Assembly (NCBI RefSeq): GCF_036345915.1
Contig: NZ_CP107785.1
Coordinates: 1,054,001 to 1,118,000 of the forward strand
Length of the DNA stretch: 64,000 nt
DNA from: Nocardia sp. NBC_00565
GTDB taxonomy: Bacteria > Actinomycetota > Actinomycetes > Mycobacteriales > Mycobacteriaceae
Reading direction: 5' to 3'
The notes below the pieces were generated by a model that was not told where the DNA came from, did not search any database, and worked only from the letters and a program-made list of their open reading frames with translations. The position numbers and the translations under genes are program-made. Shown one piece after another: positions 1 to 64,000 of this stretch (positions are counted from its first letter, which is position 1; every line of letters begins with the position of its first letter).

Positions 1-1247
1 GTCTCGAATGCCTCCAGGTAGCCCGGCATACCACCGAGCTGCTGCTTGAACACGCCGTCGAACACCGACTTACGCACGGGATCGGCAAAGATGCCGCCCT
101 GCACGGCTTTCGAGAGTGCCTCCTTACCGGTGACCCACTGGATGAACAGCCAGGCCGCGTGCTTGTGCTCGGACTGCGCGTTCATCGCCAGCGACCAGGT
201 CCACAGATTCGTGTTGTAGTTGCCGCCCGGTCCGGCCGGGCCCGGATACCAGGCGATATTGCCGGCCTGCGCGCTGGCCCCCTGCTTGTTCTTCGGGTAG
301 GTCGCGCTGTCGGCGTCGTAGACCATCATCGCGGTGCCGTCACCGAGATCGCCGGTGGCTTGCGGATAGTCGTAGGTTGTCCACGACGTCGGCCCGGCGA
401 GATGCTGCATCTCGATCCACTTCTTCGTGAAGTTCACCGCGGCCTCGGAGTCCATGGCCGCCTGTAGCTCGCCGCCGGAGAGTTCGTAGTCCTTGGCGCC
501 CTCCCGGGAGAATTGGGTCATGAATCCCGGGTGGATGGTCGCCCACGACTTGGATCCGCGGGTGGCGATTCCGTACCTGTTCTGCGAGCGGTTGGTGAGA
601 TCGACGGCGAGCTGGATGAAGTTCTCGAACGTATCCGGCAGGGTGATCTTCCGCTGGTCGAAATAGGCCTTGTTGTAGGCGACCACGTTGTTCTCGAAGC
701 CCCATGGGATCGCCCATTGTCCACCGCTGCCGAGCGGGCTGCCGAGGTTGAAGTCCCAGCGGGTGGAGGTGCGCAGGCCCGCGTAGATGTCTTCGAAGTC
801 GTACTCGTCGCTGGTTGCCGACGAGTTCGCGAGCCAGGGCGCGAGATCCTCTACCCAGCCGGGTGGACCGTATTGCCAGATGAAGTAGGCGCCCAGCATG
901 AACACATCGTGTTTGCCGGTACCACCGGCCAATTCGGTATTCAGTTTGGTGAAGTAGTCGGCCTCCGGTACCAGGTCGGCGTTGACCGTGATCCCGGTCA
1001 ACTGGGTGAACTCGGCGAGCAGTGGCTGCAACGACTGTTGGTAGGGGTGCGGTGTCTGCAGCAGGTTCAAGGTGGTGCCCGCCGCGGCGCGCCAGTTGAA
1101 CGGCCCGCTCACCTCGCCTGCGCCGTTGGTGGCAGCGAAACTGCCGCCGACACCGCAGGCCGAGAGCACCGGGAGAGCCGCAGCCGTGGCACCGGCAATA
1201 CCCATGGTGCGCAACAAGTCCCGGCGCGAAAACTGATGTTCGCTCAT
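1..1247 (-). CDS. ABC transporter solute-binding lipoprotein (family 1), 3' end cut by window edge
   Basis: Extracytoplasmic sugar or polyol receptor for an ABC importer whose permeases must lie beyond the left edge. The start at 1247 follows a GAGGAAC ribosome binding site. The N-terminus has a twin-arginine stretch (SRRDLL, residues 7-12), a hydrophobic segment and a lipobox L-S-A-C with the acylated cysteine at residue 31, so it is probably a Tat-exported lipoprotein. About 415 codons stay open to base 1, and family members are 400-450 residues, so little is missing. It lies 33 bases downstream of the polyol dehydrogenase gene on the same strand and is probably cotranscribed with it. The ligand is inferred only from neighbours. 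Confidence 0.85.
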   Translation of the reverse strand, partial: MSEHQFSRRDLLRTMGIAGATAAALPVLSACGVGGSFAATNGAGEVSGPFNWRAAAGTTLNLLQTPHPYQQSLQPLLAEFTQLTGITVNADLVPEADYFTKLNTELAGGTGKHDVFMLGAYFIWQYGPPGWVEDLAPWLANSSATSDEYDFEDIYAGLRTSTRWDFNLGSPLGSGGQWAIPWGFENNVVAYNKAYFDQRKITLPDTFENFIQLAVDLTNRSQNRYGIATRGSKSWATIHPGFMTQFSREGAKDYELSGGELQAAMDSEAAVNFTKKWIEMQHLAGPTSWTTYDYPQATGDLGDGTAMMVYDADSATYPKNKQGASAQAGNIAWYPGPAGPGGNYNTNLWTWSLAMNAQSEHKHAAWLFIQWVTGKEALSKAVQGGIFADPVRKSVFDGVFKQQLGGMPGYLEAFE

Positions 1248-1280
1248 ATGTCTGTTCCTCATCGAACTTTTCTCGGCCGG

Positions 1281-2357
1281 TCAGGACGGGATCAGCGAAA
1301 CCTTGACCGATTCGGTTCCGCTGGCCACCAGATCGAGGCCCATCTGAAAGTCGCTGAGCGGCAACTGATGTGTGCAGATCTTGTCCATCGGCAGCACGCC
1401 CGACTCGAGCATTCGGATCGCCGCGGGCCAGCAGTGCGGACCGAGGTGCGCGCCGCGCACGTCGAGTTCCTTGTCGTCGCTGATGATGCTCCAGTCCACG
1501 GTCACAGCGCTGCCGAAAACGCCGTACTCGACGTAGGTTCCCAACTTGCGCAACAGATTCAGGCCCTGGGGCACAGCAGAGGGATGCCCGGTGCCCTCCA
1601 GATAGACATCCGCGCCGTAGCCGTCGGTGAGATCCATGACGATCGCCTCGGCATCCTGGTTGCGGATGTCGATCGCGATATCGGCGCCACACTCGCGGGC
1701 CAGCGCCAACTTCTCCGGTGCCATATCGAGGGCGATCACGTGGGCCGGGTTCTTCGCTCGCGCACCGGCGACCATGCCGAGACCGATCGGACCGCAGCCC
1801 GCGATCACCACGACATCGTCGAAGGTGATACCGGCGCGCTCGACGGCATGCAGTGAGCACGACAGCGGTTCGGTGAATGCGGCGTGTGCCGGTGGAAGGT
1901 CCTTGGACACTTTGTGGACCAGCGCCTCGACCGGATAGACCATGTACTTCGCCATCGCCCCAGGGGTGCGGCGCTTGAAGCCGTAGATGTCGTGTGGCTT
2001 GCACATGTGGTACTGCCCACGCAGGCAGTAGCGGCATTTCCAGCACGGCACGATCTGCTCGGAGACCACGCGGTCACCGACTTCGACACCCCAGCGGGCG
2101 GCACCTTCGGCGTCGATCCGCACGATCTCGCCGACGAATTCGTGGCCTGGAATCACGCCCGTCTCCGCCCAGGCGGGGCGGTTCTCGTCGCCCCAGAACT
2201 TGGCCGCACCGTGATAGCACTTCAGGTCGCTCGCGCAGATCCCCACTGCCTCAACCCGAACCAGCGCTTCGCCGGGCCCGGGAACCGGAACGAGAACCTC
2301 TTCCAGCCGGTAGTCCTCGGGACCGTGGCAGACCACCGCCTGCATCTTCTCCGCCAT
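1281..2357 (-). CDS. eltD: zinc-dependent polyol dehydrogenase, erythritol/L-threitol dehydrogenase-like
   Basis: Medium-chain zinc dehydrogenase of 358 residues, predicted to oxidise a four-carbon polyol to a ketose with NAD. Catalytic zinc ligands are visible as C41 and H72-E73, the structural zinc cysteines as C105, C108, C111 and C119, and the Rossmann loop as GCGPIG at 187-192. From memory the sequence is very close to the erythritol/L-threitol dehydrogenase of Mycobacterium smegmatis (segments such as AKFWGDENRPAWAE and the QYHMC region), so the symbol is given by resemblance, not by a search. ATG at 2357 is preferred over the GTG at 2363 because AAGGG lies 8 bases upstream. It is divergent from the SorC-type regulator and upstream of the binding protein. 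Confidence 0.85.
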   Translation of the reverse strand: MAEKMQAVVCHGPEDYRLEEVLVPVPGPGEALVRVEAVGICASDLKCYHGAAKFWGDENRPAWAETGVIPGHEFVGEIVRIDAEGAARWGVEVGDRVVSEQIVPCWKCRYCLRGQYHMCKPHDIYGFKRRTPGAMAKYMVYPVEALVHKVSKDLPPAHAAFTEPLSCSLHAVERAGITFDDVVVIAGCGPIGLGMVAGARAKNPAHVIALDMAPEKLALARECGADIAIDIRNQDAEAIVMDLTDGYGADVYLEGTGHPSAVPQGLNLLRKLGTYVEYGVFGSAVTVDWSIISDDKELDVRGAHLGPHCWPAAIRMLESGVLPMDKICTHQLPLSDFQMGLDLVASGTESVKVSLIPS

Positions 2358-2418
2358 CACCACTGCCCTTCATCATGTGTCGCCGATCACAGTAACCGAC
2401 CGCGAAAGCATTTGTCCA

Positions 2419-2451
2419 GAACCGATGTTCAGTGAACTATTGGTGTGAACA
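2419..2451. promoter_or_regulatory. nested inverted repeats, probable regulator operator
   Basis: The gap between the divergent dehydrogenase and SorC-type regulator holds overlapping dyads built on the same half-site: GAAC-CGAT-GTTC (2419-2430), GTTCA-G-TGAAC (2427-2437), and TGTTCA/TGAACA at 2426-2431 and 2446-2451. SorC/DeoR-type sugar regulators usually bind repeated half-sites beside their own gene, so this is the obvious operator candidate for both directions. Binding is inferred. Confidence 0.5.
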
Positions 2452-2475
2452 GATGTGCAGTGGAATACTTCAGGC

Positions 2476-3468
2476 ATGCACAGCAGCTCCGACGCTCCGG
2501 CGCCGACGACCGCCGAGAGCGGCCACTTCGCGCCGTCCCTGCTATACGCGGCCGCGAAGATGTACTACGAGGAGGAGGCCACTCAGGCCGAAGTCGCCCG
2601 CAAGCTCGGCACCAGCCGGGCGACGGTGAGCAGGCTGCTGTCCCAGGCTCGCCGCGAAGGCATCGTCCGCATCGAAGTCCGCGAACCGCGTGCCGACGAT
2701 CACGGCGGTCTCGCAGACCGCCTCGCCGCGGCGATCGGGCTGCAACGGGTTTACCTGTCCGCGCCGCTACCGGCCCCGACCTCGGCCAAGCCGACCGTCG
2801 AGGTGATGGGCGGCTACCTCGCGCCCGCGGTCTCGCGCGCACTGTCGGACGTCGGGCTGATCCCTGGCGATGTGCTGCTGGTTTCGTCGGGGCGCACCGT
2901 CTACGAGGTGGCGCAGTTCGACCTCGAACGCATTCCCGGCGTACTCGTCGCACCCACGGTCGGCGGTAACGACCAGCCCGAGGAGTGGTATCAGACCAAT
3001 GAGATCACTCGGCTGATCTCCAACAAACTCGGCGGCCGGCCGAACTACCTGTTCGCGCCCGCGCTACCCGGGCCAGACCTCTACAACACCCTGCATGCCG
3101 ATCCGTCCATTCAGCGCGTGCTGGACCTGTGGCCGAGGGCGCGCTGCGCACTCATGGCAGTCGGCGCGCCGCCGCTGCTGCGTGACGACATCCCGCAGTT
3201 CGTTCCCACCACCTCCGAGTCGTTGCGCGAAGCCGTCGGAGATGTGTGTTCGCGGTTCTACAACCGCGCGGGCGAACCCGTCGACTTTCCCGGCAGGGAA
3301 CGGTTGATCGCCGTGGAGTTGTCTGTGCTGCAACAGATTCCGGTGGGCATCGCGGTGGCGGTCGGTGCCGATAAGGTGGCGCCGATTCTCGCCGGGGCGC
3401 ACGCCGGGTACTTCAACCAGCTCGTGACCGACCCCTTGACCGCACAGCAGCTCATGGGGAGCCGGTGA
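2476..3468 (+). CDS. SorC/DeoR-type sugar-responsive transcriptional regulator
   Basis: DNA-binding repressor or activator that senses a phosphorylated sugar. Residues 35-62 form a helix-turn-helix (TQAEVARKLGTSRATVSRLL), followed by a sugar-binding domain typical of the SorC family (VLLVSSGRTVYEV, then the VAPTVGG and LFAPALPGP loops). The total is 330 residues from ATG 2476. A GTG at 2455 would add 7 residues, and neither start has a strong ribosome binding site. It is divergent from the polyol dehydrogenase and probably controls the dehydrogenase/importer unit and perhaps the kinase. Its TGA overlaps the GTG of a deleted short-chain dehydrogenase gene, showing that an enzyme gene once followed in the same operon. 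Confidence 0.85.
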   Translation: MHSSSDAPAPTTAESGHFAPSLLYAAAKMYYEEEATQAEVARKLGTSRATVSRLLSQARREGIVRIEVREPRADDHGGLADRLAAAIGLQRVYLSAPLPAPTSAKPTVEVMGGYLAPAVSRALSDVGLIPGDVLLVSSGRTVYEVAQFDLERIPGVLVAPTVGGNDQPEEWYQTNEITRLISNKLGGRPNYLFAPALPGPDLYNTLHADPSIQRVLDLWPRARCALMAVGAPPLLRDDIPQFVPTTSESLREAVGDVCSRFYNRAGEPVDFPGRERLIAVELSVLQQIPVGIAVAVGADKVAPILAGAHAGYFNQLVTDPLTAQQLMGSR

Positions 3469-3548
3469 ATTCGATCCGTCTCGAGGGGAAGCGAGTACTG
3501 ATCACCGGCGTCGACATTCCGATCGACGGAGGTTACACCGTCAGCTGA
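3465..3548 (+). pseudogene. short-chain dehydrogenase remnant: both ends kept, middle deleted
   Basis: A 27-codon frame begins with a GTG that overlaps the regulator's stop (GTGA). Its first half reads RLEGKRVLITG, the start of a classical short-chain dehydrogenase with the first strand of the Rossmann fold. It then runs straight into DIPIDGGYTVS and a stop, the classical C-terminal end of the same family. About 230 codons that normally lie between are missing, so this is an in-frame internal deletion scar. Polyol loci of this kind often carry a short-chain dehydrogenase (for example D-threitol dehydrogenase), so the lost gene was probably part of this pathway. The last bases overlap the stop of the convergent kinase gene. 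Confidence 0.75.
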
Positions 3549-5019
3549 GCCGGGCCAGCCGATGCACCTGATCGCGAGTCGCCGGATACAGCTCTCGCCA
3601 TATCGCGTACAGCTCGTCGTATCGCTCGCGGTGCACCGGATTCGGCGGGACCTCGCGCGCGATGCGCGCCCAATCCGTTTCGGGCGCAACCAGCCCCACG
3701 CCGATCGCGGCCAGCAGTCCGTCACCGTAGCTCGCGCCGATGGCCTGCTCCGGCAGCAGTTGGGTCAACCCGGTGATGTCGCTGAGCGTCTGTGCCCACA
3801 CCGGGCTCCGCAGTCCGCCGCCTACCCCGACCGCCCGCGTGACCGGCGAGTCGGCATCGTCGAACATCTCGAGAATCTGGCGGATACCGAACGAAATCCC
3901 CTCGTACGCGGCGCGGAACAGGTGGCCACGCCCGTGCCGCAGGGTCAGCCCGGCCATGACGCCGCGAGCATCCGGATCGAATACCGGGGTGCGTTCGCCG
4001 GCCAAGTACGGCAGTACCACCAACCCTTCCGAGCCGGGCGGCACGGCCGACGCCTCGGCCATCAGCTTGTCGAAAGGCGCTCCTCCCGTGACCTTCTGCA
4101 ACCAGTTGGTCAGGCTGCCCGCGGTCGAGGTGCCCGCGGCGAGCGCGTACGTGCCCTGCTGGACACCGGTCGTCGTCCACAGTGCCGGGTTCGTGTGAAA
4201 CTTCTCCAGAACCTGCACCAGGAACATCGTGGAGCCGTACATCAACATGAGATCACCGGGATGCCGTACACCAACGCTGAATGCCTCGGCATAGGCATCC
4301 ACGGTGCCCGCCACCACCGGTGTGCCTCCCGGGATCCCGGTCTGCGCGGCCGCCGTGCCGGTCACCGCACCGACCACTTCGGACGGCCACACCAGCCGGG
4401 GCAGCGGCAGCGAGCCCAGAATTCGCCCAGCCCACTCGGCATTCCAGTCGAAGTCGCGAATCGAGTACAGCGGGTCGCATTGACTCGCCGTGTGGTGGTC
4501 CTGGATGTATTCGCCGGTCAGCTTCGCCACGACAAAGGAATTCGAGCCGTACCAGCGGCGCGCACGGGCGAACACCTCCGGTTCGTTCTTGCGCACCCAT
4601 TCGACCTTCGGGCCGACCGCCTGGCTCGATAGCGACTTACCCGCCCGCGTGAGGATCTCCTCCGCACCGAACAGTTCGGTGAGTTCGGCGATCTCGGCCG
4701 ATGCCCGAGTATCGATGCCGTACAGGATGGCCGGACGCACCGGCTCCAGGTGCTCGTCGCACAACACCAGGCACGGGCCGACGCCACTCACGCACATTCC
4801 GGCGATCCGCGACCCCTGCGGTACGGCGTCCATCAGCGCGCGGCTGATCGTGCACACTTCGGCCCACCACATGCCCACCGCATCGACCTCGGCCCAACCC
4901 GGCCGCGGCAACGATATCTCATGGCCGACCTGATGCTCGGCGACCACCGTTCCATCGGGCCGCACAAGTACGCCCTTACTGCTCCCCGTCCCCATATCAA
5001 TACCAACAAGCAGATCCAC
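3541..5019 (-). CDS. FGGY-family carbohydrate kinase
   Basis: ATP-dependent kinase of 492 residues for a sugar or polyol of the locus, probably the ketose made by the dehydrogenase. The N-terminal phosphate-binding loop reads GIDMGTGSSKG (residues 6-16). The second FGGY signature region (AVGVGGGLRSPVWAQTLSDI) lies near residue 400, and a GERTP motif near 340 precedes the C-terminal ATPase lobe. The start is GTG at 5019 within the CCGTGGATCTG context. The gene converges on the regulator, and its stop at 3541-3543 overlaps the end of the dehydrogenase scar. Xylulokinase-like activity is the main alternative; the exact substrate cannot be read from sequence. Confidence 0.85.
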   Translation of the reverse strand: MDLLVGIDMGTGSSKGVLVRPDGTVVAEHQVGHEISLPRPGWAEVDAVGMWWAEVCTISRALMDAVPQGSRIAGMCVSGVGPCLVLCDEHLEPVRPAILYGIDTRASAEIAELTELFGAEEILTRAGKSLSSQAVGPKVEWVRKNEPEVFARARRWYGSNSFVVAKLTGEYIQDHHTASQCDPLYSIRDFDWNAEWAGRILGSLPLPRLVWPSEVVGAVTGTAAAQTGIPGGTPVVAGTVDAYAEAFSVGVRHPGDLMLMYGSTMFLVQVLEKFHTNPALWTTTGVQQGTYALAAGTSTAGSLTNWLQKVTGGAPFDKLMAEASAVPPGSEGLVVLPYLAGERTPVFDPDARGVMAGLTLRHGRGHLFRAAYEGISFGIRQILEMFDDADSPVTRAVGVGGGLRSPVWAQTLSDITGLTQLLPEQAIGASYGDGLLAAIGVGLVAPETDWARIAREVPPNPVHRERYDELYAIWRELYPATRDQVHRLARLS

Positions 5020-5155
5020 GGACGTCAGCCTATGCGCTTCGCGCCGAACCGCAGGCCGGACCGAAGAACCACACTACGATCCGCAGCTATTGGAGGTGAT
5101 CGGCTCGATCTCGGCGGCGGCATTCGCGGCCGCCCCCATCGTCCGGGCCGACTAG

Positions 5156-5563
5156 CTAGCCCGAGACGATCGCGACGGCGTCGATTTCGACGAGCATCTC
5201 TTCGCGGGGCAGGCCGGTGAAAACTGTGGTGCGGCTGGGCAGGACGTCGCCGGTGGTGTTGGCGGTGACGAATTCGCCGTAGGCGTCGTTCATGATGGTG
5301 AAGTCTTCGCGTTTGGTCAGGTAGACGCGCAGCATCACCACATCGTCGAAGGTGGCGCCACTCGCCTCGACGATGGCCTTGACGTTCTGCAGAGTCCGAA
5401 TCGTCTGGGCGGCAACATCACCCGGGAAGAGGTACGCACCGGTCGCCGGGTCGACCGGGCCCTGGCCCGAGACCTGGACGAACGGGCCCTTGCGCACGCC
5501 CTGGGAGAAAGTGTGCGCCGGTGCGGGTGCCTTGGAGGTGCGGACGGCGATCTTGTCGCTCAT
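5156..5563 (-). CDS. ridA: RidA family enamine/imine deaminase
   Basis: A 135-residue Rid-family protein that hydrolyses reactive enamine or imine intermediates released by PLP-dependent dehydratases. The conserved active-site arginine is visible as R111 (PSRTTVFTG) and the matching glutamate as E127 (VEIDAVAI). The start ATG 5563 is preceded by AAAGGG and lies two bases after the IclR stop, so the two are cotranscribed. Its place beside a PLP lyase-like enzyme (7599-8900) fits a protective role in the same pathway. The 136-base stretch downstream to the kinase start holds no gene I can support. Confidence 0.88.
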   Translation of the reverse strand: MSDKIAVRTSKAPAPAHTFSQGVRKGPFVQVSGQGPVDPATGAYLFPGDVAAQTIRTLQNVKAIVEASGATFDDVVMLRVYLTKREDFTIMNDAYGEFVTANTTGDVLPSRTTVFTGLPREEMLVEIDAVAIVSG

Positions 5564-5565
5564 GG

Positions 5566-6342
5566 TTACCCTTTCGTGGCGGTGAAGGTAGCGGTGCGGC
5601 CGGGAGTCCAGCCGAGTTCGGTGGAGATGGCCTCGGCCGCCGCGCGGACCCGTGGCAGCTCGGCCAGCACCTGGTCGTGGTCGAGCAGCATGTCCGGTAC
5701 CGACATCGACACCGCCGCGACCACAACGCCGGTGCCATTGCGCACCGGGACGCCGATGCAGTTGACGAAGCTCTCGTGCTCCTCGTGATCTTCCGCATAG
5801 CCCTGTGCGGCAACGAGTTCCAGCTCCATCAGGTAGCGCTCGGGGGTGCGGATGGTGCGGTCGGTGAACTTGCGGTAGTCGATGCGGTCCGCGATGGTCC
5901 GCCAGTCCGCGCGCGGCTGCGCGGCGACGAGCACCTTTCCAACGGCCGTGCAGTGCAGTGGAGCGGGCCGCCCGATTCGCGAGTACATCCGCACGCTCTG
6001 GATCGCGTCGAATTTGTCGATATAGATCGCATCGCCCGATTCATAGGTGGCGAGGTGAATCGTCTGGCCGGTAGCGGAATTCAGCGCGCTCAGGTGCGGG
6101 CGTGCGAGGGTGCGGACGTCACGCTGCTCCAAGGCCCGGTTCGCGAGCTCGAAAAGCCGTGAGCCCAGAACGTATTGGTGCTGGCTGTCATGAGTGACGA
6201 AGCGCTGCGACTCCATGGTCTGCAGCAGCCGCAACACGGTCGACTTGTGCACGCCGAGTTCACCAGCCAGCTGATCCAGCGACCGTGTGTCCTCCCCGAG
6301 CGACAGCAATATGGTCAACGCGCGCAACAAGCTTTGGCTCAT
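5566..6342 (-). CDS. IclR-family transcriptional regulator
   Basis: A 258-residue regulator with an N-terminal winged helix (RSLDQLAGELGVHKSTVLRL, about residues 20-40) and a C-terminal effector domain (HLATYESGDAIYIDKFD, then PLHCTAVGK, then NCIGVPV). IclR proteins of this type sense sugar acids or aromatic acids. The start ATG 6342 overlaps the stop of a 23-codon mini-ORF and has GGCGGAG just upstream; longer in-frame readings would only absorb the repeat. It is cotranscribed with the sugar-acid kinase upstream and RidA downstream, and is the probable regulator of the divergent catabolic operon at 7599-12696. Confidence 0.9.
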   Translation of the reverse strand: MSQSLLRALTILLSLGEDTRSLDQLAGELGVHKSTVLRLLQTMESQRFVTHDSQHQYVLGSRLFELANRALEQRDVRTLARPHLSALNSATGQTIHLATYESGDAIYIDKFDAIQSVRMYSRIGRPAPLHCTAVGKVLVAAQPRADWRTIADRIDYRKFTDRTIRTPERYLMELELVAAQGYAEDHEEHESFVNCIGVPVRNGTGVVVAAVSMSVPDMLLDHDQVLAELPRVRAAAEAISTELGWTPGRTATFTATKG

Positions 6343-6410
6343 GACTCCGCCTCGCTGACGTTCGGCTCCGTCATCGCCACGGACGCTGTGTCTTCGATTC
6401 GCTCGCTCAT
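6339..6410 (-). repeat. MIRU-like coupling repeat with 23-codon mini-ORF
   Basis: A mini-ORF beginning MSERI and ending in EPNVSEAES. Its ATG overlaps the kinase stop (ATGA) and its TGA overlaps the regulator ATG (ATGA), so translation could pass from the kinase through the peptide to the regulator. The 3' end (GCGAGGCGGAG) supplies the ribosome binding site for the IclR gene. Related elements occur at 11165, 27967, 30301 and 49849. The layout resembles the MIRU elements of mycobacterial operons, known for short ORFs overlapping their neighbours. Confidence 0.7.
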
Positions 6411-7456
6411 GACGCCACATTCTCGGCTACGACATCTCTGCGGTAATGCACACGCCCCCAAGCGGACTCATCGAGCTCCGCCAGGGCGGCCAAGGTGCGC
6501 GGTGCAGGCAGTTCCGCCACATCACCGGTCCCGGTCAGCGCCGCTGCCGCGCAGAGATGTCCGAAACGCAGGCGCTGCGCCAGCGGACGCCCGTGCAGAA
6601 GCGCGGCCAGGTAGCCGCCCGCGAACGCGTCACCCGCACCGATCCGTTCGGTGACCTCGAGTCCGAGCGCGGGCACCTCAGCGCGCTGTGCGCCGAAGAA
6701 TCCGGTCACCGAATGCTCATTGTTCTTGACCACCAGGTGTTCCGGCTCCGGGAACAGCACGCGCAATCGGTCGGGGTCGTCGGTGCCGAAGACCGCGCCG
6801 GCCTCGTCCGCGCCGAGAAAGACCACATCGCAGCCCCGTACATGGCGGGCCAGCACGTCGGCGGCCTGTTCGATCCGTGCGGCCCACAGTGCCGGACGGT
6901 AATTCAGGTCGAAGCTCACCAGCCTGCCGCGACGGGGCAGTGCGACAAGGGCTTCGGTGAGTCCGGTCGCCGATGCCGAGAGTGCGGTGGTGATGCCGGT
7001 GAAGTGCACGAGTCCGCAGCGGTCGAGCAGTCCGGCCGCGGCGCTGGCCGCGAGATTCGCGGTGGACAGCGCGCTGGCGGCGGAACCGGTGCGGTAGTAC
7101 AGCATTCGGCTGGCTCGTTCGGCCAGATCGGTCGCTCTGCCCGAGCCGCTGCCCCGCTCTTTCACATAGACGGCGGTCGGCCGCGTGGGATCGATGACGA
7201 CCGCGGACACATCCACCCCGCGGGTGGCGAGATGTCCGGTGAGATATCGGCCGAACCCGTCGTCGCCGACCCGCGAGATCCAGGCGGCGTCCACCGCGAG
7301 CTGGGTGAGCACGGTGGCCACATTCGCCTCGGCACCGCCCGCGGTTCGCTCGAAGTTCTCCGAGTCCTCCAGCGGGCCGGGGCGCGCCACCAGTACGGCG
7401 AGCCCCTCACCGATGGTCACCGCCCGTGGGCGGGGCGACGTAGTCGACGACGTCAC
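6407..7456 (-). CDS. kdgK: PfkB-family sugar-acid kinase, probable 2-keto-3-deoxygluconate kinase
   Basis: Ribokinase-fold kinase of 349 residues, predicted to phosphorylate 2-keto-3-deoxygluconate at C6. The N-terminal GGAEANVA motif and the C-terminal catalytic motif GAGDAFAGGYLAAL, with the catalytic base Asp, are intact. The start GTG 7456 lies 6 bases after AAGGGAG; an overlapping ATG is out of frame. The KDG assignment rests on the co-located KDPG aldolase (10520-11152), which would consume its product. Other PfkB substrates cannot be excluded. It is divergent from the lyase/deacylase/aldolase operon and followed by a coupling repeat and the IclR gene. Confidence 0.8.
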   Translation of the reverse strand: MTSSTTSPRPRAVTIGEGLAVLVARPGPLEDSENFERTAGGAEANVATVLTQLAVDAAWISRVGDDGFGRYLTGHLATRGVDVSAVVIDPTRPTAVYVKERGSGSGRATDLAERASRMLYYRTGSAASALSTANLAASAAAGLLDRCGLVHFTGITTALSASATGLTEALVALPRRGRLVSFDLNYRPALWAARIEQAADVLARHVRGCDVVFLGADEAGAVFGTDDPDRLRVLFPEPEHLVVKNNEHSVTGFFGAQRAEVPALGLEVTERIGAGDAFAGGYLAALLHGRPLAQRLRFGHLCAAAALTGTGDVAELPAPRTLAALAELDESAWGRVHYRRDVVAENVAS

Positions 7457-7524
7457 ATCGATCTCCCTTCTGCCCTTGCGGCCACCGGCCATCCAGTGCA
7501 GAATAACCACACAAAACACGATGC

Positions 7525-7549
7525 GCAACAAGCGTTGCAAAATATGCAA
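7525..7549. promoter_or_regulatory. overlapping palindromes in divergent promoter, probable IclR operator
   Basis: The AT-rich gap between the divergent kinase and PLP-enzyme genes contains GCAAC-AAGC-GTTGC (7525-7538), which overlaps TTGCA-AAATA-TGCAA (7535-7549). The two dyads share the GTTGC half-site, a layout suited to a dimer-of-dimers regulator such as IclR. The site is central in the only promoter-sized gap of the cluster. Confidence 0.5.
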
Positions 7550-7598
7550 TGCGTGGAGGATATGACTCGGCGGACGCGATTCCGCGGGAAGGAGCGAC

Positions 7599-8900
7599 GT
7601 GGCGATCGACGAGAAAGCCGTTGCCGCACTGGCGGATCGGACGCTCGGCCCCGAGCACAAGGGTCTGCCGCCCGCCGCATGGGGCCGCACCGTGCGGGAG
7701 TTCCTGGACGCCGCGCCGCACCTCGACGAGTTCGAAACCCCGGTGCTGACCGTCGATCGCGCCGCCGTCGCAGCGAATGTCGCGGTGATGGCCGACTGGG
7801 CGGCGGCCGCGGGCGTGCGCCTGGCGCCGCACGGAAAGACAACGATGGCGCCGCAGCTATGGGCGCAGCAGTTGGCGGCAGGCAGCTGGGGCATCACCTT
7901 CGCCACCGTGTGGCAGGTGCAGGTGGCCCGGTCATTCGGCGTCGGGCGGATCGTGCTCGCCAACGCGCTCGTGGATCCCGTCGGATTGCGCTGGGTCGCC
8001 GCGGAACTGGCGCTGGACCCGGACTTCGAGTTCGTCTGCTGGGTCGACAGCGTAGAGACAGTCGCGCTGATGGATGAGCACCTGCGATCGGCACCGGGCG
8101 ATCCGCGCATTCGGGTGATCGTCGAACTCGGTGGGCCGCACGGACGTACGGGTGCGCGCACGGTCGAGCAGGCGCATGCGATCGCCGCGGCGGTCGGCCA
8201 CGCCGAACGGCTGACGCTGGCCGGTGTCGGCGGCTATGAGGGTGCGCTCGCCCACGACCGCACCCCGGACGGTGTCGCCGCCGTACGGCACTATCTGGAC
8301 GAAATCGCTCGTCTGCACCGGGAACTCGCCGCCGCCGGACGCTATACCGAACAGGCGATCGTCACCGCGGGCGGCAGCGCCTACCCGGATCTGGTCGTGG
8401 AATGTCTGGCCGGACTCGCCGATGAGCAAGGCGCACAGGGTGTTCCGACCACGGTGGTGTTGCGCTCGGGTGCGTACATCATCCACGACGACGGCTTCTA
8501 CGCCGGTATCTCGCCGCTGGCCGCGCCGCGCAGCGAGCGCCCGTTGCGCTCGGCGATGCACGGGTGGGCGCGCACCGTTTCCCGGCCCGAGGTGGAACTC
8601 GCGCTGCTGGATGCGGGCAAGCGCGATCTGCCCTTCGATGAGGGGCTTCCGGTCCCGCAATTCGTTGCGGGACCGGAAGGTTCATTGAATCCGGCGGCGC
8701 ATGTCAGTGCGCTCAATGATCAGCACACATTCCTGCGGCTGCCCGGCGGTGCGGCTACCGATCTGCCCGTCGGCAGTGTGGTGCGGCTCGGCCTGTCACA
8801 TCCGTGTACGGCCTTCGACAAGTGGCGACTGATTCCGGTCATCGATGATGCCGACGCCGAACGGCCGCGCATCGTCGACCTCGTCCACACCTTCTTCTGA
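7599..8900 (+). CDS. PLP-dependent amino acid lyase/deaminase of the D-threonine aldolase/D-serine dehydratase fold
   Basis: A fold-type III PLP enzyme of 433 residues. The cofactor lysine is K80 in APHGKTT, and the C-terminal metal-binding pair typical of D-serine dehydratase/D-threonine aldolase relatives is H401 and C403 (LSHPCTAFD). The start GTG 7599 is 5-6 bases after GGAAGGAG. It leads an operon with an N-acyl-D-amino-acid deacylase and KDPG aldolase. With a KDG kinase and RidA beside it, the best-fitting reaction is ammonia removal from a D-configured hydroxy-amino acid such as D-glucosaminate, giving 2-keto-3-deoxygluconate. That substrate is inferred from context; simple D-serine/D-threonine deamination is the alternative. 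Confidence 0.8.
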   Translation: MAIDEKAVAALADRTLGPEHKGLPPAAWGRTVREFLDAAPHLDEFETPVLTVDRAAVAANVAVMADWAAAAGVRLAPHGKTTMAPQLWAQQLAAGSWGITFATVWQVQVARSFGVGRIVLANALVDPVGLRWVAAELALDPDFEFVCWVDSVETVALMDEHLRSAPGDPRIRVIVELGGPHGRTGARTVEQAHAIAAAVGHAERLTLAGVGGYEGALAHDRTPDGVAAVRHYLDEIARLHRELAAAGRYTEQAIVTAGGSAYPDLVVECLAGLADEQGAQGVPTTVVLRSGAYIIHDDGFYAGISPLAAPRSERPLRSAMHGWARTVSRPEVELALLDAGKRDLPFDEGLPVPQFVAGPEGSLNPAAHVSALNDQHTFLRLPGGAATDLPVGSVVRLGLSHPCTAFDKWRLIPVIDDADAERPRIVDLVHTFF

Positions 8901-8909
8901 CGAGCGGCC

Positions 8910-10523
8910 ATGACGGACTTAGTATTTCGCGATATCGATGTCGTAGACGGAACCGGAGCGCCACGCTTCCGGGGCGATGTCGCCATCGATCGTGGCCGGA
9001 TCAGCGCGATCGCCGCGCCGCGCACGATCGCCGAGGCGGCGCGGTTCATCGATGCCGAGCCCGGTGCGGTGCTCGCCCCCGGCTTCATCGATATGCATGC
9101 CCACTCCGACCTGCACCTGCTCACCGATCCGGGGCATTTCCCGAAGATCAGCCAGGGCGTCACCACCGAGGTCATCGGACAGGACGGGCTGTCGTATGCC
9201 CCGATCGATGACGCCGCCCTGTCGGTGCTGCGGCGTCAGATCGCCGGATGGAACGGCAATCCCACCGACTTGGACTTCTCCTGGCGCACCGTCGGGGAGT
9301 ATCTGGACCGGCTCGATCAGGGCATCACGCCCAACGCCGCCTATCTCGTCCCGCAGGGCACGCTGCGGCTGCTCGTCGTCGGCAGTGAACAGCGGGCGGC
9401 GACCATCGACGAGATCCGGCGGATGCGCGAGCTGCTCGCGCAGGGACTGCGCGAGGGTGCGGTCGGTATGTCGAGCGGACTGACCTATACGCCCGGAATG
9501 TATGCCGACACAGGGGAATTGGCGGCGCTGTGTGAGGTGGTCGCCGAGTACGGCGGATTCTATGCTCCGCACACCCGTTCCTATGGGAAGGGCGCGCTGG
9601 AGGCGTACGCCGAGATGATCGGCCTGGCCCGCAGCACCGGATGCGCACTGCATCTCACACACGCGACGATGAACTTCGGTGTGAACCGCGGGCGCGCACC
9701 GGAATTCCTGGCACTGATCGACGCCGCGCGGGCCGAGGGGTGCGATATCACCCTGGACACCTACCCGTATCTGCCCGGCTCGACGACACTTTCGGCGCTG
9801 CTGCCGAGTTGGGCGATGTCGGGTGGTCCGGATGCGGCGCTCGCGCGGATCGACGATCCCGAGGCGCGGGCGCGTATCGCCCTCGATGTGAACGTGCACG
9901 GCTCCGACGGCTGCCACGGCGTGACGGTCGAATGGGAGACCATTCAGATCAGCGGCGTCGGGCATGCGGAACTGGGGGAGTGCGTCGGCAAGACCCTCGC
10001 CGAAATCGCGGCCGATCGGGGCTGCGCGCCGGTCGAGGTGTTCTTCGACCTGCTGCGCCGAGATCAGTTGGCCACCACCATCCTGCAGCACGTCGGGCAC
10101 GAGGAGAACGTGCGCGCGATCATGGTGCATGCGGGGCATATGGGCGGCAGTGACGCGCTGCTCGTCGGCGATCGGCCGCATCCGCGCGCGTGGGGTACCT
10201 TTCCGCGCTATCTGGGCCACTACGTCCGTGAACTCGGGGTGCTCGGGCTCGAAGAATGCGTGCACCACCTCACCGGGCGGCCCGCCGAGCGGCTGCGGTT
10301 GAGCGATCGCGGGCACGTGTTCACCGGGTACGCCGCGGATCTCGTGCTGTTCGATCCGGCGACGATCATCGATACCGCGACCTTCGAGAACCCCAAGCAG
10401 CAAGCGCGCGGCATTCGGCACGTGCTGGTCAATGGCGAGTTCGCCATCGAAAACGGCACGCCCACCGGCAAACTCGCCGGGCGTGCGCTGCGGATGGATG
10501 CCTCGCGGAAGGAGACATATTGA
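8910..10523 (+). CDS. N-acyl-D-amino-acid deacylase (D-aminoacylase family amidohydrolase)
   Basis: Metal-dependent amidohydrolase of 537 residues that removes an acyl group from an N-acyl-D-amino acid. The metal-binding HxH lies at residues 63-65 in APGFIDMHAHSD, with further conserved histidines in APHTRSYG and LHLTHATMN, the QHVGHEEN loop and a late HVLVNG segment typical of the family. It begins 9 bases after the PLP enzyme and ends in a 4-base TTGA overlap with the aldolase start. In this context an N-acetylated amino-sugar acid (D-configured at C2) is a plausible substrate, which is inference. Confidence 0.85.
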   Translation: MTDLVFRDIDVVDGTGAPRFRGDVAIDRGRISAIAAPRTIAEAARFIDAEPGAVLAPGFIDMHAHSDLHLLTDPGHFPKISQGVTTEVIGQDGLSYAPIDDAALSVLRRQIAGWNGNPTDLDFSWRTVGEYLDRLDQGITPNAAYLVPQGTLRLLVVGSEQRAATIDEIRRMRELLAQGLREGAVGMSSGLTYTPGMYADTGELAALCEVVAEYGGFYAPHTRSYGKGALEAYAEMIGLARSTGCALHLTHATMNFGVNRGRAPEFLALIDAARAEGCDITLDTYPYLPGSTTLSALLPSWAMSGGPDAALARIDDPEARARIALDVNVHGSDGCHGVTVEWETIQISGVGHAELGECVGKTLAEIAADRGCAPVEVFFDLLRRDQLATTILQHVGHEENVRAIMVHAGHMGGSDALLVGDRPHPRAWGTFPRYLGHYVRELGVLGLEECVHHLTGRPAERLRLSDRGHVFTGYAADLVLFDPATIIDTATFENPKQQARGIRHVLVNGEFAIENGTPTGKLAGRALRMDASRKETY

Positions 10524-11152
10524 ACGCCGAGGTTCTCAGCGCGATGGAGGTCATCCGCGCTGACCGGGTGCTGAGTGTGGTACGCGCGCCGCGGATTCCG
10601 GATCCGGCGGCGCTGGCGGATGCGTTGGCGCGCTCGGGGATTCGTACCTTGGAGCTGACCTTCACGACCCCCGGTGTGCTCGGCTATCTGCGCGCGGCGG
10701 CCGAAGCCCCGGGCGCGGTCATCGGTGTCGGGACCGTGCTGCACGCCGATCAGGCCAAGGCCGCGATCGATAACGGGGCGCGGTTCCTCGTCACCCCCGG
10801 TGTGCGCGCCGAGGTCGCGGCCGTCGCGGCCGAGCGCGATATTCCGGTCGTGATGGGCGCTTTCACGCCCACCGAGGTCCTCACCGCACTCGACCTCGGC
10901 GCCGCCGCGGTGAAGATCTTCCCCGCCAGGGCGCTCGGCCCCGGCTACCTGAAAGACCTGCGCGGCCCCTTTCCCGACGTGGCGCTCATCCCCTCCGGGG
11001 GCGTCAACGTTGGCAATGCCGCCGAATTCCTCGCCAACGGAGCCGTGGCCGTGACCGCGGGTACCGATGTCGTGGCCCCATCCGACGTCGCCACGGGCCG
11101 ATGGTCCGATATCGCCTCGCGCGCGGCGTCATTCGTTCGATCCATGAATTGA
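10520..11152 (+). CDS. eda: 2-keto-3-deoxy-6-phosphogluconate aldolase
   Basis: Class I aldolase of 210 residues that splits KDPG to pyruvate and glyceraldehyde 3-phosphate, the last Entner-Doudoroff step. The Schiff-base lysine is K132 (AAAVKIFPA), the proton-transfer glutamate is E45 (TLELTFTT), and LVTPGV contributes the phosphate/pyruvate pocket. The start is TTG 10520, overlapping the deacylase stop, with AAGGAG 5 bases upstream; the later ATG 10544 lacks such a site. It is followed after 12 bases by a coupling repeat leading to the permease. It ties this operon to the kinase on the other strand. Confidence 0.9.
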   Translation: MNAEVLSAMEVIRADRVLSVVRAPRIPDPAALADALARSGIRTLELTFTTPGVLGYLRAAAEAPGAVIGVGTVLHADQAKAAIDNGARFLVTPGVRAEVAAVAAERDIPVVMGAFTPTEVLTALDLGAAAVKIFPARALGPGYLKDLRGPFPDVALIPSGGVNVGNAAEFLANGAVAVTAGTDVVAPSDVATGRWSDIASRAASFVRSMN

Positions 11153-11164
11153 GAGGTACCCACG

Positions 11165-11248
11165 GTGAGGGAGCGCAGCGAGCGAACCATTCCACACAGC
11201 GCCGGGTGGCGTATGCCCGGGCCGAGCGTTAGCGAGGCACGGGCATGA
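11165..11248 (+). repeat. MIRU-like coupling repeat with 27-codon mini-ORF
   Basis: A GTG-started mini-ORF begins VRERSERT and ends PSVSEARA, with its TGA overlapping the ATG of the GntP permease (ATGA). It is preceded by GAGAGGT, a possible ribosome binding site. The 5' DNA block (GAGCGCAGCGAGCGAACC) and the 3' block (CCGAGCGTTAGCGAGGC) match the elements at 27967 and, in part, 6339 and 49849. Confidence 0.7.
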
Positions 11249-12696
11249 ACGCCACTGTCGACTGGCTGCGCACCACCACCCCCGGGTTGCTGGTGCTGTG
11301 CGGTCTTGCGATTGCCGTACTGCTGTTCGCCATCATCAAGGTCAAGCTGGAGCCGTTCATCGCGCTGCTGCTCACCGGGCTGGGGCTGGCGCTCGCCGCC
11401 GGTCTACCGGTGTCGAAGATCGTCGGTACGGCGATCAAATCCGGTGATTCATTGCTGGAGACCGGCTTCGGCAGCATCCTCGGGCATATCGCGGTCATCA
11501 TCGGCCTCGGCACGGTGCTCGGCGCGATCCTCGAACGCTCCGGTGGCGCGGATGTGCTGACCGGCAAGCTGCTGAGCATCTTCGGTGAGCGGGGCGCACC
11601 GATCGCCATGGGTCTGCTCGGGCTCATCTTCGGCATCCCGGTCTTCTTCGATATCGGCATCTTCGTGCTCGCGCCGCTGATCTACGTCGCCGCCAAGCGT
11701 GGCGGGCGGTCGCTGGTGCTGTACGCGATGCCGATGCTGGCCGGTCTGTCCATGACACACGCGTTCCTGCCACCGCATCCGGGACCGGTGGCGCTGGGCG
11801 GCCTGCTCGAGGTCAGCCTGGGCTGGTTGATCCTGATGGGATTCGTCTGTGGCATCCCGGGATTCATCGCCGCGGGCATCGTCTGGGGTACCTACATCGG
11901 CAAGCGGGTGCAGGTGGAGGTGCCGGCCGAATTCCTGATCCGGCCGGAGCACGCGGAATCGGCGAAGGCCGAAGGCCCCGGCACCGCAACCGATCCCGGT
12001 GCCACGCGCACCGAGACGAAGGCGCCGCATGTGGCGACCATCGGCGCGATCATCGCCATTCCCTTGGTGCTGATTCTCGGTGCGACCTTCGGAACTCAGT
12101 TGCTGGACAAGGACTCCCAGCTGCTGCAGGTGCTGACGTTCTTCGGCACTCCGGCCGTCGCGCTGTTGATCGCGGTGCTCGTCGCCTTCTACGTGCTCGG
12201 TGTGCGGCGCGGCTCCAGCGTGCAGGAACTCAGCACGCTGACCGCGGAATCGCTGAAGCCGGTCGGCATGCTGCTGCTGGTCGTCGGTGCGGGCGCGTTC
12301 TTCGGAAAGGTCATCTCCGCCACCGGAATCGGCACCGCGCTCGCCGACACCATGTCGGCGGCCGGGCTGCCGGTGATCGTGCTCGCCTACATCATCAGCT
12401 GCGGCCTGCGCATCGCCCAGGGCTCTGCCACCGTCGCCATCGTGACCACCGGTGGCATCGTCGCACCGCTGGTCGCTGGGCACGGGTATTCACAGATGTC
12501 GATCGCGCTGATCGCCATGTCGATCGCGGCCGGGTCGATCATCCTCAGTCACGTGAACGACGGAGGCTTCTGGATCATCTCGAAGTACTTCAATCTGACC
12601 GTGAAGCAGACCCTGCAAACCTGGACGGTGCTCGAAACCGTGCTCTCCGTGGTGAGTTTCGCGGTCGCCGCGATTCTCTTCGCGATCGTCAGCTGA
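11245..12696 (+). CDS. GntP-family sugar-acid:proton symporter
   Basis: A 483-residue polytopic inner-membrane permease with 12-14 hydrophobic segments. Family motifs include GLGLALAAGLPV in the first loop, FGIPVFFDIGIFVLAP, HAFLPPHPGPVA, and near the end RIAQGSATVA and SHVNDGGFWIISKYF. GntP proteins import gluconate-like acids, and some carry D-serine. As the last gene of the operon with deacylase and aldolase it probably imports the pathway's starting acid. The start overlaps the mini-ORF stop. A strong hairpin lies just downstream at 12720-12753. Confidence 0.92.
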   Translation: MNATVDWLRTTTPGLLVLCGLAIAVLLFAIIKVKLEPFIALLLTGLGLALAAGLPVSKIVGTAIKSGDSLLETGFGSILGHIAVIIGLGTVLGAILERSGGADVLTGKLLSIFGERGAPIAMGLLGLIFGIPVFFDIGIFVLAPLIYVAAKRGGRSLVLYAMPMLAGLSMTHAFLPPHPGPVALGGLLEVSLGWLILMGFVCGIPGFIAAGIVWGTYIGKRVQVEVPAEFLIRPEHAESAKAEGPGTATDPGATRTETKAPHVATIGAIIAIPLVLILGATFGTQLLDKDSQLLQVLTFFGTPAVALLIAVLVAFYVLGVRRGSSVQELSTLTAESLKPVGMLLLVVGAGAFFGKVISATGIGTALADTMSAAGLPVIVLAYIISCGLRIAQGSATVAIVTTGGIVAPLVAGHGYSQMSIALIAMSIAAGSIILSHVNDGGFWIISKYFNLTVKQTLQTWTVLETVLSVVSFAVAAILFAIVS

Positions 12697-12708
12697 GCAA
12701 CGCTCGGA

Positions 12709-12858
12709 CTAATCGCGCCAGCCCGGCACGGGATCGAATCCCGGTGCCGGGCTGGTCAATTCATGCGGCACGTCGCCGTCGAGATAGTCGACGAGCAGTC
12801 GCACGGCCTCGATAAGATCGCGGCGCAGGTTGCAGCCTGTGCAGCAGGTGTGCGCCAA
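12709..12858 (-). CDS. possible small cysteine-containing protein
   Basis: A 49-codon frame from TTG 12858 reads like real coding sequence: a CCTGCN cluster near the start, then an amphipathic stretch with DLIEAVRLLVDYLDGD and a proline-rich end finishing in WRD. The frame stays open further upstream, but without a credible start or ribosome binding site, so it may be the C-terminal part of a decayed gene. Its last codons contain the hairpin at 12720-12753. I do not recognise the family. The stretch from 12859 to 13056 holds nothing else I can support. Confidence 0.35.
   Translation of the reverse strand: MAHTCCTGCNLRRDLIEAVRLLVDYLDGDVPHELTSPAPGFDPVPGWRD
12720..12753. terminator. strong hairpin between convergent genes
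   Basis: A perfect 10-base arm AGCCCGGCAC pairs with GTGCCGGGCT, and an inner GGGAT/ATCCC stem closes on a 3-base loop. It lies 24 bases after the permease stop and ahead of the leftward WYL regulator's 3' side, so it could end transcription from both directions. No U-run follows, as is usual in actinobacteria. Confidence 0.6.
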
Positions 12859-13056
12859 AGCGGATATGCAGGGTTGGTTGTCAACGGGGAATGCTCGGCG
12901 CGTAGGTTGCGGTTGCAGCAGAGGGGACGTCGGGTTGCCTCGGTGCCGTCACACAATGGGGTCGGTACCGGGTGGTCGTCGTGTGGAATGACTGGTGCAG
13001 CGGTCGGCGCAGTTCAAAGCGCTTGCGTCGGTGCATGATCAGAGTTGCTGGGCGTA

Positions 13057-14031
13057 TCAGTCGAAGTTGCGGAGTGCGGCTGTGCAGCGGTCGGCTTGGC
13101 CTCGAATGGCAGCGACGAGTTCGGGCGGACCGCTGAGCAGCGTGAAGTCGATAAACGTCGAGGTGATCATCCAGACCAGTGTTTCCGGCGTGTCCGCGCC
13201 GACGTGTAGTTGGCAACTGTGCTGGTCGACGGCCTCGATGACACCCATGCCGGGCCACACATTGTCCGCGGCATTCTCGGCGGAGGAGTGCAGCAGCACC
13301 GTCGCCTGATGCGGCCACGCCAGGGAGGAGAGTCGCATCGAAAGATGGGCCGCCACATCACCTTCCGGGAGTTCACGCGGGGCGAAGCGCGGGCCGGTCG
13401 GGATCCGGGGTGTCACGCGGTCGGCTCGGAAGGTGCGCCAATCGCCGCGGTCGACGTCCCAGGCGACCAGGTACCAGTGCCTGCTGAAGTGCACGACACT
13501 GTGTGGCTCGACAATGCGGCGGGTGGTCGCCCCGCTGTGCGCGCGGTAGTCGAAGCGCAGCCGCTCGTGGCGCTGGCAGGCCTCGGCGATGGCCATCAAC
13601 GTATCCGGTTCGACGGTGGCGGCGGGTGCGCTGACGCGGACCGTCGCGCCGCGCAGCGTGCGCACCCGGTGCCGTAGCCGCGGCGGCAGCACCTGTTCGA
13701 GTTTGGTCAGCGCGCGCAGCGACGCCTCCTCGATGCCCGCCACGGTGCCGTCGGACGCGCTGCGCAACCCGACCGCCACCGCGACGGCCTCCTCGTCATC
13801 GAGCAGCAGCGGCGGCAGCGCGGCCCCGGCGCCGAGCCGATAGCCCGCGGTGCCCTGCGTGGCATGCACCGGATAGCCGAGTTCACGCAGCCGATCCACG
13901 TCGCGGCGAACGGTGCGGCCGGTGACGCCGAGCCGTTCAGCGAGTTCGGTCCCGGTCCAGTCGCGGTGGGTCTGCAGCAGGGCGAGCAGTTTGAGTAGGC
14001 GCGCGGAGGTCTCCAACACGAGATTCAGCAT
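13057..14031 (-). CDS. WYL-domain transcriptional regulator
   Basis: A 324-residue regulator with an N-terminal winged helix (TGTELAERLGVTGRTVRRDV, about residues 26-45) and a central WYL domain (RHWYLVAWDVDRGDWRTFRADRV) followed by a C-terminal extension. WYL proteins sense small ligands or nucleic acid and control neighbouring genes. It is divergent from the epoxide hydrolase gene; the 51-base gap contains a clear inverted repeat (14040-14062), so the hydrolase is the likely target along with the regulator itself. Confidence 0.9.
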   Translation of the reverse strand: MLNLVLETSARLLKLLALLQTHRDWTGTELAERLGVTGRTVRRDVDRLRELGYPVHATQGTAGYRLGAGAALPPLLLDDEEAVAVAVGLRSASDGTVAGIEEASLRALTKLEQVLPPRLRHRVRTLRGATVRVSAPAATVEPDTLMAIAEACQRHERLRFDYRAHSGATTRRIVEPHSVVHFSRHWYLVAWDVDRGDWRTFRADRVTPRIPTGPRFAPRELPEGDVAAHLSMRLSSLAWPHQATVLLHSSAENAADNVWPGMGVIEAVDQHSCQLHVGADTPETLVWMITSTFIDFTLLSGPPELVAAIRGQADRCTAALRNFD

Positions 14032-14039
14032 GCCAGATA

Positions 14040-14062
14040 CTTAGGAACGATCCTGTCCTAAG
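14040..14062. promoter_or_regulatory. inverted repeat operator between WYL regulator and epoxide hydrolase
   Basis: CTTAGGA (14040-14046) and TCCTAAG (14056-14062) form a 7-base dyad with 9 bases between. Inside it AGGA-ACGA-TCCT forms a second dyad sharing the left arm. It lies 8 bases from the regulator start and 20 from the hydrolase start. Confidence 0.6.
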
Positions 14063-14082
14063 CGGACCATACCGTGGCTTTC

Positions 14083-15234
14083 ATGAGCAATGAACAGGAC
14101 ATCCGCCCCTTCCGCATCGAGATCCCGCAGGCGCAGATCGATGATCTGCACGCACGGCTGGCGAATACCTTGTGGCCGGACGAAATCCCGGGCGCCGGTT
14201 GGGATAAGGGCGCGTCGATCTCGTATATGCGGGATCTCGCCGAATACTGGCGGTCCGGATACGACTGGCGTGCGGTCGAGGCGCGGTTGAACGAGCTGCC
14301 GCAGTTCGTCACCGATATCGACGGGCAGCAGGTGCATTTCCTGCACGTCCGCTCACCTGAGGCGGACGCAACGCCGTTGGTGCTGAGCCATGGCTGGCCC
14401 GCCTCCTTCCTCGAATTCCTCGATGTGATCGGACCTTTGAGCGATCCGCGTGCGCACGGCGGCGATCCGGCCGATGCGTTCCATCTGGTCATTCCGTCGT
14501 TGCCCGGGTTCGCCTTCTCCGAACAGGCGCCGAAGCTGGGCGAGGGCGGGACAGAGCGGTACGCACAGATCGTCGCTGAACTCATGGCGCGGCTCGGGTA
14601 CGAGCGGTACGGCGCGCAGGGCGGTGACGCGGGGTTCTTCGTGTCCGCTGAGCTGGGGCGCATCGCGACCGAGCACGTCATCGGCATCCATGTGAACGGG
14701 CCGATCACGATGCCGTCCTGGGACGGCGGTGAATCCGAGTACAGCCCGGAGGATCAGGCGAAACTCGAGGCGATGACCGGTCAGGACAGCTTCATCCGTT
14801 ACGACTATGCGGCGGTCCAGTCCGGCCATCCACATTCGCTGGCCGTCGGGCTGCACGATTCCCCCGCGGGGCTGCTGACCTGGATCGTGGATCTGTTCCG
14901 ACGCTGGACGAATCCGGCGAAGGCGCTGCCCGAGGATGCGGTGGACCGCGACGCACTGCTCACCAATGTCAGCATCTACTGGTACACAAGGAGTTTCGTC
15001 TCCTCGATCCGCCTGTACGGCGAATCGAACTCGTGGGGTGTGCCCTCGGCGAACTCGGGTGTCCCGACCGCCGCCGCGATCTTCCCTGGCGATATGTCCA
15101 TCCGCAAGATCGCGGAGGAGCAGCACAATATCGTCCGGTGGACCGAATTCGATCGCGGTGGCCACATGGCGGCCATGGAAGCGCCCGATCTGCTGACCGC
15201 CGACATCCGCGAGTTCTTCCGCTCGCTGCGCTGA
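14083..15234 (+). CDS. epoxide hydrolase, alpha/beta hydrolase fold with EHN domain
   Basis: A 383-residue enzyme that adds water to an epoxide. An N-terminal EHN segment ([26 protein letters not shown]) precedes the alpha/beta hydrolase core with the oxyanion motif LSHGWPASF, the nucleophile-aspartate region AQGGDAGFF, and the catalytic histidine in [15 protein letters not shown] near the end. This is the pattern of juvenile-hormone/microsomal-type epoxide hydrolases. ATG 14083 is chosen over GTG 14074 because the family begins close to it, but neither has a strong ribosome site. It is probably controlled by the divergent WYL regulator. Confidence 0.88.
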
Positions 15235-15247
15235 ACGACGCGCGGGC

Positions 15248-15279
15248 GGTGTCGGCCTTCTGTACAGGGTGCTGACACC
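15248..15279. terminator. hairpin between convergent genes
   Basis: GGTGTCGGC and GCTGACACC form a 9-base stem with one G-T pair and a 14-base loop, in the 79-base gap between the convergent epoxide hydrolase and the second WYL regulator. Its position suits a bidirectional terminator; there is no U-run. Confidence 0.4.
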
Positions 15280-15313
15280 ACAAAGGGTGTGCCTCAGCCG
15301 CTGGGATCGCGCC

Positions 15314-16300
15314 TCACGGTGCCAGCGGGCTCGGGCGTCGGTAGCGGTCGGCCATGGCAAAGGCCGTGGCGGCGAGGCGGGCGCGGAATTCGGGTGGGTC
15401 GAGGACCTCGCAGTACTCGCCGAGGTGCAGGACCGCGCCGGCCAAGACCTCGTAGGACTCTGAGGGAATGGTCACCTCGACCCAGCCCTCGGAGTCGGGT
15501 GGGGTGGCCGAGGCCATTGCCTCGGCCACCGCGGCGGGCTCGTTCAGCAGGCGCAGCAGCCGCAGATGTGATGCCGCGATTCGGCAGCGCGCTCGCACCC
15601 GCAGCATGGAGCGCGCGAAATCGTCGGCGGATGCCGACCAATGCTCGGCCAGGTCGAAATCTTCGGGCCGGGTGAATGATTCGCCGGTCTGTTCGGCCGC
15701 CGCGATGCGGCTGACGCGATAGGAGCGGACGGCGGAACCGTCGCGCGCGACGAGATACCAAGTCCCGGCTTTCAATACGAGGCCGAGCGGATCCAGTCGG
15801 CGCTCGACGGCGCGGTCTTTACGCTGGTAGCGGATGTCGAGTCGCCGGTCGTGCCACAGCGCATCGGCAATCGTTGCGAGCGTGGGTGTTTGGTCGGTTC
15901 GGTGGAACCAGCCTTGCGCATCGACATGCACGCGCTCGGCGATTCGCGTTGCCCGGCCACGCAATTCGGGCGGCAGCGCGGCCAGTACCTTGAGCTGTGC
16001 GGTCGCCAGCACGGTGCCGAGCCCGAGATCGGCAGCGGCGGCCGGCTGTCCGGCGAGCAACACCGCATCGGCCTCCTCGGTGGTGAGACCGGTCAACCGG
16101 GTCCGGTACCCGTCGACCAGCCGCACGCCGCCCGACCGGCCGGGTTCGCTGTAGATCGGCACGCCCGCCGCGGACAGCGCCTCGATATCGCGATAGACGG
16201 TGCGCACCGACACCTCGAGTTCGCGCGCCAGCTCCGGCCCCGTGGTCCGGCCGCGGGTCTGCAGCAGCAACAGCAGGTGGACCAGTCGACTCGCGCGCAT
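15314..16300 (-). CDS. YafY-like WYL-domain transcriptional regulator
   Basis: A 328-residue regulator with a DeoR-like winged helix (TTGPELARELEVSVRTVYRD, residues 19-38), the GVPIYSEPGRSGGVRL wing, and a WYL domain (AGTWYLVARDGSAVRSYRVSRI) with a C-terminal WCX-type extension. It is divergent from a small flavin/F420-binding protein gene across a 10-base inverted repeat, its probable operator. It is a different paralog from the WYL gene at 13057, and the two operators differ, so the two circuits look independent. Confidence 0.9.
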   Translation of the reverse strand: MRASRLVHLLLLLQTRGRTTGPELARELEVSVRTVYRDIEALSAAGVPIYSEPGRSGGVRLVDGYRTRLTGLTTEEADAVLLAGQPAAAADLGLGTVLATAQLKVLAALPPELRGRATRIAERVHVDAQGWFHRTDQTPTLATIADALWHDRRLDIRYQRKDRAVERRLDPLGLVLKAGTWYLVARDGSAVRSYRVSRIAAAEQTGESFTRPEDFDLAEHWSASADDFARSMLRVRARCRIAASHLRLLRLLNEPAAVAEAMASATPPDSEGWVEVTIPSESYEVLAGAVLHLGEYCEVLDPPEFRARLAATAFAMADRYRRPSPLAP

Positions 16301-16318
16301 GATTCGAGATTAGGCATA

Positions 16319-16343
16319 AAACCTGACAGAAGATGTCAGGTTT
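16319..16343. promoter_or_regulatory. long inverted repeat operator between WYL regulator and PPOX gene
   Basis: AAACCTGACA (16319-16328) and TGTCAGGTTT (16334-16343) form a perfect 10-base dyad with a 5-base spacer, centred in the 62-base gap between the divergent genes. This is one of the cleanest operators in the window and most likely the site of the WYL regulator at 15314-16300. Confidence 0.7.
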
Positions 16344-16362
16344 AATCCGTACCGTCGAGCTC

Positions 16363-16854
16363 ATGACCACATGGAGCCAGTTCACCGAAGAAGCGCCACA
16401 TATCGCCACCGTGTTCACGCGTCGACACCAGGCCACCGGCAATCTCTGCATGCTCGGGACCCTGCGCTCCGACGGTTTCCCGCGCATCAGCCCCATCGAA
16501 CCGCGGATTTTCGAGGGGATGCTGGTAATCGCGGGCATGCCGAACACCACGAAGTTCAACGATCTCGCCCGCGACCCGAAGTTCTGCCTGCATACCGCCA
16601 CCGTGGACACCCAGGTCGGCGACGGCGACGCGAAACTGTTCGGCACCGTCGTCGACCTGCCGGACCAGCAGGTGCACGCGCGCTTCGCGCAGCAACTGTT
16701 CGACGAGAGCGGTTTCGATATCCGCGGCCAGGAGTTCGACCACTTCTATGTCGCGGACTTGACCAGCGCTTCCACCGTCGAGGTCGTCGACGATCACCTG
16801 GACATCACCATTTGGAAGCCGGGGCAGGGCGAGCGGGTGGTGCGCAAGCACTGA
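16363..16854 (+). CDS. pyridoxamine 5'-phosphate oxidase-like flavin/F420-binding protein
   Basis: A 163-residue split-barrel protein of the PPOX class. It shows the family order: an early strand LCMLGTLRSDGFPRISPIEP, the LVIAGMPNTTKFNDLARDP loop that holds the cofactor phosphate, then LHTATVDTQVGDGDAKLFGTV. ATG 16363 is used because it follows the operator and matches the family's usual start; a longer in-frame reading would run into the operator. Members reduce quinones, dyes or lipids with F420 or FMN, and the substrate here is unknown. It is regulated, by inference, by the divergent WYL protein. Confidence 0.82.
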   Translation: MTTWSQFTEEAPHIATVFTRRHQATGNLCMLGTLRSDGFPRISPIEPRIFEGMLVIAGMPNTTKFNDLARDPKFCLHTATVDTQVGDGDAKLFGTVVDLPDQQVHARFAQQLFDESGFDIRGQEFDHFYVADLTSASTVEVVDDHLDITIWKPGQGERVVRKH

Positions 16855-17295
16855 GCGGTTGGTGGTCCCCACCATCTTCGCGGCCAGCTCGGCTTCAGGC
16901 GTCGCCGCACCGCGCGCCGAAGCCGATCGCGAGCGCTGTGGTGATGTCGCCGAGGTCTTTTCCGAATCTGTCTGTGCCGAGCGGGTTTCCGGATTCGATG
17001 GCGGCTGCCGCGACGATGTCGTTGGGGTTGGCGAAGGGCCACAGCCCGGCAGGCCGACCCCGACGCGTAGCTGTCAACGAAATGCTAGTGCGCGCCGCCG
17101 ACCAGAGCTGGTAAGCCCGACCCGGCGACTACGGCCAACTCGATTGCGTGACTTCCGTTTTCGGGACATGTCCGTCAGCGACTCGGAGTCGACAGGACTT
17201 GTCCGCCCTGGGGGACACGCCTACCGGTCGCGCCACGAGCGTTGTCACTGTCTGACAGAATCTAGGCAGTGCTCAATGCGAGGGGGAACGCAAAG
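16855..17295. other. intergenic stretch with one unrecognised leftward frame and an upstream palindrome
   Basis: No gene is well supported here. On the minus strand 16895-17077 is a 60-codon frame containing NDIVAAAAIESGN and DLGDITTALAIGFG, which reads like protein but matches no family I know and could be a gene remnant. Just ahead of the large NTPase gene, 17248-17258 is the palindrome CTGTC-T-GACAG, a candidate regulatory site about 38 bases before that gene's start. Confidence 0.4.
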
Positions 17296-20200
17296 ATGGT
17301 GTTGGCCGCGCGATTTCAGCCGGGGGCCACTCGGCGTCCGTTCGTGGATCGGGAAACCGTACTGGCGACTTTCGACGAGTTGCTCGTCGGATCCGCGGAC
17401 CAGCCCCGGGTCCTGCTGCTGAGCGGCGTCGGTGGTATCGGCAAATCGCGTCTGGTGGCGGAGCTGCGTTCGCGGGTCGCAAAGCGGCATCCGGCGGCGG
17501 TACTGGATCTGCAGGTGCCGAGTCAGCGCCAGGCAGCCGATGGGTTGGCGGTGCTGCGGACACAGTTCGGCGCCCAGAAGATCAAATTCCATCGGTTCGA
17601 TATCGCGTGCGCGGTGCTGTGGCAGCGCCTCCATCCACATTTGCGGCTGACGTCGGAGTCGCTGGCCTTGGCCGAACACAGTGAGGTACTGACCGAAATC
17701 CTCAACGACGCCACCGGAATTCCCGTTTTCGGTACGGCGTCTCGGCTATTGGAATTAGGTGCTCGGCGCGCCGTTCGCACCCACCGGATCCGACACGACC
17801 CGATCCTGCAGGAGCTCGATCAACTGAGCCTCGGCAATCTGGAAGCCGCGGTGTCGTATCTGTTCGCGGAGGATCTGAAGGCTGCGACGGCGGGTAAGAA
17901 ACCGTATGTTGTCTTCCTCGACGCATATGAAGCGCTGATGGGAGGCGTCGATCGCGAGGGCCGGGTCGCGGCCTCGGATGCCTGGCTGCGAGATGTCGTG
18001 GCACAGTTGAACACTGGGCTTGTCGTCATCGCGAGTCGGGAGCCGCTCGGGTGGGAGCGATACGATCCCGAATGGGCCGCACGGGTGCATTCGCTACGGG
18101 TCGACGACCTGCCGATGGGGGCGCGATACGAACTGTTGGACTCCTCCGGTGTCGATGACGCGGACGAGCGTGAGGCCATCGCGGTGTCGAGCGCCGGGGT
18201 ACCGTTCTATCTGCATCTGGCGATCGATGCTCGGAGTCGGATCGAGGGCACTTCGGTAGCGGTGCTGGTATCACCCGAAGCGATCTTGGAACGGTTTCTT
18301 CAGCATGTGCGGCCGGACGAAGTTCGGGCGCTGGAACTGCTCAGCCTGCCACGCACCTTCGATCTCGAGATATTCACCGGCATCGCAGGCCAGTTCGGGC
18401 TTCCTGGCCATCTCACCGCGTGGAAGTCGTTGATCGCGTACTCCTTCGTCTACGCGGCGGACGAGAGCGGCGACGGCGAGCGGTATCAACTGCACCAGTT
18501 GATGGTCACGGCATTGCGTCACCGGCTGGATGCTGATGTGCGGTCGGTATTGCACGCAACGCTGCACGATCTGTGGCGGGCACGGGCGGAACGGCCGGGC
18601 GGGCAAGTGTCGGCACTGCGCGAGGCGGGCTATCACGGTGTCCGAGCCGGGATTCTCAATGCCGCCGCCCTGCTGGCGTACGTCGACCGGATCGAAGCCG
18701 CCGGCGGAAACCAGGGGATCGAGGGTGTACTCAGCGATTTGGACAGCTTTCTACGCCAGCCGCATGGCACCCTGGCAGATATGGCGGAGCTATCCGAACT
18801 GACCCGGTGCCTCGAGGCCGAGGCAGCGGTCCTGCTGGGCGATGCAAAGCAAGCCGACCGCTTGACCCGCCATGTCGACCCGGCGCGAACCGGTCCGGTC
18901 GCGGAACGTCTCGCGCTCGCGGCGGCCAATGCGCGCCGCATACTCGGTGCGACGGATGAAGCACTGTCGATCTATTCGACGGTGTGGGCACGCGGCTCGG
19001 GGCGAACGCGATTGCATGCCGGGCAGTGGGCGGCGGATCTGCATATGTGCCAGGGACGTTTCGCGCAAGCGCTCGAATTGTGCGACGAACTGGTCGCATT
19101 GGCCGACGGTGATGATCGCGACTTTCTGGGAGATGTGGCCCGCTTGCGGCATCTCACCTATCGCTTGTCATTCGACACCGAAACGGCCGCACGGTATTTG
19201 GCCGAGGCGGATGCGCACTACCATGCGGCCGGCAGTGTTGTCGGGCAGGCCAATGCCGCAACCAACCTGGCCGAACTATTGGCTTTGACCGATCCCGCGC
19301 AGGCTGTTGCCGCCGCTGGTACGGCGATCTCCAGGCAGCGCGAGCTCGGCGCGCTGCACGAACTCGGAAAGGCTTACACCGCACTGGGTTTGGCCGAACT
19401 CTCGCTCGGCGATCTGGACGCGGCAGACGGTGCGCTGACGGATGCCTGTGAGATCTTGGAGCGGGCTGGTTACCGTTCCGGTAGGGCGCGGGCGGAGTTG
19501 TTCCGCGCCGGTGTGTTCGCGCGGCGAGGTCTGCGTATCGACGCCGTGGCGAGCGTCCGATGGGCAGTGGCCGAACTGGAAGCCGCGAATGTATACCCAG
19601 GATTGGTGCTGGTCGCACGGGCGGTGTTAGCCCTGTTCGGTTGGCTCGAGCCCGATGTCGCCCTGGCGGCCGCGCAAGCCCGCCTGCGGATGCGGCCGCC
19701 GACACCGGATCGGAATCTGGACCTGGGCGCCCAGCAGTTGATGGCGCGGATACTGGGCGTCGATGCCGACGCTTACTACCGCGAAGCGGGTGTGCGAACT
19801 GATTCGTCAGCAGGGTATTACAACCACAATGTTCGCGTCGACGGCGCCATGGGCGTGGTCAACGTACGGATCCCGGTCGCCGGGGCCGATGTGATGGATC
19901 TGCGGGTATGGCCCGAGGCGGCGGTATTGCGCACCATCGAACCGTTCGTGACGGCCGCGCCTCGCCTGCGCTGGGAGTCCGCGGTACCCGCGTACCAGAT
20001 CCACGAGTACGTCGAGGGCGATGTGCTGGACCGGATCGCGCCACGCGGTACGGCTGTTCCCGTGCATGTGCCGGGCGACGTCGCGGCACTGTTCGCGGAT
20101 CTGCGCCGAATACCGCCCGAGTTGCTCCCGCCGAATTCGGCAGGGCGAGGGGAGGATCCGGCCGCGTTTGCGCGGCAGCTGTCCGACATCACCGACCGTG

Positions 20201-20745
20201 TGCACCGTGAGAACAGTGCGGCATTCGGTGAGCTGTATGCGCGTCTCGGCGTGCCGGCAAGACCGCTCGACGACGTCGTCGATGCGTGGAACACACTCGA
20301 GCCGAGGATGTTTCGGCTATTGCATGCCGATGTTCATCGCAAGAACATGATCATTCGCGACCACGCCGTCGTCTTCATCGATTGGGAGCTGGCGCTGTTC
20401 GGTGACCCGTTGTACGACGTGGCCACTCATCTGCACAAGATGACCTACCTGCCGGACGAACGCGAGACGTTCCTGACCGCATGGACCGCCGCCGAGCCGA
20501 TGGCTACGCGGAATTCATGGCGGCGTGACCTGCAAACCTACCTGAATCATGAGCAGGTCAAATCCGTCATCGTCGACTCGGTTCGCTATGCCAAGGTGCT
20601 CGCTGGCGGGCAGGTGACAGCGGATGCGGCGGGGGCGCTGGTTGCCAGTCTGGTCGGCAAACTCCAAGCGGCGCGGGCGATCTGGAGGCAGGACGAAGCG
20701 GTCGACCCTGGGCTGGTCGAGATGGCGCTGAGGTCCTGGCGCTGA
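17296..20745 (+). CDS. P-loop NTPase (STAND-like) - helical repeat - phosphotransferase-kinase fusion
   Basis: A 1149-residue multidomain protein. Residues 1-330 are a P-loop NTPase: Walker A GVGGIGKS at 44-51, Walker [11 protein letters not shown] at about 205-214, and a downstream [10 protein letters not shown] sensor-like motif. Residues 330-830 are helical, with TPR-like repeats (for example [12 protein letters not shown] and [11 protein letters not shown]). Residues 850-1149 form an aminoglycoside/choline-kinase-like phosphotransferase, with a nucleotide loop ([18 protein letters not shown]) and intact catalytic residues in HADVHRKN (H1010, D1012, N1017) and FIDWE (D1029). ATG 17296 is chosen for its AGGGGGA site 8 bases upstream; GTG 17269 would add 9 residues. 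No signal or membrane segment is seen, and no partner gene is adjacent. Function is unknown: a nucleotide-switched sensor driving small-molecule phosphorylation is inferred. Confidence 0.8.
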
Positions 20746-20809
20746 GGTTGCCGTAACCGGTGCGAGAGTAGTTGCCAGCGGCATCGATCCAGCGACGTTG
20801 TTCGTCACG

Positions 20810-22036
20810 CTAGTTTGCTGCGGCGAGTCCATCGCGTCGCCGCCGCAGGAAGGTCTTTTCGGCGGTGTTATCGGTATGGGCGATGGCGGTGTCGTAGAAG
20901 CGGATCGCTTCGGTATTGCGACCGAGTCGGCGCAGCAGGTCGGCGCGGATCGCGTGGTACAGATGGTGATTCGGTAGGTCGATCTCGTCGAGTAGCGCGA
21001 GTGCCGCATCTGGTCCCGCGACCTCAGCGACCGCTACCGCCCGGTTCAGTGCCACCACTGGGCTCGGTACGACGGCGGTCAATTGGTCGTACAGCCGTAG
21101 GATCTGTTGCCAGTCGGTGGATTCCGCGTCTGGTGCGTCCGCGTGCACCGCGTTGATCGCCGCCTGGATCTGATAGGGGCCGGGTTGGTTGCGGCGCAGG
21201 CACTCTCGGACGAGTGCATGGCCCTCTTCGATGAGAGTGCGATCCCAGCGGTGACGATCTTGTTCCGGCAGTGGCACCAGCGAACCGTCCGGCGCGGTGC
21301 GGGCGGGCCGGCGCGATTCGGTGAGCAGCATCAGCGCGAGCAGTCCGTGCGCCTCCGGCTCATCGGGCATGAGCTCGATGAGTAGGCGCCCCAAGCGGAT
21401 TGCCTCGGCGCACAGGTCGGTCCGCACGAGTCGGTCGCCGGAGCTGGCGGTATGTCCCTCGGTGAAGATGAGGTAGATGACGGCGAGTACGGCACGCAGG
21501 CGAGCGGGGAGGTCGGCGTCGTGGGGGACTCGGTAGGGGATGCGGGCGTCGCGGATCTTGCCCTTGGCGCGGACGATGCGTTGGGCCATGGTCGATTCGG
21601 AAGTCAGGAAGGCGTGGGCGATTTCGGGTGTGGTGAGGCCGCCGAGTAGCCGCAGGGTAAGTGCCACTTGGACATTCAGCGATAGGGCGGGGTGACAGCA
21701 GGTGAAGATCAGCCGCAGTCGGTCGTCCGGCACGGCGCTTTCTTCGTCGGGCTCGCTGTCGGCGTGTAGGAGCGCGGCCTCGGCGTGCCGGTCTTCGCGG
21801 GACGCTTCACGCCGCAGGCGATCGATGGCCCGGTTGCGTGCGGTGGTGATGATCCAACCGGGTGGGCTCGGCGGGAGTCCGTCGGTCGGCCAGCGCTGTA
21901 CGGCGGCGGAAAACGCATCCTGCACCGCGTCTTCGGCAACGGTGATATCGCCGAAGACGCGGATCAAGCTGGCGACCGCGCGGCCGTAGTGTTCGGTGAA
22001 TACGGCCTCGATCGCGGCGGCGGTGACCTCAGCCAT
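20810..22036 (-). CDS. ECF sigma factor of the ECF42 (DGPF-associated) type with C-terminal TPR-like extension
   Basis: A 408-residue sigma factor, twice the usual ECF length. Region 2 spans the first ~90 residues ([29 protein letters not shown], then [13 protein letters not shown]). Region 4 follows ([33 protein letters not shown]). The rest is the helical extension found in ECF42 ([16 protein letters not shown], later repeats such as [18 protein letters not shown]). No anti-sigma gene is present; this group is known to pair with DGPF/YCII proteins, and one lies immediately upstream. The start ATG 22036 overlaps the YCII gene end by 8 bases; longer in-frame readings would run through that gene. 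Confidence 0.92.
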
Positions 22037-22370
22037 CCGCGAGCGGCCGGACCTCGATCGGTAGCGTGAGCACCTCGGCGACCTTCTTGCCCCAGTCGAT
22101 GGCTTCGTCCAGATCGGCCGCCTGGATGACGGTGAATCCGCCGATGTGCTCCTTACTTTCGATGTACGGGCCATCGGTGATGAGCACCTCGTTGGCGTCG
22201 GCACGCAGCACGGTGGCGGTGCTCGGCGCGTGCAGGCCCGCGGCGAAAACCCAGGCGCCCGCGGCCCGCATCTCGTCGTTCACCGCCTCGAGATCGCGCA
22301 TGATCTCCTCGAGATTGTCCGGCGGCGGCCCATCATCGGGCTGATAGATGCTGAGCAGGTACTGCTTCAT
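22029..22370 (-). CDS. YCII/DGPF-domain protein, partner of the ECF42 sigma factor
   Basis: A 113-residue protein of the YCII-related family, dominated by the DGPF-type motif, here [14 protein letters not shown], and an [12 protein letters not shown] helix. Such proteins sit next to ECF42 sigma factors throughout actinobacteria and are thought to belong to the same response. It is translationally coupled to the sigma gene (8-base overlap) and follows the DHFR-like gene after 9 bases, so the three form one operon. Its biochemical role is unknown. Confidence 0.88.
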
Positions 22371-22379
22371 GGCTCGTCC

Positions 22380-22955
22380 TCACCCTCGCTGGTAGGTGGC
22401 GATCACCACGCCGGTGGTGGTGGTGACACTGTCGGCGAGTCGCAGGTCGCCGAGGTCGACGCCGTCGAACAGCCGCTGTCCGCCACCGACCACGATCGGA
22501 TGGATCAGCAGTAGATACTCGTCGACGAGATCGTGTCGCATCAACGATTGCAGCAGATTGCCACTGCCCAGCACCACGAGTTCCTGGTCGCGCCGCAGCT
22601 CGGCCGCCGCGGCGACCGCGTCACCGGCGAGCAGCGTGGAGTTCTGCCAGGGCAGGGGTTCGGTCAGGGTTCGGGACGCGACGAACTTCTGGGTTTTGTT
22701 CAGCACCTCGGTGAACGGATTGTCGGTCTGATGCGGCCAGAATCCGTAGAAGTCCTCGTAGGTGCGCCGCCCGAGCAGTAGCGCACCGTGATGGGCCGCC
22801 AAATGTTCGCCCAGCACGCGTGCCTGCACCGGATCGTGGAAGCGGTGCGCCCAGCCGCCGTGCCGGAATCCGGCCCTGGTGTCCTCGTCGGCTCGACCGG
22901 GGGCCTGCATGACGCCGTCCAGGGTGACATTCTCGACCGCGATGATCTTGTTCAT
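22380..22955 (-). CDS. dihydrofolate reductase family protein (RibD C-terminal-like)
   Basis: A 191-residue NADPH-dependent reductase fold. It opens with IIAVENVTLDGVMQAPGR and carries LLLGRRTYEDFYGFWP and VVLGSGNLLQSLMRHDLVDEYLLLIHPIVVGGG, the pattern of bacterial YwjB/YyaP-type RibD_C proteins, not of housekeeping FolA. ATG 22955 follows GGAAGGA; upstream in-frame codons lack a site. It heads the operon with the YCII and ECF42 genes, so it may be part of the same stress regulon. Substrate unknown. Confidence 0.85.
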   Translation of the reverse strand: MNKIIAVENVTLDGVMQAPGRADEDTRAGFRHGGWAHRFHDPVQARVLGEHLAAHHGALLLGRRTYEDFYGFWPHQTDNPFTEVLNKTQKFVASRTLTEPLPWQNSTLLAGDAVAAAAELRRDQELVVLGSGNLLQSLMRHDLVDEYLLLIHPIVVGGGQRLFDGVDLGDLRLADSVTTTTGVVIATYQRG

Positions 22956-23067
22956 GAGCGGAGTCCTTCCTGTTGGGGGCCGGTCCGTAACCGGCTTCAC
23001 CTCCTACACGAGCGGGTCCCCGCCAAATCGACATCGCGGACAGAAATTCTTTCGAGGAATTTTCGAG

Positions 23068-23856
23068 CTACTCCGTGATGGCCTGGATCTCGCGGTAGCT
23101 CGGGATGTCGGACCGGACGGATCGACCATCGCGCACCGCACGCGCGACGTCGACGATCCCGGCCAGCGCCGCGCGGTACAGCAGCGATCCCATGCTGACC
23201 CGCCGGACACCCAACTCGGCGAGTTCCGCGATCGACGGCCCGACCGCCGAGAACAGCATATTGACCGGCAGCGGCACCGCCGCGACGATTCGCTCGATCG
23301 CGGCCGGATCGGTCACGCCGGGCACGAAAATACCGTCGGCGCCGGCCTGCGCGTATCGCTCGGCGCGCACCAGCGTCGAATCCTGTTCCAGCCGTAGCCA
23401 ATACGTGTCGACACGGGCATTGACAAACAGCTCGGGCGTGCGTGACTTGATCGCGGCGATCAGCTCGGCTTGGTGCCCCGGATCAGCCAGCGCCGTATCC
23501 GCCCTGCCATCCTCGAGATTCACCCCCGCGATGCCCAAGGCCGCCAGCCGCGTGACATATTCGGCTACCGCCTCGGAATCCTCGCTGAAGCCGCCCTCGA
23601 TATCGACCGTAACCGGCACCGGCAAGCGCGCGAGTCTCGTTGCCAGCGAAAGCGTTTCATCCCGAGTGACCCCGGTGCCGTCGGCGAGCCCGGCGGCCAC
23701 CGCGACGCCGAGGCTGGTGGTGCCGATCGCCGGAAACCCCGCCGCGGCCAGTACAGCGGCCGAGCCGAAGTCCCAGGCATTGGGCAGTACCAGCGGCTCG
23801 GCGCGGTGATGCAGGTCGTGAAAAGCCTTCGTCGCCCGATCAGGTTCGGTGATCAT
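23068..23856 (-). CDS. isocitrate lyase/PEP mutase superfamily protein
   Basis: A 262-residue TIM-barrel enzyme. The N-terminal PNAWDFGSAAVLAAAGFPAIGTTS and the metal/substrate loop VTVDIEGGFSEDSEAV, followed by GVNLEDG and VNARVDTY, match the oxaloacetate decarboxylase/PEP-mutase-like branch. It acts on a 2-oxo or C-C bond substrate such as oxaloacetate or a phosphonate; which one cannot be told. It is divergent from an ArsR-like regulator with a small inverted repeat in the gap and is the likely target of that regulator. Confidence 0.85.
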   Translation of the reverse strand: MITEPDRATKAFHDLHHRAEPLVLPNAWDFGSAAVLAAAGFPAIGTTSLGVAVAAGLADGTGVTRDETLSLATRLARLPVPVTVDIEGGFSEDSEAVAEYVTRLAALGIAGVNLEDGRADTALADPGHQAELIAAIKSRTPELFVNARVDTYWLRLEQDSTLVRAERYAQAGADGIFVPGVTDPAAIERIVAAVPLPVNMLFSAVGPSIAELAELGVRRVSMGSLLYRAALAGIVDVARAVRDGRSVRSDIPSYREIQAITE

Positions 23857-23878
23857 GCCGCGACGGTATCCCGCGGTC

Positions 23879-23898
23879 GTTTCGGTGGTCGCCGAAAC
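23879..23898. promoter_or_regulatory. inverted repeat between PEP-mutase-like gene and ArsR-like regulator
   Basis: GTTTCGG (23879-23885) and CCGAAAC (23892-23898) form a 7-base dyad with a 6-base spacer, 23 bases from one start and 20 from the other. It is a probable operator for the winged-helix regulator to its right. Confidence 0.5.
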
Positions 23899-23917
23899 AA
23901 CTCGGCGCGATCATGGT

Positions 23918-24628
23918 GTGGTGCAGACCCGAGGAGCCGAACTGGCCGAACTGGCCACCCTGCTGGCCGACCGCACCCGCGCCGATATGTGCCTGGCCCT
24001 GGTCGACGGCCGCGCCTGGACGGCGGGCGAATTGGCCCGCCACGCCGGAGTCGCGCCCTCCACCGCGACCGAACACTTGAACCGACTGCTCGATGGCGGT
24101 CTGCTGATCGAACGTCGTCAGGGCAGGCACCGCTACGTGCAACTGGCGAACCCGCAGGTGGCCGAGCTGCTGGAGACCATGGTCACCCACCTCGAGCCGT
24201 CCCGCCCCGAGGCCACGAATCTGCGCGCGGCCACCGTCGCCGCGGCCCTGGCGCGCGGCCGCACCTGCTACGACCACCTCGCAGGCCGGCTCGGCGTGGC
24301 GATCACCGACGCGATGACCGCACGTCACCTGCTCGACAGCGGCGGCGGCTTCGCCCTCACCGAGGCCGGATTGGCGTGGCTCACCGGACCGATGGGCATC
24401 GAGGCGCGGACATTGCACGCGACGCGCCGCCCGGTGGCGCGACCCTGTCTCGATTGGACCGAACGCCGCACCCACCTCGGCGGGGCCGCCGGAGCGCAGC
24501 TGTGCCGCCGATTGCAGGCGCTGGATTGGGTGCGGCGGGTCGGGACCGGCCGTGCGGTCCGCCTCACCTCGAAAGGCGAATCCGGCCTGTACGAGGTGCT
24601 CGGGATCGATCCCGCGACGGTCGGCTGA
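23918..24628 (+). CDS. ArsR-like winged-helix transcriptional regulator
   Basis: A 236-residue regulator. The winged helix spans about residues 10-80 (TRADMCLALVDGRAWTAGELARHAGVAPSTATEHLNRLLDGGLL, then ERRQGRHRYVQL), followed by a second helical region ending in a LCRRLQALDWVRRVGTGRAVRLTSKG wing-like element. This two-part layout is common in longer actinobacterial ArsR proteins. No metal-binding cysteine pair is seen. GTG 23918 (or 23921) is preferred, since an upstream ATG at 23849 would overlap the divergent gene and swallow the operator. Confidence 0.85.
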   Translation: MVQTRGAELAELATLLADRTRADMCLALVDGRAWTAGELARHAGVAPSTATEHLNRLLDGGLLIERRQGRHRYVQLANPQVAELLETMVTHLEPSRPEATNLRAATVAAALARGRTCYDHLAGRLGVAITDAMTARHLLDSGGGFALTEAGLAWLTGPMGIEARTLHATRRPVARPCLDWTERRTHLGGAAGAQLCRRLQALDWVRRVGTGRAVRLTSKGESGLYEVLGIDPATVG

Positions 24629-24698
24629 CGTGCAACTCACCGGCTAGCGCACGACTGAGCGGTTGAAGCCCGCCGTCCCGGGTACCACTGGCGAGTGA

Positions 24699-27033
<2,335 letters not shown>

Positions 27034-27037
<4 letters not shown>

Positions 27038-27966
27038 CAAGCGAAGCAGTCCAAGAACTTTCGGCGATGGACAAGGCGCACGTCCTCGCCGACGCGCTGC
27101 CATGGCTGCAGAAGTTCCGCGACAAGATCGTGGTGGTCAAATACGGTGGCAACGCGATGATCGATGCCGATCTCAAGCAGGCCTTCGCCGCAGATATGAC
27201 GTTCCTGCGCACCGTCGGCGTGCATCCGGTGGTGGTGCACGGCGGCGGACCGCAGATCAGCGCGATGCTGAAAAAGCTCGGATTGGAAGGCGAATTCCGC
27301 GGCGGCTTCCGCGTCACCACGCCCGAGGTGATGGCTGTGGTGCGGATGGTGCTGTTCGGTCAGGTCGGCCGGGAGTTGGTCGGGCTGATCAACGCGCACG
27401 GCCCGTACGCGGTCGGCATCTCCGGTGAGGACGCACGGCTGTTCACCGCGACCCGGCGCACCGTCGACGTCGACGGCGAGCCGACCGATATCGGACTGGT
27501 CGGCGACGTCACCGAGGTGAACGCCGACGCGGTGCTCGACCTGATCGGCGCCGGGCGTATCCCGGTGGTCTCGACCATCGCCCCGGACGCCGAAGGTGTG
27601 GTGCACAACATCAATGCCGATACTGCCGCCGCGGCACTCGCCGAGGGCATCGGCGCGGAGAAATTGGTGATATTAACCGACGTCGAGGGCCTGTACACGA
27701 ACTGGCCGGACCGTTCGTCGCTCACCTCGCACATCGACGCGGCCGAACTGGCCGAGTTGCTCCCGCGTCTGGATGAAGGCATGGTGCCCAAGATGGAAGC
27801 CTGCCTGCGCGCCGTGCAGGGCGGGGTGCCGACCGCGCATGTCATCGACGGTCGAGTCCCGCATTCGGTGCTGTTGGAACTGTTCACCGGAGAAGGAATC
27901 GGAACGATGGTGACGCCCGCCCCGCTCCCCACGAGCGCGGCGGACACACTGAACGGAACGAAATAA
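27034..27966 (+). CDS. argB: acetylglutamate kinase
   Basis: Phosphorylates N-acetylglutamate, normally the arginine-inhibited step. It has 310 residues. K36 in [10 protein letters not shown] and the glycine loop [10 protein letters not shown] (67-76) bind phosphate; [14 protein letters not shown] and ILTDVEGLY are the ATP-site signatures. The N-terminal extension before the kinase core ([20 protein letters not shown]) is the helix associated with arginine-sensitive hexamers. The start overlaps the argJ stop; TAA is followed directly by a coupling repeat. Confidence 0.97.
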
Positions 27967-28043
27967 ATGAGTGAGCGTAGCGAACGAATCATGACACAGC
28001 GTGCGTCGCACATGACGGAGCCGAGCGCTAGCGAGGCGCAGTC

Positions 28044-28047
<4 letters not shown>
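27967..28047 (+). repeat. MIRU-like coupling repeat with 26-codon mini-ORF between argB and argD
   Basis: The ATG follows the argB TAA without a gap. The mini-ORF begins MSERSERI and ends [10 protein letters not shown], and its TGA overlaps the argD ATG (ATGA). It is the most complete copy of the family in this window. The 3' GCGAGGCGCAG lies where the argD ribosome binding site should be. Confidence 0.72.
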
Positions 28048-30323
<2,276 letters not shown>

Positions 30324-30327
<4 letters not shown>

Positions 30328-30839
30328 GGGTGTCCGCGACCGAACCCGGCAAGTCCGGCCCGGCCATCGCCCGCACTCGCGCCGGACGCCAGTCCCGGAT
30401 CATCGAACTGCTGCTGGCGCACTCGGTGCGCAGTCAAACGGAGCTGGCCGCTCTGCTCGCCGCTGAGGGTATCGAGACCACCCAGGCCACATTGTCTCGC
30501 GACCTCGATGAGCTCGGCGCGGTGAAGTTGCGTGCGGCCGATGGTGGTGCGGGTGTCTACGTTGTGCCCGAAGACGGCAGCCCGGTGCGCGGCGTCACCG
30601 GCGGTACCGACCGATTGTCGAAGCTGCTCGGCGACCTCTTGGTCTCCACCGACGCCAGCGGCAATATCGCCGTCCTGCGCACCCCGCCGGGCGCCGCGCA
30701 CTACCTGGCCAGCGCTCTCGACCGCGCCGCGCTCCCGTTCATCGTCGGCACCATCGCGGGCGACGACACCATCGCCGTCATCGCCCGCGAACCCCTCACC
30801 GGCGCCGAACTGGCCGCCAAGATCGAGGCACTCGCCTGA
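30324..30839 (+). CDS. argR: arginine repressor
   Basis: A 171-residue arginine-sensing hexameric regulator. The N-terminal winged helix ([29 protein letters not shown], then [17 protein letters not shown]) includes the family's SRDL recognition motif; the C-terminal domain has [14 protein letters not shown], whose acidic pair binds arginine. Likely targets here are the boxes before argC and argG. It is the last gene of the argCJBDFR unit, and no terminator is obvious in the 89 bases that follow. Confidence 0.95.
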
Positions 30840-30928
30840 TCGCATCCAGGCCTGATCCCGCGAACGGGTATCCGGCGCTGGAGGCGGTACGCGCCGATGG
30901 CTCGGAACCTGAATCCCCAGACCGGAAC

Positions 30929-32293
30929 TCAGGCGTCGGCAGCTACCGTCGACCGCACATTCGGGAGACCGAGGTTGTCGCGCAATGTTGTTCCGGTGTA
31001 CTCGGTGCGCAGCGCGCCCCGGTCCTGCAGCAGCGGCACCACCTTGTCGACGAATTCGTCGATGCCCCAGGGGACCAGGTGCGAGCCGAGGATGAAACCG
31101 TCGGAGCCATTGTTCTGCACGAAGGAGTCGATCTGCTCGGCCACCTGGGTGGGGGTCCCGACCAGCGGTCCGCGTTCGAACTGGTCGATCACCACCTCGC
31201 GCAGGGTGAGCTGCTTCGCCTCGGCGACCTGACGCAGGCGCTCTACCGTGGCGAAGCGATCCTGGTGTACGAAGGCGCGCCCCTGGATGATCGGCGGGGC
31301 AGCGGGATCCGGATCGATATCGGGTACCGGGCCCTCCGGATCGTAGCCGGACAGATCGCGGTTCCAGATCTGCTCCAGCAGGATCAGCGCGGTCTGACCG
31401 GTGACCTGCTCATTGCGGATCGCGTGGAATTTCTCGATCGCCTCGGCCTCGGTGTCGCCGAGCACGAAACTCGCCGACGGCAGGATCTTGATGTCCTCGG
31501 CCGCACGTCCCGCGGCTACCGCGCGCGCCTTGATATCGCGGTAGAAGTCCGCGGCCTCGGGCAGCTTGCCGAACGGGGAGAAGATGGCATCGGCATTCGC
31601 GGCGGCGAAATCGCGGCCCTGCGGTGAGACGCCGGCCTGCAGGATCACCGGCCTGCCCTGCGGGCTGCGCGGCACGGTGAAACGTCCGGAGATGTCGAAC
31701 TGGCTGCCGTGGAAGGCGAACGCACCGGCATCCGGGCGGGCCAGGAATCGGCCGGAGTCCTTGTCGGCGACGAGATCCTCGGCCTCCCACGAATCCCACA
31801 GGGCCCGAACGGCATTCAACGTCTCCTCGGCCCGCACATACCGGTCGGCCGGATCGAGGAAGCCGCCGCGCCGGAAGTTCTGGCCGGTGAAGGCGTCGAA
31901 GGAGGTCACCACATTCCAGGCGGCGCGGCCGTCGGAGAGATGATCCAGGCTCGCGAGCTGGCGGGCCAGCTCATAGGGCTCGTTGAAGGTGGCGTTGATC
32001 GTGCCCGCGAGGCCGAGATGTTCGGTGACCGCCGCGATGGAGGCCAATACGGTGAAGGTGTCGGGGCGGCCGATGATGTCCTGATCGAAGATCTGGCCCG
32101 CGCGTTCGCGCAGGATGAGACCTTCGGCGAGGAAGAAGAAGTCGAACTTACCGCGTTCGGCGGTGCGCGCGGTGTGTTCGAAACTGCTGAAATCGATCTG
32201 GCTGCCCGCGGCGGGGTGCCACCAGGCGGTGTGATGGTTGACGCCGCCGAGGTAGGCGCCCAGGATGACCTGCTTACGTGGGGTGCTCATCAT
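30929..32293 (-). CDS. LLM-class flavin-dependent monooxygenase, NtaA/SnaA/DszA type
   Basis: A 454-residue FMNH2-dependent monooxygenase of the bacterial-luciferase fold. Family marks are the N-terminal LGAYLGGVNHHTAWWHP, FFLAEGLILRE, TINATFNEPYELARQLASLDHLSDGRAAWNVVTS and VILQAGVSPQGRDFAA. Relatives oxidise nitrilotriacetate, dibenzothiophene sulfone or amino-acid-derived compounds. It follows a second luciferase-type gene after 9 bases, so the pair is an operon. A flavin reductase is not present nearby. It interrupts the arg region between argR and argG. Confidence 0.9.
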   Translation of the reverse strand: MMSTPRKQVILGAYLGGVNHHTAWWHPAAGSQIDFSSFEHTARTAERGKFDFFFLAEGLILRERAGQIFDQDIIGRPDTFTVLASIAAVTEHLGLAGTINATFNEPYELARQLASLDHLSDGRAAWNVVTSFDAFTGQNFRRGGFLDPADRYVRAEETLNAVRALWDSWEAEDLVADKDSGRFLARPDAGAFAFHGSQFDISGRFTVPRSPQGRPVILQAGVSPQGRDFAAANADAIFSPFGKLPEAADFYRDIKARAVAAGRAAEDIKILPSASFVLGDTEAEAIEKFHAIRNEQVTGQTALILLEQIWNRDLSGYDPEGPVPDIDPDPAAPPIIQGRAFVHQDRFATVERLRQVAEAKQLTLREVVIDQFERGPLVGTPTQVAEQIDSFVQNNGSDGFILGSHLVPWGIDEFVDKVVPLLQDRGALRTEYTGTTLRDNLGLPNVRSTVAADA

Positions 32294-32302
32294 TGACCTC
32301 GC

Positions 32303-33517
32303 TCAGGCAGTCGCGTAACGGTTGGGGACGGTGGTCGGCAGACCGAGCAGCGCGCGCAGTGAACCGTCCGGGTAGCTGGTGCGGAATACGCCGTGGCGTT
32401 GCAGGGCGGGGACGAGCCGATCGGTGATGGCGGCCAGGTCATCGACCGCGACACCGGGCCGCAAGCGGAATCCATCGACTCCTCGGCCGCTCCATTCGAT
32501 GAGCAGTTCGGCGAGTTCGTCGGCGCTGCCCGCGAAAATTCCGGCATCGGAGGCGAATTCGTCCCCAGCGTGCTCGTTCAACCGCGCCAGCCGCTGCGGA
32601 CCGGTCGTCTCGTCGGTATCGAGGAAGACCACGATGTCGGCATAGATCCGCAGCGGCTCGCCGGTGCGATCCACTCGTGCCGCGGCGGCGGTGACTTGTT
32701 CGACGATCGGGCCGGGGCCGGCCTCGCGTGTCGGGGTGACGAAGACGAGATCCGCGCCGCGGGCGGCGAATTCGTAGATCAGCGGGCCGTGCGCCAACGC
32801 CGCCACCACCGGCTGTCCCTGCGGCGGGCGCGGTGTGATGGACGGTCCGCGGACGCTGAAGAAACGGCCCTCGAAGTCGATGTAGTGCAACTTGTCGCGA
32901 TCGATGAAGCGCCGTGTCGCCACATCGTGGATCTCGGCGCCGTCCTCCCAGCTGTCCCACAGTCGCCGCACCACCTCGACGGCGTCGGCGGCCTCGTCGA
33001 ACAGATCGTGCACCTCGCCGGGGAAGGTGCCCGACGCGACTGCTTCCGCGAGCTCGGTGGCGGTGATGGCGCGCAGTTCACGGCGTCCGAAATGCGCGGC
33101 CTCACCGGGCGTCCCGGATACGCGCACCTGCCAACCCGCGCGGCCCCGCGAGGTGTAGTCGAGCGTGGCGATCGACTTCGAGATGTGGAATGGTTCGGTG
33201 TGGGTGGTCGTCACCGTCGGGATGAGCCCGATATGCCGGGTGACCGGGGCGATGCGCGCGGCGATCAGGTTCGCGTCGATCCTGGCCCGGACCCGGTCGA
33301 CGGCGTCATCGGTCCGCGCGTGCCGTTCCTCAGGAATCGCCAGGCTGTCCTCGATGCTCACGAAATCGAGCAGTCCGCGCTGTGCGGTGGTGACCAGATC
33401 CGTCCAATATCCGGCGCTGAACAAATCGGCGGGCCGGGAGTTCGGCTCCCGCCAGGCGGCCGGATGCCAGCCCGCTCCGTCGAGCGCGACGCCGAGATGT
33501 AGTGGGTTCGGTGCCAT
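32303..33517 (-). CDS. LLM-class flavin-dependent oxidoreductase
   Basis: A 404-residue luciferase-fold enzyme, paralogous in layout to its downstream neighbour: HLGVALDGAGWHPAAWRE at the start, FVSIEDSLAIP, TVTTTHTEPFHISKSIATLDY and a related C-terminal end (FRTSYPDGSLRALLGLP). ATG 33517 has GGGAG 5 bases upstream; an upstream reading frame without a site is ignored. It is the first gene of the monooxygenase pair. Substrate unknown; sulfur or xenobiotic scavenging is common for such pairs. Confidence 0.88.
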   Translation of the reverse strand: MAPNPLHLGVALDGAGWHPAAWREPNSRPADLFSAGYWTDLVTTAQRGLLDFVSIEDSLAIPEERHARTDDAVDRVRARIDANLIAARIAPVTRHIGLIPTVTTTHTEPFHISKSIATLDYTSRGRAGWQVRVSGTPGEAAHFGRRELRAITATELAEAVASGTFPGEVHDLFDEAADAVEVVRRLWDSWEDGAEIHDVATRRFIDRDKLHYIDFEGRFFSVRGPSITPRPPQGQPVVAALAHGPLIYEFAARGADLVFVTPTREAGPGPIVEQVTAAAARVDRTGEPLRIYADIVVFLDTDETTGPQRLARLNEHAGDEFASDAGIFAGSADELAELLIEWSGRGVDGFRLRPGVAVDDLAAITDRLVPALQRHGVFRTSYPDGSLRALLGLPTTVPNRYATA

Positions 33518-33630
33518 CGTCTCCCGTTTCTGTGCATGCGTGAATGTCGTGTCCCTCAACGCGGGACCGGCGCGCGTGCCGCCGGACGTCGGCTATCGCC
33601 CGTCGTTCGGCGGGCTCGTCCTGGCTGCCG

Positions 33631-33670
33631 CGGATGATCATCCGAAGTCGGATACCGCGTGGCCACGCGG
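33631..33670. promoter_or_regulatory. two adjacent perfect palindromes upstream of the monooxygenase pair
   Basis: CGGATGATCATCCG (33631-33644) and CCGCGTGGCCACGCGG (33655-33670) are both fully self-complementary and 10 bases apart. They lie in the 359-base gap (33518-33876) between the leftward monooxygenases and the rightward acetyltransferase, which otherwise holds no gene I can support. They may be operators or RNA hairpins of the monooxygenase leader. Confidence 0.4.
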
Positions 33671-33876
33671 CATTACCAGACCGACGATTCCCGCTCGGCG
33701 TGGATGGTGTCAACGGTTCGAATCAGCTCGAGCCATGGGAAATACCCTGTGGGCGAGTGGAATTGAACTTGTTGCCGACCCGGCGGCATCGGAATCGCGG
33801 TGAGTCCAACCGGTGCGCGCTGGTCGTGCGCCTCGCTAACGTTCTCTGGTTCGACGCTGTTGTGGAGGAGTGCGCG

Positions 33877-34629
33877 GTGACCACTGATTCGACCATCGAC
33901 GTCTCGCTACATCCGCTCGACGACCCGGTGCGGGCATCGCTGCGCGGCGAGCACCACCGGTTCGCCAGGTGGGTGGGCCGAATCGGCCGCTACGACCCCG
34001 AGGTCGCCAGATTCTTCGGCCACCCGCCAGAACTGGACGAACAGGACTGGATCGATCTGGCCACCCTCCTCGGACCCGGCGGCAGCACCGCACTGCGCGG
34101 CTACGGCCACGTGCCGCCGGACGGTTGGACGGTCCTGCACGAACTCGGCTCGGTCCAGATGGACGGCACCGCCCTGCGCGTCGCCCACGACCCGGACCTC
34201 GAGGTGCTCACCCCAGCCGACATCCCGGAGATCCTGGACCTGATCGCCCGCACCGAACCCGGCCCCTACGCACCCCGAACCATCGAAATGGGCACCTACC
34301 TGGGCCTACGCGTCGACGGTCGACTGGTGGCAATGGCGGGGGAGCGCATGCACCCACCCGGCTGGACCGAAATCAGCGCCGTCTGCACCGATGCCGATTT
34401 CCGCGGTCGCGGCTTCGCCTCCCGCCTCATCCGCGCCGTCGGCGCCGGCATCCGCGCCCGCGGCGAAAAGCCGTTCCTACACGCCGTAGCCCACAACGCG
34501 ACCGCGATCAGCCTCTACGAAACCCTCGGCTTCACCCTCCGCAAGCGTTCCCTGCTGACGATCGTCCAGGCCCCATCGCCCGGGAGCCAGGCACCGACGC
34601 CAGCGAGTGCCGCATCCGCGCCGAACTAG
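33877..34629 (+). CDS. GNAT-family acetyltransferase
   Basis: A 250-residue protein with a C-terminal GNAT domain. It shows the acetyl-CoA pyrophosphate loop in CTDADFRGRGFASRLIRAVGAGI (R-G-x-G-F/Y-A) and the ISLYETLGF motif near the end; the first 100 residues resemble the FR47/GCN5-like N-terminal half. GTG 33877 follows GGAGGAG by 8 bases. No pathway link is visible, as it sits alone between the monooxygenases and the argG region. Substrate unknown. Confidence 0.85.
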   Translation: MTTDSTIDVSLHPLDDPVRASLRGEHHRFARWVGRIGRYDPEVARFFGHPPELDEQDWIDLATLLGPGGSTALRGYGHVPPDGWTVLHELGSVQMDGTALRVAHDPDLEVLTPADIPEILDLIARTEPGPYAPRTIEMGTYLGLRVDGRLVAMAGERMHPPGWTEISAVCTDADFRGRGFASRLIRAVGAGIRARGEKPFLHAVAHNATAISLYETLGFTLRKRSLLTIVQAPSPGSQAPTPASAASAPN

Positions 34630-34759
34630 TCGAGCGAATGCACCGAATCCGAGCTCGCGCATAGCTTCCGGTTTTCGGACCAGTGTGTCGTGCGGAGAGT
34701 CGGTGTGCGACCGCGTCGAAGGTGTGTGCGAGCCCGGTTTGGGCCGTATGGCGTGCGGC

Positions 34760-34915
34760 TCAGCCGAATGGGTATTGGCCTCCACCACCACCCGGCGAGT
34801 TGTGACCGGGGGTGCCTACATTGATGATTTCCTGGATCAGATCGACGAGTGCTCGCCCGACGTCGAGGACGCCGTTGCCGAGGGTGCTGAATTCGCCTGC
34901 GATGAGATGCAGCAT
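34760..34915 (-). CDS. 51-residue amphipathic small protein, unknown function
   Basis: A compact frame with AAGGG 8 bases before ATG 34915. It has no signal peptide. Residues 1-33 form a single predicted amphipathic helix (LGNGVLDVGRALVDLIQEII), followed by a short glycine-rich tail ending QYPFG. The size, absence of a signal and amphipathic helix recall the small mycolata channel-forming peptides PorA/PorH, or a secreted peptide toxin. No homology is claimed. It reads opposite to argG and starts 140 bases from the argG start. Confidence 0.55.
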   Translation of the reverse strand: MLHLIAGEFSTLGNGVLDVGRALVDLIQEIINVGTPGHNSPGGGGGQYPFG

Positions 34916-34996
34916 GTCGTTCGCCCTTCTGCCCGCCCAGATGGTGTTGTTCCAAGAGTAGGGCACGAGGCAAGCGAGACCCGGGTGTGAATGGGC

Positions 34997-35023
34997 TTGC
35001 ATCGTCATGCATAATCATTTGCA
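34997..35023 (+). promoter_or_regulatory. ArgR box upstream of argG
   Basis: TTGCATCGTCATGCATAATC continues into ATTTGCA, repeating the TGCAT half-site three times in opposite orientations. The block TGAATGGGCTTGCAT that precedes it is identical to the one before argC. The CATAAT at 35010-35015 is a candidate -10. Unlike argC, a leader with GAGGAG follows before the ATG at 35055. Confidence 0.6.
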
Positions 35024-35054
35024 AGATACACACGAAACCGAGGAGCACACAGAC

Positions 35055-36257
35055 ATGTCCGAGCGCGTCGTACTCGCCTACTCCGGTGGGCTCGATACCT
35101 CCGTTGCGATCAGCTGGATCGGCAAGGAGACCGGCGCCGAGGTCGTGGCGGTCGCCATTGATCTGGGCCAGGGCGGCGAGGATATGAACGCGGTGCGCCA
35201 GCGCGCGCTGGACTGCGGTGCGGTCGAGGCGATCGTGGTCGACGCGCGTGACGAGTTCGCCAACGAGTACTGCCTGCCCACCATCCAGGCGAACGCGATG
35301 TACATGGGCCAGTACCCGCTGGTGTCGGCGATCAGCCGTCCGCTGATCGTCAAGCATCTGGTCGAGGCCGCCAAGTTCCACGGCGCGAGCACCGTCGCGC
35401 ACGGCTGCACCGGTAAGGGCAACGACCAGGTGCGCTTCGAGGTCGGCATCGGAGCGCTGGCCCCCGATCTCAATGTGATCGCGCCGGTCCGCGACTACGC
35501 CTGGACCCGGGAGAAGGCCATCGCCTTCGCCGAGGAGAACAAGCTCCCGATCAATGTCACCAAGAAGTCGCCGTTCTCGATCGACCAGAACGTGTGGGGT
35601 CGCGCGGTGGAGACCGGCTTCCTGGAGGATCTCTGGAACGCGCCGACCAAGGACGTCTACGACTACACCTCGGACCCGACGGTCAACTTCGAGGCCCCGG
35701 ACGAGCTCATCGTCACCTTCGACAAGGGTGTGCCGGTCGCCGTCGACGGCCGTCCGGTCAGCGTGCTCGAGGCCATCGTCGAACTGAACCACCGCGCCGG
35801 CCGCCAAGGCGTCGGCCGCCTCGATATGGTCGAGGACCGGCTGGTCGGCATCAAGAGCCGCGAGATCTACGAGGCCCCCGGCGCCATCGCGCTGATCACC
35901 GCGCACCAGGCCCTGGAGAACGTCACCATCGAGCGCGAACTGGGCCGCTACAAGCGGCAGGTCGAGCAGCGCTGGGGCGAGCTGGCCTACGACGGCCTGT
36001 GGTTCTCCCCGCTCAAGCGGGCGCTGGACGCGTTCGTCGCCGAGACTCAGGAGCACGTCACCGGCGAGATCCGGATGGTGCTGCACGGCGGTTCGATCGT
36101 GGTCAACGGCCGCCGCTCCGAGCAGTCGCTCTACGACTTCAACCTGGCCACCTACGACGAGGGCGACACCTTCGATCAGTCGCTGGCGAAGGGCTTCGTG
36201 CAGATCCACGGCCTGTCCTCCAAGGTCGCGGCCCGTCGCGACCTGAACCAGAAGTAG
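35055..36257 (+). CDS. argG: argininosuccinate synthase
   Basis: Joins citrulline and aspartate with ATP. It has 400 residues. The PP-loop YSGGLDTS is at 9-16; the family segments [13 protein letters not shown] and [12 protein letters not shown] follow. ATG 35055 has GAGGAG 11 bases upstream; in-frame codons before it fall in the ArgR box. Unlike the mycobacterial arrangement, argG is separated from argR by 4.2 kb and has its own ArgR-like site, so it is a separate transcription unit. Confidence 0.97.
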
Positions 36258-36347
36258 GCCTGCGCGCGGCCTGAGGACGGACTGCGTCCACTATTAGGCT
36301 CGAACGGGGTCGGCACACCCAGAGCCGACCCGAAGGGAGCGAGCGCT

Positions 36348-38730
<2,383 letters not shown>

Positions 38731-38841
38731 ATCTCTTCCTGGATCGACGACCGAATTCTGCGCTGTCGACCTTGCGATCGAGGTAGGCAAATGCTTATGG
38801 CCCGGCCGCCGCCATCCACCGCCCCCGGTTACGCTGCGCCG

Positions 38842-39165
38842 ATGACCCTGCTGTTGCTGGCGCTGGCCATCGCCTCCGAGATCACCGCGACCGTATCGCT
38901 CAAGCTCTCCGAGGGATTCACCAAGTTGGTGCCCTCGATCATCGTGGTCATCGGCTACAGCTCGTCCTTCTACTTCCTCTCCCAGGCGCTCAAACGCGGG
39001 ATGGCGCTCGGCGTCGCCTACGGCATCTGGTCGGCCGTCGGTGTCGCGGTGATCGCGGTCATCGGTGTGCTCTTCCTCGACGAGCGGCTGTCGCTGGTGC
39101 AGGTCGGCGGCATCGCGTTGGTGATCCTCGGCGTGCTCGCGCTCGAACTCGGCGGTGCGCACTGA
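38842..39165 (+). CDS. small multidrug resistance (SMR) efflux protein
   Basis: A 107-residue drug/proton antiporter subunit with four membrane helices. The membrane-embedded glutamate is E13 in LALAIASEITATVSLKLSEGF, and the family motifs GYSSSFYFLSQALK, GVAYGIWSAVGV and FLDERLS are intact. It closely resembles Mmr/EmrE-type proteins. No clear ribosome site precedes the ATG; TACGCTGC at -13 could be a leaderless promoter. It stands alone. Confidence 0.93.
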   Translation: MTLLLLALAIASEITATVSLKLSEGFTKLVPSIIVVIGYSSSFYFLSQALKRGMALGVAYGIWSAVGVAVIAVIGVLFLDERLSLVQVGGIALVILGVLALELGGAH

Positions 39166-39305
39166 ACCTGGCCACGTCGCACCGCCGATTCCCGCTCGTT
39201 GCGCCCTGCGCATTTTGTCGAATTCGTCCCATGGGAGGCCGCGGCGAACGTAGCATCGGCCGATGGATTGGACGTTTGCTCAGCTGAGTCGACGTGGGTG
39301 ACGGT

Positions 39306-40082
39306 ATGGCATCGGAGGTCGGAGATGTCGCGCTGGAGGCCCAGTCGCTGGTGAAACGCTACGGCGGTGTCGAGGCGTTGCGGGGAGCCAACTTTCAGGT
39401 CCGAGCCGGTGAGGTCGTCGCGTTGATCGGTGATAACGGCGCGGGCAAATCCACACTGGTGAAATGCCTTTCGGGGGCCGAACAACCGGACTCGGGGACG
39501 ATCCTGCTCGACCGAACTCCAACCGTATTGAGCACACCGACCGCCGCGCGCAGGCTGGGTGTGGAAACGGTGTACCAAGACCTCGCCGTCGCACCCGATC
39601 TCGACCCCGCCGCGAACCTGTTTCTCGGCCGAGAGTTGGTTCGCCGCGGCTTGGCGGGCAAGCTCGGCATGCTCGACAAGAGTGCGATGCGAACCCAAGC
39701 CGTCGAACACTTTCGGCGGCTCGGTGTCACGCTGCAGCGCACCGATGTGCCGATCGGCACACTGTCGGGCGGGCAGCGCCAGAGTGTGGCCGTGGCGCGC
39801 GCGGTGATGTGGGCGAGCAAGGTCGTGTTCATGGACGAGCCGACCGCTGCCCTCGGCGTGGTGCAGCGTGAGCGGGTGCTCGAAGTGATCCGCAAGGTGC
39901 GCGACCAGGGCATCGCCGTCGTGCTGATCAGCCACAATATGCCCGAGGTGCTGGCCGTGGCCGACCGGATCGAGGTGCTGCGCCTCGGTAAGCGGGTGGC
40001 CCGGTTCGCCGCCGCCGATGCGACCCTGGAGCAATTGGTCGGCGCGATGACCGGTGCCCTGTCACACGAGGACGCCGAATGA
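39306..40082 (+). CDS. sugar ABC transporter ATP-binding protein (CUT2 type, single ATPase domain)
   Basis: A 258-residue ATPase with Walker A GDNGAGKST, the Q-loop in ETVYQDLAVAPDLD, ABC signature LSGGQRQSVAVARA, Walker B VVFMDEPTAAL and the H-loop ISHNM. It has one nucleotide-binding domain, like FrcA, in place of the fused pair of RbsA/XylG. GTG 39294 is an alternative start, and neither has a ribosome site. It overlaps the permease gene by 4 bases and is followed by a binding-protein gene, giving a complete importer. Confidence 0.92.
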   Translation: MASEVGDVALEAQSLVKRYGGVEALRGANFQVRAGEVVALIGDNGAGKSTLVKCLSGAEQPDSGTILLDRTPTVLSTPTAARRLGVETVYQDLAVAPDLDPAANLFLGRELVRRGLAGKLGMLDKSAMRTQAVEHFRRLGVTLQRTDVPIGTLSGGQRQSVAVARAVMWASKVVFMDEPTAALGVVQRERVLEVIRKVRDQGIAVVLISHNMPEVLAVADRIEVLRLGKRVARFAAADATLEQLVGAMTGALSHEDAE

Positions 40083-41116
40083 CCAAAGCGGTGGAGGCCG
40101 ATGGCGGCCCCGATCTGCCGGAACGCACTGTCCTGCAACGACTACTCGGCGCCAGCACGGTGTGGATCGGTGTGGTGCTCGTCGTACTGTGCGTGGTCTT
40201 CAGCATCCTGCGCCCCGACGCCTTCCCGACCCGCTTCACCTTGCAGACCCTGCTCATCGAAACCTCGGTGCTGCTTGTCCTTTCGGTCGGGATGACCTTC
40301 GTGATCATCACCTCCGGCATCGACCTCTCGGTCGGCATGGTGCTGATCTTCGCCGGGGTACTCGGCGCGAAGACGATGGAATGGCTGAGCCCCGACGAGA
40401 ACGCCACCTCGGCGGGGTGGGGGATCATCGGTCTCGGCTTCCTCATGTCCGTTGTGGGCGGCGGCATTTGGGGACTGCTCAATGGAATTCTGGTTGCCAA
40501 GGCCAAGATTCCGCCGCTGATCGTCACGCTCGGATCGTTCGGCGCGGCACTCGGTGCGGCGCAGCTGATCACCGGCGGCGTCGACACCAGGACCGTGCCC
40601 GATAAGCTGCGCGACTCGCTGGGTTTCGGGACATCGCTCGGCGGCGTGCCCAATCTGGTGCTGGTCGCCACCGTGGTGACGGTGCTCGCGGCATGGGTGC
40701 TGCACACCACCCGATTCGGCCGCTACACCTACGCGATCGGCTCCAACGAAGAGGCCGCCCGACGCTCGGGCATCGCGGTCACCCGTCACCTCGTGCTGGT
40801 CTACCTGATGACCGGATTGCTCGCCGGGCTGGCCGGATTCATGAATCTGGCCTACTTCGGTACCACCACCATCGGCGGGCACGGCACCGACAATCTGGAT
40901 GCCATCGCCGGTGTGGTCATCGGCGGGACAAGCCTTTTCGGCGGTATCGGCACGATCGTCGGCACGGTCATCGGCGTGTTCATTCCGTCGGTGCTGCGCA
41001 AGGGTTTCGTCATCGCGGGGGTGCCAGTGTTCTGGCAGCCGATCGCGGTGAGCGCGGTTCTGGTCGGGGCGGTGTGGTTCGACCAACTGCGTCGCCGGGC
41101 CCGGGACCGCAAGTAG
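40079..41116 (+). CDS. sugar ABC transporter permease (CUT2 type)
   Basis: A 345-residue inner-membrane permease of the ribose/xylose/fructose group, with 8-10 hydrophobic segments. Family marks are LVLSVGMTFVIITSGIDLSVG, PPLIVTLGSFGAALGAA, YAIGSNEEAARRSGI and GTDNLDAIAGVVIGGTSLFGG, the last being the cytoplasmic coupling region. It overlaps the ATPase gene (ATGA), and the binding-protein gene follows after 54 bases. Confidence 0.93.
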   Translation: MTKAVEADGGPDLPERTVLQRLLGASTVWIGVVLVVLCVVFSILRPDAFPTRFTLQTLLIETSVLLVLSVGMTFVIITSGIDLSVGMVLIFAGVLGAKTMEWLSPDENATSAGWGIIGLGFLMSVVGGGIWGLLNGILVAKAKIPPLIVTLGSFGAALGAAQLITGGVDTRTVPDKLRDSLGFGTSLGGVPNLVLVATVVTVLAAWVLHTTRFGRYTYAIGSNEEAARRSGIAVTRHLVLVYLMTGLLAGLAGFMNLAYFGTTTIGGHGTDNLDAIAGVVIGGTSLFGGIGTIVGTVIGVFIPSVLRKGFVIAGVPVFWQPIAVSAVLVGAVWFDQLRRRARDRK

Positions 41117-41170
41117 AGAGGTATGCAGTTACAACGCTGCGCGAGAAGAGAATAAGGCGGAGGTAGCCAG

Positions 41171-42145
41171 ATGAGGGTGGCGAAGCGGACCGCGGTGGTG
41201 ATCGGCGCGATGGCGGCGGTCGGCACATTGGTGGTGGGATGTGGTGGCTCGGTGAGCAATTCCGGCGGAACGGATGCCAAGAAATTGGTGCTGATTCCCG
41301 GCGTCGCCGACGAACCCTTCTACATCTCCATGCAGTGCGGCGCGCAGGACGAGGCGAGCAAGCTCGGCTACAAGCTCGAGACACAGGCTCCGACGAAGTT
41401 CGACGCGGGCGCACAGACTCCGGTGCTGACCGGTGTGGTGGCCAATAAGCCGGGCGGCATCCTGATCGCCCCCACGCATGCGACGGCGATGGCGAATCCG
41501 CTCGAGCAGGCCAGGGACGCCGGGATCAAAATCGTCGAAGTCGATACGGCGCTGGATGATACGTCGATCGCGCTGTCCTCGATCGCCTCCGATAACAAGA
41601 AGGGTGGTGAGCTCGCGGCGCAGACGCTGGCGAAGTTGATCGGTGATAAGGGACCCGTACTGGTTATCAACACCAAGGCCGGAACCTCCACCACGGACGC
41701 GCGTGCGCAGGGCTTCGAGGATGCGGTGAAGGCGTATCCGGGCATCACCTCGCTCGGCGTGCAGTACAACAATAACGAAGCGGCACAGGCGGCTTCGATC
41801 GTCACCGCGACGTTGGCCGCCCATCCCGACCTCGCCGGAATCTTCGCCACCAACCTGAGTTCGGCCGAGGGCGCGGCCACCGGACTGCGCAATGCCAACA
41901 AGCTCGGCCAGGTCAAGCTGGTCGGCTTCGACGCGAGCCCGAAGCAGGTCGAGGATCTGAAAGCCGGTACCGTGCAGGCGCTCATCGCGCAGGACCCGGG
42001 CGGTATCGGAGCCAAGGGTGTCGACCAGGCCGCCGCCGCGCTGGAGGGCAAGCCGGTGACCCGCAATATCCAGACGGATATGGTGGCGATCACCCAGGCC
42101 GATATGGACGCGAATTCCAAGTACTTCTACAAGCGCAAGTGCTGA
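41171..42145 (+). CDS. sugar ABC transporter substrate-binding lipoprotein (RbsB-like)
   Basis: A 324-residue periplasmic-binding-protein fold. The lipobox is LVVG-C at residue 24 after a basic start and hydrophobic stretch, so it is a membrane-anchored receptor. Core motifs are LVLIPGVADEPFYISMQCGAQDEA, PGGILIAPTHATAMANPLEQARDAGIKIVEVDT, and GIFATNLSSAEGA. An AAGGCGGAGGTAG site precedes ATG 41171. It completes the importer with the two genes upstream; the ligand is probably a pentose or hexose, not identified. Confidence 0.92.
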   Translation: MRVAKRTAVVIGAMAAVGTLVVGCGGSVSNSGGTDAKKLVLIPGVADEPFYISMQCGAQDEASKLGYKLETQAPTKFDAGAQTPVLTGVVANKPGGILIAPTHATAMANPLEQARDAGIKIVEVDTALDDTSIALSSIASDNKKGGELAAQTLAKLIGDKGPVLVINTKAGTSTTDARAQGFEDAVKAYPGITSLGVQYNNNEAAQAASIVTATLAAHPDLAGIFATNLSSAEGAATGLRNANKLGQVKLVGFDASPKQVEDLKAGTVQALIAQDPGGIGAKGVDQAAAALEGKPVTRNIQTDMVAITQADMDANSKYFYKRKC

Positions 42146-42184
42146 GGTAGGCAGTCGGCGGTTCGGATATCGATTCGGCGGCCG

Positions 42185-43405
42185 CTAATCCTCAACGCGC
42201 ACTGTGTAGCCCGAGTTCTTCAGCGCGGTGAGCACATCGTCGCGGTGTGTCGGACCCCGAGTCTCCAGGGTGAGCGATACTTCGACCTCATCCACCGCGA
42301 GCCGGCCGCCGGTCCGCGAGTGCACCACATCGACGACGCTCGCACCGGTCTCGCCGACCACCGCGAGCAACCCGCTCAGCGCACCCGGCCGGTCCGAAAT
42401 CGTCACGCGCACAGCCAGATAGCGGCCGGCGGCACCCAGGCCGTGGCCGATGATCCTGGTCAGCATCATCGGGTCGATATTGCCGCCGGACAGGATCGCG
42501 CATACCGGACCCTGGAGGCCGAGTTCCTCGGGCGCGCAACTCATCAGGGCCGCCACGGCCGCCGCACCCGCGGGTTCGACGATCAGTTTCGCACGCTCCA
42601 GACACAGCAGCAGCGCCTTGGACAGCGCGTCCTCGCCGACGGTCAACATTGTCGGCACATGCGCCGCGACATGCGCGAACGGCACCTCTCCCGGCAGTCC
42701 CACCGCGATGCCGTCGGCCATCGTCGACATCCGCGCGACCCGCACCGGCTTGCCCGCCGCCAGCGAATCCGGCCACGCGGCCGCCGCTGCCGCCTGCACC
42801 CCGATCACGCGCACCCGCGGGGCCACGTGATGCAGCGCGATGGCGACCCCGGCCAGTAGCCCACCGCCGCCGGTCGGCACGATCACCGTCCCGACCTCCG
42901 GCATCTGCTCGATGATCTCCAACGCCACCGTCGCCTGCCCGGCCACGATATCGGCGTGGTCGAACGGATGGATCAAGGTCGCACCGGTCTGCTCAGCGAA
43001 TTCTGTTGCCGCGTCCAGCGAGTCGTCGATGGTTTCACCCACCTGCCGCACCTCGGCCCCATAAGCCTTGGTGGCCACCAGCTTCGGCAGCGACGCACCC
43101 ACCGGCATGAACACCGTCGACCGAATCCCCAATGACGCCGCGGCCCACGCAACCCCCTGTGCGTGATTGCCCGCACTTGCCGCGACCACGCCGCGCGCCC
43201 GGTCCCGCGCCGAAAGATTCGCGATCCGGAAATACGCTCCCCGCGGCTTGAACGATCCGGTGCGCTGCAAGTTCTCACACTTGAGCCGAACCTCGGTCCC
43301 GGCCCGCTCGGACAACACCCGTGACGATACGACCGGCGTCCGCCGAATCACCGGCGCCAATGCCGCCGCGGACGCCTCGATCCGCTCCAGTCCCAGCAAC
43401 TCCAT
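42185..43405 (-). CDS. ilvA: threonine dehydratase with C-terminal ACT domain
   Basis: PLP enzyme of 406 residues that makes 2-oxobutanoate from threonine. The cofactor lysine is K53 in RTGSFKPRGA, and the phosphate loop is VPTGGGGLLAGVA. A single ACT domain ends the protein (VRVTISDRPGALSGLLAVVGETGASVVDVVHSR). This short form with one ACT domain is the common actinobacterial type and differs from the 510-residue isoleucine-regulated enterobacterial IlvA. Longer in-frame readings upstream of ATG 43405 are non-coding in character. No partner genes. Confidence 0.93.
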   Translation of the reverse strand: MELLGLERIEASAAALAPVIRRTPVVSSRVLSERAGTEVRLKCENLQRTGSFKPRGAYFRIANLSARDRARGVVAASAGNHAQGVAWAAASLGIRSTVFMPVGASLPKLVATKAYGAEVRQVGETIDDSLDAATEFAEQTGATLIHPFDHADIVAGQATVALEIIEQMPEVGTVIVPTGGGGLLAGVAIALHHVAPRVRVIGVQAAAAAAWPDSLAAGKPVRVARMSTMADGIAVGLPGEVPFAHVAAHVPTMLTVGEDALSKALLLCLERAKLIVEPAGAAAVAALMSCAPEELGLQGPVCAILSGGNIDPMMLTRIIGHGLGAAGRYLAVRVTISDRPGALSGLLAVVGETGASVVDVVHSRTGGRLAVDEVEVSLTLETRGPTHRDDVLTALKNSGYTVRVED

Positions 43406-43473
43406 GCGCCCATGCTGCCAGCCCGCACCTCGAATGCGAACCGACAGGTCGAAATCATCCGATGATTGCGTTG

Positions 43474-44643
43474 TCAGCCTTCCTTCGCCAGATTGTGGGC
43501 GATGGTTCCGAGACGGGCCAAGCGGGCGTCGCCCAGCGGCGTGAGTTTCCCACCGAGTCGATTGGTGACGAAGGCGAGCGACATCCCGGTCGCCGGATCG
43601 GCGAACGCGCCCGAGCCGCCAAGGCCGAAATGGCCGAAGGCGGAGACAGGTTCGGCCTTGGATGGCTTCATCGGGACGCCGTGATAGCCCAGCGCCCAGG
43701 GGATACGGAAAGCCAGAACGTAGTCGGGGGTGAAGACCTGGCGCTGGGCGATCCGCCCGACCGTTTCCGGACGCAGCAGCTGGAAGTCCCCGAGTCGACC
43801 TTCGGTGGCGAGGGCGCTGTACATCCGGGCCAGCGCGCGAGCGGAGAAGACGCCGTTCACACCTGGTATGACCGAATCGTGCAGTCGCGGATCGGCGACC
43901 ATATCGGCGAAACCGCGGGGCGTGGTTTCGACAGCGGCCGCGAACCGGGTTTTCTCCATCAGCCGCGCACCATTCTCCCAACTCATTCCGGCGACGGTCA
44001 GGCGCGGGAAGTTGGTGGCGATACGAGCGCGCTCACTATCCGGCACCCGGAACCAGAGTTCTTCCGCGGCAAGCGGTTTAGCGATCTCCGTGCGCAGGAC
44101 CTCGGTGAAGTCCGCGCCGGTGACGCGGCGGATCAGCTCGGCGACCAAGTGCCCGAAGGAGATTCCGTGATATCCGCTGGTGTGCCGGTGCCGCGGGTCG
44201 GGCGGGCAGGCCGCGAGCGCGGCGGTGACTTCGGCATCGTCGAAGAAGCGTTCCACCGGGCCGGGCAGCAGTTCGCGCAGCCGATGCAGGCCCGCCCGGT
44301 GCGTCAGCATCTCCCGGACCGTGATGCGTTCCTTGCCCGCGGCGGCGAATTCGGGCCAGTAGGTCGCGACCGGCTCGTCGTAGTCGAAGAGTCCGCGTTC
44401 GGCCAGCCGGTGGGCCAGGGTCGAGACCACGCCCTTGCCAGTGGAGTAGGCCATCGCCACGGTGTCGGCGGCCCACGGCACGCCGGGGTGCGCGAATCCC
44501 GCCCACACATCCACCACCGGCTCGCCGTGCTGGTAGACCACGAGCGCACCGCCGCCATCGGCGGGGCGCCGGAAGAGCCTGTCGAATTCGGCGACCAGGC
44601 GCACATAGCGACGATCCACCGACTGCGTTGCCGTAAGTGTCAT
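43474..44643 (-). CDS. serine hydrolase, class C beta-lactamase/esterase-like
   Basis: A 389-residue serine hydrolase of the beta-lactamase-related (EstB-like) family. The nucleophile motif SxxK is S67-T-G-K70 in AYSTGKGV, the tyrosine motif is SGYHGISFGHLVAE, and a FGHFGLGGSGAFADPATGMSLAFVTNRLG block closes the site. There is no signal peptide, so a cytoplasmic esterase or lipase is more likely than a lactamase. ATG 44643 has AGAGGG 8 bases upstream. It is divergent from the GntR regulator. Confidence 0.9.
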   Translation of the reverse strand: MTLTATQSVDRRYVRLVAEFDRLFRRPADGGGALVVYQHGEPVVDVWAGFAHPGVPWAADTVAMAYSTGKGVVSTLAHRLAERGLFDYDEPVATYWPEFAAAGKERITVREMLTHRAGLHRLRELLPGPVERFFDDAEVTAALAACPPDPRHRHTSGYHGISFGHLVAELIRRVTGADFTEVLRTEIAKPLAAEELWFRVPDSERARIATNFPRLTVAGMSWENGARLMEKTRFAAAVETTPRGFADMVADPRLHDSVIPGVNGVFSARALARMYSALATEGRLGDFQLLRPETVGRIAQRQVFTPDYVLAFRIPWALGYHGVPMKPSKAEPVSAFGHFGLGGSGAFADPATGMSLAFVTNRLGGKLTPLGDARLARLGTIAHNLAKEG

Positions 44644-44796
44644 CGGAATACCCTCTGTCGTTCGACCGACCAACAGCATGGCACGGTGGTCCCCAACCCG
44701 AGTCGAGCCCACCATGCGACCGGTCGGTTCGGTGAACTTTTCCTGGTCGTCACATCCGTGACCGAGATCGCAACACAGCTCGCATAGCGTGTGCGC

Positions 44797-45519
44797 ATGC
44801 CCCCGAGACGACGATCGGCGCTGCTAGCGAGGCTGGTTGTCGACGAACCAGGCCGACCGCAAGTGATCCTCGGTGAACTCCGCCGGGTGATTCTGGACGG
44901 GGCCGTACCCCCGTGCACTCTGATTCCGCTGCGCGAGGTGGCCGAATTGTTCGGCGTCAGCCACATCCCGGTGCGCGAGGCGCTCAAGACGCTGATCGGA
45001 GAGGGGCTGGTCACGCATCGGCCGCATGGCGGGTACGCGGTGGCCCAGCTGACCTCCAATGAGCTGCGCGAAATGTACATCGTGCGGGAAACCCTCGAAA
45101 CCGCCTCGTTGGTCGCGGCGGCCCGAAATGCCTCCGATGCCGAGCGCGCCCAGCTACTCGAGGTGAATTCGCTATTGGAACAGGCGATTCGAGACGATGA
45201 TCCGGTCGCCTACCACCGGCAGTCGCGCCACTTCCACGTGGCGCTGACCAAGCCGTCGCGCATGTTCCGACTGCTGCACATGCTCGAGTCGGCGTGGAAT
45301 GTCACCGAGCCGGTGCAGTCGATGGTGCATATCGGCCGCGCCGATCGAGTGCGCCTGCATACCGATCACGCGCTGATGCTCGATGCGTTCATGGCGCGGG
45401 ACGTGGACCGTCTGCTGCTGGTCGCCGAACGGCATCACCGCAGGTTGGAGACGGTGATCGCGACGCTGCCCACCGATACCGGGCTGCTCGCGCCGGAAGA
45501 TATATCTGCCGCGCAATAG
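44797..45519 (+). CDS. GntR-family regulator with FCD domain
   Basis: A 240-residue regulator. The N-terminal winged helix includes QVILGELRRVILDGAVPPCTLIPLREVAELFGVSHIPVREALKTLIGEGLV; the C-terminal FCD effector domain has REMYIVRETLETASLVAAA and metal-binding histidines (YHRQSRHFHVAL, HTDHALMLDAFMARD). It lies upstream of and in line with the permease/racemase pair, which it probably controls, and is divergent from the serine hydrolase. GTG 44791 is an alternative start; neither has a clear ribosome site. Confidence 0.9.
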   Translation: MPPRRRSALLARLVVDEPGRPQVILGELRRVILDGAVPPCTLIPLREVAELFGVSHIPVREALKTLIGEGLVTHRPHGGYAVAQLTSNELREMYIVRETLETASLVAAARNASDAERAQLLEVNSLLEQAIRDDDPVAYHRQSRHFHVALTKPSRMFRLLHMLESAWNVTEPVQSMVHIGRADRVRLHTDHALMLDAFMARDVDRLLLVAERHHRRLETVIATLPTDTGLLAPEDISAAQ

Positions 45520-45605
45520 TCGGGCAATAACTGCGCAATGGGTGGGCAATGCGCGGTTTCTACGGTCGTTTCGATCACAGTTTCGCCCTCGGATGGGAAA
45601 ACACC

Positions 45606-47090
45606 ATGACCGAAACGCTCACTACACCGGCTCCGCCCGTCAGCGCGCCACCCGCCTATGACCCGCGGCTGACCAACGCGGACTTGGCCCCGCTGCGCAA
45701 GCAGACCTGGGGTTCCTACAACATCTTCGCGTTCTGGATGTCGGACGTGCACAGTGTCGGCGGTTATGTCACCGCGGGCAGTCTGTTCGCACTCGGGCTG
45801 GCCAGCTGGCAGGTGCTCGCGGCGCTGCTGATCGGGATCACGATCGTCTACTTCTTCTGCAATCTGGTCGCCAAGCCGAGTCAGGTGACCGGTGTGCCGT
45901 ATCCGGTCATGTGCCGCAGTGTGTTCGGCGTGCTCGGCGCGAATATCCCGGCCATCATCCGCGGTTTGATCGCCGTCGCCTGGTACGGCATTCAGACCTT
46001 CCTCGCCTCGGCGGCGCTGGATGTCGTACTGGTGAAACTGTTTCCGGGATTGGCCCCGTACGCGGTCGTCGACGACTATGGGTTCCTCGGTCTTTCGCTG
46101 CTCGGGTGGGGTAGCTACCTGCTGCTGTGGGTGGTGCAGGCCTGCGTGTTCTGGCGCGGTATGGAATCGATCCGCAAGTTCATCGACTTCTGCGGTCCCG
46201 CTGTGTATGTCGTGATGTTCCTGCTGTGCGGTTACCTGATCGCCAAGGCGGGCTGGAGTGCCATCGACCTGAAGCTGGGTGCGGTGAAGTACTCCGGTTG
46301 GGCCTCGGTGCCGGTCATGCTCGGCGCGATCGCGCTGGTGGTCTCCTATTTCTCCGGTCCGATGCTGAACTTCGGCGACTTCTCCCGCTACGGAAAGAGT
46401 TTCGCCGCGGTCCGGCGTGGCAACCTGCTCGGGCTGCCGGTCAATTTCCTGCTGTTCTCGTTGCTGGTCGTGATCACCGCATCGCTGACGGTCCCGGTCT
46501 ACGGTGAGCTGATCACCGATCCCGTGGCGACCGTGGCACGTATCGACAGCACCTTCGCGATCGTGTTGGGCGCGTTGACCTTCACCGTCGCCACCATCGG
46601 CATCAATATCGTGGCCAATTTCATCTCCCCGGCGTTCGATTTCTCGCACGTCAGCCCGCAGAAGATCAGCTGGCGCGCGGGCGGCATGATCGCCGCGGTC
46701 GGCTCGATCCTGATCACGCCGTGGAATCTGTACAACAATCCCGAGGTCATCCACTACACGCTCGAGGTGCTCGGGGCCTTCATCGGCCCGCTGTTCGGTG
46801 TGCTCATCGCGGACTACTACCTGGTGCGCAAGCAGCGGGTCATCGTCGACGATCTGTTCACCATGTCGGAGACCGGAACCTACTGGTACCGCAACGGTTA
46901 TAACCCGGCTGCGATCGCCGCCACCGCCGTCGGCGCGATCATCGCGGTGATCCCGGTGCTCGCCAAGGATGTCACCGGCATGTACACCACCGCGCAGTAC
47001 AGCTGGTTCATCGGCTGTGGCCTCGGTTTCCTCGCTTACTACGTGCTGGCCACCCGAACCAGGTTGGCAGTGCGGGGAGTTAGCGCCTGA
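45606..47090 (+). CDS. NCS1-family nucleobase/hydantoin/allantoin permease
   Basis: A 494-residue membrane symporter with 12 helices. The NCS1 N-terminal signature is seen in NADLAPLRKQTWGSYNIFAFWMSDVHSVGGYV, with GVPYPVMCRSVFGVLGANIPAIIRGLIAVAWYGIQTFLA after it. Family members carry hydantoins, allantoin, uracil, cytosine or thiamine precursors. A possible in-frame start at 45549 is less likely. The stop shares one base with the racemase ATG (TGATG). Together with the racemase it suggests uptake of a chiral cyclic ureide. Confidence 0.93.
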   Translation: MTETLTTPAPPVSAPPAYDPRLTNADLAPLRKQTWGSYNIFAFWMSDVHSVGGYVTAGSLFALGLASWQVLAALLIGITIVYFFCNLVAKPSQVTGVPYPVMCRSVFGVLGANIPAIIRGLIAVAWYGIQTFLASAALDVVLVKLFPGLAPYAVVDDYGFLGLSLLGWGSYLLLWVVQACVFWRGMESIRKFIDFCGPAVYVVMFLLCGYLIAKAGWSAIDLKLGAVKYSGWASVPVMLGAIALVVSYFSGPMLNFGDFSRYGKSFAAVRRGNLLGLPVNFLLFSLLVVITASLTVPVYGELITDPVATVARIDSTFAIVLGALTFTVATIGINIVANFISPAFDFSHVSPQKISWRAGGMIAAVGSILITPWNLYNNPEVIHYTLEVLGAFIGPLFGVLIADYYLVRKQRVIVDDLFTMSETGTYWYRNGYNPAAIAATAVGAIIAVIPVLAKDVTGMYTTAQYSWFIGCGLGFLAYYVLATRTRLAVRGVSA

Positions 47091-47824
47091 TGCGCATCCG
47101 GGTCGTCAACCCGAACACCACGCGGGTGATGACCGACACGATCGAGCAGTGTGCCCGGGCCGTCACGGGCCAGGGCACACTGCTCGACGCGGTCACCGCG
47201 GAGATGGGTCCGGCCTCGATCGAGAGCCACTATGACGAAGCCCTCAGCGTTCCAGGCATTCTCGCCGCGATTCAGCGTGGTGAACGGGAAGGCGTCGACG
47301 GCTACGTGATCGCCTGCTTCGGTGATCCGGGTCTGGACGCGGCTCGAGAACTGGCCGGCGGCCCGGTGATCGGTATCGCGGAGGCGGCGATGCACACGGC
47401 CAGCCACCTCGGCCGCGGCTTCAGTGTCGTCACCACATTGAGCCGCACCATCGGCCGCGCCGAGGATCTGGTGGAGCGCTATGGCATGCGACGTTTCAGT
47501 CGCGGCATCCACGCCTGTGAAATTCCGGTGCTCGCCCTGGACACCGATCCGGCGGCCCGCAAGATCGTCACCGAAGCCTGCCGCGACGCCGTCGACACCG
47601 ACGGATCCGATGCCATCGTGCTCGGCTGCGCGGGCATGGCCGACCTGTGCGAGCACATTCGCGAGGAGATCGGCGTACCGGTCATCGACGGTGTCGCCGC
47701 GGCCACGCTGACCGTACAGTCGCTGATCACGCTCGGCCTGCGCAAGTCGGGGAGGGCAGAGTTCGCCCCACCACCACCGAAGCCCTACTCGGGACTTCTG
47801 CGATCCTTCGGCGCGAATCGTTGA
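47090..47824 (+). CDS. Asp/Glu/hydantoin racemase family protein
   Basis: A 244-residue racemase with the two catalytic cysteines of the family, C76 in VIACFGDPGLDAARE and C180 in IVLGCAGMADL. The N-terminal RVVNPNTT motif is typical of hydantoin and allantoin racemases (HyuA/HpxA-like). It is translationally coupled to the NCS1 permease, so its substrate is probably what the permease imports. No hydantoinase or allantoinase lies in the window; the downstream enzyme must be elsewhere. Confidence 0.88.
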   Translation: MRIRVVNPNTTRVMTDTIEQCARAVTGQGTLLDAVTAEMGPASIESHYDEALSVPGILAAIQRGEREGVDGYVIACFGDPGLDAARELAGGPVIGIAEAAMHTASHLGRGFSVVTTLSRTIGRAEDLVERYGMRRFSRGIHACEIPVLALDTDPAARKIVTEACRDAVDTDGSDAIVLGCAGMADLCEHIREEIGVPVIDGVAAATLTVQSLITLGLRKSGRAEFAPPPPKPYSGLLRSFGANR

Positions 47825-47852
47825 GCGGGGGAGGGGATTCGCCGCGTAGAAG

Positions 47853-48203
47853 TCAGGCGGCGACGGCGGCGGTCAGCGTCTCGAGGGCGGCATCCGGGTC
47901 GTCGACATCGACGACGAGGCGGGTGAAGCCCGGGCCTACCAGGTCGATGAGGATGGCCTGACCGTCGAACCTGGTGTCCCAGAATTCTTTTCGGCGTCGA
48001 CCTCGGTAGGTACCCGCCGCGATCACGCCGGGAAAGAAGGTGCCGGGGGCGCGGACCCACGGCGGGCGCAGATCGACCGGGGCCGGGGTGACCTCCTTGA
48101 TATCCGCCAGGTCGAAGGTCACGTGCTCGCGCAGGGCCAGCAGCCGGTGCCCGCCGAGTACGTGAACCGTCACTCTGTCGTCCGTGACTTCGACTTCGAC
48201 CAT
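47853..48203 (-). CDS. conserved small protein with PH-like fold, unknown function
   Basis: A 116-residue soluble protein rich in strands: VEVTDDRVTVHVLGGHRLLALREHVTFDLADIKEV, then PGTFFPGVIAAGTYRGRRRKEFWDTRFDGQAILIDL, ending in a helix (DPDAALETLTAAVAA). This order, with a G-T-Y/F loop followed by W-D and a final helix, resembles bacterial PH-like domains of uncharacterised proteins. A GAGGTG site precedes ATG 48203. No partner gene is apparent. Confidence 0.75.
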   Translation of the reverse strand: MVEVEVTDDRVTVHVLGGHRLLALREHVTFDLADIKEVTPAPVDLRPPWVRAPGTFFPGVIAAGTYRGRRRKEFWDTRFDGQAILIDLVGPGFTRLVVDVDDPDAALETLTAAVAA

Positions 48204-48411
48204 CGTGCACCTCGCTAGTTCCGTGAACTCGTCCTCGCTCCAGGATCCGAGTCGCTCCTGTTCGCACCCTGTGCCGTTCCTGTGAGTTCTCGAAGGTTTC
48301 TCGGTCGCCCGTCGTCGAGCGGCGGGGCGTGAAAGGGCGGTGAAACCCCCGTGAGATTTCCCGAATCGACACTCTGATGCGTATTCACTCAGATCATTCG
48401 GGAGGAAGCAG

Positions 48412-48966
48412 ATGAAGGTTACAACTCTGTTGGCGGTACGAGCAGCCGTCTTGGCCTTGACCGGATCGGCGATCGCCGGCGTGTTCGGCGCGGCCGGTTC
48501 CGCGCACGCCGAATTCGGTTACTGGTTGTTGTACAACCGAGGGACGGGCATGTGCGCGACCACCCAGGACGATCCAGCGAACGGAATCACCGGCACCGCC
48601 CGATTCGCGCCCTGCGACGCCAACGATCGTCGTCAGTGGTTCTTGCGCGCCACCACTGGTCCGGACACGATCGCGTTCAGCACCTACGAGGTGAATTCGA
48701 GGGGCCAGCACCGATGCATCCAAAATGCCGAGGGCGGTTGGGGTTTGGCCTTTCTCGCCGTCTGTGACAACAACAACTATCGGCAGTCCTTCAACGTCGA
48801 ATTCGTCGTCCGCCCGGATGGCACCGGCAGCGAAATCTACCGCGCCAACCTCGATAACCGCCGCCTCAGCGTCCCCTACGCCGCAGGCACGTCCTACGTC
48901 ACCATCCGCAACGACTTCCCGAATGAAGACCCGCGGACCCAATGGGACCGACTCGCCACCAACTGA
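48412..48966 (+). CDS. secreted ricin-like (beta-trefoil) protein, unknown function
   Basis: A 184-residue exported protein. The signal peptide runs to the AxA site at residues 31-33 (SAHA) and the mature chain begins EFGYWLLYN. It has four cysteines (in GMCATT, FAPCDAND, HRCIQNA and AVCDNNN), suiting two disulfides, and QW motifs (RRQWFL, RTQWDRL) spaced as in ricin-type carbohydrate-binding folds. GGGAGGAAGCAG is an excellent ribosome site. It is monocistronic. Sugar binding is inferred from the fold only. Confidence 0.75.
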   Translation: MKVTTLLAVRAAVLALTGSAIAGVFGAAGSAHAEFGYWLLYNRGTGMCATTQDDPANGITGTARFAPCDANDRRQWFLRATTGPDTIAFSTYEVNSRGQHRCIQNAEGGWGLAFLAVCDNNNYRQSFNVEFVVRPDGTGSEIYRANLDNRRLSVPYAAGTSYVTIRNDFPNEDPRTQWDRLATN

Positions 48967-49273
48967 CACCACAGCTCGGGCGTCCGCTCCCGGCGAGATG
49001 TGAGGCATTCGGACCGAGCCGCACACTTGGTCGCCCGCACTTGACTTGCCGAAACGTAGATATGCGCATCAAGGCATGAGAGTGGCCGGTGACCATGACC
49101 CAGCCCACCGTCGGCCCACTGGAGGTCATCGACGGACTGGGTCGTGGTCACCATGCGCGGATCAGCGCCGACTACGAGATGATGACGCCGGAGATGGTCG
49201 GCCACTGCTTCGGCCTGGTCTGCGCACCGGCATCGGACGGGTCAGCGGTACGACCTTCCAATGACCGCGGCGC
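48967..49273. other. intergenic stretch without a supported gene
   Basis: Some coding-like frames occur, for example a rightward frame from 49089 containing VGPLEVIDGLGRGHHARI that then loses its character, but none has a convincing family, start and ribosome site. It may hold the decayed end of a gene. It contains the 3' end of the leftward terpene operon, and I see no clear terminator hairpin. Confidence 0.4.
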
Positions 49274-49852
49274 TCAGCTGACCCGGGCCCCCTCGTCGGC
49301 GATATCGAGCACACCCAGCAGCCACGGGGTGTAGCTGCCGGGATCGTCGGCGATGGCGTCGCGTAGCGCGTCGGGCTGGATCCACGCATGGTCGGCCACT
49401 TCGGCGGGATCGGGGCGCGGTGCCGCGGTCCGCAAGAACTCGGCATTGAGCCGCCCGATGAGCACGTGATCCCATTCGTGTTCCACCCGGCCGGTCGAGG
49501 AGTCCTCCGCGTGGTACCGATAGATACCCACCTCGGTGAGCGCGGTGGCCAACCCCATCTCCTCGGCCAGCCGGACCGCCGCGGCCGCCACCACCGGCTC
49601 GCCCGGTGCCGGATGGCCACAGCAGGTGTTGGCCCACAGCAGCGGAAACCGCGTCTTCACTGCGGCGCGCTGCTGCAACAGCACCCGCCCGGCCTCGTCG
49701 AACAGCAGCACCGAGAACGCGCGGTGCAGCAGCCCTGGCGCGGTATGAGCCTGCGCCACCGGGCACGCGCCGACCGGCTGTCCGGCCTCGTCGACGAGTT
49801 CAACGGGTAGGGCTTCGCGGTCGGTGATCGGCTCGGCCAGGGTTTCTGTCAC
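49274..49852 (-). CDS. idi: isopentenyl-diphosphate delta-isomerase, type I
   Basis: A 192-residue Nudix-fold enzyme that converts IPP to DMAPP. The catalytic cysteine is C78 in WANTCCGHP, the metal-binding acidic pair lies in VEHEWDHV (E124, E126), and the Nudix helix region is AAVRLAEEMGLA. GTG 49852 overlaps the stop of the coupling mini-ORF (GTGA) with GGCGGAG just upstream. As the last gene of the encapsulin/cyclase/methyltransferase operon it would raise DMAPP, and so GPP supply, for 2-methyl-GPP formation. Confidence 0.93.
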   Translation of the reverse strand: MTETLAEPITDREALPVELVDEAGQPVGACPVAQAHTAPGLLHRAFSVLLFDEAGRVLLQQRAAVKTRFPLLWANTCCGHPAPGEPVVAAAAVRLAEEMGLATALTEVGIYRYHAEDSSTGRVEHEWDHVLIGRLNAEFLRTAAPRPDPAEVADHAWIQPDALRDAIADDPGSYTPWLLGVLDIADEGARVS

Positions 49853-49929
49853 AGCTCCGCCTCGCTGGCACTCGGCTGCGCTGCGACAGACTGTGCTGTG
49901 TCCATGGTTCCTCCGCTGCGCTCCGTCAC
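49849..49929 (-). repeat. MIRU-like coupling repeat with 26-codon mini-ORF between methyltransferase and idi
   Basis: The GTG overlaps the methyltransferase stop (GTGA) and the TGA overlaps the idi GTG (GTGA). The mini-ORF begins VTERSGG and ends QPSASEAEL, sharing the P-S-x-S-E-A end with the elements at 11165 and 27967. It also holds an internal ATG at 49905. Its 3' GCGAGGCGGAG provides the idi ribosome site. Confidence 0.7.
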
Positions 49930-50798
49930 TTGCCCACCTTATCGGCGGCAATCAGCAGGTACTGGAAGCTGCCCTCCTTGTAGGCGGTCAGGAACGGCTT
50001 CTCCACACCGGTCGCGAGCTCGGATTCGGTGCGCAGTTCCCAGTAGGGGATGGTCGCGGCGGTCAGGTCGACCACATCGATCGGCACCAGATTGTGTTCG
50101 GCCATGGCCCGGAAGTACTCGCTGCGTGGATGGATCATGCACCCGTAGTGGGCGTCGATCCAGCTGACCGAGGACGAACGCCCGCCGGTGACATCGTTGG
50201 AGCAGCCGGTGATGCAAACATAGCGCCCGCCCGGTTCGAGCAACCGGGAGAACTCGTCGAACAGATCGGACAGATCCACGTACATGGTGGTTTCGTTGGT
50301 CCAGAGGCCGCGCACGGATCCGGTGTCGAAGCCGGTGTCGAGCATATTCCGGAAGTGGAAGCGCACCTTGTCCGCGACGCCGCGGTGCGCGGCCTGATCA
50401 TTGGCGAAGCCGACCTGATATTCGGAGATGGTGACGCCGTCGACTTGGCATCCGAACCGCTGATTGGCCATGAAACTGGTGCCGCCGCGACCGGATCCGC
50501 CGTCCAGCAGTCGATCACCGGGCCGGATGTCGCCCAGGTGGTCGAGCAGCAGCGTGGCCTGCGCGGTCTCCAGCCGGTGTAGTTCTTTGACGATCCGCTC
50601 CTCGCGGGTGTCCGCCGGTCCGGCCAGCGCCGTCGGATCCGGTTCGCCGATGCCGTAGTGGTGGTGGAAGAGGCCGTCGACCTCACCGAGTTTGACATTG
50701 ACCCGGTCGTCGTTCGGGTTGTTGTTCCAGTACTCGGCGACGGACTTCTGGTAGCTGGTGCGCAGGACGGACCCGGTACCGGGATTGAGCATGGTCAT
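49926..50798 (-). CDS. geranyl diphosphate 2-C-methyltransferase
   Basis: A 290-residue SAM-dependent enzyme that methylates GPP at C2, the first committed step of 2-methylisoborneol synthesis. The SAM loop is RLLDGGSGRGGTSFM (96-110). Segments VKLGEVDGLFHHHYGIG, RFHFRNMLDTGF and NETTMYVDL match, from memory, the Streptomyces enzyme very closely (SCO7701 type). The family's C-terminal GSFQYLLIAADKV is intact, so this gene looks functional. Its ATG overlaps a stop that appears to be the original end of the cyclase gene. It is coupled to idi through a mini-ORF. Confidence 0.93.
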   Translation of the reverse strand: MTMLNPGTGSVLRTSYQKSVAEYWNNNPNDDRVNVKLGEVDGLFHHHYGIGEPDPTALAGPADTREERIVKELHRLETAQATLLLDHLGDIRPGDRLLDGGSGRGGTSFMANQRFGCQVDGVTISEYQVGFANDQAAHRGVADKVRFHFRNMLDTGFDTGSVRGLWTNETTMYVDLSDLFDEFSRLLEPGGRYVCITGCSNDVTGGRSSSVSWIDAHYGCMIHPRSEYFRAMAEHNLVPIDVVDLTAATIPYWELRTESELATGVEKPFLTAYKEGSFQYLLIAADKVGK

Positions 50799-50857
50799 GC
50801 CTGATCATCCTCTCGTGTTGCGTTACTACTGATTGCCTTGCGGTACTGGCTAATTCG
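50795..50857 (-). pseudogene. out-of-frame C-terminal remnant of the 2-methylisoborneol synthase
   Basis: Twenty codons in a different frame from the truncated cyclase (with SQYRKAISSNATREDDQA) run past its premature TAG and end in a TGA that overlaps the methyltransferase ATG as ATGA. That is what the native end of an operonic cyclase gene should look like. It is therefore probably the original C-terminal tail, brought next to the N-terminal part by an internal deletion that also shifted the frame. Confidence 0.55.
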
Positions 50858-51923
50858 CGTGCGCGATGAACCAGCCGGCGATCTCGGTACGCAATCGGGC
50901 GAGCTGGGCCGGGGTCGCATACCGGGACAGATGCTCGAAGGACGTACGGAACGCGCGCAGGATCGGATCGGCCTGCATCGCCCGTTCCAGCTGTGGCGCG
51001 TATCTCGCTGGCAGATGGACGGGATCCATTGCGGCGGCGGCTAATTCGAGCCGAGGACCGAGTTCGGTCTCGGCCTTGGATGCGGTGCCGTCTGGCGCGG
51101 TGTCATCGGCGTCTTCCTCGCAGTAGTAATCGTCGACCGACCATTCGGAGACCGCGCATTTCGCGGCTGCGAGCAGCCGATCGGGATCATTGCTGTCCGG
51201 ATGGGCGAGCATGATCAGGCGGCCGAAGTCGGCATCCCGCAGCTCGTCCAGTCGTCCGGCGTAGAGGCCGATGTCCTGCGCCCAGGCGACGAGCCCGTCG
51301 TTGACCAGTTCGGCCAACGCCGGGTCATCGCGGACCGGTGGTGGACAGTACAGCGGTGGAATCGGTGCCGCAGTGCCGTGCAAGTAGGCCGATGCGGTGC
51401 CCAATCCGGTGGGGCCGAGTGGAATTCGACCCTGCGTTGGTGTTGGGGCGGATCCTGTCGGCGCGGCCCCCTGCGCCGCGCCGACAGCGATCGGTGTGGC
51501 GGCTGAGGCCACCGGTGGCGGCTGGAAGCCAGCCGCCGGGATAGTAGGTGTGCGTGCGGGGTCGGGTACCTGAGTAGCAGGTAGTCCCGTTTCGGCAGGC
51601 GTGGTCGGCGGGAGTAGGAGCGCAGCCGCGCCGAGTCCGCTGGGTCCGAGCAGGCTGCCCGGACCAGGGCCCGTAGGTTCGGCGGGTCGGTCCAGTTCGG
51701 GCGAATCAGCCTCCACCACCTGGGTTTCGGATGATTCTTCGGGAACTGCTGTGCATTGGAGAGTTTCCGTGCTTTCGAGTAGATCCGAGGTATCCGGTGA
51801 TTCCGGATCCTCCAGCGGTAGCGTCGGTGGAGCGGTGGTATCGAGGTTCGACAGCAGCGCGGCGACAGCGACGGCCACGTCATGCGTGGCTGGCGCCGCC
51901 GAGGCTCGGGAGAGCACCGACAT
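50850..51923 (-). pseudogene. 2-methylisoborneol synthase, truncated in the catalytic domain
   Basis: A 357-residue product. Residues 1-185 are a disordered Pro/Ala-rich region with two copies of the GP[ST]GLG[AT] motif (93-99 and 170-176), of the type linked to cargo loading into family 2B encapsulins. Residues 186-357 are the first half of the terpene cyclase: IPPLYCPPPVRDDPA, FGRLIMLAHPD, AAAKCAVSEW and the metal-binding DDYYCEED (264-271). The frame stops at FIAHAN, where the enzyme normally continues for about 170 residues including the NSE metal triad and the RY pair, so no cyclase activity is expected. Start and operon position (15 bases after the encapsulin) are normal. Confidence 0.85.
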
Positions 51924-51938
51924 CGGTCATCACCCCGG

Positions 51939-53345
51939 TCAGTCGGCCTGCCGGGCGACCAGGACGTTGTCGAGCACGCCCAGCGCGTCCGGCACCAGCA
52001 CGGCCGCCGAGTAGTAACAGCTGACCAGGTAGGAGATGATCGACTGGTCGTCGATGCCCTTGAAGCGGACGTTCAGGCTGGGCTCGTATTCGTCGGGAAT
52101 GCCGATCGCGTGCAGGCCGATGACGCCCTGATCCTTCTCGCCCGTGCGCATGGCCAGGATCGATGTGGTCTGGTTATCGCTGACCGGGATCTTGCCGCAC
52201 GGGTAGATCGGGACGCCGCGCCAGGCGAAGACCCGGTGTCCGTCCACCTCGACCGGATCGGGATAAAGCCCGCGCTTACTGCATTCGCGGCCGAAGGCGG
52301 CAATCGCTTTCGGGTGTGCCAAAAAGAATTTCGTGCTGCGCCGCATACTGAGCAGCTCGTCCATATCATCCGGTGTCGGCGCGCCGGACTCGCTGTAGAT
52401 GCGTTGTTTCAGGTCGCAGTTGTGCAGCAACCCGAAGTCGGGATTGTTCACCAGATCGCTCTCGCGGCGTTCGTAGAGCGCCGCGATGGTCAGCCGCAAC
52501 TGCTGTTCGACCTGGTTCATCGGGTCGTTGAACAGGTCGGCGACGCGAGTGTGCACGCGCAGCACGCTCTGCGCCAGGCTGAGTTCGTATTCGCGCGGGG
52601 CGGCGTCGAGGTCGACGAAGGTGCCTTCCAGCAGTGGCTCGCCGGAGTGGCCCGAGGAGATCTCGATATTCGCCTCGCCCTTGGAGTTCTGCGGTTGCTC
52701 CGGTGCGGTCGCCACTCTGGACAATTGCTCGCGCAGTGCCGGGGTGTGCTGGAGTATTTCATCGAGCGTTTGCCGAGGCAGGACCAGCATGGTCGTCTGG
52801 GTGACGGTCTTCACCGTGACCGGCCAAATAGCGGACGGGTCGGTGAGCGTTTCGTCGCCGTAGAAATCGCCCCCGCCGAGCATGCCCAACTTGGTTTGCT
52901 CGCCGTATTCTCCGGTGCCGATCTTGCTGAGTTTTCCGTGCACGATCAGTATGACCTGATTCATCGGATTACCGAATTCGGCGACCACCGTACCGGGTTC
53001 GAGGTCGCGCTGTTCGAATCGTTGCGCGAGCGCGCGCAACACCTCTTCGTCGTCGAAGTCGCGCAGTTGCGGGAGTTCGGTGAGCTCCAGCGGGATCACC
53101 CTGGCCTGCGCGCCATCGATGACGAACTCGACCTCGCCGTTGCCCACGGTATGGGTCAGGCGGCGGTTGACGCGGTAAACACCGCCGTTGACCTGCGTCC
53201 ACGGCAGCATGCGGGTGAGCCAGCGCGAGGTGATGCCCTGCATCTGCGGCTCGGACTTGGTGGTGTGCGCGAGCTGATGGGCGGCACCGGTGCTGAGACT
53301 CTTGCGAACGTTGTTTTCTGTTTGGACCGGCATTTCGATGGTCAT
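51939..53345 (-). CDS. eshA: family 2B encapsulin shell protein with cyclic-nucleotide-binding domain (EshA type)
   Basis: A 468-residue HK97-fold shell protein that self-assembles into a protein nanocompartment. It has an N-terminal arm, then a Crp-like cyclic-nucleotide-binding insertion (about residues 80-210: [45 protein letters not shown]) that marks subfamily 2B, and the HK97 core ([53 protein letters not shown] to the end). 2B shells are known to neighbour 2-methylisoborneol synthases, which they package. The gene is intact, with GAGGAC before ATG 53345, and leads the operon. Confidence 0.93.
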
Positions 53346-53841
53346 GCGTTGTCCTCACCTGAGATGGTCACCGAGACGGTCGAGAGTGCTGTACTGGTAG
53401 TCGACGGTTGATCGGATTCGGTGGGCTTTCACAACAATTCGACAGGCGGCGTGCCTGTTAGGGCGGAGATGGCGTGGTTGCCGAGAGGGTAGGGCAGACC
53501 GAGACATTGCAACGGGCAGCGACTCTCTCGTGCGAATTGGCTTACGCGACATTGCGTTCCGAACGGCATTGATCCTAAACCGCGAAAGATGCTGTGCGCA
53601 CGCGAATCTCGAAGATCAAACCGCGAGATTGCTGGTCTGTTTCTTGGATGGTTACGACATGACCTCGATGCGGACAACGACGGATAACATCCTGGGACAA
53701 TGGGGTGTGGAAGTTGATCGGTCCACCCGACATGGAACCGATCACAGCCGACACATAATGGACACACGGTGTGGGAAGCTCGTCTGAGCACATCAGGGTG
53801 TGTGATGCGGGTCACTTTGCAGGGTAGGGCCAGGAGCGATC
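53346..53841. promoter_or_regulatory. divergent promoter region of the encapsulin operon and the hydrolase/adenylation fusion
   Basis: A 496-base gap of lower GC content with no supported gene. A hairpin or operator, GATCGGTCCA/TGGAACCGATC, lies at 53716-53743 (one bulged base), followed by ACATAAT at 53752-53758, a candidate -10 for the rightward gene. The latter has CAGGAG 6 bases before its GTG at 53842. The leftward promoter must lie in the left half, where I see no clear element. Confidence 0.5.
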
Positions 53842-56793
53842 GTGAAGTTCAATGCGAAGAGTGTGGTCGAGTCGGTGCAGCGGTTGATGGCAACGGCCCA
53901 GAACGGCCTCGAGGTCATCCGCTTCGGCGGGCTGACCACTGATGTCGAATCGTCGCCGTTCGAGATCGTCGAGCGCCGCAGAATGTATCGGCTGCGCCAT
54001 TACTTCCCCGACGATACGACGCCGGGGCGCCCGGTCGCGGTCCTGGTGCCGCCGCTGATGGTGAATGCCGATATCTGGGACGTGAATGCCGAAGACGGCG
54101 CGGTAGGCATCTTGCACCGCGGCGGAATCGACTGCTGGGTCGTCGATTTCGGGTCGCCCGCCAGTGAGGAGGGCGGCTGGGAACGAGATCTGGCCGATCA
54201 TGTCCTGGCGATCAACAGCGCCATCGATACGGTCTGCGAGGCGACCGGCAGCGGCGTGCACCTGATGGGCTACTCGCAGGGCGGCATGTTCGCCTATCAG
54301 ACCACCGCCTACCGGTCCGGTAAAGGCGTCGAGAGCATCGTAACCTTCGGCAGCCCGGTCGACGTCGTCGCCGGCATGCCGTTCGGGCTGCCGTACGGCA
54401 TGGTCTCCGATCTCGCGGAGTTCCTGGCCGACCACGTGGTGACCCGGCTGCCGATCACCGATTCCATGGTCCGGGTCGGCTTCCAAATGCTGGATCCGGT
54501 GAAGACCGCGAAGTCGCGCATCGATTTCCTGCGCCAGCTGCACGATCGGGAAGCGCTGCTGCCCAAGGAGCGTCAGCGCCGGTTCCTCAACAACGACGGC
54601 TGGGTCGGTTACGCGGGTCCGGCTGCCGCCGATCTGCTCAAGCAGTTCGTCGTGCACAACCGACTGATGCTGGGCGGCTTCGTGATCCGGGACCATCCCA
54701 TCTCACTGGCCGACCTCGAGTGCCCGATCCTCGCAGTCCTCGGTGAGGTCGACGATATCGGCCAGCCCGCCGCGGTGCGCGGCATCGTCCGGGCCGCGCC
54801 CAATGCCGAGGTATATGAAGCCAGTTTGGTCGCGGGACATTTCGGCCTCGTCGCCGGCAGCACGGCGACCAGGCACACCTGGCCGCTGGTGCGGCAGTGG
54901 GTCGATTGGCTGGACGGCGATCAGCCGCTGCCACCGGAGATCGTGCCGATGGCAGACCATGTCGCCACCACCCGGCCGACCTCGGCGACCACCCGGGTGG
55001 TGCACACCGCGGCCGCGCTGGCCGAGGCGGGCACCGGTGTCGGCAAGGCACTCGAGGAAATCGCCAGCAATGCCGTGCGCGGTTCGATCGAACTGGCCGG
55101 TGAGGCCGCGCGGGCGCTGCCGCGGTTGACCCGGCTCGGCATGATCCAGCCGCACACCCGAATCTCCTTGGGCCGCTTGCTCGCCGAGCAGGCGCGGCAC
55201 GCGCCGCTGCGCGATCTGTTCCTCTTCGATGACCGGGTGCACACCAACGCGGCCGTCAACGCGCGCATCGATAACGTGGTGCGCGGCTTGATCTCGGTCG
55301 GCATCCGCCCGGCCATGCGCGTCGGCGTGGTGATGGAAACCCGGCCGAGCGCGCTGGCCACCGTCGCGGCCCTCTCGCGACTGGGCGCGGTGGCCGTGCT
55401 GCTCGCCCCCGGCAGCGAGCTGGACCGGGCTATCGAGCTCACCGGCATCAAGGCCTTGGTCTCCGATCCGGAGAACCTGCGGACCGCGGCGGCCACCGGC
55501 ACCCGCGTGCTGGTGCTCGGCGGCGGTGACGCGCGCGACCTCGATATTCCGTCGAGCGAGCAGGTGATCGACCTCGAGCAGATCGATCCCACCCAGGTGG
55601 AGTTGCCCGCCTGGTTCCGCCCGGATCCGGGTCTGGCGCGTGAACTGGCCTTCGTCCTGGTCACCGGCACCGGCGACCGGCCCGAGGTCAAGTACATCAC
55701 CAACCACCGCTGGGCGCTGTCGGCCTTCGGCACCGCGACCTCGGCCGATCTGGACCGCAAGGACACCGTCTACTGCCTTGCGCCGCTGCATCATTCCTCC
55801 GGTCTGCTGGTGAGCCTGGGGGGTGCGATCGCGGGCGGCAGCCGGATCGCGCTGGCCCGCTCGCTGGATCCGATCCGGTTCGGCGAGGAGGTGCACCGCT
55901 ACGGCGTCACGGTGGTGACCTACACGTGGACCATGCTGCGCGACATCCTCGACGCGGAGGTATTCCCCGCCGGACACCAACATCCGATCCGGCTGTTCAT
56001 CGGGTCCGGCATGCCCGCCGGACTGTGGCGGCGCGCCACCGAGCAGTTCGCGCCCGCCCGCGTGCTGGAGTTCTATGCGTCCATCGAGGGCGATGTGGTG
56101 CTGGCCAATGTGACCGGTGTGAAGGCGGGCTGCAAGGGCCGTCCGGTGCCGGGCACCGCGAAGGTGGAGTTGGTCGCCTACGACCCGGTCACCGAGCAGG
56201 TCCGCACGGATGCGTCCGGCTTCGCCCGCCGCTGCGCGGATAACGAGGTGGGGCTGCTGATCGGCAAGGCGACCGAGGGCGTCGACCTCTCCGACGGCGG
56301 GTTGCGCGGTGTGTTCACCGCGGGCGACGCGTGGATGCCGACGGAGAATCTGTTCCGCCGCGACAGCGACGGCGATTACTGGCTGATGGATCGCAAGGAC
56401 ACCGTGATCCGCACCGAGCGCGGACCGGTCTTCACACAACCGATCGTCGATACCCTCAACGACATCACCGCTGTGGACATGGAGGTCGCGTACGGGCTGC
56501 CCGTGGGCGACCACCTCCTCGCGGTCGCCGCGGTCAGTGTCCGAAAGGGCTTCCGGTTGGAACCCAAGGACGTGACCGAGGCGCTGCAGGCGCTGGACTA
56601 CCTGCAGCGTCCCGATCTGGTGTACGTAGTCGAGGAGATCCCGCGTACCTCCTCCTACCGGCCGTCGACGCGGGCCGTGCAGGCGGCGGGCCGACCGCAG
56701 CCGGGACCCGACACCTGGTGGTACAACCGGGCTTCGGAGGTGTACGAGGTACTCACCGATGCCGAAGCGGGTGCGATTCTCGGGACCGACTGA
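53842..56793 (+). CDS. alpha/beta hydrolase - acyl-CoA synthetase-like fusion with degenerate adenylation motifs
   Basis: A 983-residue two-part protein. Residues 40-370 are an alpha/beta hydrolase related to PHA-synthase/lipase types (AVLVPPLMVNADIWDV, nucleophile S145 in GYSQGG, AVLGEVDDIGQP, and histidine in AGHFGLVAGS). Residues 450-960 are an AMP-binding fold: FYASIEG, FTAGDAWM and DGDYWLMDRKDTVIR are recognisable. The phosphate loop, usually S/T-G-T-T-G-x-P-K, reads TGTGDRPEVK (about 606-616), and the A10 lysine region, usually T-G-K, reads PRTSSYRPSTR near residue 935. Acyl-adenylate formation is therefore doubtful. It probably acts on long-chain acyl or mycolate-related lipids (inference). 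Confidence 0.85.
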   Translation: MKFNAKSVVESVQRLMATAQNGLEVIRFGGLTTDVESSPFEIVERRRMYRLRHYFPDDTTPGRPVAVLVPPLMVNADIWDVNAEDGAVGILHRGGIDCWVVDFGSPASEEGGWERDLADHVLAINSAIDTVCEATGSGVHLMGYSQGGMFAYQTTAYRSGKGVESIVTFGSPVDVVAGMPFGLPYGMVSDLAEFLADHVVTRLPITDSMVRVGFQMLDPVKTAKSRIDFLRQLHDREALLPKERQRRFLNNDGWVGYAGPAAADLLKQFVVHNRLMLGGFVIRDHPISLADLECPILAVLGEVDDIGQPAAVRGIVRAAPNAEVYEASLVAGHFGLVAGSTATRHTWPLVRQWVDWLDGDQPLPPEIVPMADHVATTRPTSATTRVVHTAAALAEAGTGVGKALEEIASNAVRGSIELAGEAARALPRLTRLGMIQPHTRISLGRLLAEQARHAPLRDLFLFDDRVHTNAAVNARIDNVVRGLISVGIRPAMRVGVVMETRPSALATVAALSRLGAVAVLLAPGSELDRAIELTGIKALVSDPENLRTAAATGTRVLVLGGGDARDLDIPSSEQVIDLEQIDPTQVELPAWFRPDPGLARELAFVLVTGTGDRPEVKYITNHRWALSAFGTATSADLDRKDTVYCLAPLHHSSGLLVSLGGAIAGGSRIALARSLDPIRFGEEVHRYGVTVVTYTWTMLRDILDAEVFPAGHQHPIRLFIGSGMPAGLWRRATEQFAPARVLEFYASIEGDVVLANVTGVKAGCKGRPVPGTAKVELVAYDPVTEQVRTDASGFARRCADNEVGLLIGKATEGVDLSDGGLRGVFTAGDAWMPTENLFRRDSDGDYWLMDRKDTVIRTERGPVFTQPIVDTLNDITAVDMEVAYGLPVGDHLLAVAAVSVRKGFRLEPKDVTEALQALDYLQRPDLVYVVEEIPRTSSYRPSTRAVQAAGRPQPGPDTWWYNRASEVYEVLTDAEAGAILGTD

Positions 56794-56862
56794 ACACCGG
56801 TCGCCGATCCGCACAAGTGCGTAGCGTGGATACCAAGTCCTCGACGACGACGGAGGTTCGAG

Positions 56863-57153
56863 ATGTCGTGGAAGGTTCGGCTCGGCATCGGCGTATTGGC
56901 GCTGTTGGGTGTGCTGATGGTGCTGGGCTTTGTCAAGAGCCTGGTGATGTCACTGGTGCCGCTGGCGATTCTGCTGCTGGTCGGCTACGGCGCCTACCGG
57001 TTGTATGTCGCCAGCCGCGATAAAGTCGCCGAGCCCCCGAAGCAGCTGCCGACCAACACACCGCCCGCGGTCCGAGCTCGTCCGACGAAGGACGCGGCGA
57101 CCAGGCTCCGCGAGATCCGTGAGGAAGCCGCCCGTCAGCAGGGGCAGCAGTAG
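56863..57153 (+). CDS. small membrane protein, unknown function
   Basis: A 96-residue protein with two membrane spans near the N-terminus (LGIGVLALLGVLMVLGFV, then LVMSLVPLAILLLVGYGAY), followed by a charged soluble tail (RARPTKDAATRLREIREEAARQQ) likely to be helical. ACGGAGGTTCGAG before ATG 56863 gives a ribosome site. It follows the hydrolase/adenylation fusion by 69 bases and could be cotranscribed. I do not recognise a family. Confidence 0.75.
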   Translation: MSWKVRLGIGVLALLGVLMVLGFVKSLVMSLVPLAILLLVGYGAYRLYVASRDKVAEPPKQLPTNTPPAVRARPTKDAATRLREIREEAARQQGQQ

Positions 57154-57193
57154 GCGCCAGGGGCGAGTACTTGCTCGGCGGGGATTCGCCGTA

Positions 57194-57235
57194 ACATTCC
57201 AGACTGCGGACGATACATTCCAGACTGCGGACGAT
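57194..57235 (+). repeat. tandem 21-base duplication at the start of the methyltransferase gene
   Basis: Two identical copies of a 21-base unit that begins ACATTCCAGACTG (57194-57214 and 57215-57235). The second copy ends in the first two bases of the ATG at 57234, so the duplication has placed the start codon or its leader anew. No ribosome site precedes the ATG. Confidence 0.9.
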
Positions 57236-57860
57236 GTCAACGGATCTGTTCAAGGAAACCGTGGGTACGAGTTTTATCTATCGCAACAGAACCGTCTACG
57301 AACTGACGATGCGTGGGCTGTACGGCCGCCACTACGGGGCTCGGTATCGAGCCATCGCCGGGATCGTCCCCGACGGCGCGAGCGTGGTCGACGTGTGCTG
57401 CGGACCTGCCACGCTGTATTCGGGCTATCTGCGCGCCAAATCGGTGACCTACACCGGCGTCGATCTCAACGCCCGATTCATCGCCCAGGTAGTGCGGGCG
57501 GGCGGGCACGGCGAAGTCCGGGACCTGCACGCACACACCCCGCTGCCGGGTGGCGACTATCTGATCATGCAGGCGAGTCTGTACCACTTCCTGCCCGAAC
57601 CCGCGCCGATCATCGACCGGATGCTGGCGGCGGCGCGCAAACAGGTGATTATCGCGGAACCGATCCGCAACCTGGCCACCAGCGATAACCGCGTCCTCGC
57701 CGCCATCGGTCAACGCTTCACCAACGCCGGTGACGGCGCCCAGGCGCATCGGTTCACCGAGGCGACCCTCGATGAACTCATCCGTGGCTACGAATCGCGA
57801 ATCGTGGAGCGGTCATTGATCGCGGGCGGCCGCGAGCAGCTGTTCGTGCTCAGCGCCTGA
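57234..57860 (+). CDS. class I SAM-dependent methyltransferase
   Basis: A 208-residue methyltransferase: SAM loop ASVVDVCCGPATLYSG (about 48-63), acidic end of strand two YTGVDLNARF, and a motif-IV-like YLIMQASLYHFLPEPAPI. The first 30 residues (TSFIYRNRTVYELTMRGLYGRHY) recall small enzymes encoded near sugar or lipid loci. It converges on the aminotransferase gene 10 bases away. Its start lies in a tandem repeat and may be leaderless. Substrate unknown. Confidence 0.82.
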   Translation: MSTDLFKETVGTSFIYRNRTVYELTMRGLYGRHYGARYRAIAGIVPDGASVVDVCCGPATLYSGYLRAKSVTYTGVDLNARFIAQVVRAGGHGEVRDLHAHTPLPGGDYLIMQASLYHFLPEPAPIIDRMLAAARKQVIIAEPIRNLATSDNRVLAAIGQRFTNAGDGAQAHRFTEATLDELIRGYESRIVERSLIAGGREQLFVLSA

Positions 57861-57869
57861 CCGCGGTGC

Positions 57870-59009
57870 TCAGACCGTGAAGTCGGTGACCGCCTCGACG
57901 ACGCGGGCCACCTGCGCAGCGGTCAGATCGGGCCAGAGCGGAAGGCGCACAACGGTTCCCGAGAATTCGGCGCTGCGCACACACGGCTGCGGTGTCCGGC
58001 CCAGTTTGAGACCGGCCGGGCTGGAATCCAGCGGCACATAGTGGAACGGTGCCGAGATGCCGCGCGCACCCAGATGCGCGATCAACTGGTCGCGGCGTTC
58101 CTCGGTGGGCGTGCGCAGGTAGTACAGGTGTGCGGTGTGGGCGCGGTCGGCGGGCACCGTCATCAGTCGAATGTCGTTGCGGCGGGCCCAGTCCGACAGT
58201 CCGGCGGCATAGGCGTCCCAGACCTGGTGCCGCCCGGCCTGGATGGTGTCGAACTCGTCCAGCTGGGCGTCCAGTACCGCCGCATTGAGTTCGCTGGGCA
58301 GATAGCTGGAGCCGATATCCTGCCAGGAGTACTTGTCGACCGCGCCCCGCAAGAACCGGGCGCGGTCGGTGCCCTTCTCCCGGATGATCTCGGCGCGCGC
58401 CATCAGGATCTCGTCGGTGAGCAGCAGCGCGCCGCCCTCGCCGCAGTGCACGTTCTTGGTGTCGTGGAAGCTGAGCGTGCCGAGGGTACCGATGGTGCCG
58501 AGCGGACGGCCGCGCCAGCTGCCGCCGAGGCCGTGCGCGTTGTCCTCGACGATGGCGAAACCGTGTGTGTTCGCCAACGCGAGCAGCCGATCCATCTCCG
58601 CGGCGACGCCGCCGTAGTGGATGACGACCACGGCTTTGGTGCGCTCGGTGACCGCCGCCGCAACGGACTCGGGATCCAGATTGCCCGTCTCCGGATCAAT
58701 ATCAGCGAAGACACAGGTGGCCCCACGCAGCGCCATCGAGGTCGCGGTCGAGGTGAACGCGAAGCTCGGCACGATCACCTCATCGTCGGGCCCCAGCTCC
58801 AACAGCAGGCCCGCCATCTCCAGTGCGGACGTGCACGAGGTGGTCAGCAGCGCATGCGGCGCGGCGGTGATGGTCTTGAGCTTCTCGGTGGCGGCAGCGG
58901 TGAACTGCCCGTCGCCGTGACTGTGGTCGGAGGCGAGTACCGCCTCCAGATTGGCCAATTCGCGGCGCGCCCGGAACGGGCGGCTGAAGATGACGCGGTC
59001 AGTGCTCAA
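57870..59009 (-). CDS. DegT/DnrJ/EryC1-family sugar aminotransferase (WecE-like)
   Basis: PLP aminotransferase of 379 residues that puts an amino group on a keto-deoxy nucleotide sugar. The cofactor lysine is K185 in LSFHDTKNVHCGEGGAL, and the fold marks SCTSALEMAGLLLELGPDDEVIVPSFAFTSTA and VEDNAHGLGGSWRGRPLG are complete. It resembles TDP-4-amino-4,6-dideoxygalactose transaminase. Its start overlaps the GT2 gene by 11 bases, so both are translated from one mRNA. It probably makes an amino sugar that decorates a cell-envelope glycolipid (inference). Confidence 0.92.
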   Translation of the reverse strand: MSTDRVIFSRPFRARRELANLEAVLASDHSHGDGQFTAAATEKLKTITAAPHALLTTSCTSALEMAGLLLELGPDDEVIVPSFAFTSTATSMALRGATCVFADIDPETGNLDPESVAAAVTERTKAVVVIHYGGVAAEMDRLLALANTHGFAIVEDNAHGLGGSWRGRPLGTIGTLGTLSFHDTKNVHCGEGGALLLTDEILMARAEIIREKGTDRARFLRGAVDKYSWQDIGSSYLPSELNAAVLDAQLDEFDTIQAGRHQVWDAYAAGLSDWARRNDIRLMTVPADRAHTAHLYYLRTPTEERRDQLIAHLGARGISAPFHYVPLDSSPAGLKLGRTPQPCVRSAEFSGTVVRLPLWPDLTAAQVARVVEAVTDFTV

Positions 59010-60090
59010 GCCGGTCGGTCCCCCTACTGGCGGCGGTCGTGGACAGTTCCCGGTGCTCCGCCGGGCGTGGCGTCGGTGAATCGACGGTCAAGTACAGCGG
59101 TTTGCCGACCAGGATATGCAGAGCCACCCCGAGGTATTCGGCGATGAGGCCGAGTGAGAACAGGGTCGCGCCCGAAACCAGCAGTAGCACCACAATGATC
59201 GAGGCCCAGCCCTCGGGCGCCCAGTCGTCGGCGGTGAGCGCCTCGTAGATGACCAACGCGGCCATCACGCCACCGATCAGCGCCAGCGTGACGCCCAGCA
59301 GGCTGACCAGGCGCAGGCCGCGAGTTCCGCTGCACAGCACCATCTTCCAGAACAGTGAGAACAGGCGGCGGTAGTTGTAGCCGGACTCCTCGCGGCCCTC
59401 GGCGCGCAACGCCACCGGTACCTGGGCGACGGTGCCGACCACCCAGGTCAGCGCGACATCCAGATAGACGCCATTGGAGGCGACCTCGGCGAGTTGGCGA
59501 CCGATGGCGCCGCGGATCAGCCGGTAGCTTTCGAACCGGGTCGAATCCGGGAAGGCGAAGATCGTCGCCAACACGATCTTCGCGCCGCGCGAGGTGATAT
59601 TGCGCAGGAAGCCGTGCGGGCGGGTGTTGGTCGGTTTCGAATAGACCAGATCGGCGCGTTCGGCGAGGGCGGCGTCGAGGAACGTGCCGATGAAGCGGGG
59701 ATCGTGTTGGCCGTCCTCGTCCATGGTGACGATCCAGCGGCCACGCGCGGCCGACATGCCCGCGATCGTGGCGGCGTCCTGGCCGAAGTTGCGGCTCAGC
59801 CAAACGGTGCGCACCTGCGGATAGGTCCGTTCCAGCTCCTGCAGCACCACATCGGAACGATCGGGGCCGTGATCGTGCACCAGGATGATCTCGGCGATCT
59901 CGAAGACGGCGCCGCCAGGGGTCGTGGTGGGGACGGTCAGCGTGTTCAGCTCGGCGACCAAGGGCTCGATCGTATCCTCGCCCCGGTAGATCGGTACGAC
60001 CACGGATATCGTGTGCGCGTGATCGCCGCCCGTGCGGCCGTTCGTTGCGACGACATCGGTACGGGACGTGGGAGTAGTGGGAATCGGCAT
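58999..60090 (-). CDS. GT2 glycosyltransferase with two C-terminal membrane helices (GtrB/DPM1-like)
   Basis: A 363-residue enzyme of the polyprenyl-phosphate sugar synthase type. The nucleotide-binding start is ISVVVPIYRGEDTIEPLV, the metal motif is D124-x-D126 in VTMDEDGQHDP, and two hydrophobic segments follow (LVSLLGVTLALIGGVMAALVIYEAL and IIVVLLLVSGATLFSLGLIAEYLG). It would transfer a sugar to polyprenyl phosphate on the cytoplasmic face. The adjacent polytopic proteins could be the partner transferases acting outside. It lies upstream of the WecE-like gene in one operon. Confidence 0.92.
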   Translation of the reverse strand: MPIPTTPTSRTDVVATNGRTGGDHAHTISVVVPIYRGEDTIEPLVAELNTLTVPTTTPGGAVFEIAEIILVHDHGPDRSDVVLQELERTYPQVRTVWLSRNFGQDAATIAGMSAARGRWIVTMDEDGQHDPRFIGTFLDAALAERADLVYSKPTNTRPHGFLRNITSRGAKIVLATIFAFPDSTRFESYRLIRGAIGRQLAEVASNGVYLDVALTWVVGTVAQVPVALRAEGREESGYNYRRLFSLFWKMVLCSGTRGLRLVSLLGVTLALIGGVMAALVIYEALTADDWAPEGWASIIVVLLLVSGATLFSLGLIAEYLGVALHILVGKPLYLTVDSPTPRPAEHRELSTTAASRGTDRLEH

Positions 60091-60253
60091 CAGCTGGATC
60101 GACTTTCGATTGCGGTGCGTGCCGGTACTCCCCGCTGGACAGCAGAGCCCGAGCCGCCCAGAACTCTAGCACGGTGCGGGTTTCGGCTTCCGGGGCTGCG
60201 CATCACCCCATCATCATCGCGTCAGCGGTCGATGCCAAGCGGCACACCGCACG

Positions 60254-60269
60254 GTAGGGTCTGGAACTC
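60254..60269 (+). promoter_or_regulatory. conserved promoter block before the first polytopic protein gene
   Basis: GTAGGGTCTGGAACTC directly precedes the GTG start, with TAGGGT as a candidate -10 nine bases before it and no ribosome site, which suggests a leaderless mRNA. The identical 16 bases precede the paralog at 62703. Confidence 0.55.
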
Positions 60270-62582
60270 GTGACGGATAGTGCAGCAGCGACAGCGGCGC
60301 CCGGCGGGTCCTCCGGGGTCACACCAGCCACCGCCGCCGGGCCGGATCCGCGCGTCGCCGACCGTGATTCGCGGCGCGAAGTCCTGCGCTGGGGCGCCAT
60401 AACCGCGTTGGGTGCGGTGGCGGGTTATATCGCGGTCCTGCTGGCGAACGCCAGGCACTTCTATACCGACGACACCGAATCCCAGTACACCGGATTGTGG
60501 ATCGGACTCGGTCGCGCATTGCGCGACGGCACCTTCCCGGTGCTGGTGCCCGAGCGGTGGATGTCGGGCAACAACATGATGGACGACGCGGGCCTGTTCA
60601 ATCCGCCACAGCTGCTGATCGATCTGATCGCGCCGTCGTTCGACAACATGGCGGTCTACGCGACCCTGGTGAAATTGATCTTCGGTGTCATCGCCGCGCT
60701 CGGGGTGTATCGGATCTGCCTCGCCTACGGCGGCAGGCCCGCGTGGTCGGCGGTGGCGGGCGTGGCGTTCCCGCTGTCGGGCTTCTTCCTCTTCTTCGAT
60801 GAGGCCAGCTGGATGACCGCGCTCACCGGCACCGCGTGGCTGGTGCACGCCTGGGCGTCGTCGGTGCGCTACACCCGTGGACACGGCGGCCCGATCCCGG
60901 TCTTCGTGTTCCTGTATCTGACCATCTCCACGCAGTACATTTTCCCGGCGGTCGAGGCGGCCATGATGCTCTTCGCCGTGGCGGTGGGCGAGCTTGTCTA
61001 CCGGCGCAAATGGCAGCCGGTGGTAAGGCTGACGGTCGCCGGGGCTTGCGCCGGCCTGGCCGGCCTGCTGACTTTCCTGCCGAGCATGCTGTCGGCGAAG
61101 GTGACTTGGCGCGGCACCGCGGAGATCATGAACGACCAGTTCCTGACCGTGCCGTGGTCGGAATCGCTGAACGCCAGCCTGCCCAGTTCGCTGCCTGCCT
61201 TCACCTCCTGGTGGGGTTATGTGCAGCCGATGCCGGTCACCTATATCGCCTGGTTCCTGATTCCGGCACTGGCGTTCATCGACTGGCGACGGGCGCGGGA
61301 GAGCTGGCGTGAACTCAGCGCGGTCGCGGTGTTCTCGGTACTGATGCTGATGTGGTCGGCCGGACCGGGTTCGATCGGTCCGCTGCGCTGGCCGGTGCGG
61401 GTGTTGCCGATGCTCGCGATCGGCCTGTTGGTGCTGGTATGCGTGCTGCTCGGGCGCTATGGCACGGTCCGTGAGCTGAAGCAGCGCGCCGTCGCCGCCG
61501 CGGTGTTGATCGGATTGCTGTGGGTGCGGTCGTTCTCCGCCGATCCGCACGATGTGATCTGGCATGTGGTGGCGGTGGTCGCGGTCGTGGCGCTCGGGGG
61601 CGGTGTGGTGTGGCTGGATCGCACCAAGGGCGTGGCCGCGGCCTGTGCGCTGGCCATTGTCGCGATGTTCCCGATCGCCTACTTCCAGGTCAGTGCCGCC
61701 CAGCCGACCCCGATGACGTGGAATCTGCCGACCAACCGCTCGCAGGCCGCGGCCGTGTTCCCGGACTTTCCCGGCAATACCATCCAACTCGCCGAGCGTG
61801 GGCTGCTGCAGCCGCAGGACAACAGTCTCGACGGTGCCTACGGGTCCCTGGTTTTCGGCAACTATGCCAAGTCATTGGATCTGTCCTACGTCAACGGCTA
61901 CACACCGACCGGCCATTTCTATTTCGGTGAGCTGCTGTGCATGCGCTGGGACAGCAGCGTCTGCCCGGATGCCTTTCGGCGGATGTTCGCACCTGAGCCG
62001 ACCACCGGCCGACCACTGGTCGATCTGATGAAGCTGGACCGCGTCGTGTTGCAACGCGCGCTGTTCCCGGACGCTCGCGACCAGCCCGCGCCGCAGGGTT
62101 GGAAGTGGGTCGACTATCCCGGCCACGAGCGCTATATCTCGGTGCTGGAGCGCGAGAGCGGCCTGATCTCGACGGTGAACGGCCGGGTAGCGGATGCCGA
62201 GAACGCGACAGCGACATCGATCTCCGAGACCGGCACCACCAGCCGGGTGCGGGTGTCCTCGACCGAGGGTGGCCGGGTGGTATTCGCGCGCCTCGGCTGG
62301 CCTGGCTACCGGGTCACCCTGAACGGTGCGCAGATTCCGATCGAGGTGGTCGCGAAAAGCTTCGTCGCCGTGGACATTCCGGCCGGTACCCAGAACGCCG
62401 AACTGGTGCTCACCTGGCGTCCACCGGGTTGGAAGATCGGCATCGCCACCATGGTGGCCGGATTGTCCGGTATCGGTGTGCTGCAGTGGCTGTATGTGCG
62501 GTCCCGGCGGCGGGACGCGGCGGCCGTCGCCGACCACCCGACCGGTGAGCCCGAACGTGAACTGGCCGAGGTTCTTTCGTGA
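60270..62582 (+). CDS. polytopic membrane protein, putative GT-C-like/YfhO-like transferase (paralog 1)
   Basis: A 770-residue protein with about 12 membrane helices in residues 40-475 and a large soluble C-terminal region (about 475-720) before a final helix. An early external loop carries HFYTDDTESQYTGLW, a D-D/E-rich segment like the acidic motif of GT-C glycosyltransferases. WNLPTNRSQAAAVFPDFPG and a strand-rich domain (VRVSSTEGGRVVFARLGWPGYRVTLNG) resemble YfhO-type proteins. It stands next to a GT2/aminotransferase operon and is followed by a tandem paralog. A role in transferring a polyprenyl-linked sugar to an envelope glycan is inferred. Confidence 0.8.
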   Translation: MTDSAAATAAPGGSSGVTPATAAGPDPRVADRDSRREVLRWGAITALGAVAGYIAVLLANARHFYTDDTESQYTGLWIGLGRALRDGTFPVLVPERWMSGNNMMDDAGLFNPPQLLIDLIAPSFDNMAVYATLVKLIFGVIAALGVYRICLAYGGRPAWSAVAGVAFPLSGFFLFFDEASWMTALTGTAWLVHAWASSVRYTRGHGGPIPVFVFLYLTISTQYIFPAVEAAMMLFAVAVGELVYRRKWQPVVRLTVAGACAGLAGLLTFLPSMLSAKVTWRGTAEIMNDQFLTVPWSESLNASLPSSLPAFTSWWGYVQPMPVTYIAWFLIPALAFIDWRRARESWRELSAVAVFSVLMLMWSAGPGSIGPLRWPVRVLPMLAIGLLVLVCVLLGRYGTVRELKQRAVAAAVLIGLLWVRSFSADPHDVIWHVVAVVAVVALGGGVVWLDRTKGVAAACALAIVAMFPIAYFQVSAAQPTPMTWNLPTNRSQAAAVFPDFPGNTIQLAERGLLQPQDNSLDGAYGSLVFGNYAKSLDLSYVNGYTPTGHFYFGELLCMRWDSSVCPDAFRRMFAPEPTTGRPLVDLMKLDRVVLQRALFPDARDQPAPQGWKWVDYPGHERYISVLERESGLISTVNGRVADAENATATSISETGTTSRVRVSSTEGGRVVFARLGWPGYRVTLNGAQIPIEVVAKSFVAVDIPAGTQNAELVLTWRPPGWKIGIATMVAGLSGIGVLQWLYVRSRRRDAAAVADHPTGEPERELAEVLS

Positions 62583-62686
62583 CAGCTGACCCGCGTCCGG
62601 TCGCCGAACTGCCGACGGGCGCGGGGACACCGGTGTGGGAACGAGGCGCCGTGCGATGGGCATGCCGACACCGGGCGCCGGGGGCT

Positions 62687-62702
62687 GTAGGGTCTGGAAC
62701 TC
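62687..62702 (+). promoter_or_regulatory. conserved promoter block before the second polytopic protein gene
   Basis: The same 16 bases (GTAGGGTCTGGAACTC) as at 60254-60269, again directly before a GTG. They lie in the 120-base gap after paralog 1, so the duplication carried its promoter and both genes can be transcribed independently. Confidence 0.55.
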
Positions 62703-64000
62703 GTGGTGGAAAGTAGCGGCCCCGCCCGGCGGGATGTGGTCAAATGGGGTCTCGTTACCGCATTCGGTGTGATTGCGGGATACGTCTCGGTTCTGTTGGC
62801 CAACGTCCGGCACTTCTATACCGACGACAGCGAGTCGCAGTACGGTCCGCTCTGGGTGATGCTCGGGCGGCAGCTGCGCGAGGGCCGGTTCCCGGCGATG
62901 GTCCCCGAACACTGGATGGCGGGCAACTACACCATCGAAGAGGCAGGCCTGCTGAATCCGCCGCAGCTGCTCATCGATCTGATCGCGCCCTCGGTGGACA
63001 ACATCGCGCTCTACACCACGGTGATAAAGCTGATCTTCGCGATCATCCTCGGGCTCGGCGTGTACCGGATCTGCCTGGAGTACGGCGCGAGGACGCCATG
63101 GGCCGCGGTCGCGGGCATCGCGATTCCCTTCACCGGATGGTTGCTCTTCTTCGATGAGGCCAGCTGGTACACCGCCTTCACGGGAACCGCGTGGCTGGTG
63201 CACGCCTGGGCCAGCGGCGTCCGGTACGCGCGCGGTCGCGGCGGGCCGATCTCCACTTTCGTCTTTCTATATTTGGCGATTTCGGTGCAGTACATCTTCC
63301 CGGCCGTCGAGGCCGGTCTGATGATCGGCGCTGTCGCCGTCGGTGAGGTGGTCTACCAGCGCAGGTGGCAGCCGTCGCTGCGCCTGCTCGCGGTGGCGGC
63401 CTGCGCCGCGCTTGCGGGGCTGGCGACCTATCTGCCGAGCATGCTCTCGGCGAAGGTGACCTGGCGTGGCACCGCGCAGATCAACAACGACCAGTTCCTG
63501 ACCGTGCCGTGGTCGGAATCGCTCAACGCCAGCCTGCCGAGCACGCTGCCCGCGTACAACTCGTGGTGGGGTTACATACAGCCGATGCCGGTGGTCTACA
63601 TCGCCTGGTTCCTGATTCCGGCGCTGGCCTTCATCGACTGGCGCAAGGCACGCGAGAACTGGCGCGAGTTCACCGCGATCGCGCTCGTCGCGATCATGGC
63701 GCTGATGTGGACCGCGGGCCCCGGCACCATCGGCCCGCTGCGCTGGCCCGCCCGGGTGCTGCCGATGCTGGCCCTCGGTCTGCTGGTGCTGGTATGTGTG
63801 CTGCTCGGCCGCTACGCCACCGTCCGCAACTGGCGCCACCGCGGCATCGCGGCGGCGGTGCTGATCGGGCTGCTGTGGCTGCGATCGTTCTCGGCGGCGC
63901 CGCGCGAGGTGGTGTGGCACGTTGTCGCGGCCCTCGGCATCGCGGCGCTCGGGGCCGCGGTGGTGTGGCTGGGCCTGCGCCGAGGGACGGCGGCGGCCTG
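62703..64000 (+). CDS. polytopic membrane protein, paralog 2 of the 60270 gene, cut by window end
   Basis: At least 432 codons remain open to base 64000. It aligns along its length with paralog 1: HFYTDDSESQYGPLW, NPPQLLIDLIAPSVDN, LLFFDEASWYTAFTGTAWLVHAW, FLTVPWSESLNASLPSTLPA and GPLRWPARVLPMLALGLLVLVCVLLGRY. It lacks the ~20-residue N-terminal extension of paralog 1. GTG 62703 is chosen because the conserved promoter block abuts it (62706 is also GTG). The soluble C-terminal domain falls beyond the window. Confidence 0.85.
   Translation, partial: MVESSGPARRDVVKWGLVTAFGVIAGYVSVLLANVRHFYTDDSESQYGPLWVMLGRQLREGRFPAMVPEHWMAGNYTIEEAGLLNPPQLLIDLIAPSVDNIALYTTVIKLIFAIILGLGVYRICLEYGARTPWAAVAGIAIPFTGWLLFFDEASWYTAFTGTAWLVHAWASGVRYARGRGGPISTFVFLYLAISVQYIFPAVEAGLMIGAVAVGEVVYQRRWQPSLRLLAVAACAALAGLATYLPSMLSAKVTWRGTAQINNDQFLTVPWSESLNASLPSTLPAYNSWWGYIQPMPVVYIAWFLIPALAFIDWRKARENWREFTAIALVAIMALMWTAGPGTIGPLRWPARVLPMLALGLLVLVCVLLGRYATVRNWRHRGIAAAVLIGLLWLRSFSAAPREVVWHVVAALGIAALGAAVVWLGLRRGTAAA

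Follow-up and report, generated by a model that had tools for sequence, protein, structure and literature searches.

Truncation of the operon cyclase in a Nocardia Family 2B encapsulin locus and its probable replacement in trans by a distant homologue

The locus described here raises the question of whether a 2-methylisoborneol pathway is dead when the cyclase gene of its operon is broken. The window, that is, the whole stretch of 64,000 nucleotides that was analysed (G000:C1:1054001-1118000), is part of a Nocardia genome assembled as a single contig of 9,711,624 bases. On its minus strand, it encodes a Family 2B encapsulin shell protein of 468 aa (51939..53345), in which an HK97-type SrpI-like domain and a cNMP-binding domain were found (PF19307 and PF00027) and for which NF041163 gave 736.9 bits (cut-off 400). 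The same strand carries the remnant of an operon terpene cyclase resembling 2-methylisoborneol synthase (cyc1; 50850..51923), an intact GPP 2-C-methyltransferase of 290 aa (49926..50798; NF041943, 498.3 bits, cut-off 400), and an isopentenyl-diphosphate (IPP) isomerase ORF (49274..49951; NF002995, 183.3 bits, cut-off 127), the true start of which is probably a GTG near 49852, judging from relatives that align from about residue 31. An acyl-CoA synthetase of the PRK07868 type (53842..56793, plus strand; NF005898, 1582 bits, cut-off 925) is a divergent, conserved neighbour. Every one of these genes except the cyclase reached its NCBIfam cut-off; the sequence-only reading of the locus had taken the encapsulin, the methyltransferase, and the isomerase to be intact, and all three were indeed complete.

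The deletion in the operon cyclase

The cyc1 ORF (minus strand, 51923-50850, stop codon included) encodes 357 aa with the C-terminal end ...GWFIAHAN, and its closest full-length relatives are proteins of 515-526 aa. NF041167 gave 256.1 bits, under the cut-off of 400, over profile positions 39-212 of 366. The gene had previously been placed at 50795..51923; the latter position agreed with our result, whereas 50795 falls within the methyltransferase gene and was corrected to 50850.

Comparison by blastn with the genes of N. pseudovaccinii (G092) and N. anaemiae (G013) indicated that exactly 468 bp, corresponding to 156 codons, were absent in frame. The DNA alignment stopped at window position 50858 and restarted at 50857, the same two points being obtained with both relatives, so that the deletion junction lies at 50857..50858 on the minus strand, with the exact join uncertain by a few bases. 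An in-frame outcome of a deletion is expected by chance in one case out of three. The sequence-only reading had proposed the loss of about 150 codons together with a frameshift, and had suggested alignment with intact relatives for placing the break points. That alignment bore out the internal deletion, its approximate size, and the inactivation of the cyclase in an otherwise intact operon; the change of frame was not seen.

In both G092 and G013, the gene ends with AATTAG, followed by a nearly identical spacer and the ATG of the methyltransferase. Accordingly, the TAG of the window (50850-50852) is the native stop codon, and the stretch 50799..50852 on the minus strand consists of this codon and the native spacer with a ribosome-binding site before the methyltransferase. 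The sequence-only reading had seen here the plausible original tail of the gene, read in another frame and overlapping the methyltransferase through ATGA, an interpretation that has to be abandoned. As the native start, stop, and spacer of cyc1 remain, the downstream genes should still be translated.

The deletion removed 156 codons from the C-terminal part of the gene, about the last two codons being spared. The alignment indicated that two elements were absent, one that reads NDLYSMARE in relatives and that we take to be the NSE motif, and the other the RY near the C-terminus. An Asp-rich motif and an NSE motif were required of a working enzyme in our analysis; the former was retained as DDYYCEED (residues 264-271; 51111..51134, minus strand) and the latter was deleted, as had been recognised from the ORF with its N-terminal domain and its end at FIAHAN. 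The Pro-rich N-terminus is still present in the remnant, with a first motif, LLGPSGLG, in its disordered part (residues 91-98; 51630..51653, minus strand; conserved in the alignment) and a second motif, GPTGLGT (residues 170-176; 51396..51416, minus strand). The predicted model of the remnant had a mean pLDDT of 61.3; as far as residue 183 most values were under 50, and what followed comprised only the first part of the bundle. It matched 170 columns of 3v1v with a TM of 0.41 by target. A Pfam search of the truncated protein found no family. The cyc1 remnant is presumably catalytically dead.

If the 468 bp existed in the strain and had been lost in assembly, the cyclase would be intact, and the occurrence of this particular deletion in one genome only is what such an error would give. 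We regard an error as extremely unlikely, since the genome is a single contig, the join is clean and in frame with native flanks, cyc1 of close relatives decays at other points, and a second cyclase is present, as described below.

A second cyclase and its distribution in Nocardia

When the genome was searched with the cyc1 remnant, one other match was obtained (E 1e-28, 38% identity; 41% with a full-length relative as the query). This gene, designated cyc2, lies 2.5 Mb from the operon (G000:C1:3648751-3650073) and encodes a complete cyclase of the same family (NF041167, 452.7 bits, above the cut-off of 400), with 440 aa from the first possible start and 426 aa from a GTG with a ribosome-binding site. 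The class I metal motifs were found as DDYYAD and NDLFSIKKD, and N333, D334, S337, K340, and D341 were invariant among 31 relatives. The predicted model had a mean pLDDT of 82.5 and was superposed on the 2-methylisoborneol synthase of S. coelicolor (4la6) over 314 columns with an rmsd of 1.6 and a TM of 0.91 by target. The N-terminus of cyc2 is AGPHGLGTELAARF, and a motif resembling GPTGLGT was found there as GPHGLGT. In the accessible part of PMC8346489, the GPTGLGT consensus of 2-methylisoborneol synthase-like cyclases is proposed as a possible targeting sequence. Among the 17 Nocardia cyc2 proteins, GPxGLG was found in 11, and PxGLGT or PxGLGA in the other six. Within 15 kb around cyc2 in the window strain, there was no match for an encapsulin or a methyltransferase. 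Pfam gave eight terpene synthase matches above its cut-off in this genome, cyc2 included; two terpene synthase matches are located on the same strand about 1.8 kb apart at G000:C1:9543923-9546836.

The distribution of both cyclases was examined by searching 150 Nocardia genomes with the full-length cyclase, the methyltransferase, the encapsulin, and cyc2, the last being counted when at least 54% identical to the copy of the window strain. The operon was inspected in all 98 methyltransferase-bearing genomes, comprising 99 loci (G131 has two). Intact cyc1 was present in 79 of the 98. The other 19 consisted of seven genomes with a broken cyc1 (G000, G004, G080, G099, G137, G141, and G142) and 12 in which the catalytic part was absent (G003, G009, G029, G030, G031, G068, G087, G091, G093, G114, G143, and G148). 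In G005 and G140, an intact cyclase was accompanied by a methyltransferase match of partial length. A further full-length Family 2B encapsulin, 82-85% identical to that of the window, was observed elsewhere in the genomes of G009, G029, G030, G031, G143, G032, G041, G129, and G131, and a second GPP methyltransferase, 75% identical to that of the window, outside the operon in G075, G144, G145, and G146.

Intact cyc1 and cyc2 were nearly mutually exclusive. The 17 genomes with cyc2 comprised 16 of the 19 without intact cyc1 and one of the 79 with it (Fisher's test, 1.7e-14, calculated on related genomes that are not independent). Furthermore, cyc2 occurred in 17 of the 98 genomes with the methyltransferase and in none of the 52 without it (Fisher, 4e-4). 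A genus tree was constructed from three operon or neighbour genes, namely the acyl-CoA synthetase at 53842, the encapsulin, and the methyltransferase (99 rows, G131 counted twice), on which the minimum number of changes was 12 for cyc1 loss and nine for cyc2. Among 11 independent pairs differing in cyc1, cyc2 accompanied the loss in seven, the opposite was seen in none, and four showed no difference (sign test, p = 0.0156); in the reversed test with eight pairs differing in cyc2, a mean of 7.3 pointed the same way and none the other way (median p 0.0156). The one genome with both cyclases intact, that of N. anaemiae (G013), looks as an intermediate would.

On this basis, we consider it probable that cyc2 cyclises the 2-methyl-GPP made by the operon and that it made cyc1 dispensable, in other words, that a cargo enzyme has been replaced in trans and that this strain is seen soon after its loss of cyc1. 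The operon methyltransferase would still make 2-methyl-GPP, as had been suggested before and as can fairly be inferred from the intact gene. Judging from its family and fold, cyc2 would then turn this compound into 2-methylisoborneol or a close C11 relative, and since it carries its own GPxGLGT motif, it may be packed in trans into the resident encapsulin. In PMC10520479, the Pro-rich N-terminus of the S. coelicolor enzyme is described as lowering activity and aiding solubility, which fits a non-catalytic role of this region. Presumably, cyc2 arrived first and cyc1 was then free to decay, an order suggested by the one genome with both genes and by the low dS of cyc2 given below. Such a takeover seems to have occurred several times in Nocardia. 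The earlier expectation that the strain should not make 2-methylisoborneol is therefore not supported, as a complete cyc2 in the genome and the genus-wide pattern suggest a takeover.

Some observations speak against the takeover. In three genomes, namely G004 (N. acidivorans), G080 (N. niigatensis), and G099 (N. seriolae), frame changes interrupt cyc1 and cyc2 is absent, although in G080 the encapsulin frame is interrupted as well and sequence errors are possible. In addition, the window strain has seven further terpene synthase matches above the cut-off that might use 2-methyl-GPP. The three genomes would be expected if cyc1 had simply died by chance; the strain would then produce no 2-methylisoborneol, and its operon would either drift or give only 2-methyl-GPP or 2-methylgeraniol. 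The dead cyc1 agrees with such a loss, and a complete cyc2 is no proof of the same substrate. Nevertheless, we judge it unlikely, because cyc2 accompanies most of the genomes without intact cyc1 and because the remaining operon genes are constrained, as shown in the following section.

Movement of cyc2 and decay of cyc1

The DNA identity of cyc2 between the window strain and G142, G141, and G013 was 98.5, 98.0, and 96.3%, respectively, compared with 87-90% for the encapsulin, methyltransferase, and acyl-CoA synthetase genes of the same genomes. Likewise, dS to G142 was 0.031 for cyc2 against 0.42-0.60 for the acyl-CoA synthetase, encapsulin, methyltransferase, and isomerase. Homology around cyc2 was limited to about 1,430, 1,582, and 1,754 bp and the flanks differed; past those limits, comparison of the window strain with the others gave short matches only (32 and 59 bases), and some flanking DNA was common to G141 and G142. 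As the identity and dS of cyc2 are out of line with those of the operon genes and its surroundings differ, these sequences indicate that cyc2 moved recently in the clade of the window, as a single gene.

A 61-nt direct repeat occurs on either side of cyc2 in the window strain (L033:6340-6400 and 8255-8315; 85% identity), the downstream copy preceding a fragment weakly resembling an IS110 transposase (L033:8341-8739; 20.3 bits, cut-off 29). A query from this repeat region gave four matches in the genome. The downstream copy adjoins cyc2 in G013, where a search for the upstream copy found none, and matches in G141 and G142 were located elsewhere. A search of 15 loci for tRNA-type integration sites gave a single tRNA, which lay several kb away from cyc2.

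An even sample of 298 genomes of the order was searched for cyc2 alone, and a cyc2-type match at 1e-90 was obtained in 15, that of the window included. The methyltransferase was adjacent at all 14 other loci. Two encapsulin genes were present beside 10 of them; for the remainder, one locus had a partial encapsulin match and three had none within the stretch. In a cyclase tree of 27 out of the 120 relatives listed, together with 17 Nocardia cyc2 and nine cyc1 sequences, the Nocardia cyc2 fell into two groups. The backbone of this tree was poorly resolved, with a long-branch warning, and the number of cyc2 arrivals is accordingly uncertain.

The same exclusion of the two genes would be predicted if both cyclases were ancestral in Nocardia and each lineage had dropped one or the other, with no recent incoming gene. 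The main group of Nocardia cyc2 forms a single clade and both genes are intact in only one of the 98 genomes, as such sorting would give. The low dS of cyc2 to G142 relative to its operon neighbours and the ends of homology 1.4-1.75 kb around the gene, with different flanks, fit it less well, although these bear on the clade of the window only; the second cyc2 group, which stands apart in the tree despite the poor resolution of the backbone, is a further point against it. We therefore regard sorting of ancestral copies as distinctly unlikely and retain the replacement by an incoming cyc2.

The age of the cyc1 loss was estimated from 165 retained catalytic codons. The dN/dS to the outgroup G119 was 0.103 for the window, 0.097 for G092, and 0.093 for G013, and the pairwise values were 0.120 (window and G092), 0.157 (window and G013), and 0.068 (G092 and G013). 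As the values of the retained codons are near those of the relatives, the branch of the window has gathered few additional amino-acid changes, if any, and the loss of cyc1 is, by this measure, recent. Measured on the G092 gene, the deletions amount to 360 and 181 bp in N. vinacea (G141) and to 591 bp in G142, and their end points differ from those of the 468-bp deletion. A conserved functional short form of cyc1 was also considered and rejected, as close relatives are full length and G141 and G142 break elsewhere. A protein of 243 aa from a 7.9-kb contig (P0016) was 87% identical to the N-terminal part of the window's cyclase; its last residues depart from the reading frame of the family, and it is perhaps another broken copy.

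The stretch between the encapsulin and the methyltransferase was surveyed in the 16 cyc2-bearing operons without intact cyc1. Large cyc1 fragments were found in G000, G141, and G142, and scattered pieces in G137. Mainly the N-terminal part was left in G003 (142 aa), G009 (181), G030 (169), G068 (100), G091 (73), and G093 (84), and little or nothing above chance in G029, G031, G143, G087, G114, and G148. Encapsulin, methyltransferase, and isomerase matches were found in all 16. The dN/dS values of eight pairs without intact cyc1 were 0.03-0.23 for the encapsulin and 0.05-0.11 for the methyltransferase, compared with 0.04-0.14 and 0.04-0.18, respectively, for eleven pairs with intact cyc1. Much of the divergence in the pairs G000-G142, G091-G093, and G137-G087 may be older than the loss of cyc1. 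Within G029/G143/G030/G031 and G087/G114, all without cyc1, the values were 0.03-0.14 for the encapsulin and 0.05-0.11 for the methyltransferase. These ratios indicate that the remaining operon genes are still under purifying selection, a result that counts against a chance loss of the pathway.

The truncated product itself might be kept for a non-catalytic job; its N-terminal motifs could, for example, allow it to fill the shell or to nucleate it. Nine of the 16 operons keep an open frame of 73-357 aa with the native start and at least one motif. The ORFs in the place of the cyclase in G091 and G093 (L123 and L124) contain little beyond the proposed targeting motifs, and their comparison (dN 0.32, dS 0.57, one-sided p 0.043) gave a weak sign of constraint. 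This ratio, however, does not fall below the values obtained for the N-terminus of longer genes (0.30-0.69). Seven of the 16 operons have lost the N-terminal part or carry it out of frame, and young pseudogenes in GC-rich DNA long stay open. Retention of the 357-aa product for such a job is thus very unlikely.

Returning to the replacement of cyc1 by cyc2, a broader scenario can be offered tentatively, as one that we would sooner doubt than assert. A mobile single cyclase that is related to the enzymes of two-shell operons and brings an address motif of its own might enter Nocardia, load the resident one-shell encapsulin, and use the product of the resident methyltransferase. The operon's own cargo gene would then be discarded repeatedly (seven independent pairs), sometimes leaving a motif-only peptide that may occupy the shell.

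Relation to known cyclases and encapsulin cargoes

Although apparently dead, the odour pathway of this strain probably still works, divided between two genomic locations, an arrangement that annotation of single operons would overlook. The genus also offers a natural experiment on the choice of encapsulin cargo, in which the shell faces its own cyclase, a foreign one, both (N. anaemiae), or no complete family member; the proposed targeting motif is open to test where evolution has already exchanged the cargo.

The enzyme family, the operon type, the transfer of 2-methylisoborneol synthase genes (PMC6604706), and cargo encoded outside the operon (PMC8346489) are already known. Repeated loss of the cyclase from this type of operon with a homologue in trans was not found in a literature search that lacked most subscription papers and every preprint outside PubMed Central.

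For Streptomyces, the accessible part of PMC6604706 interprets tree conflicts as transfer of 2-methylisoborneol synthase genes. The likeness to the present case is that the gene moves between relatives; what is described there is tree conflicts, and the loss of a resident copy from an encapsulin operon is a feature of the Nocardia case. Two-shell (two-component) Family 2B operons with a terpene cyclase are described in part of PMC12407261, which also notes two-component operons without obvious cargo. The cyc2 relatives of other genera share with the former a methyltransferase neighbour and, mostly, two shells, whereas the Nocardia cyc2 stands alone in the window strain.

A cargo gene away from its shell gene has a parallel in BfrB of M. 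tuberculosis, which the accessible part of PMC8346489 gives as a Family 1 encapsulin cargo encoded outside the operon. Unlike BfrB, the present case concerns Family 2B, the homologous cargo gene of the operon itself has been lost repeatedly, and loading of the distant cyclase is putative. The operon described in the same source likewise combines a shell, a methyltransferase, and an isomerase, as in this Nocardia. Both the cyc1 remnant and cyc2 share the profile and fold of the S. coelicolor 2-methylisoborneol synthase family (NF041167; PDB 3v1v, 3v1x, 4la5, and 4la6). Unlike known Family 2B operons with a 2-methylisoborneol synthase, however, the operon copy here appears to be dead, and the sole complete family member found in the genome is a distant homologue.
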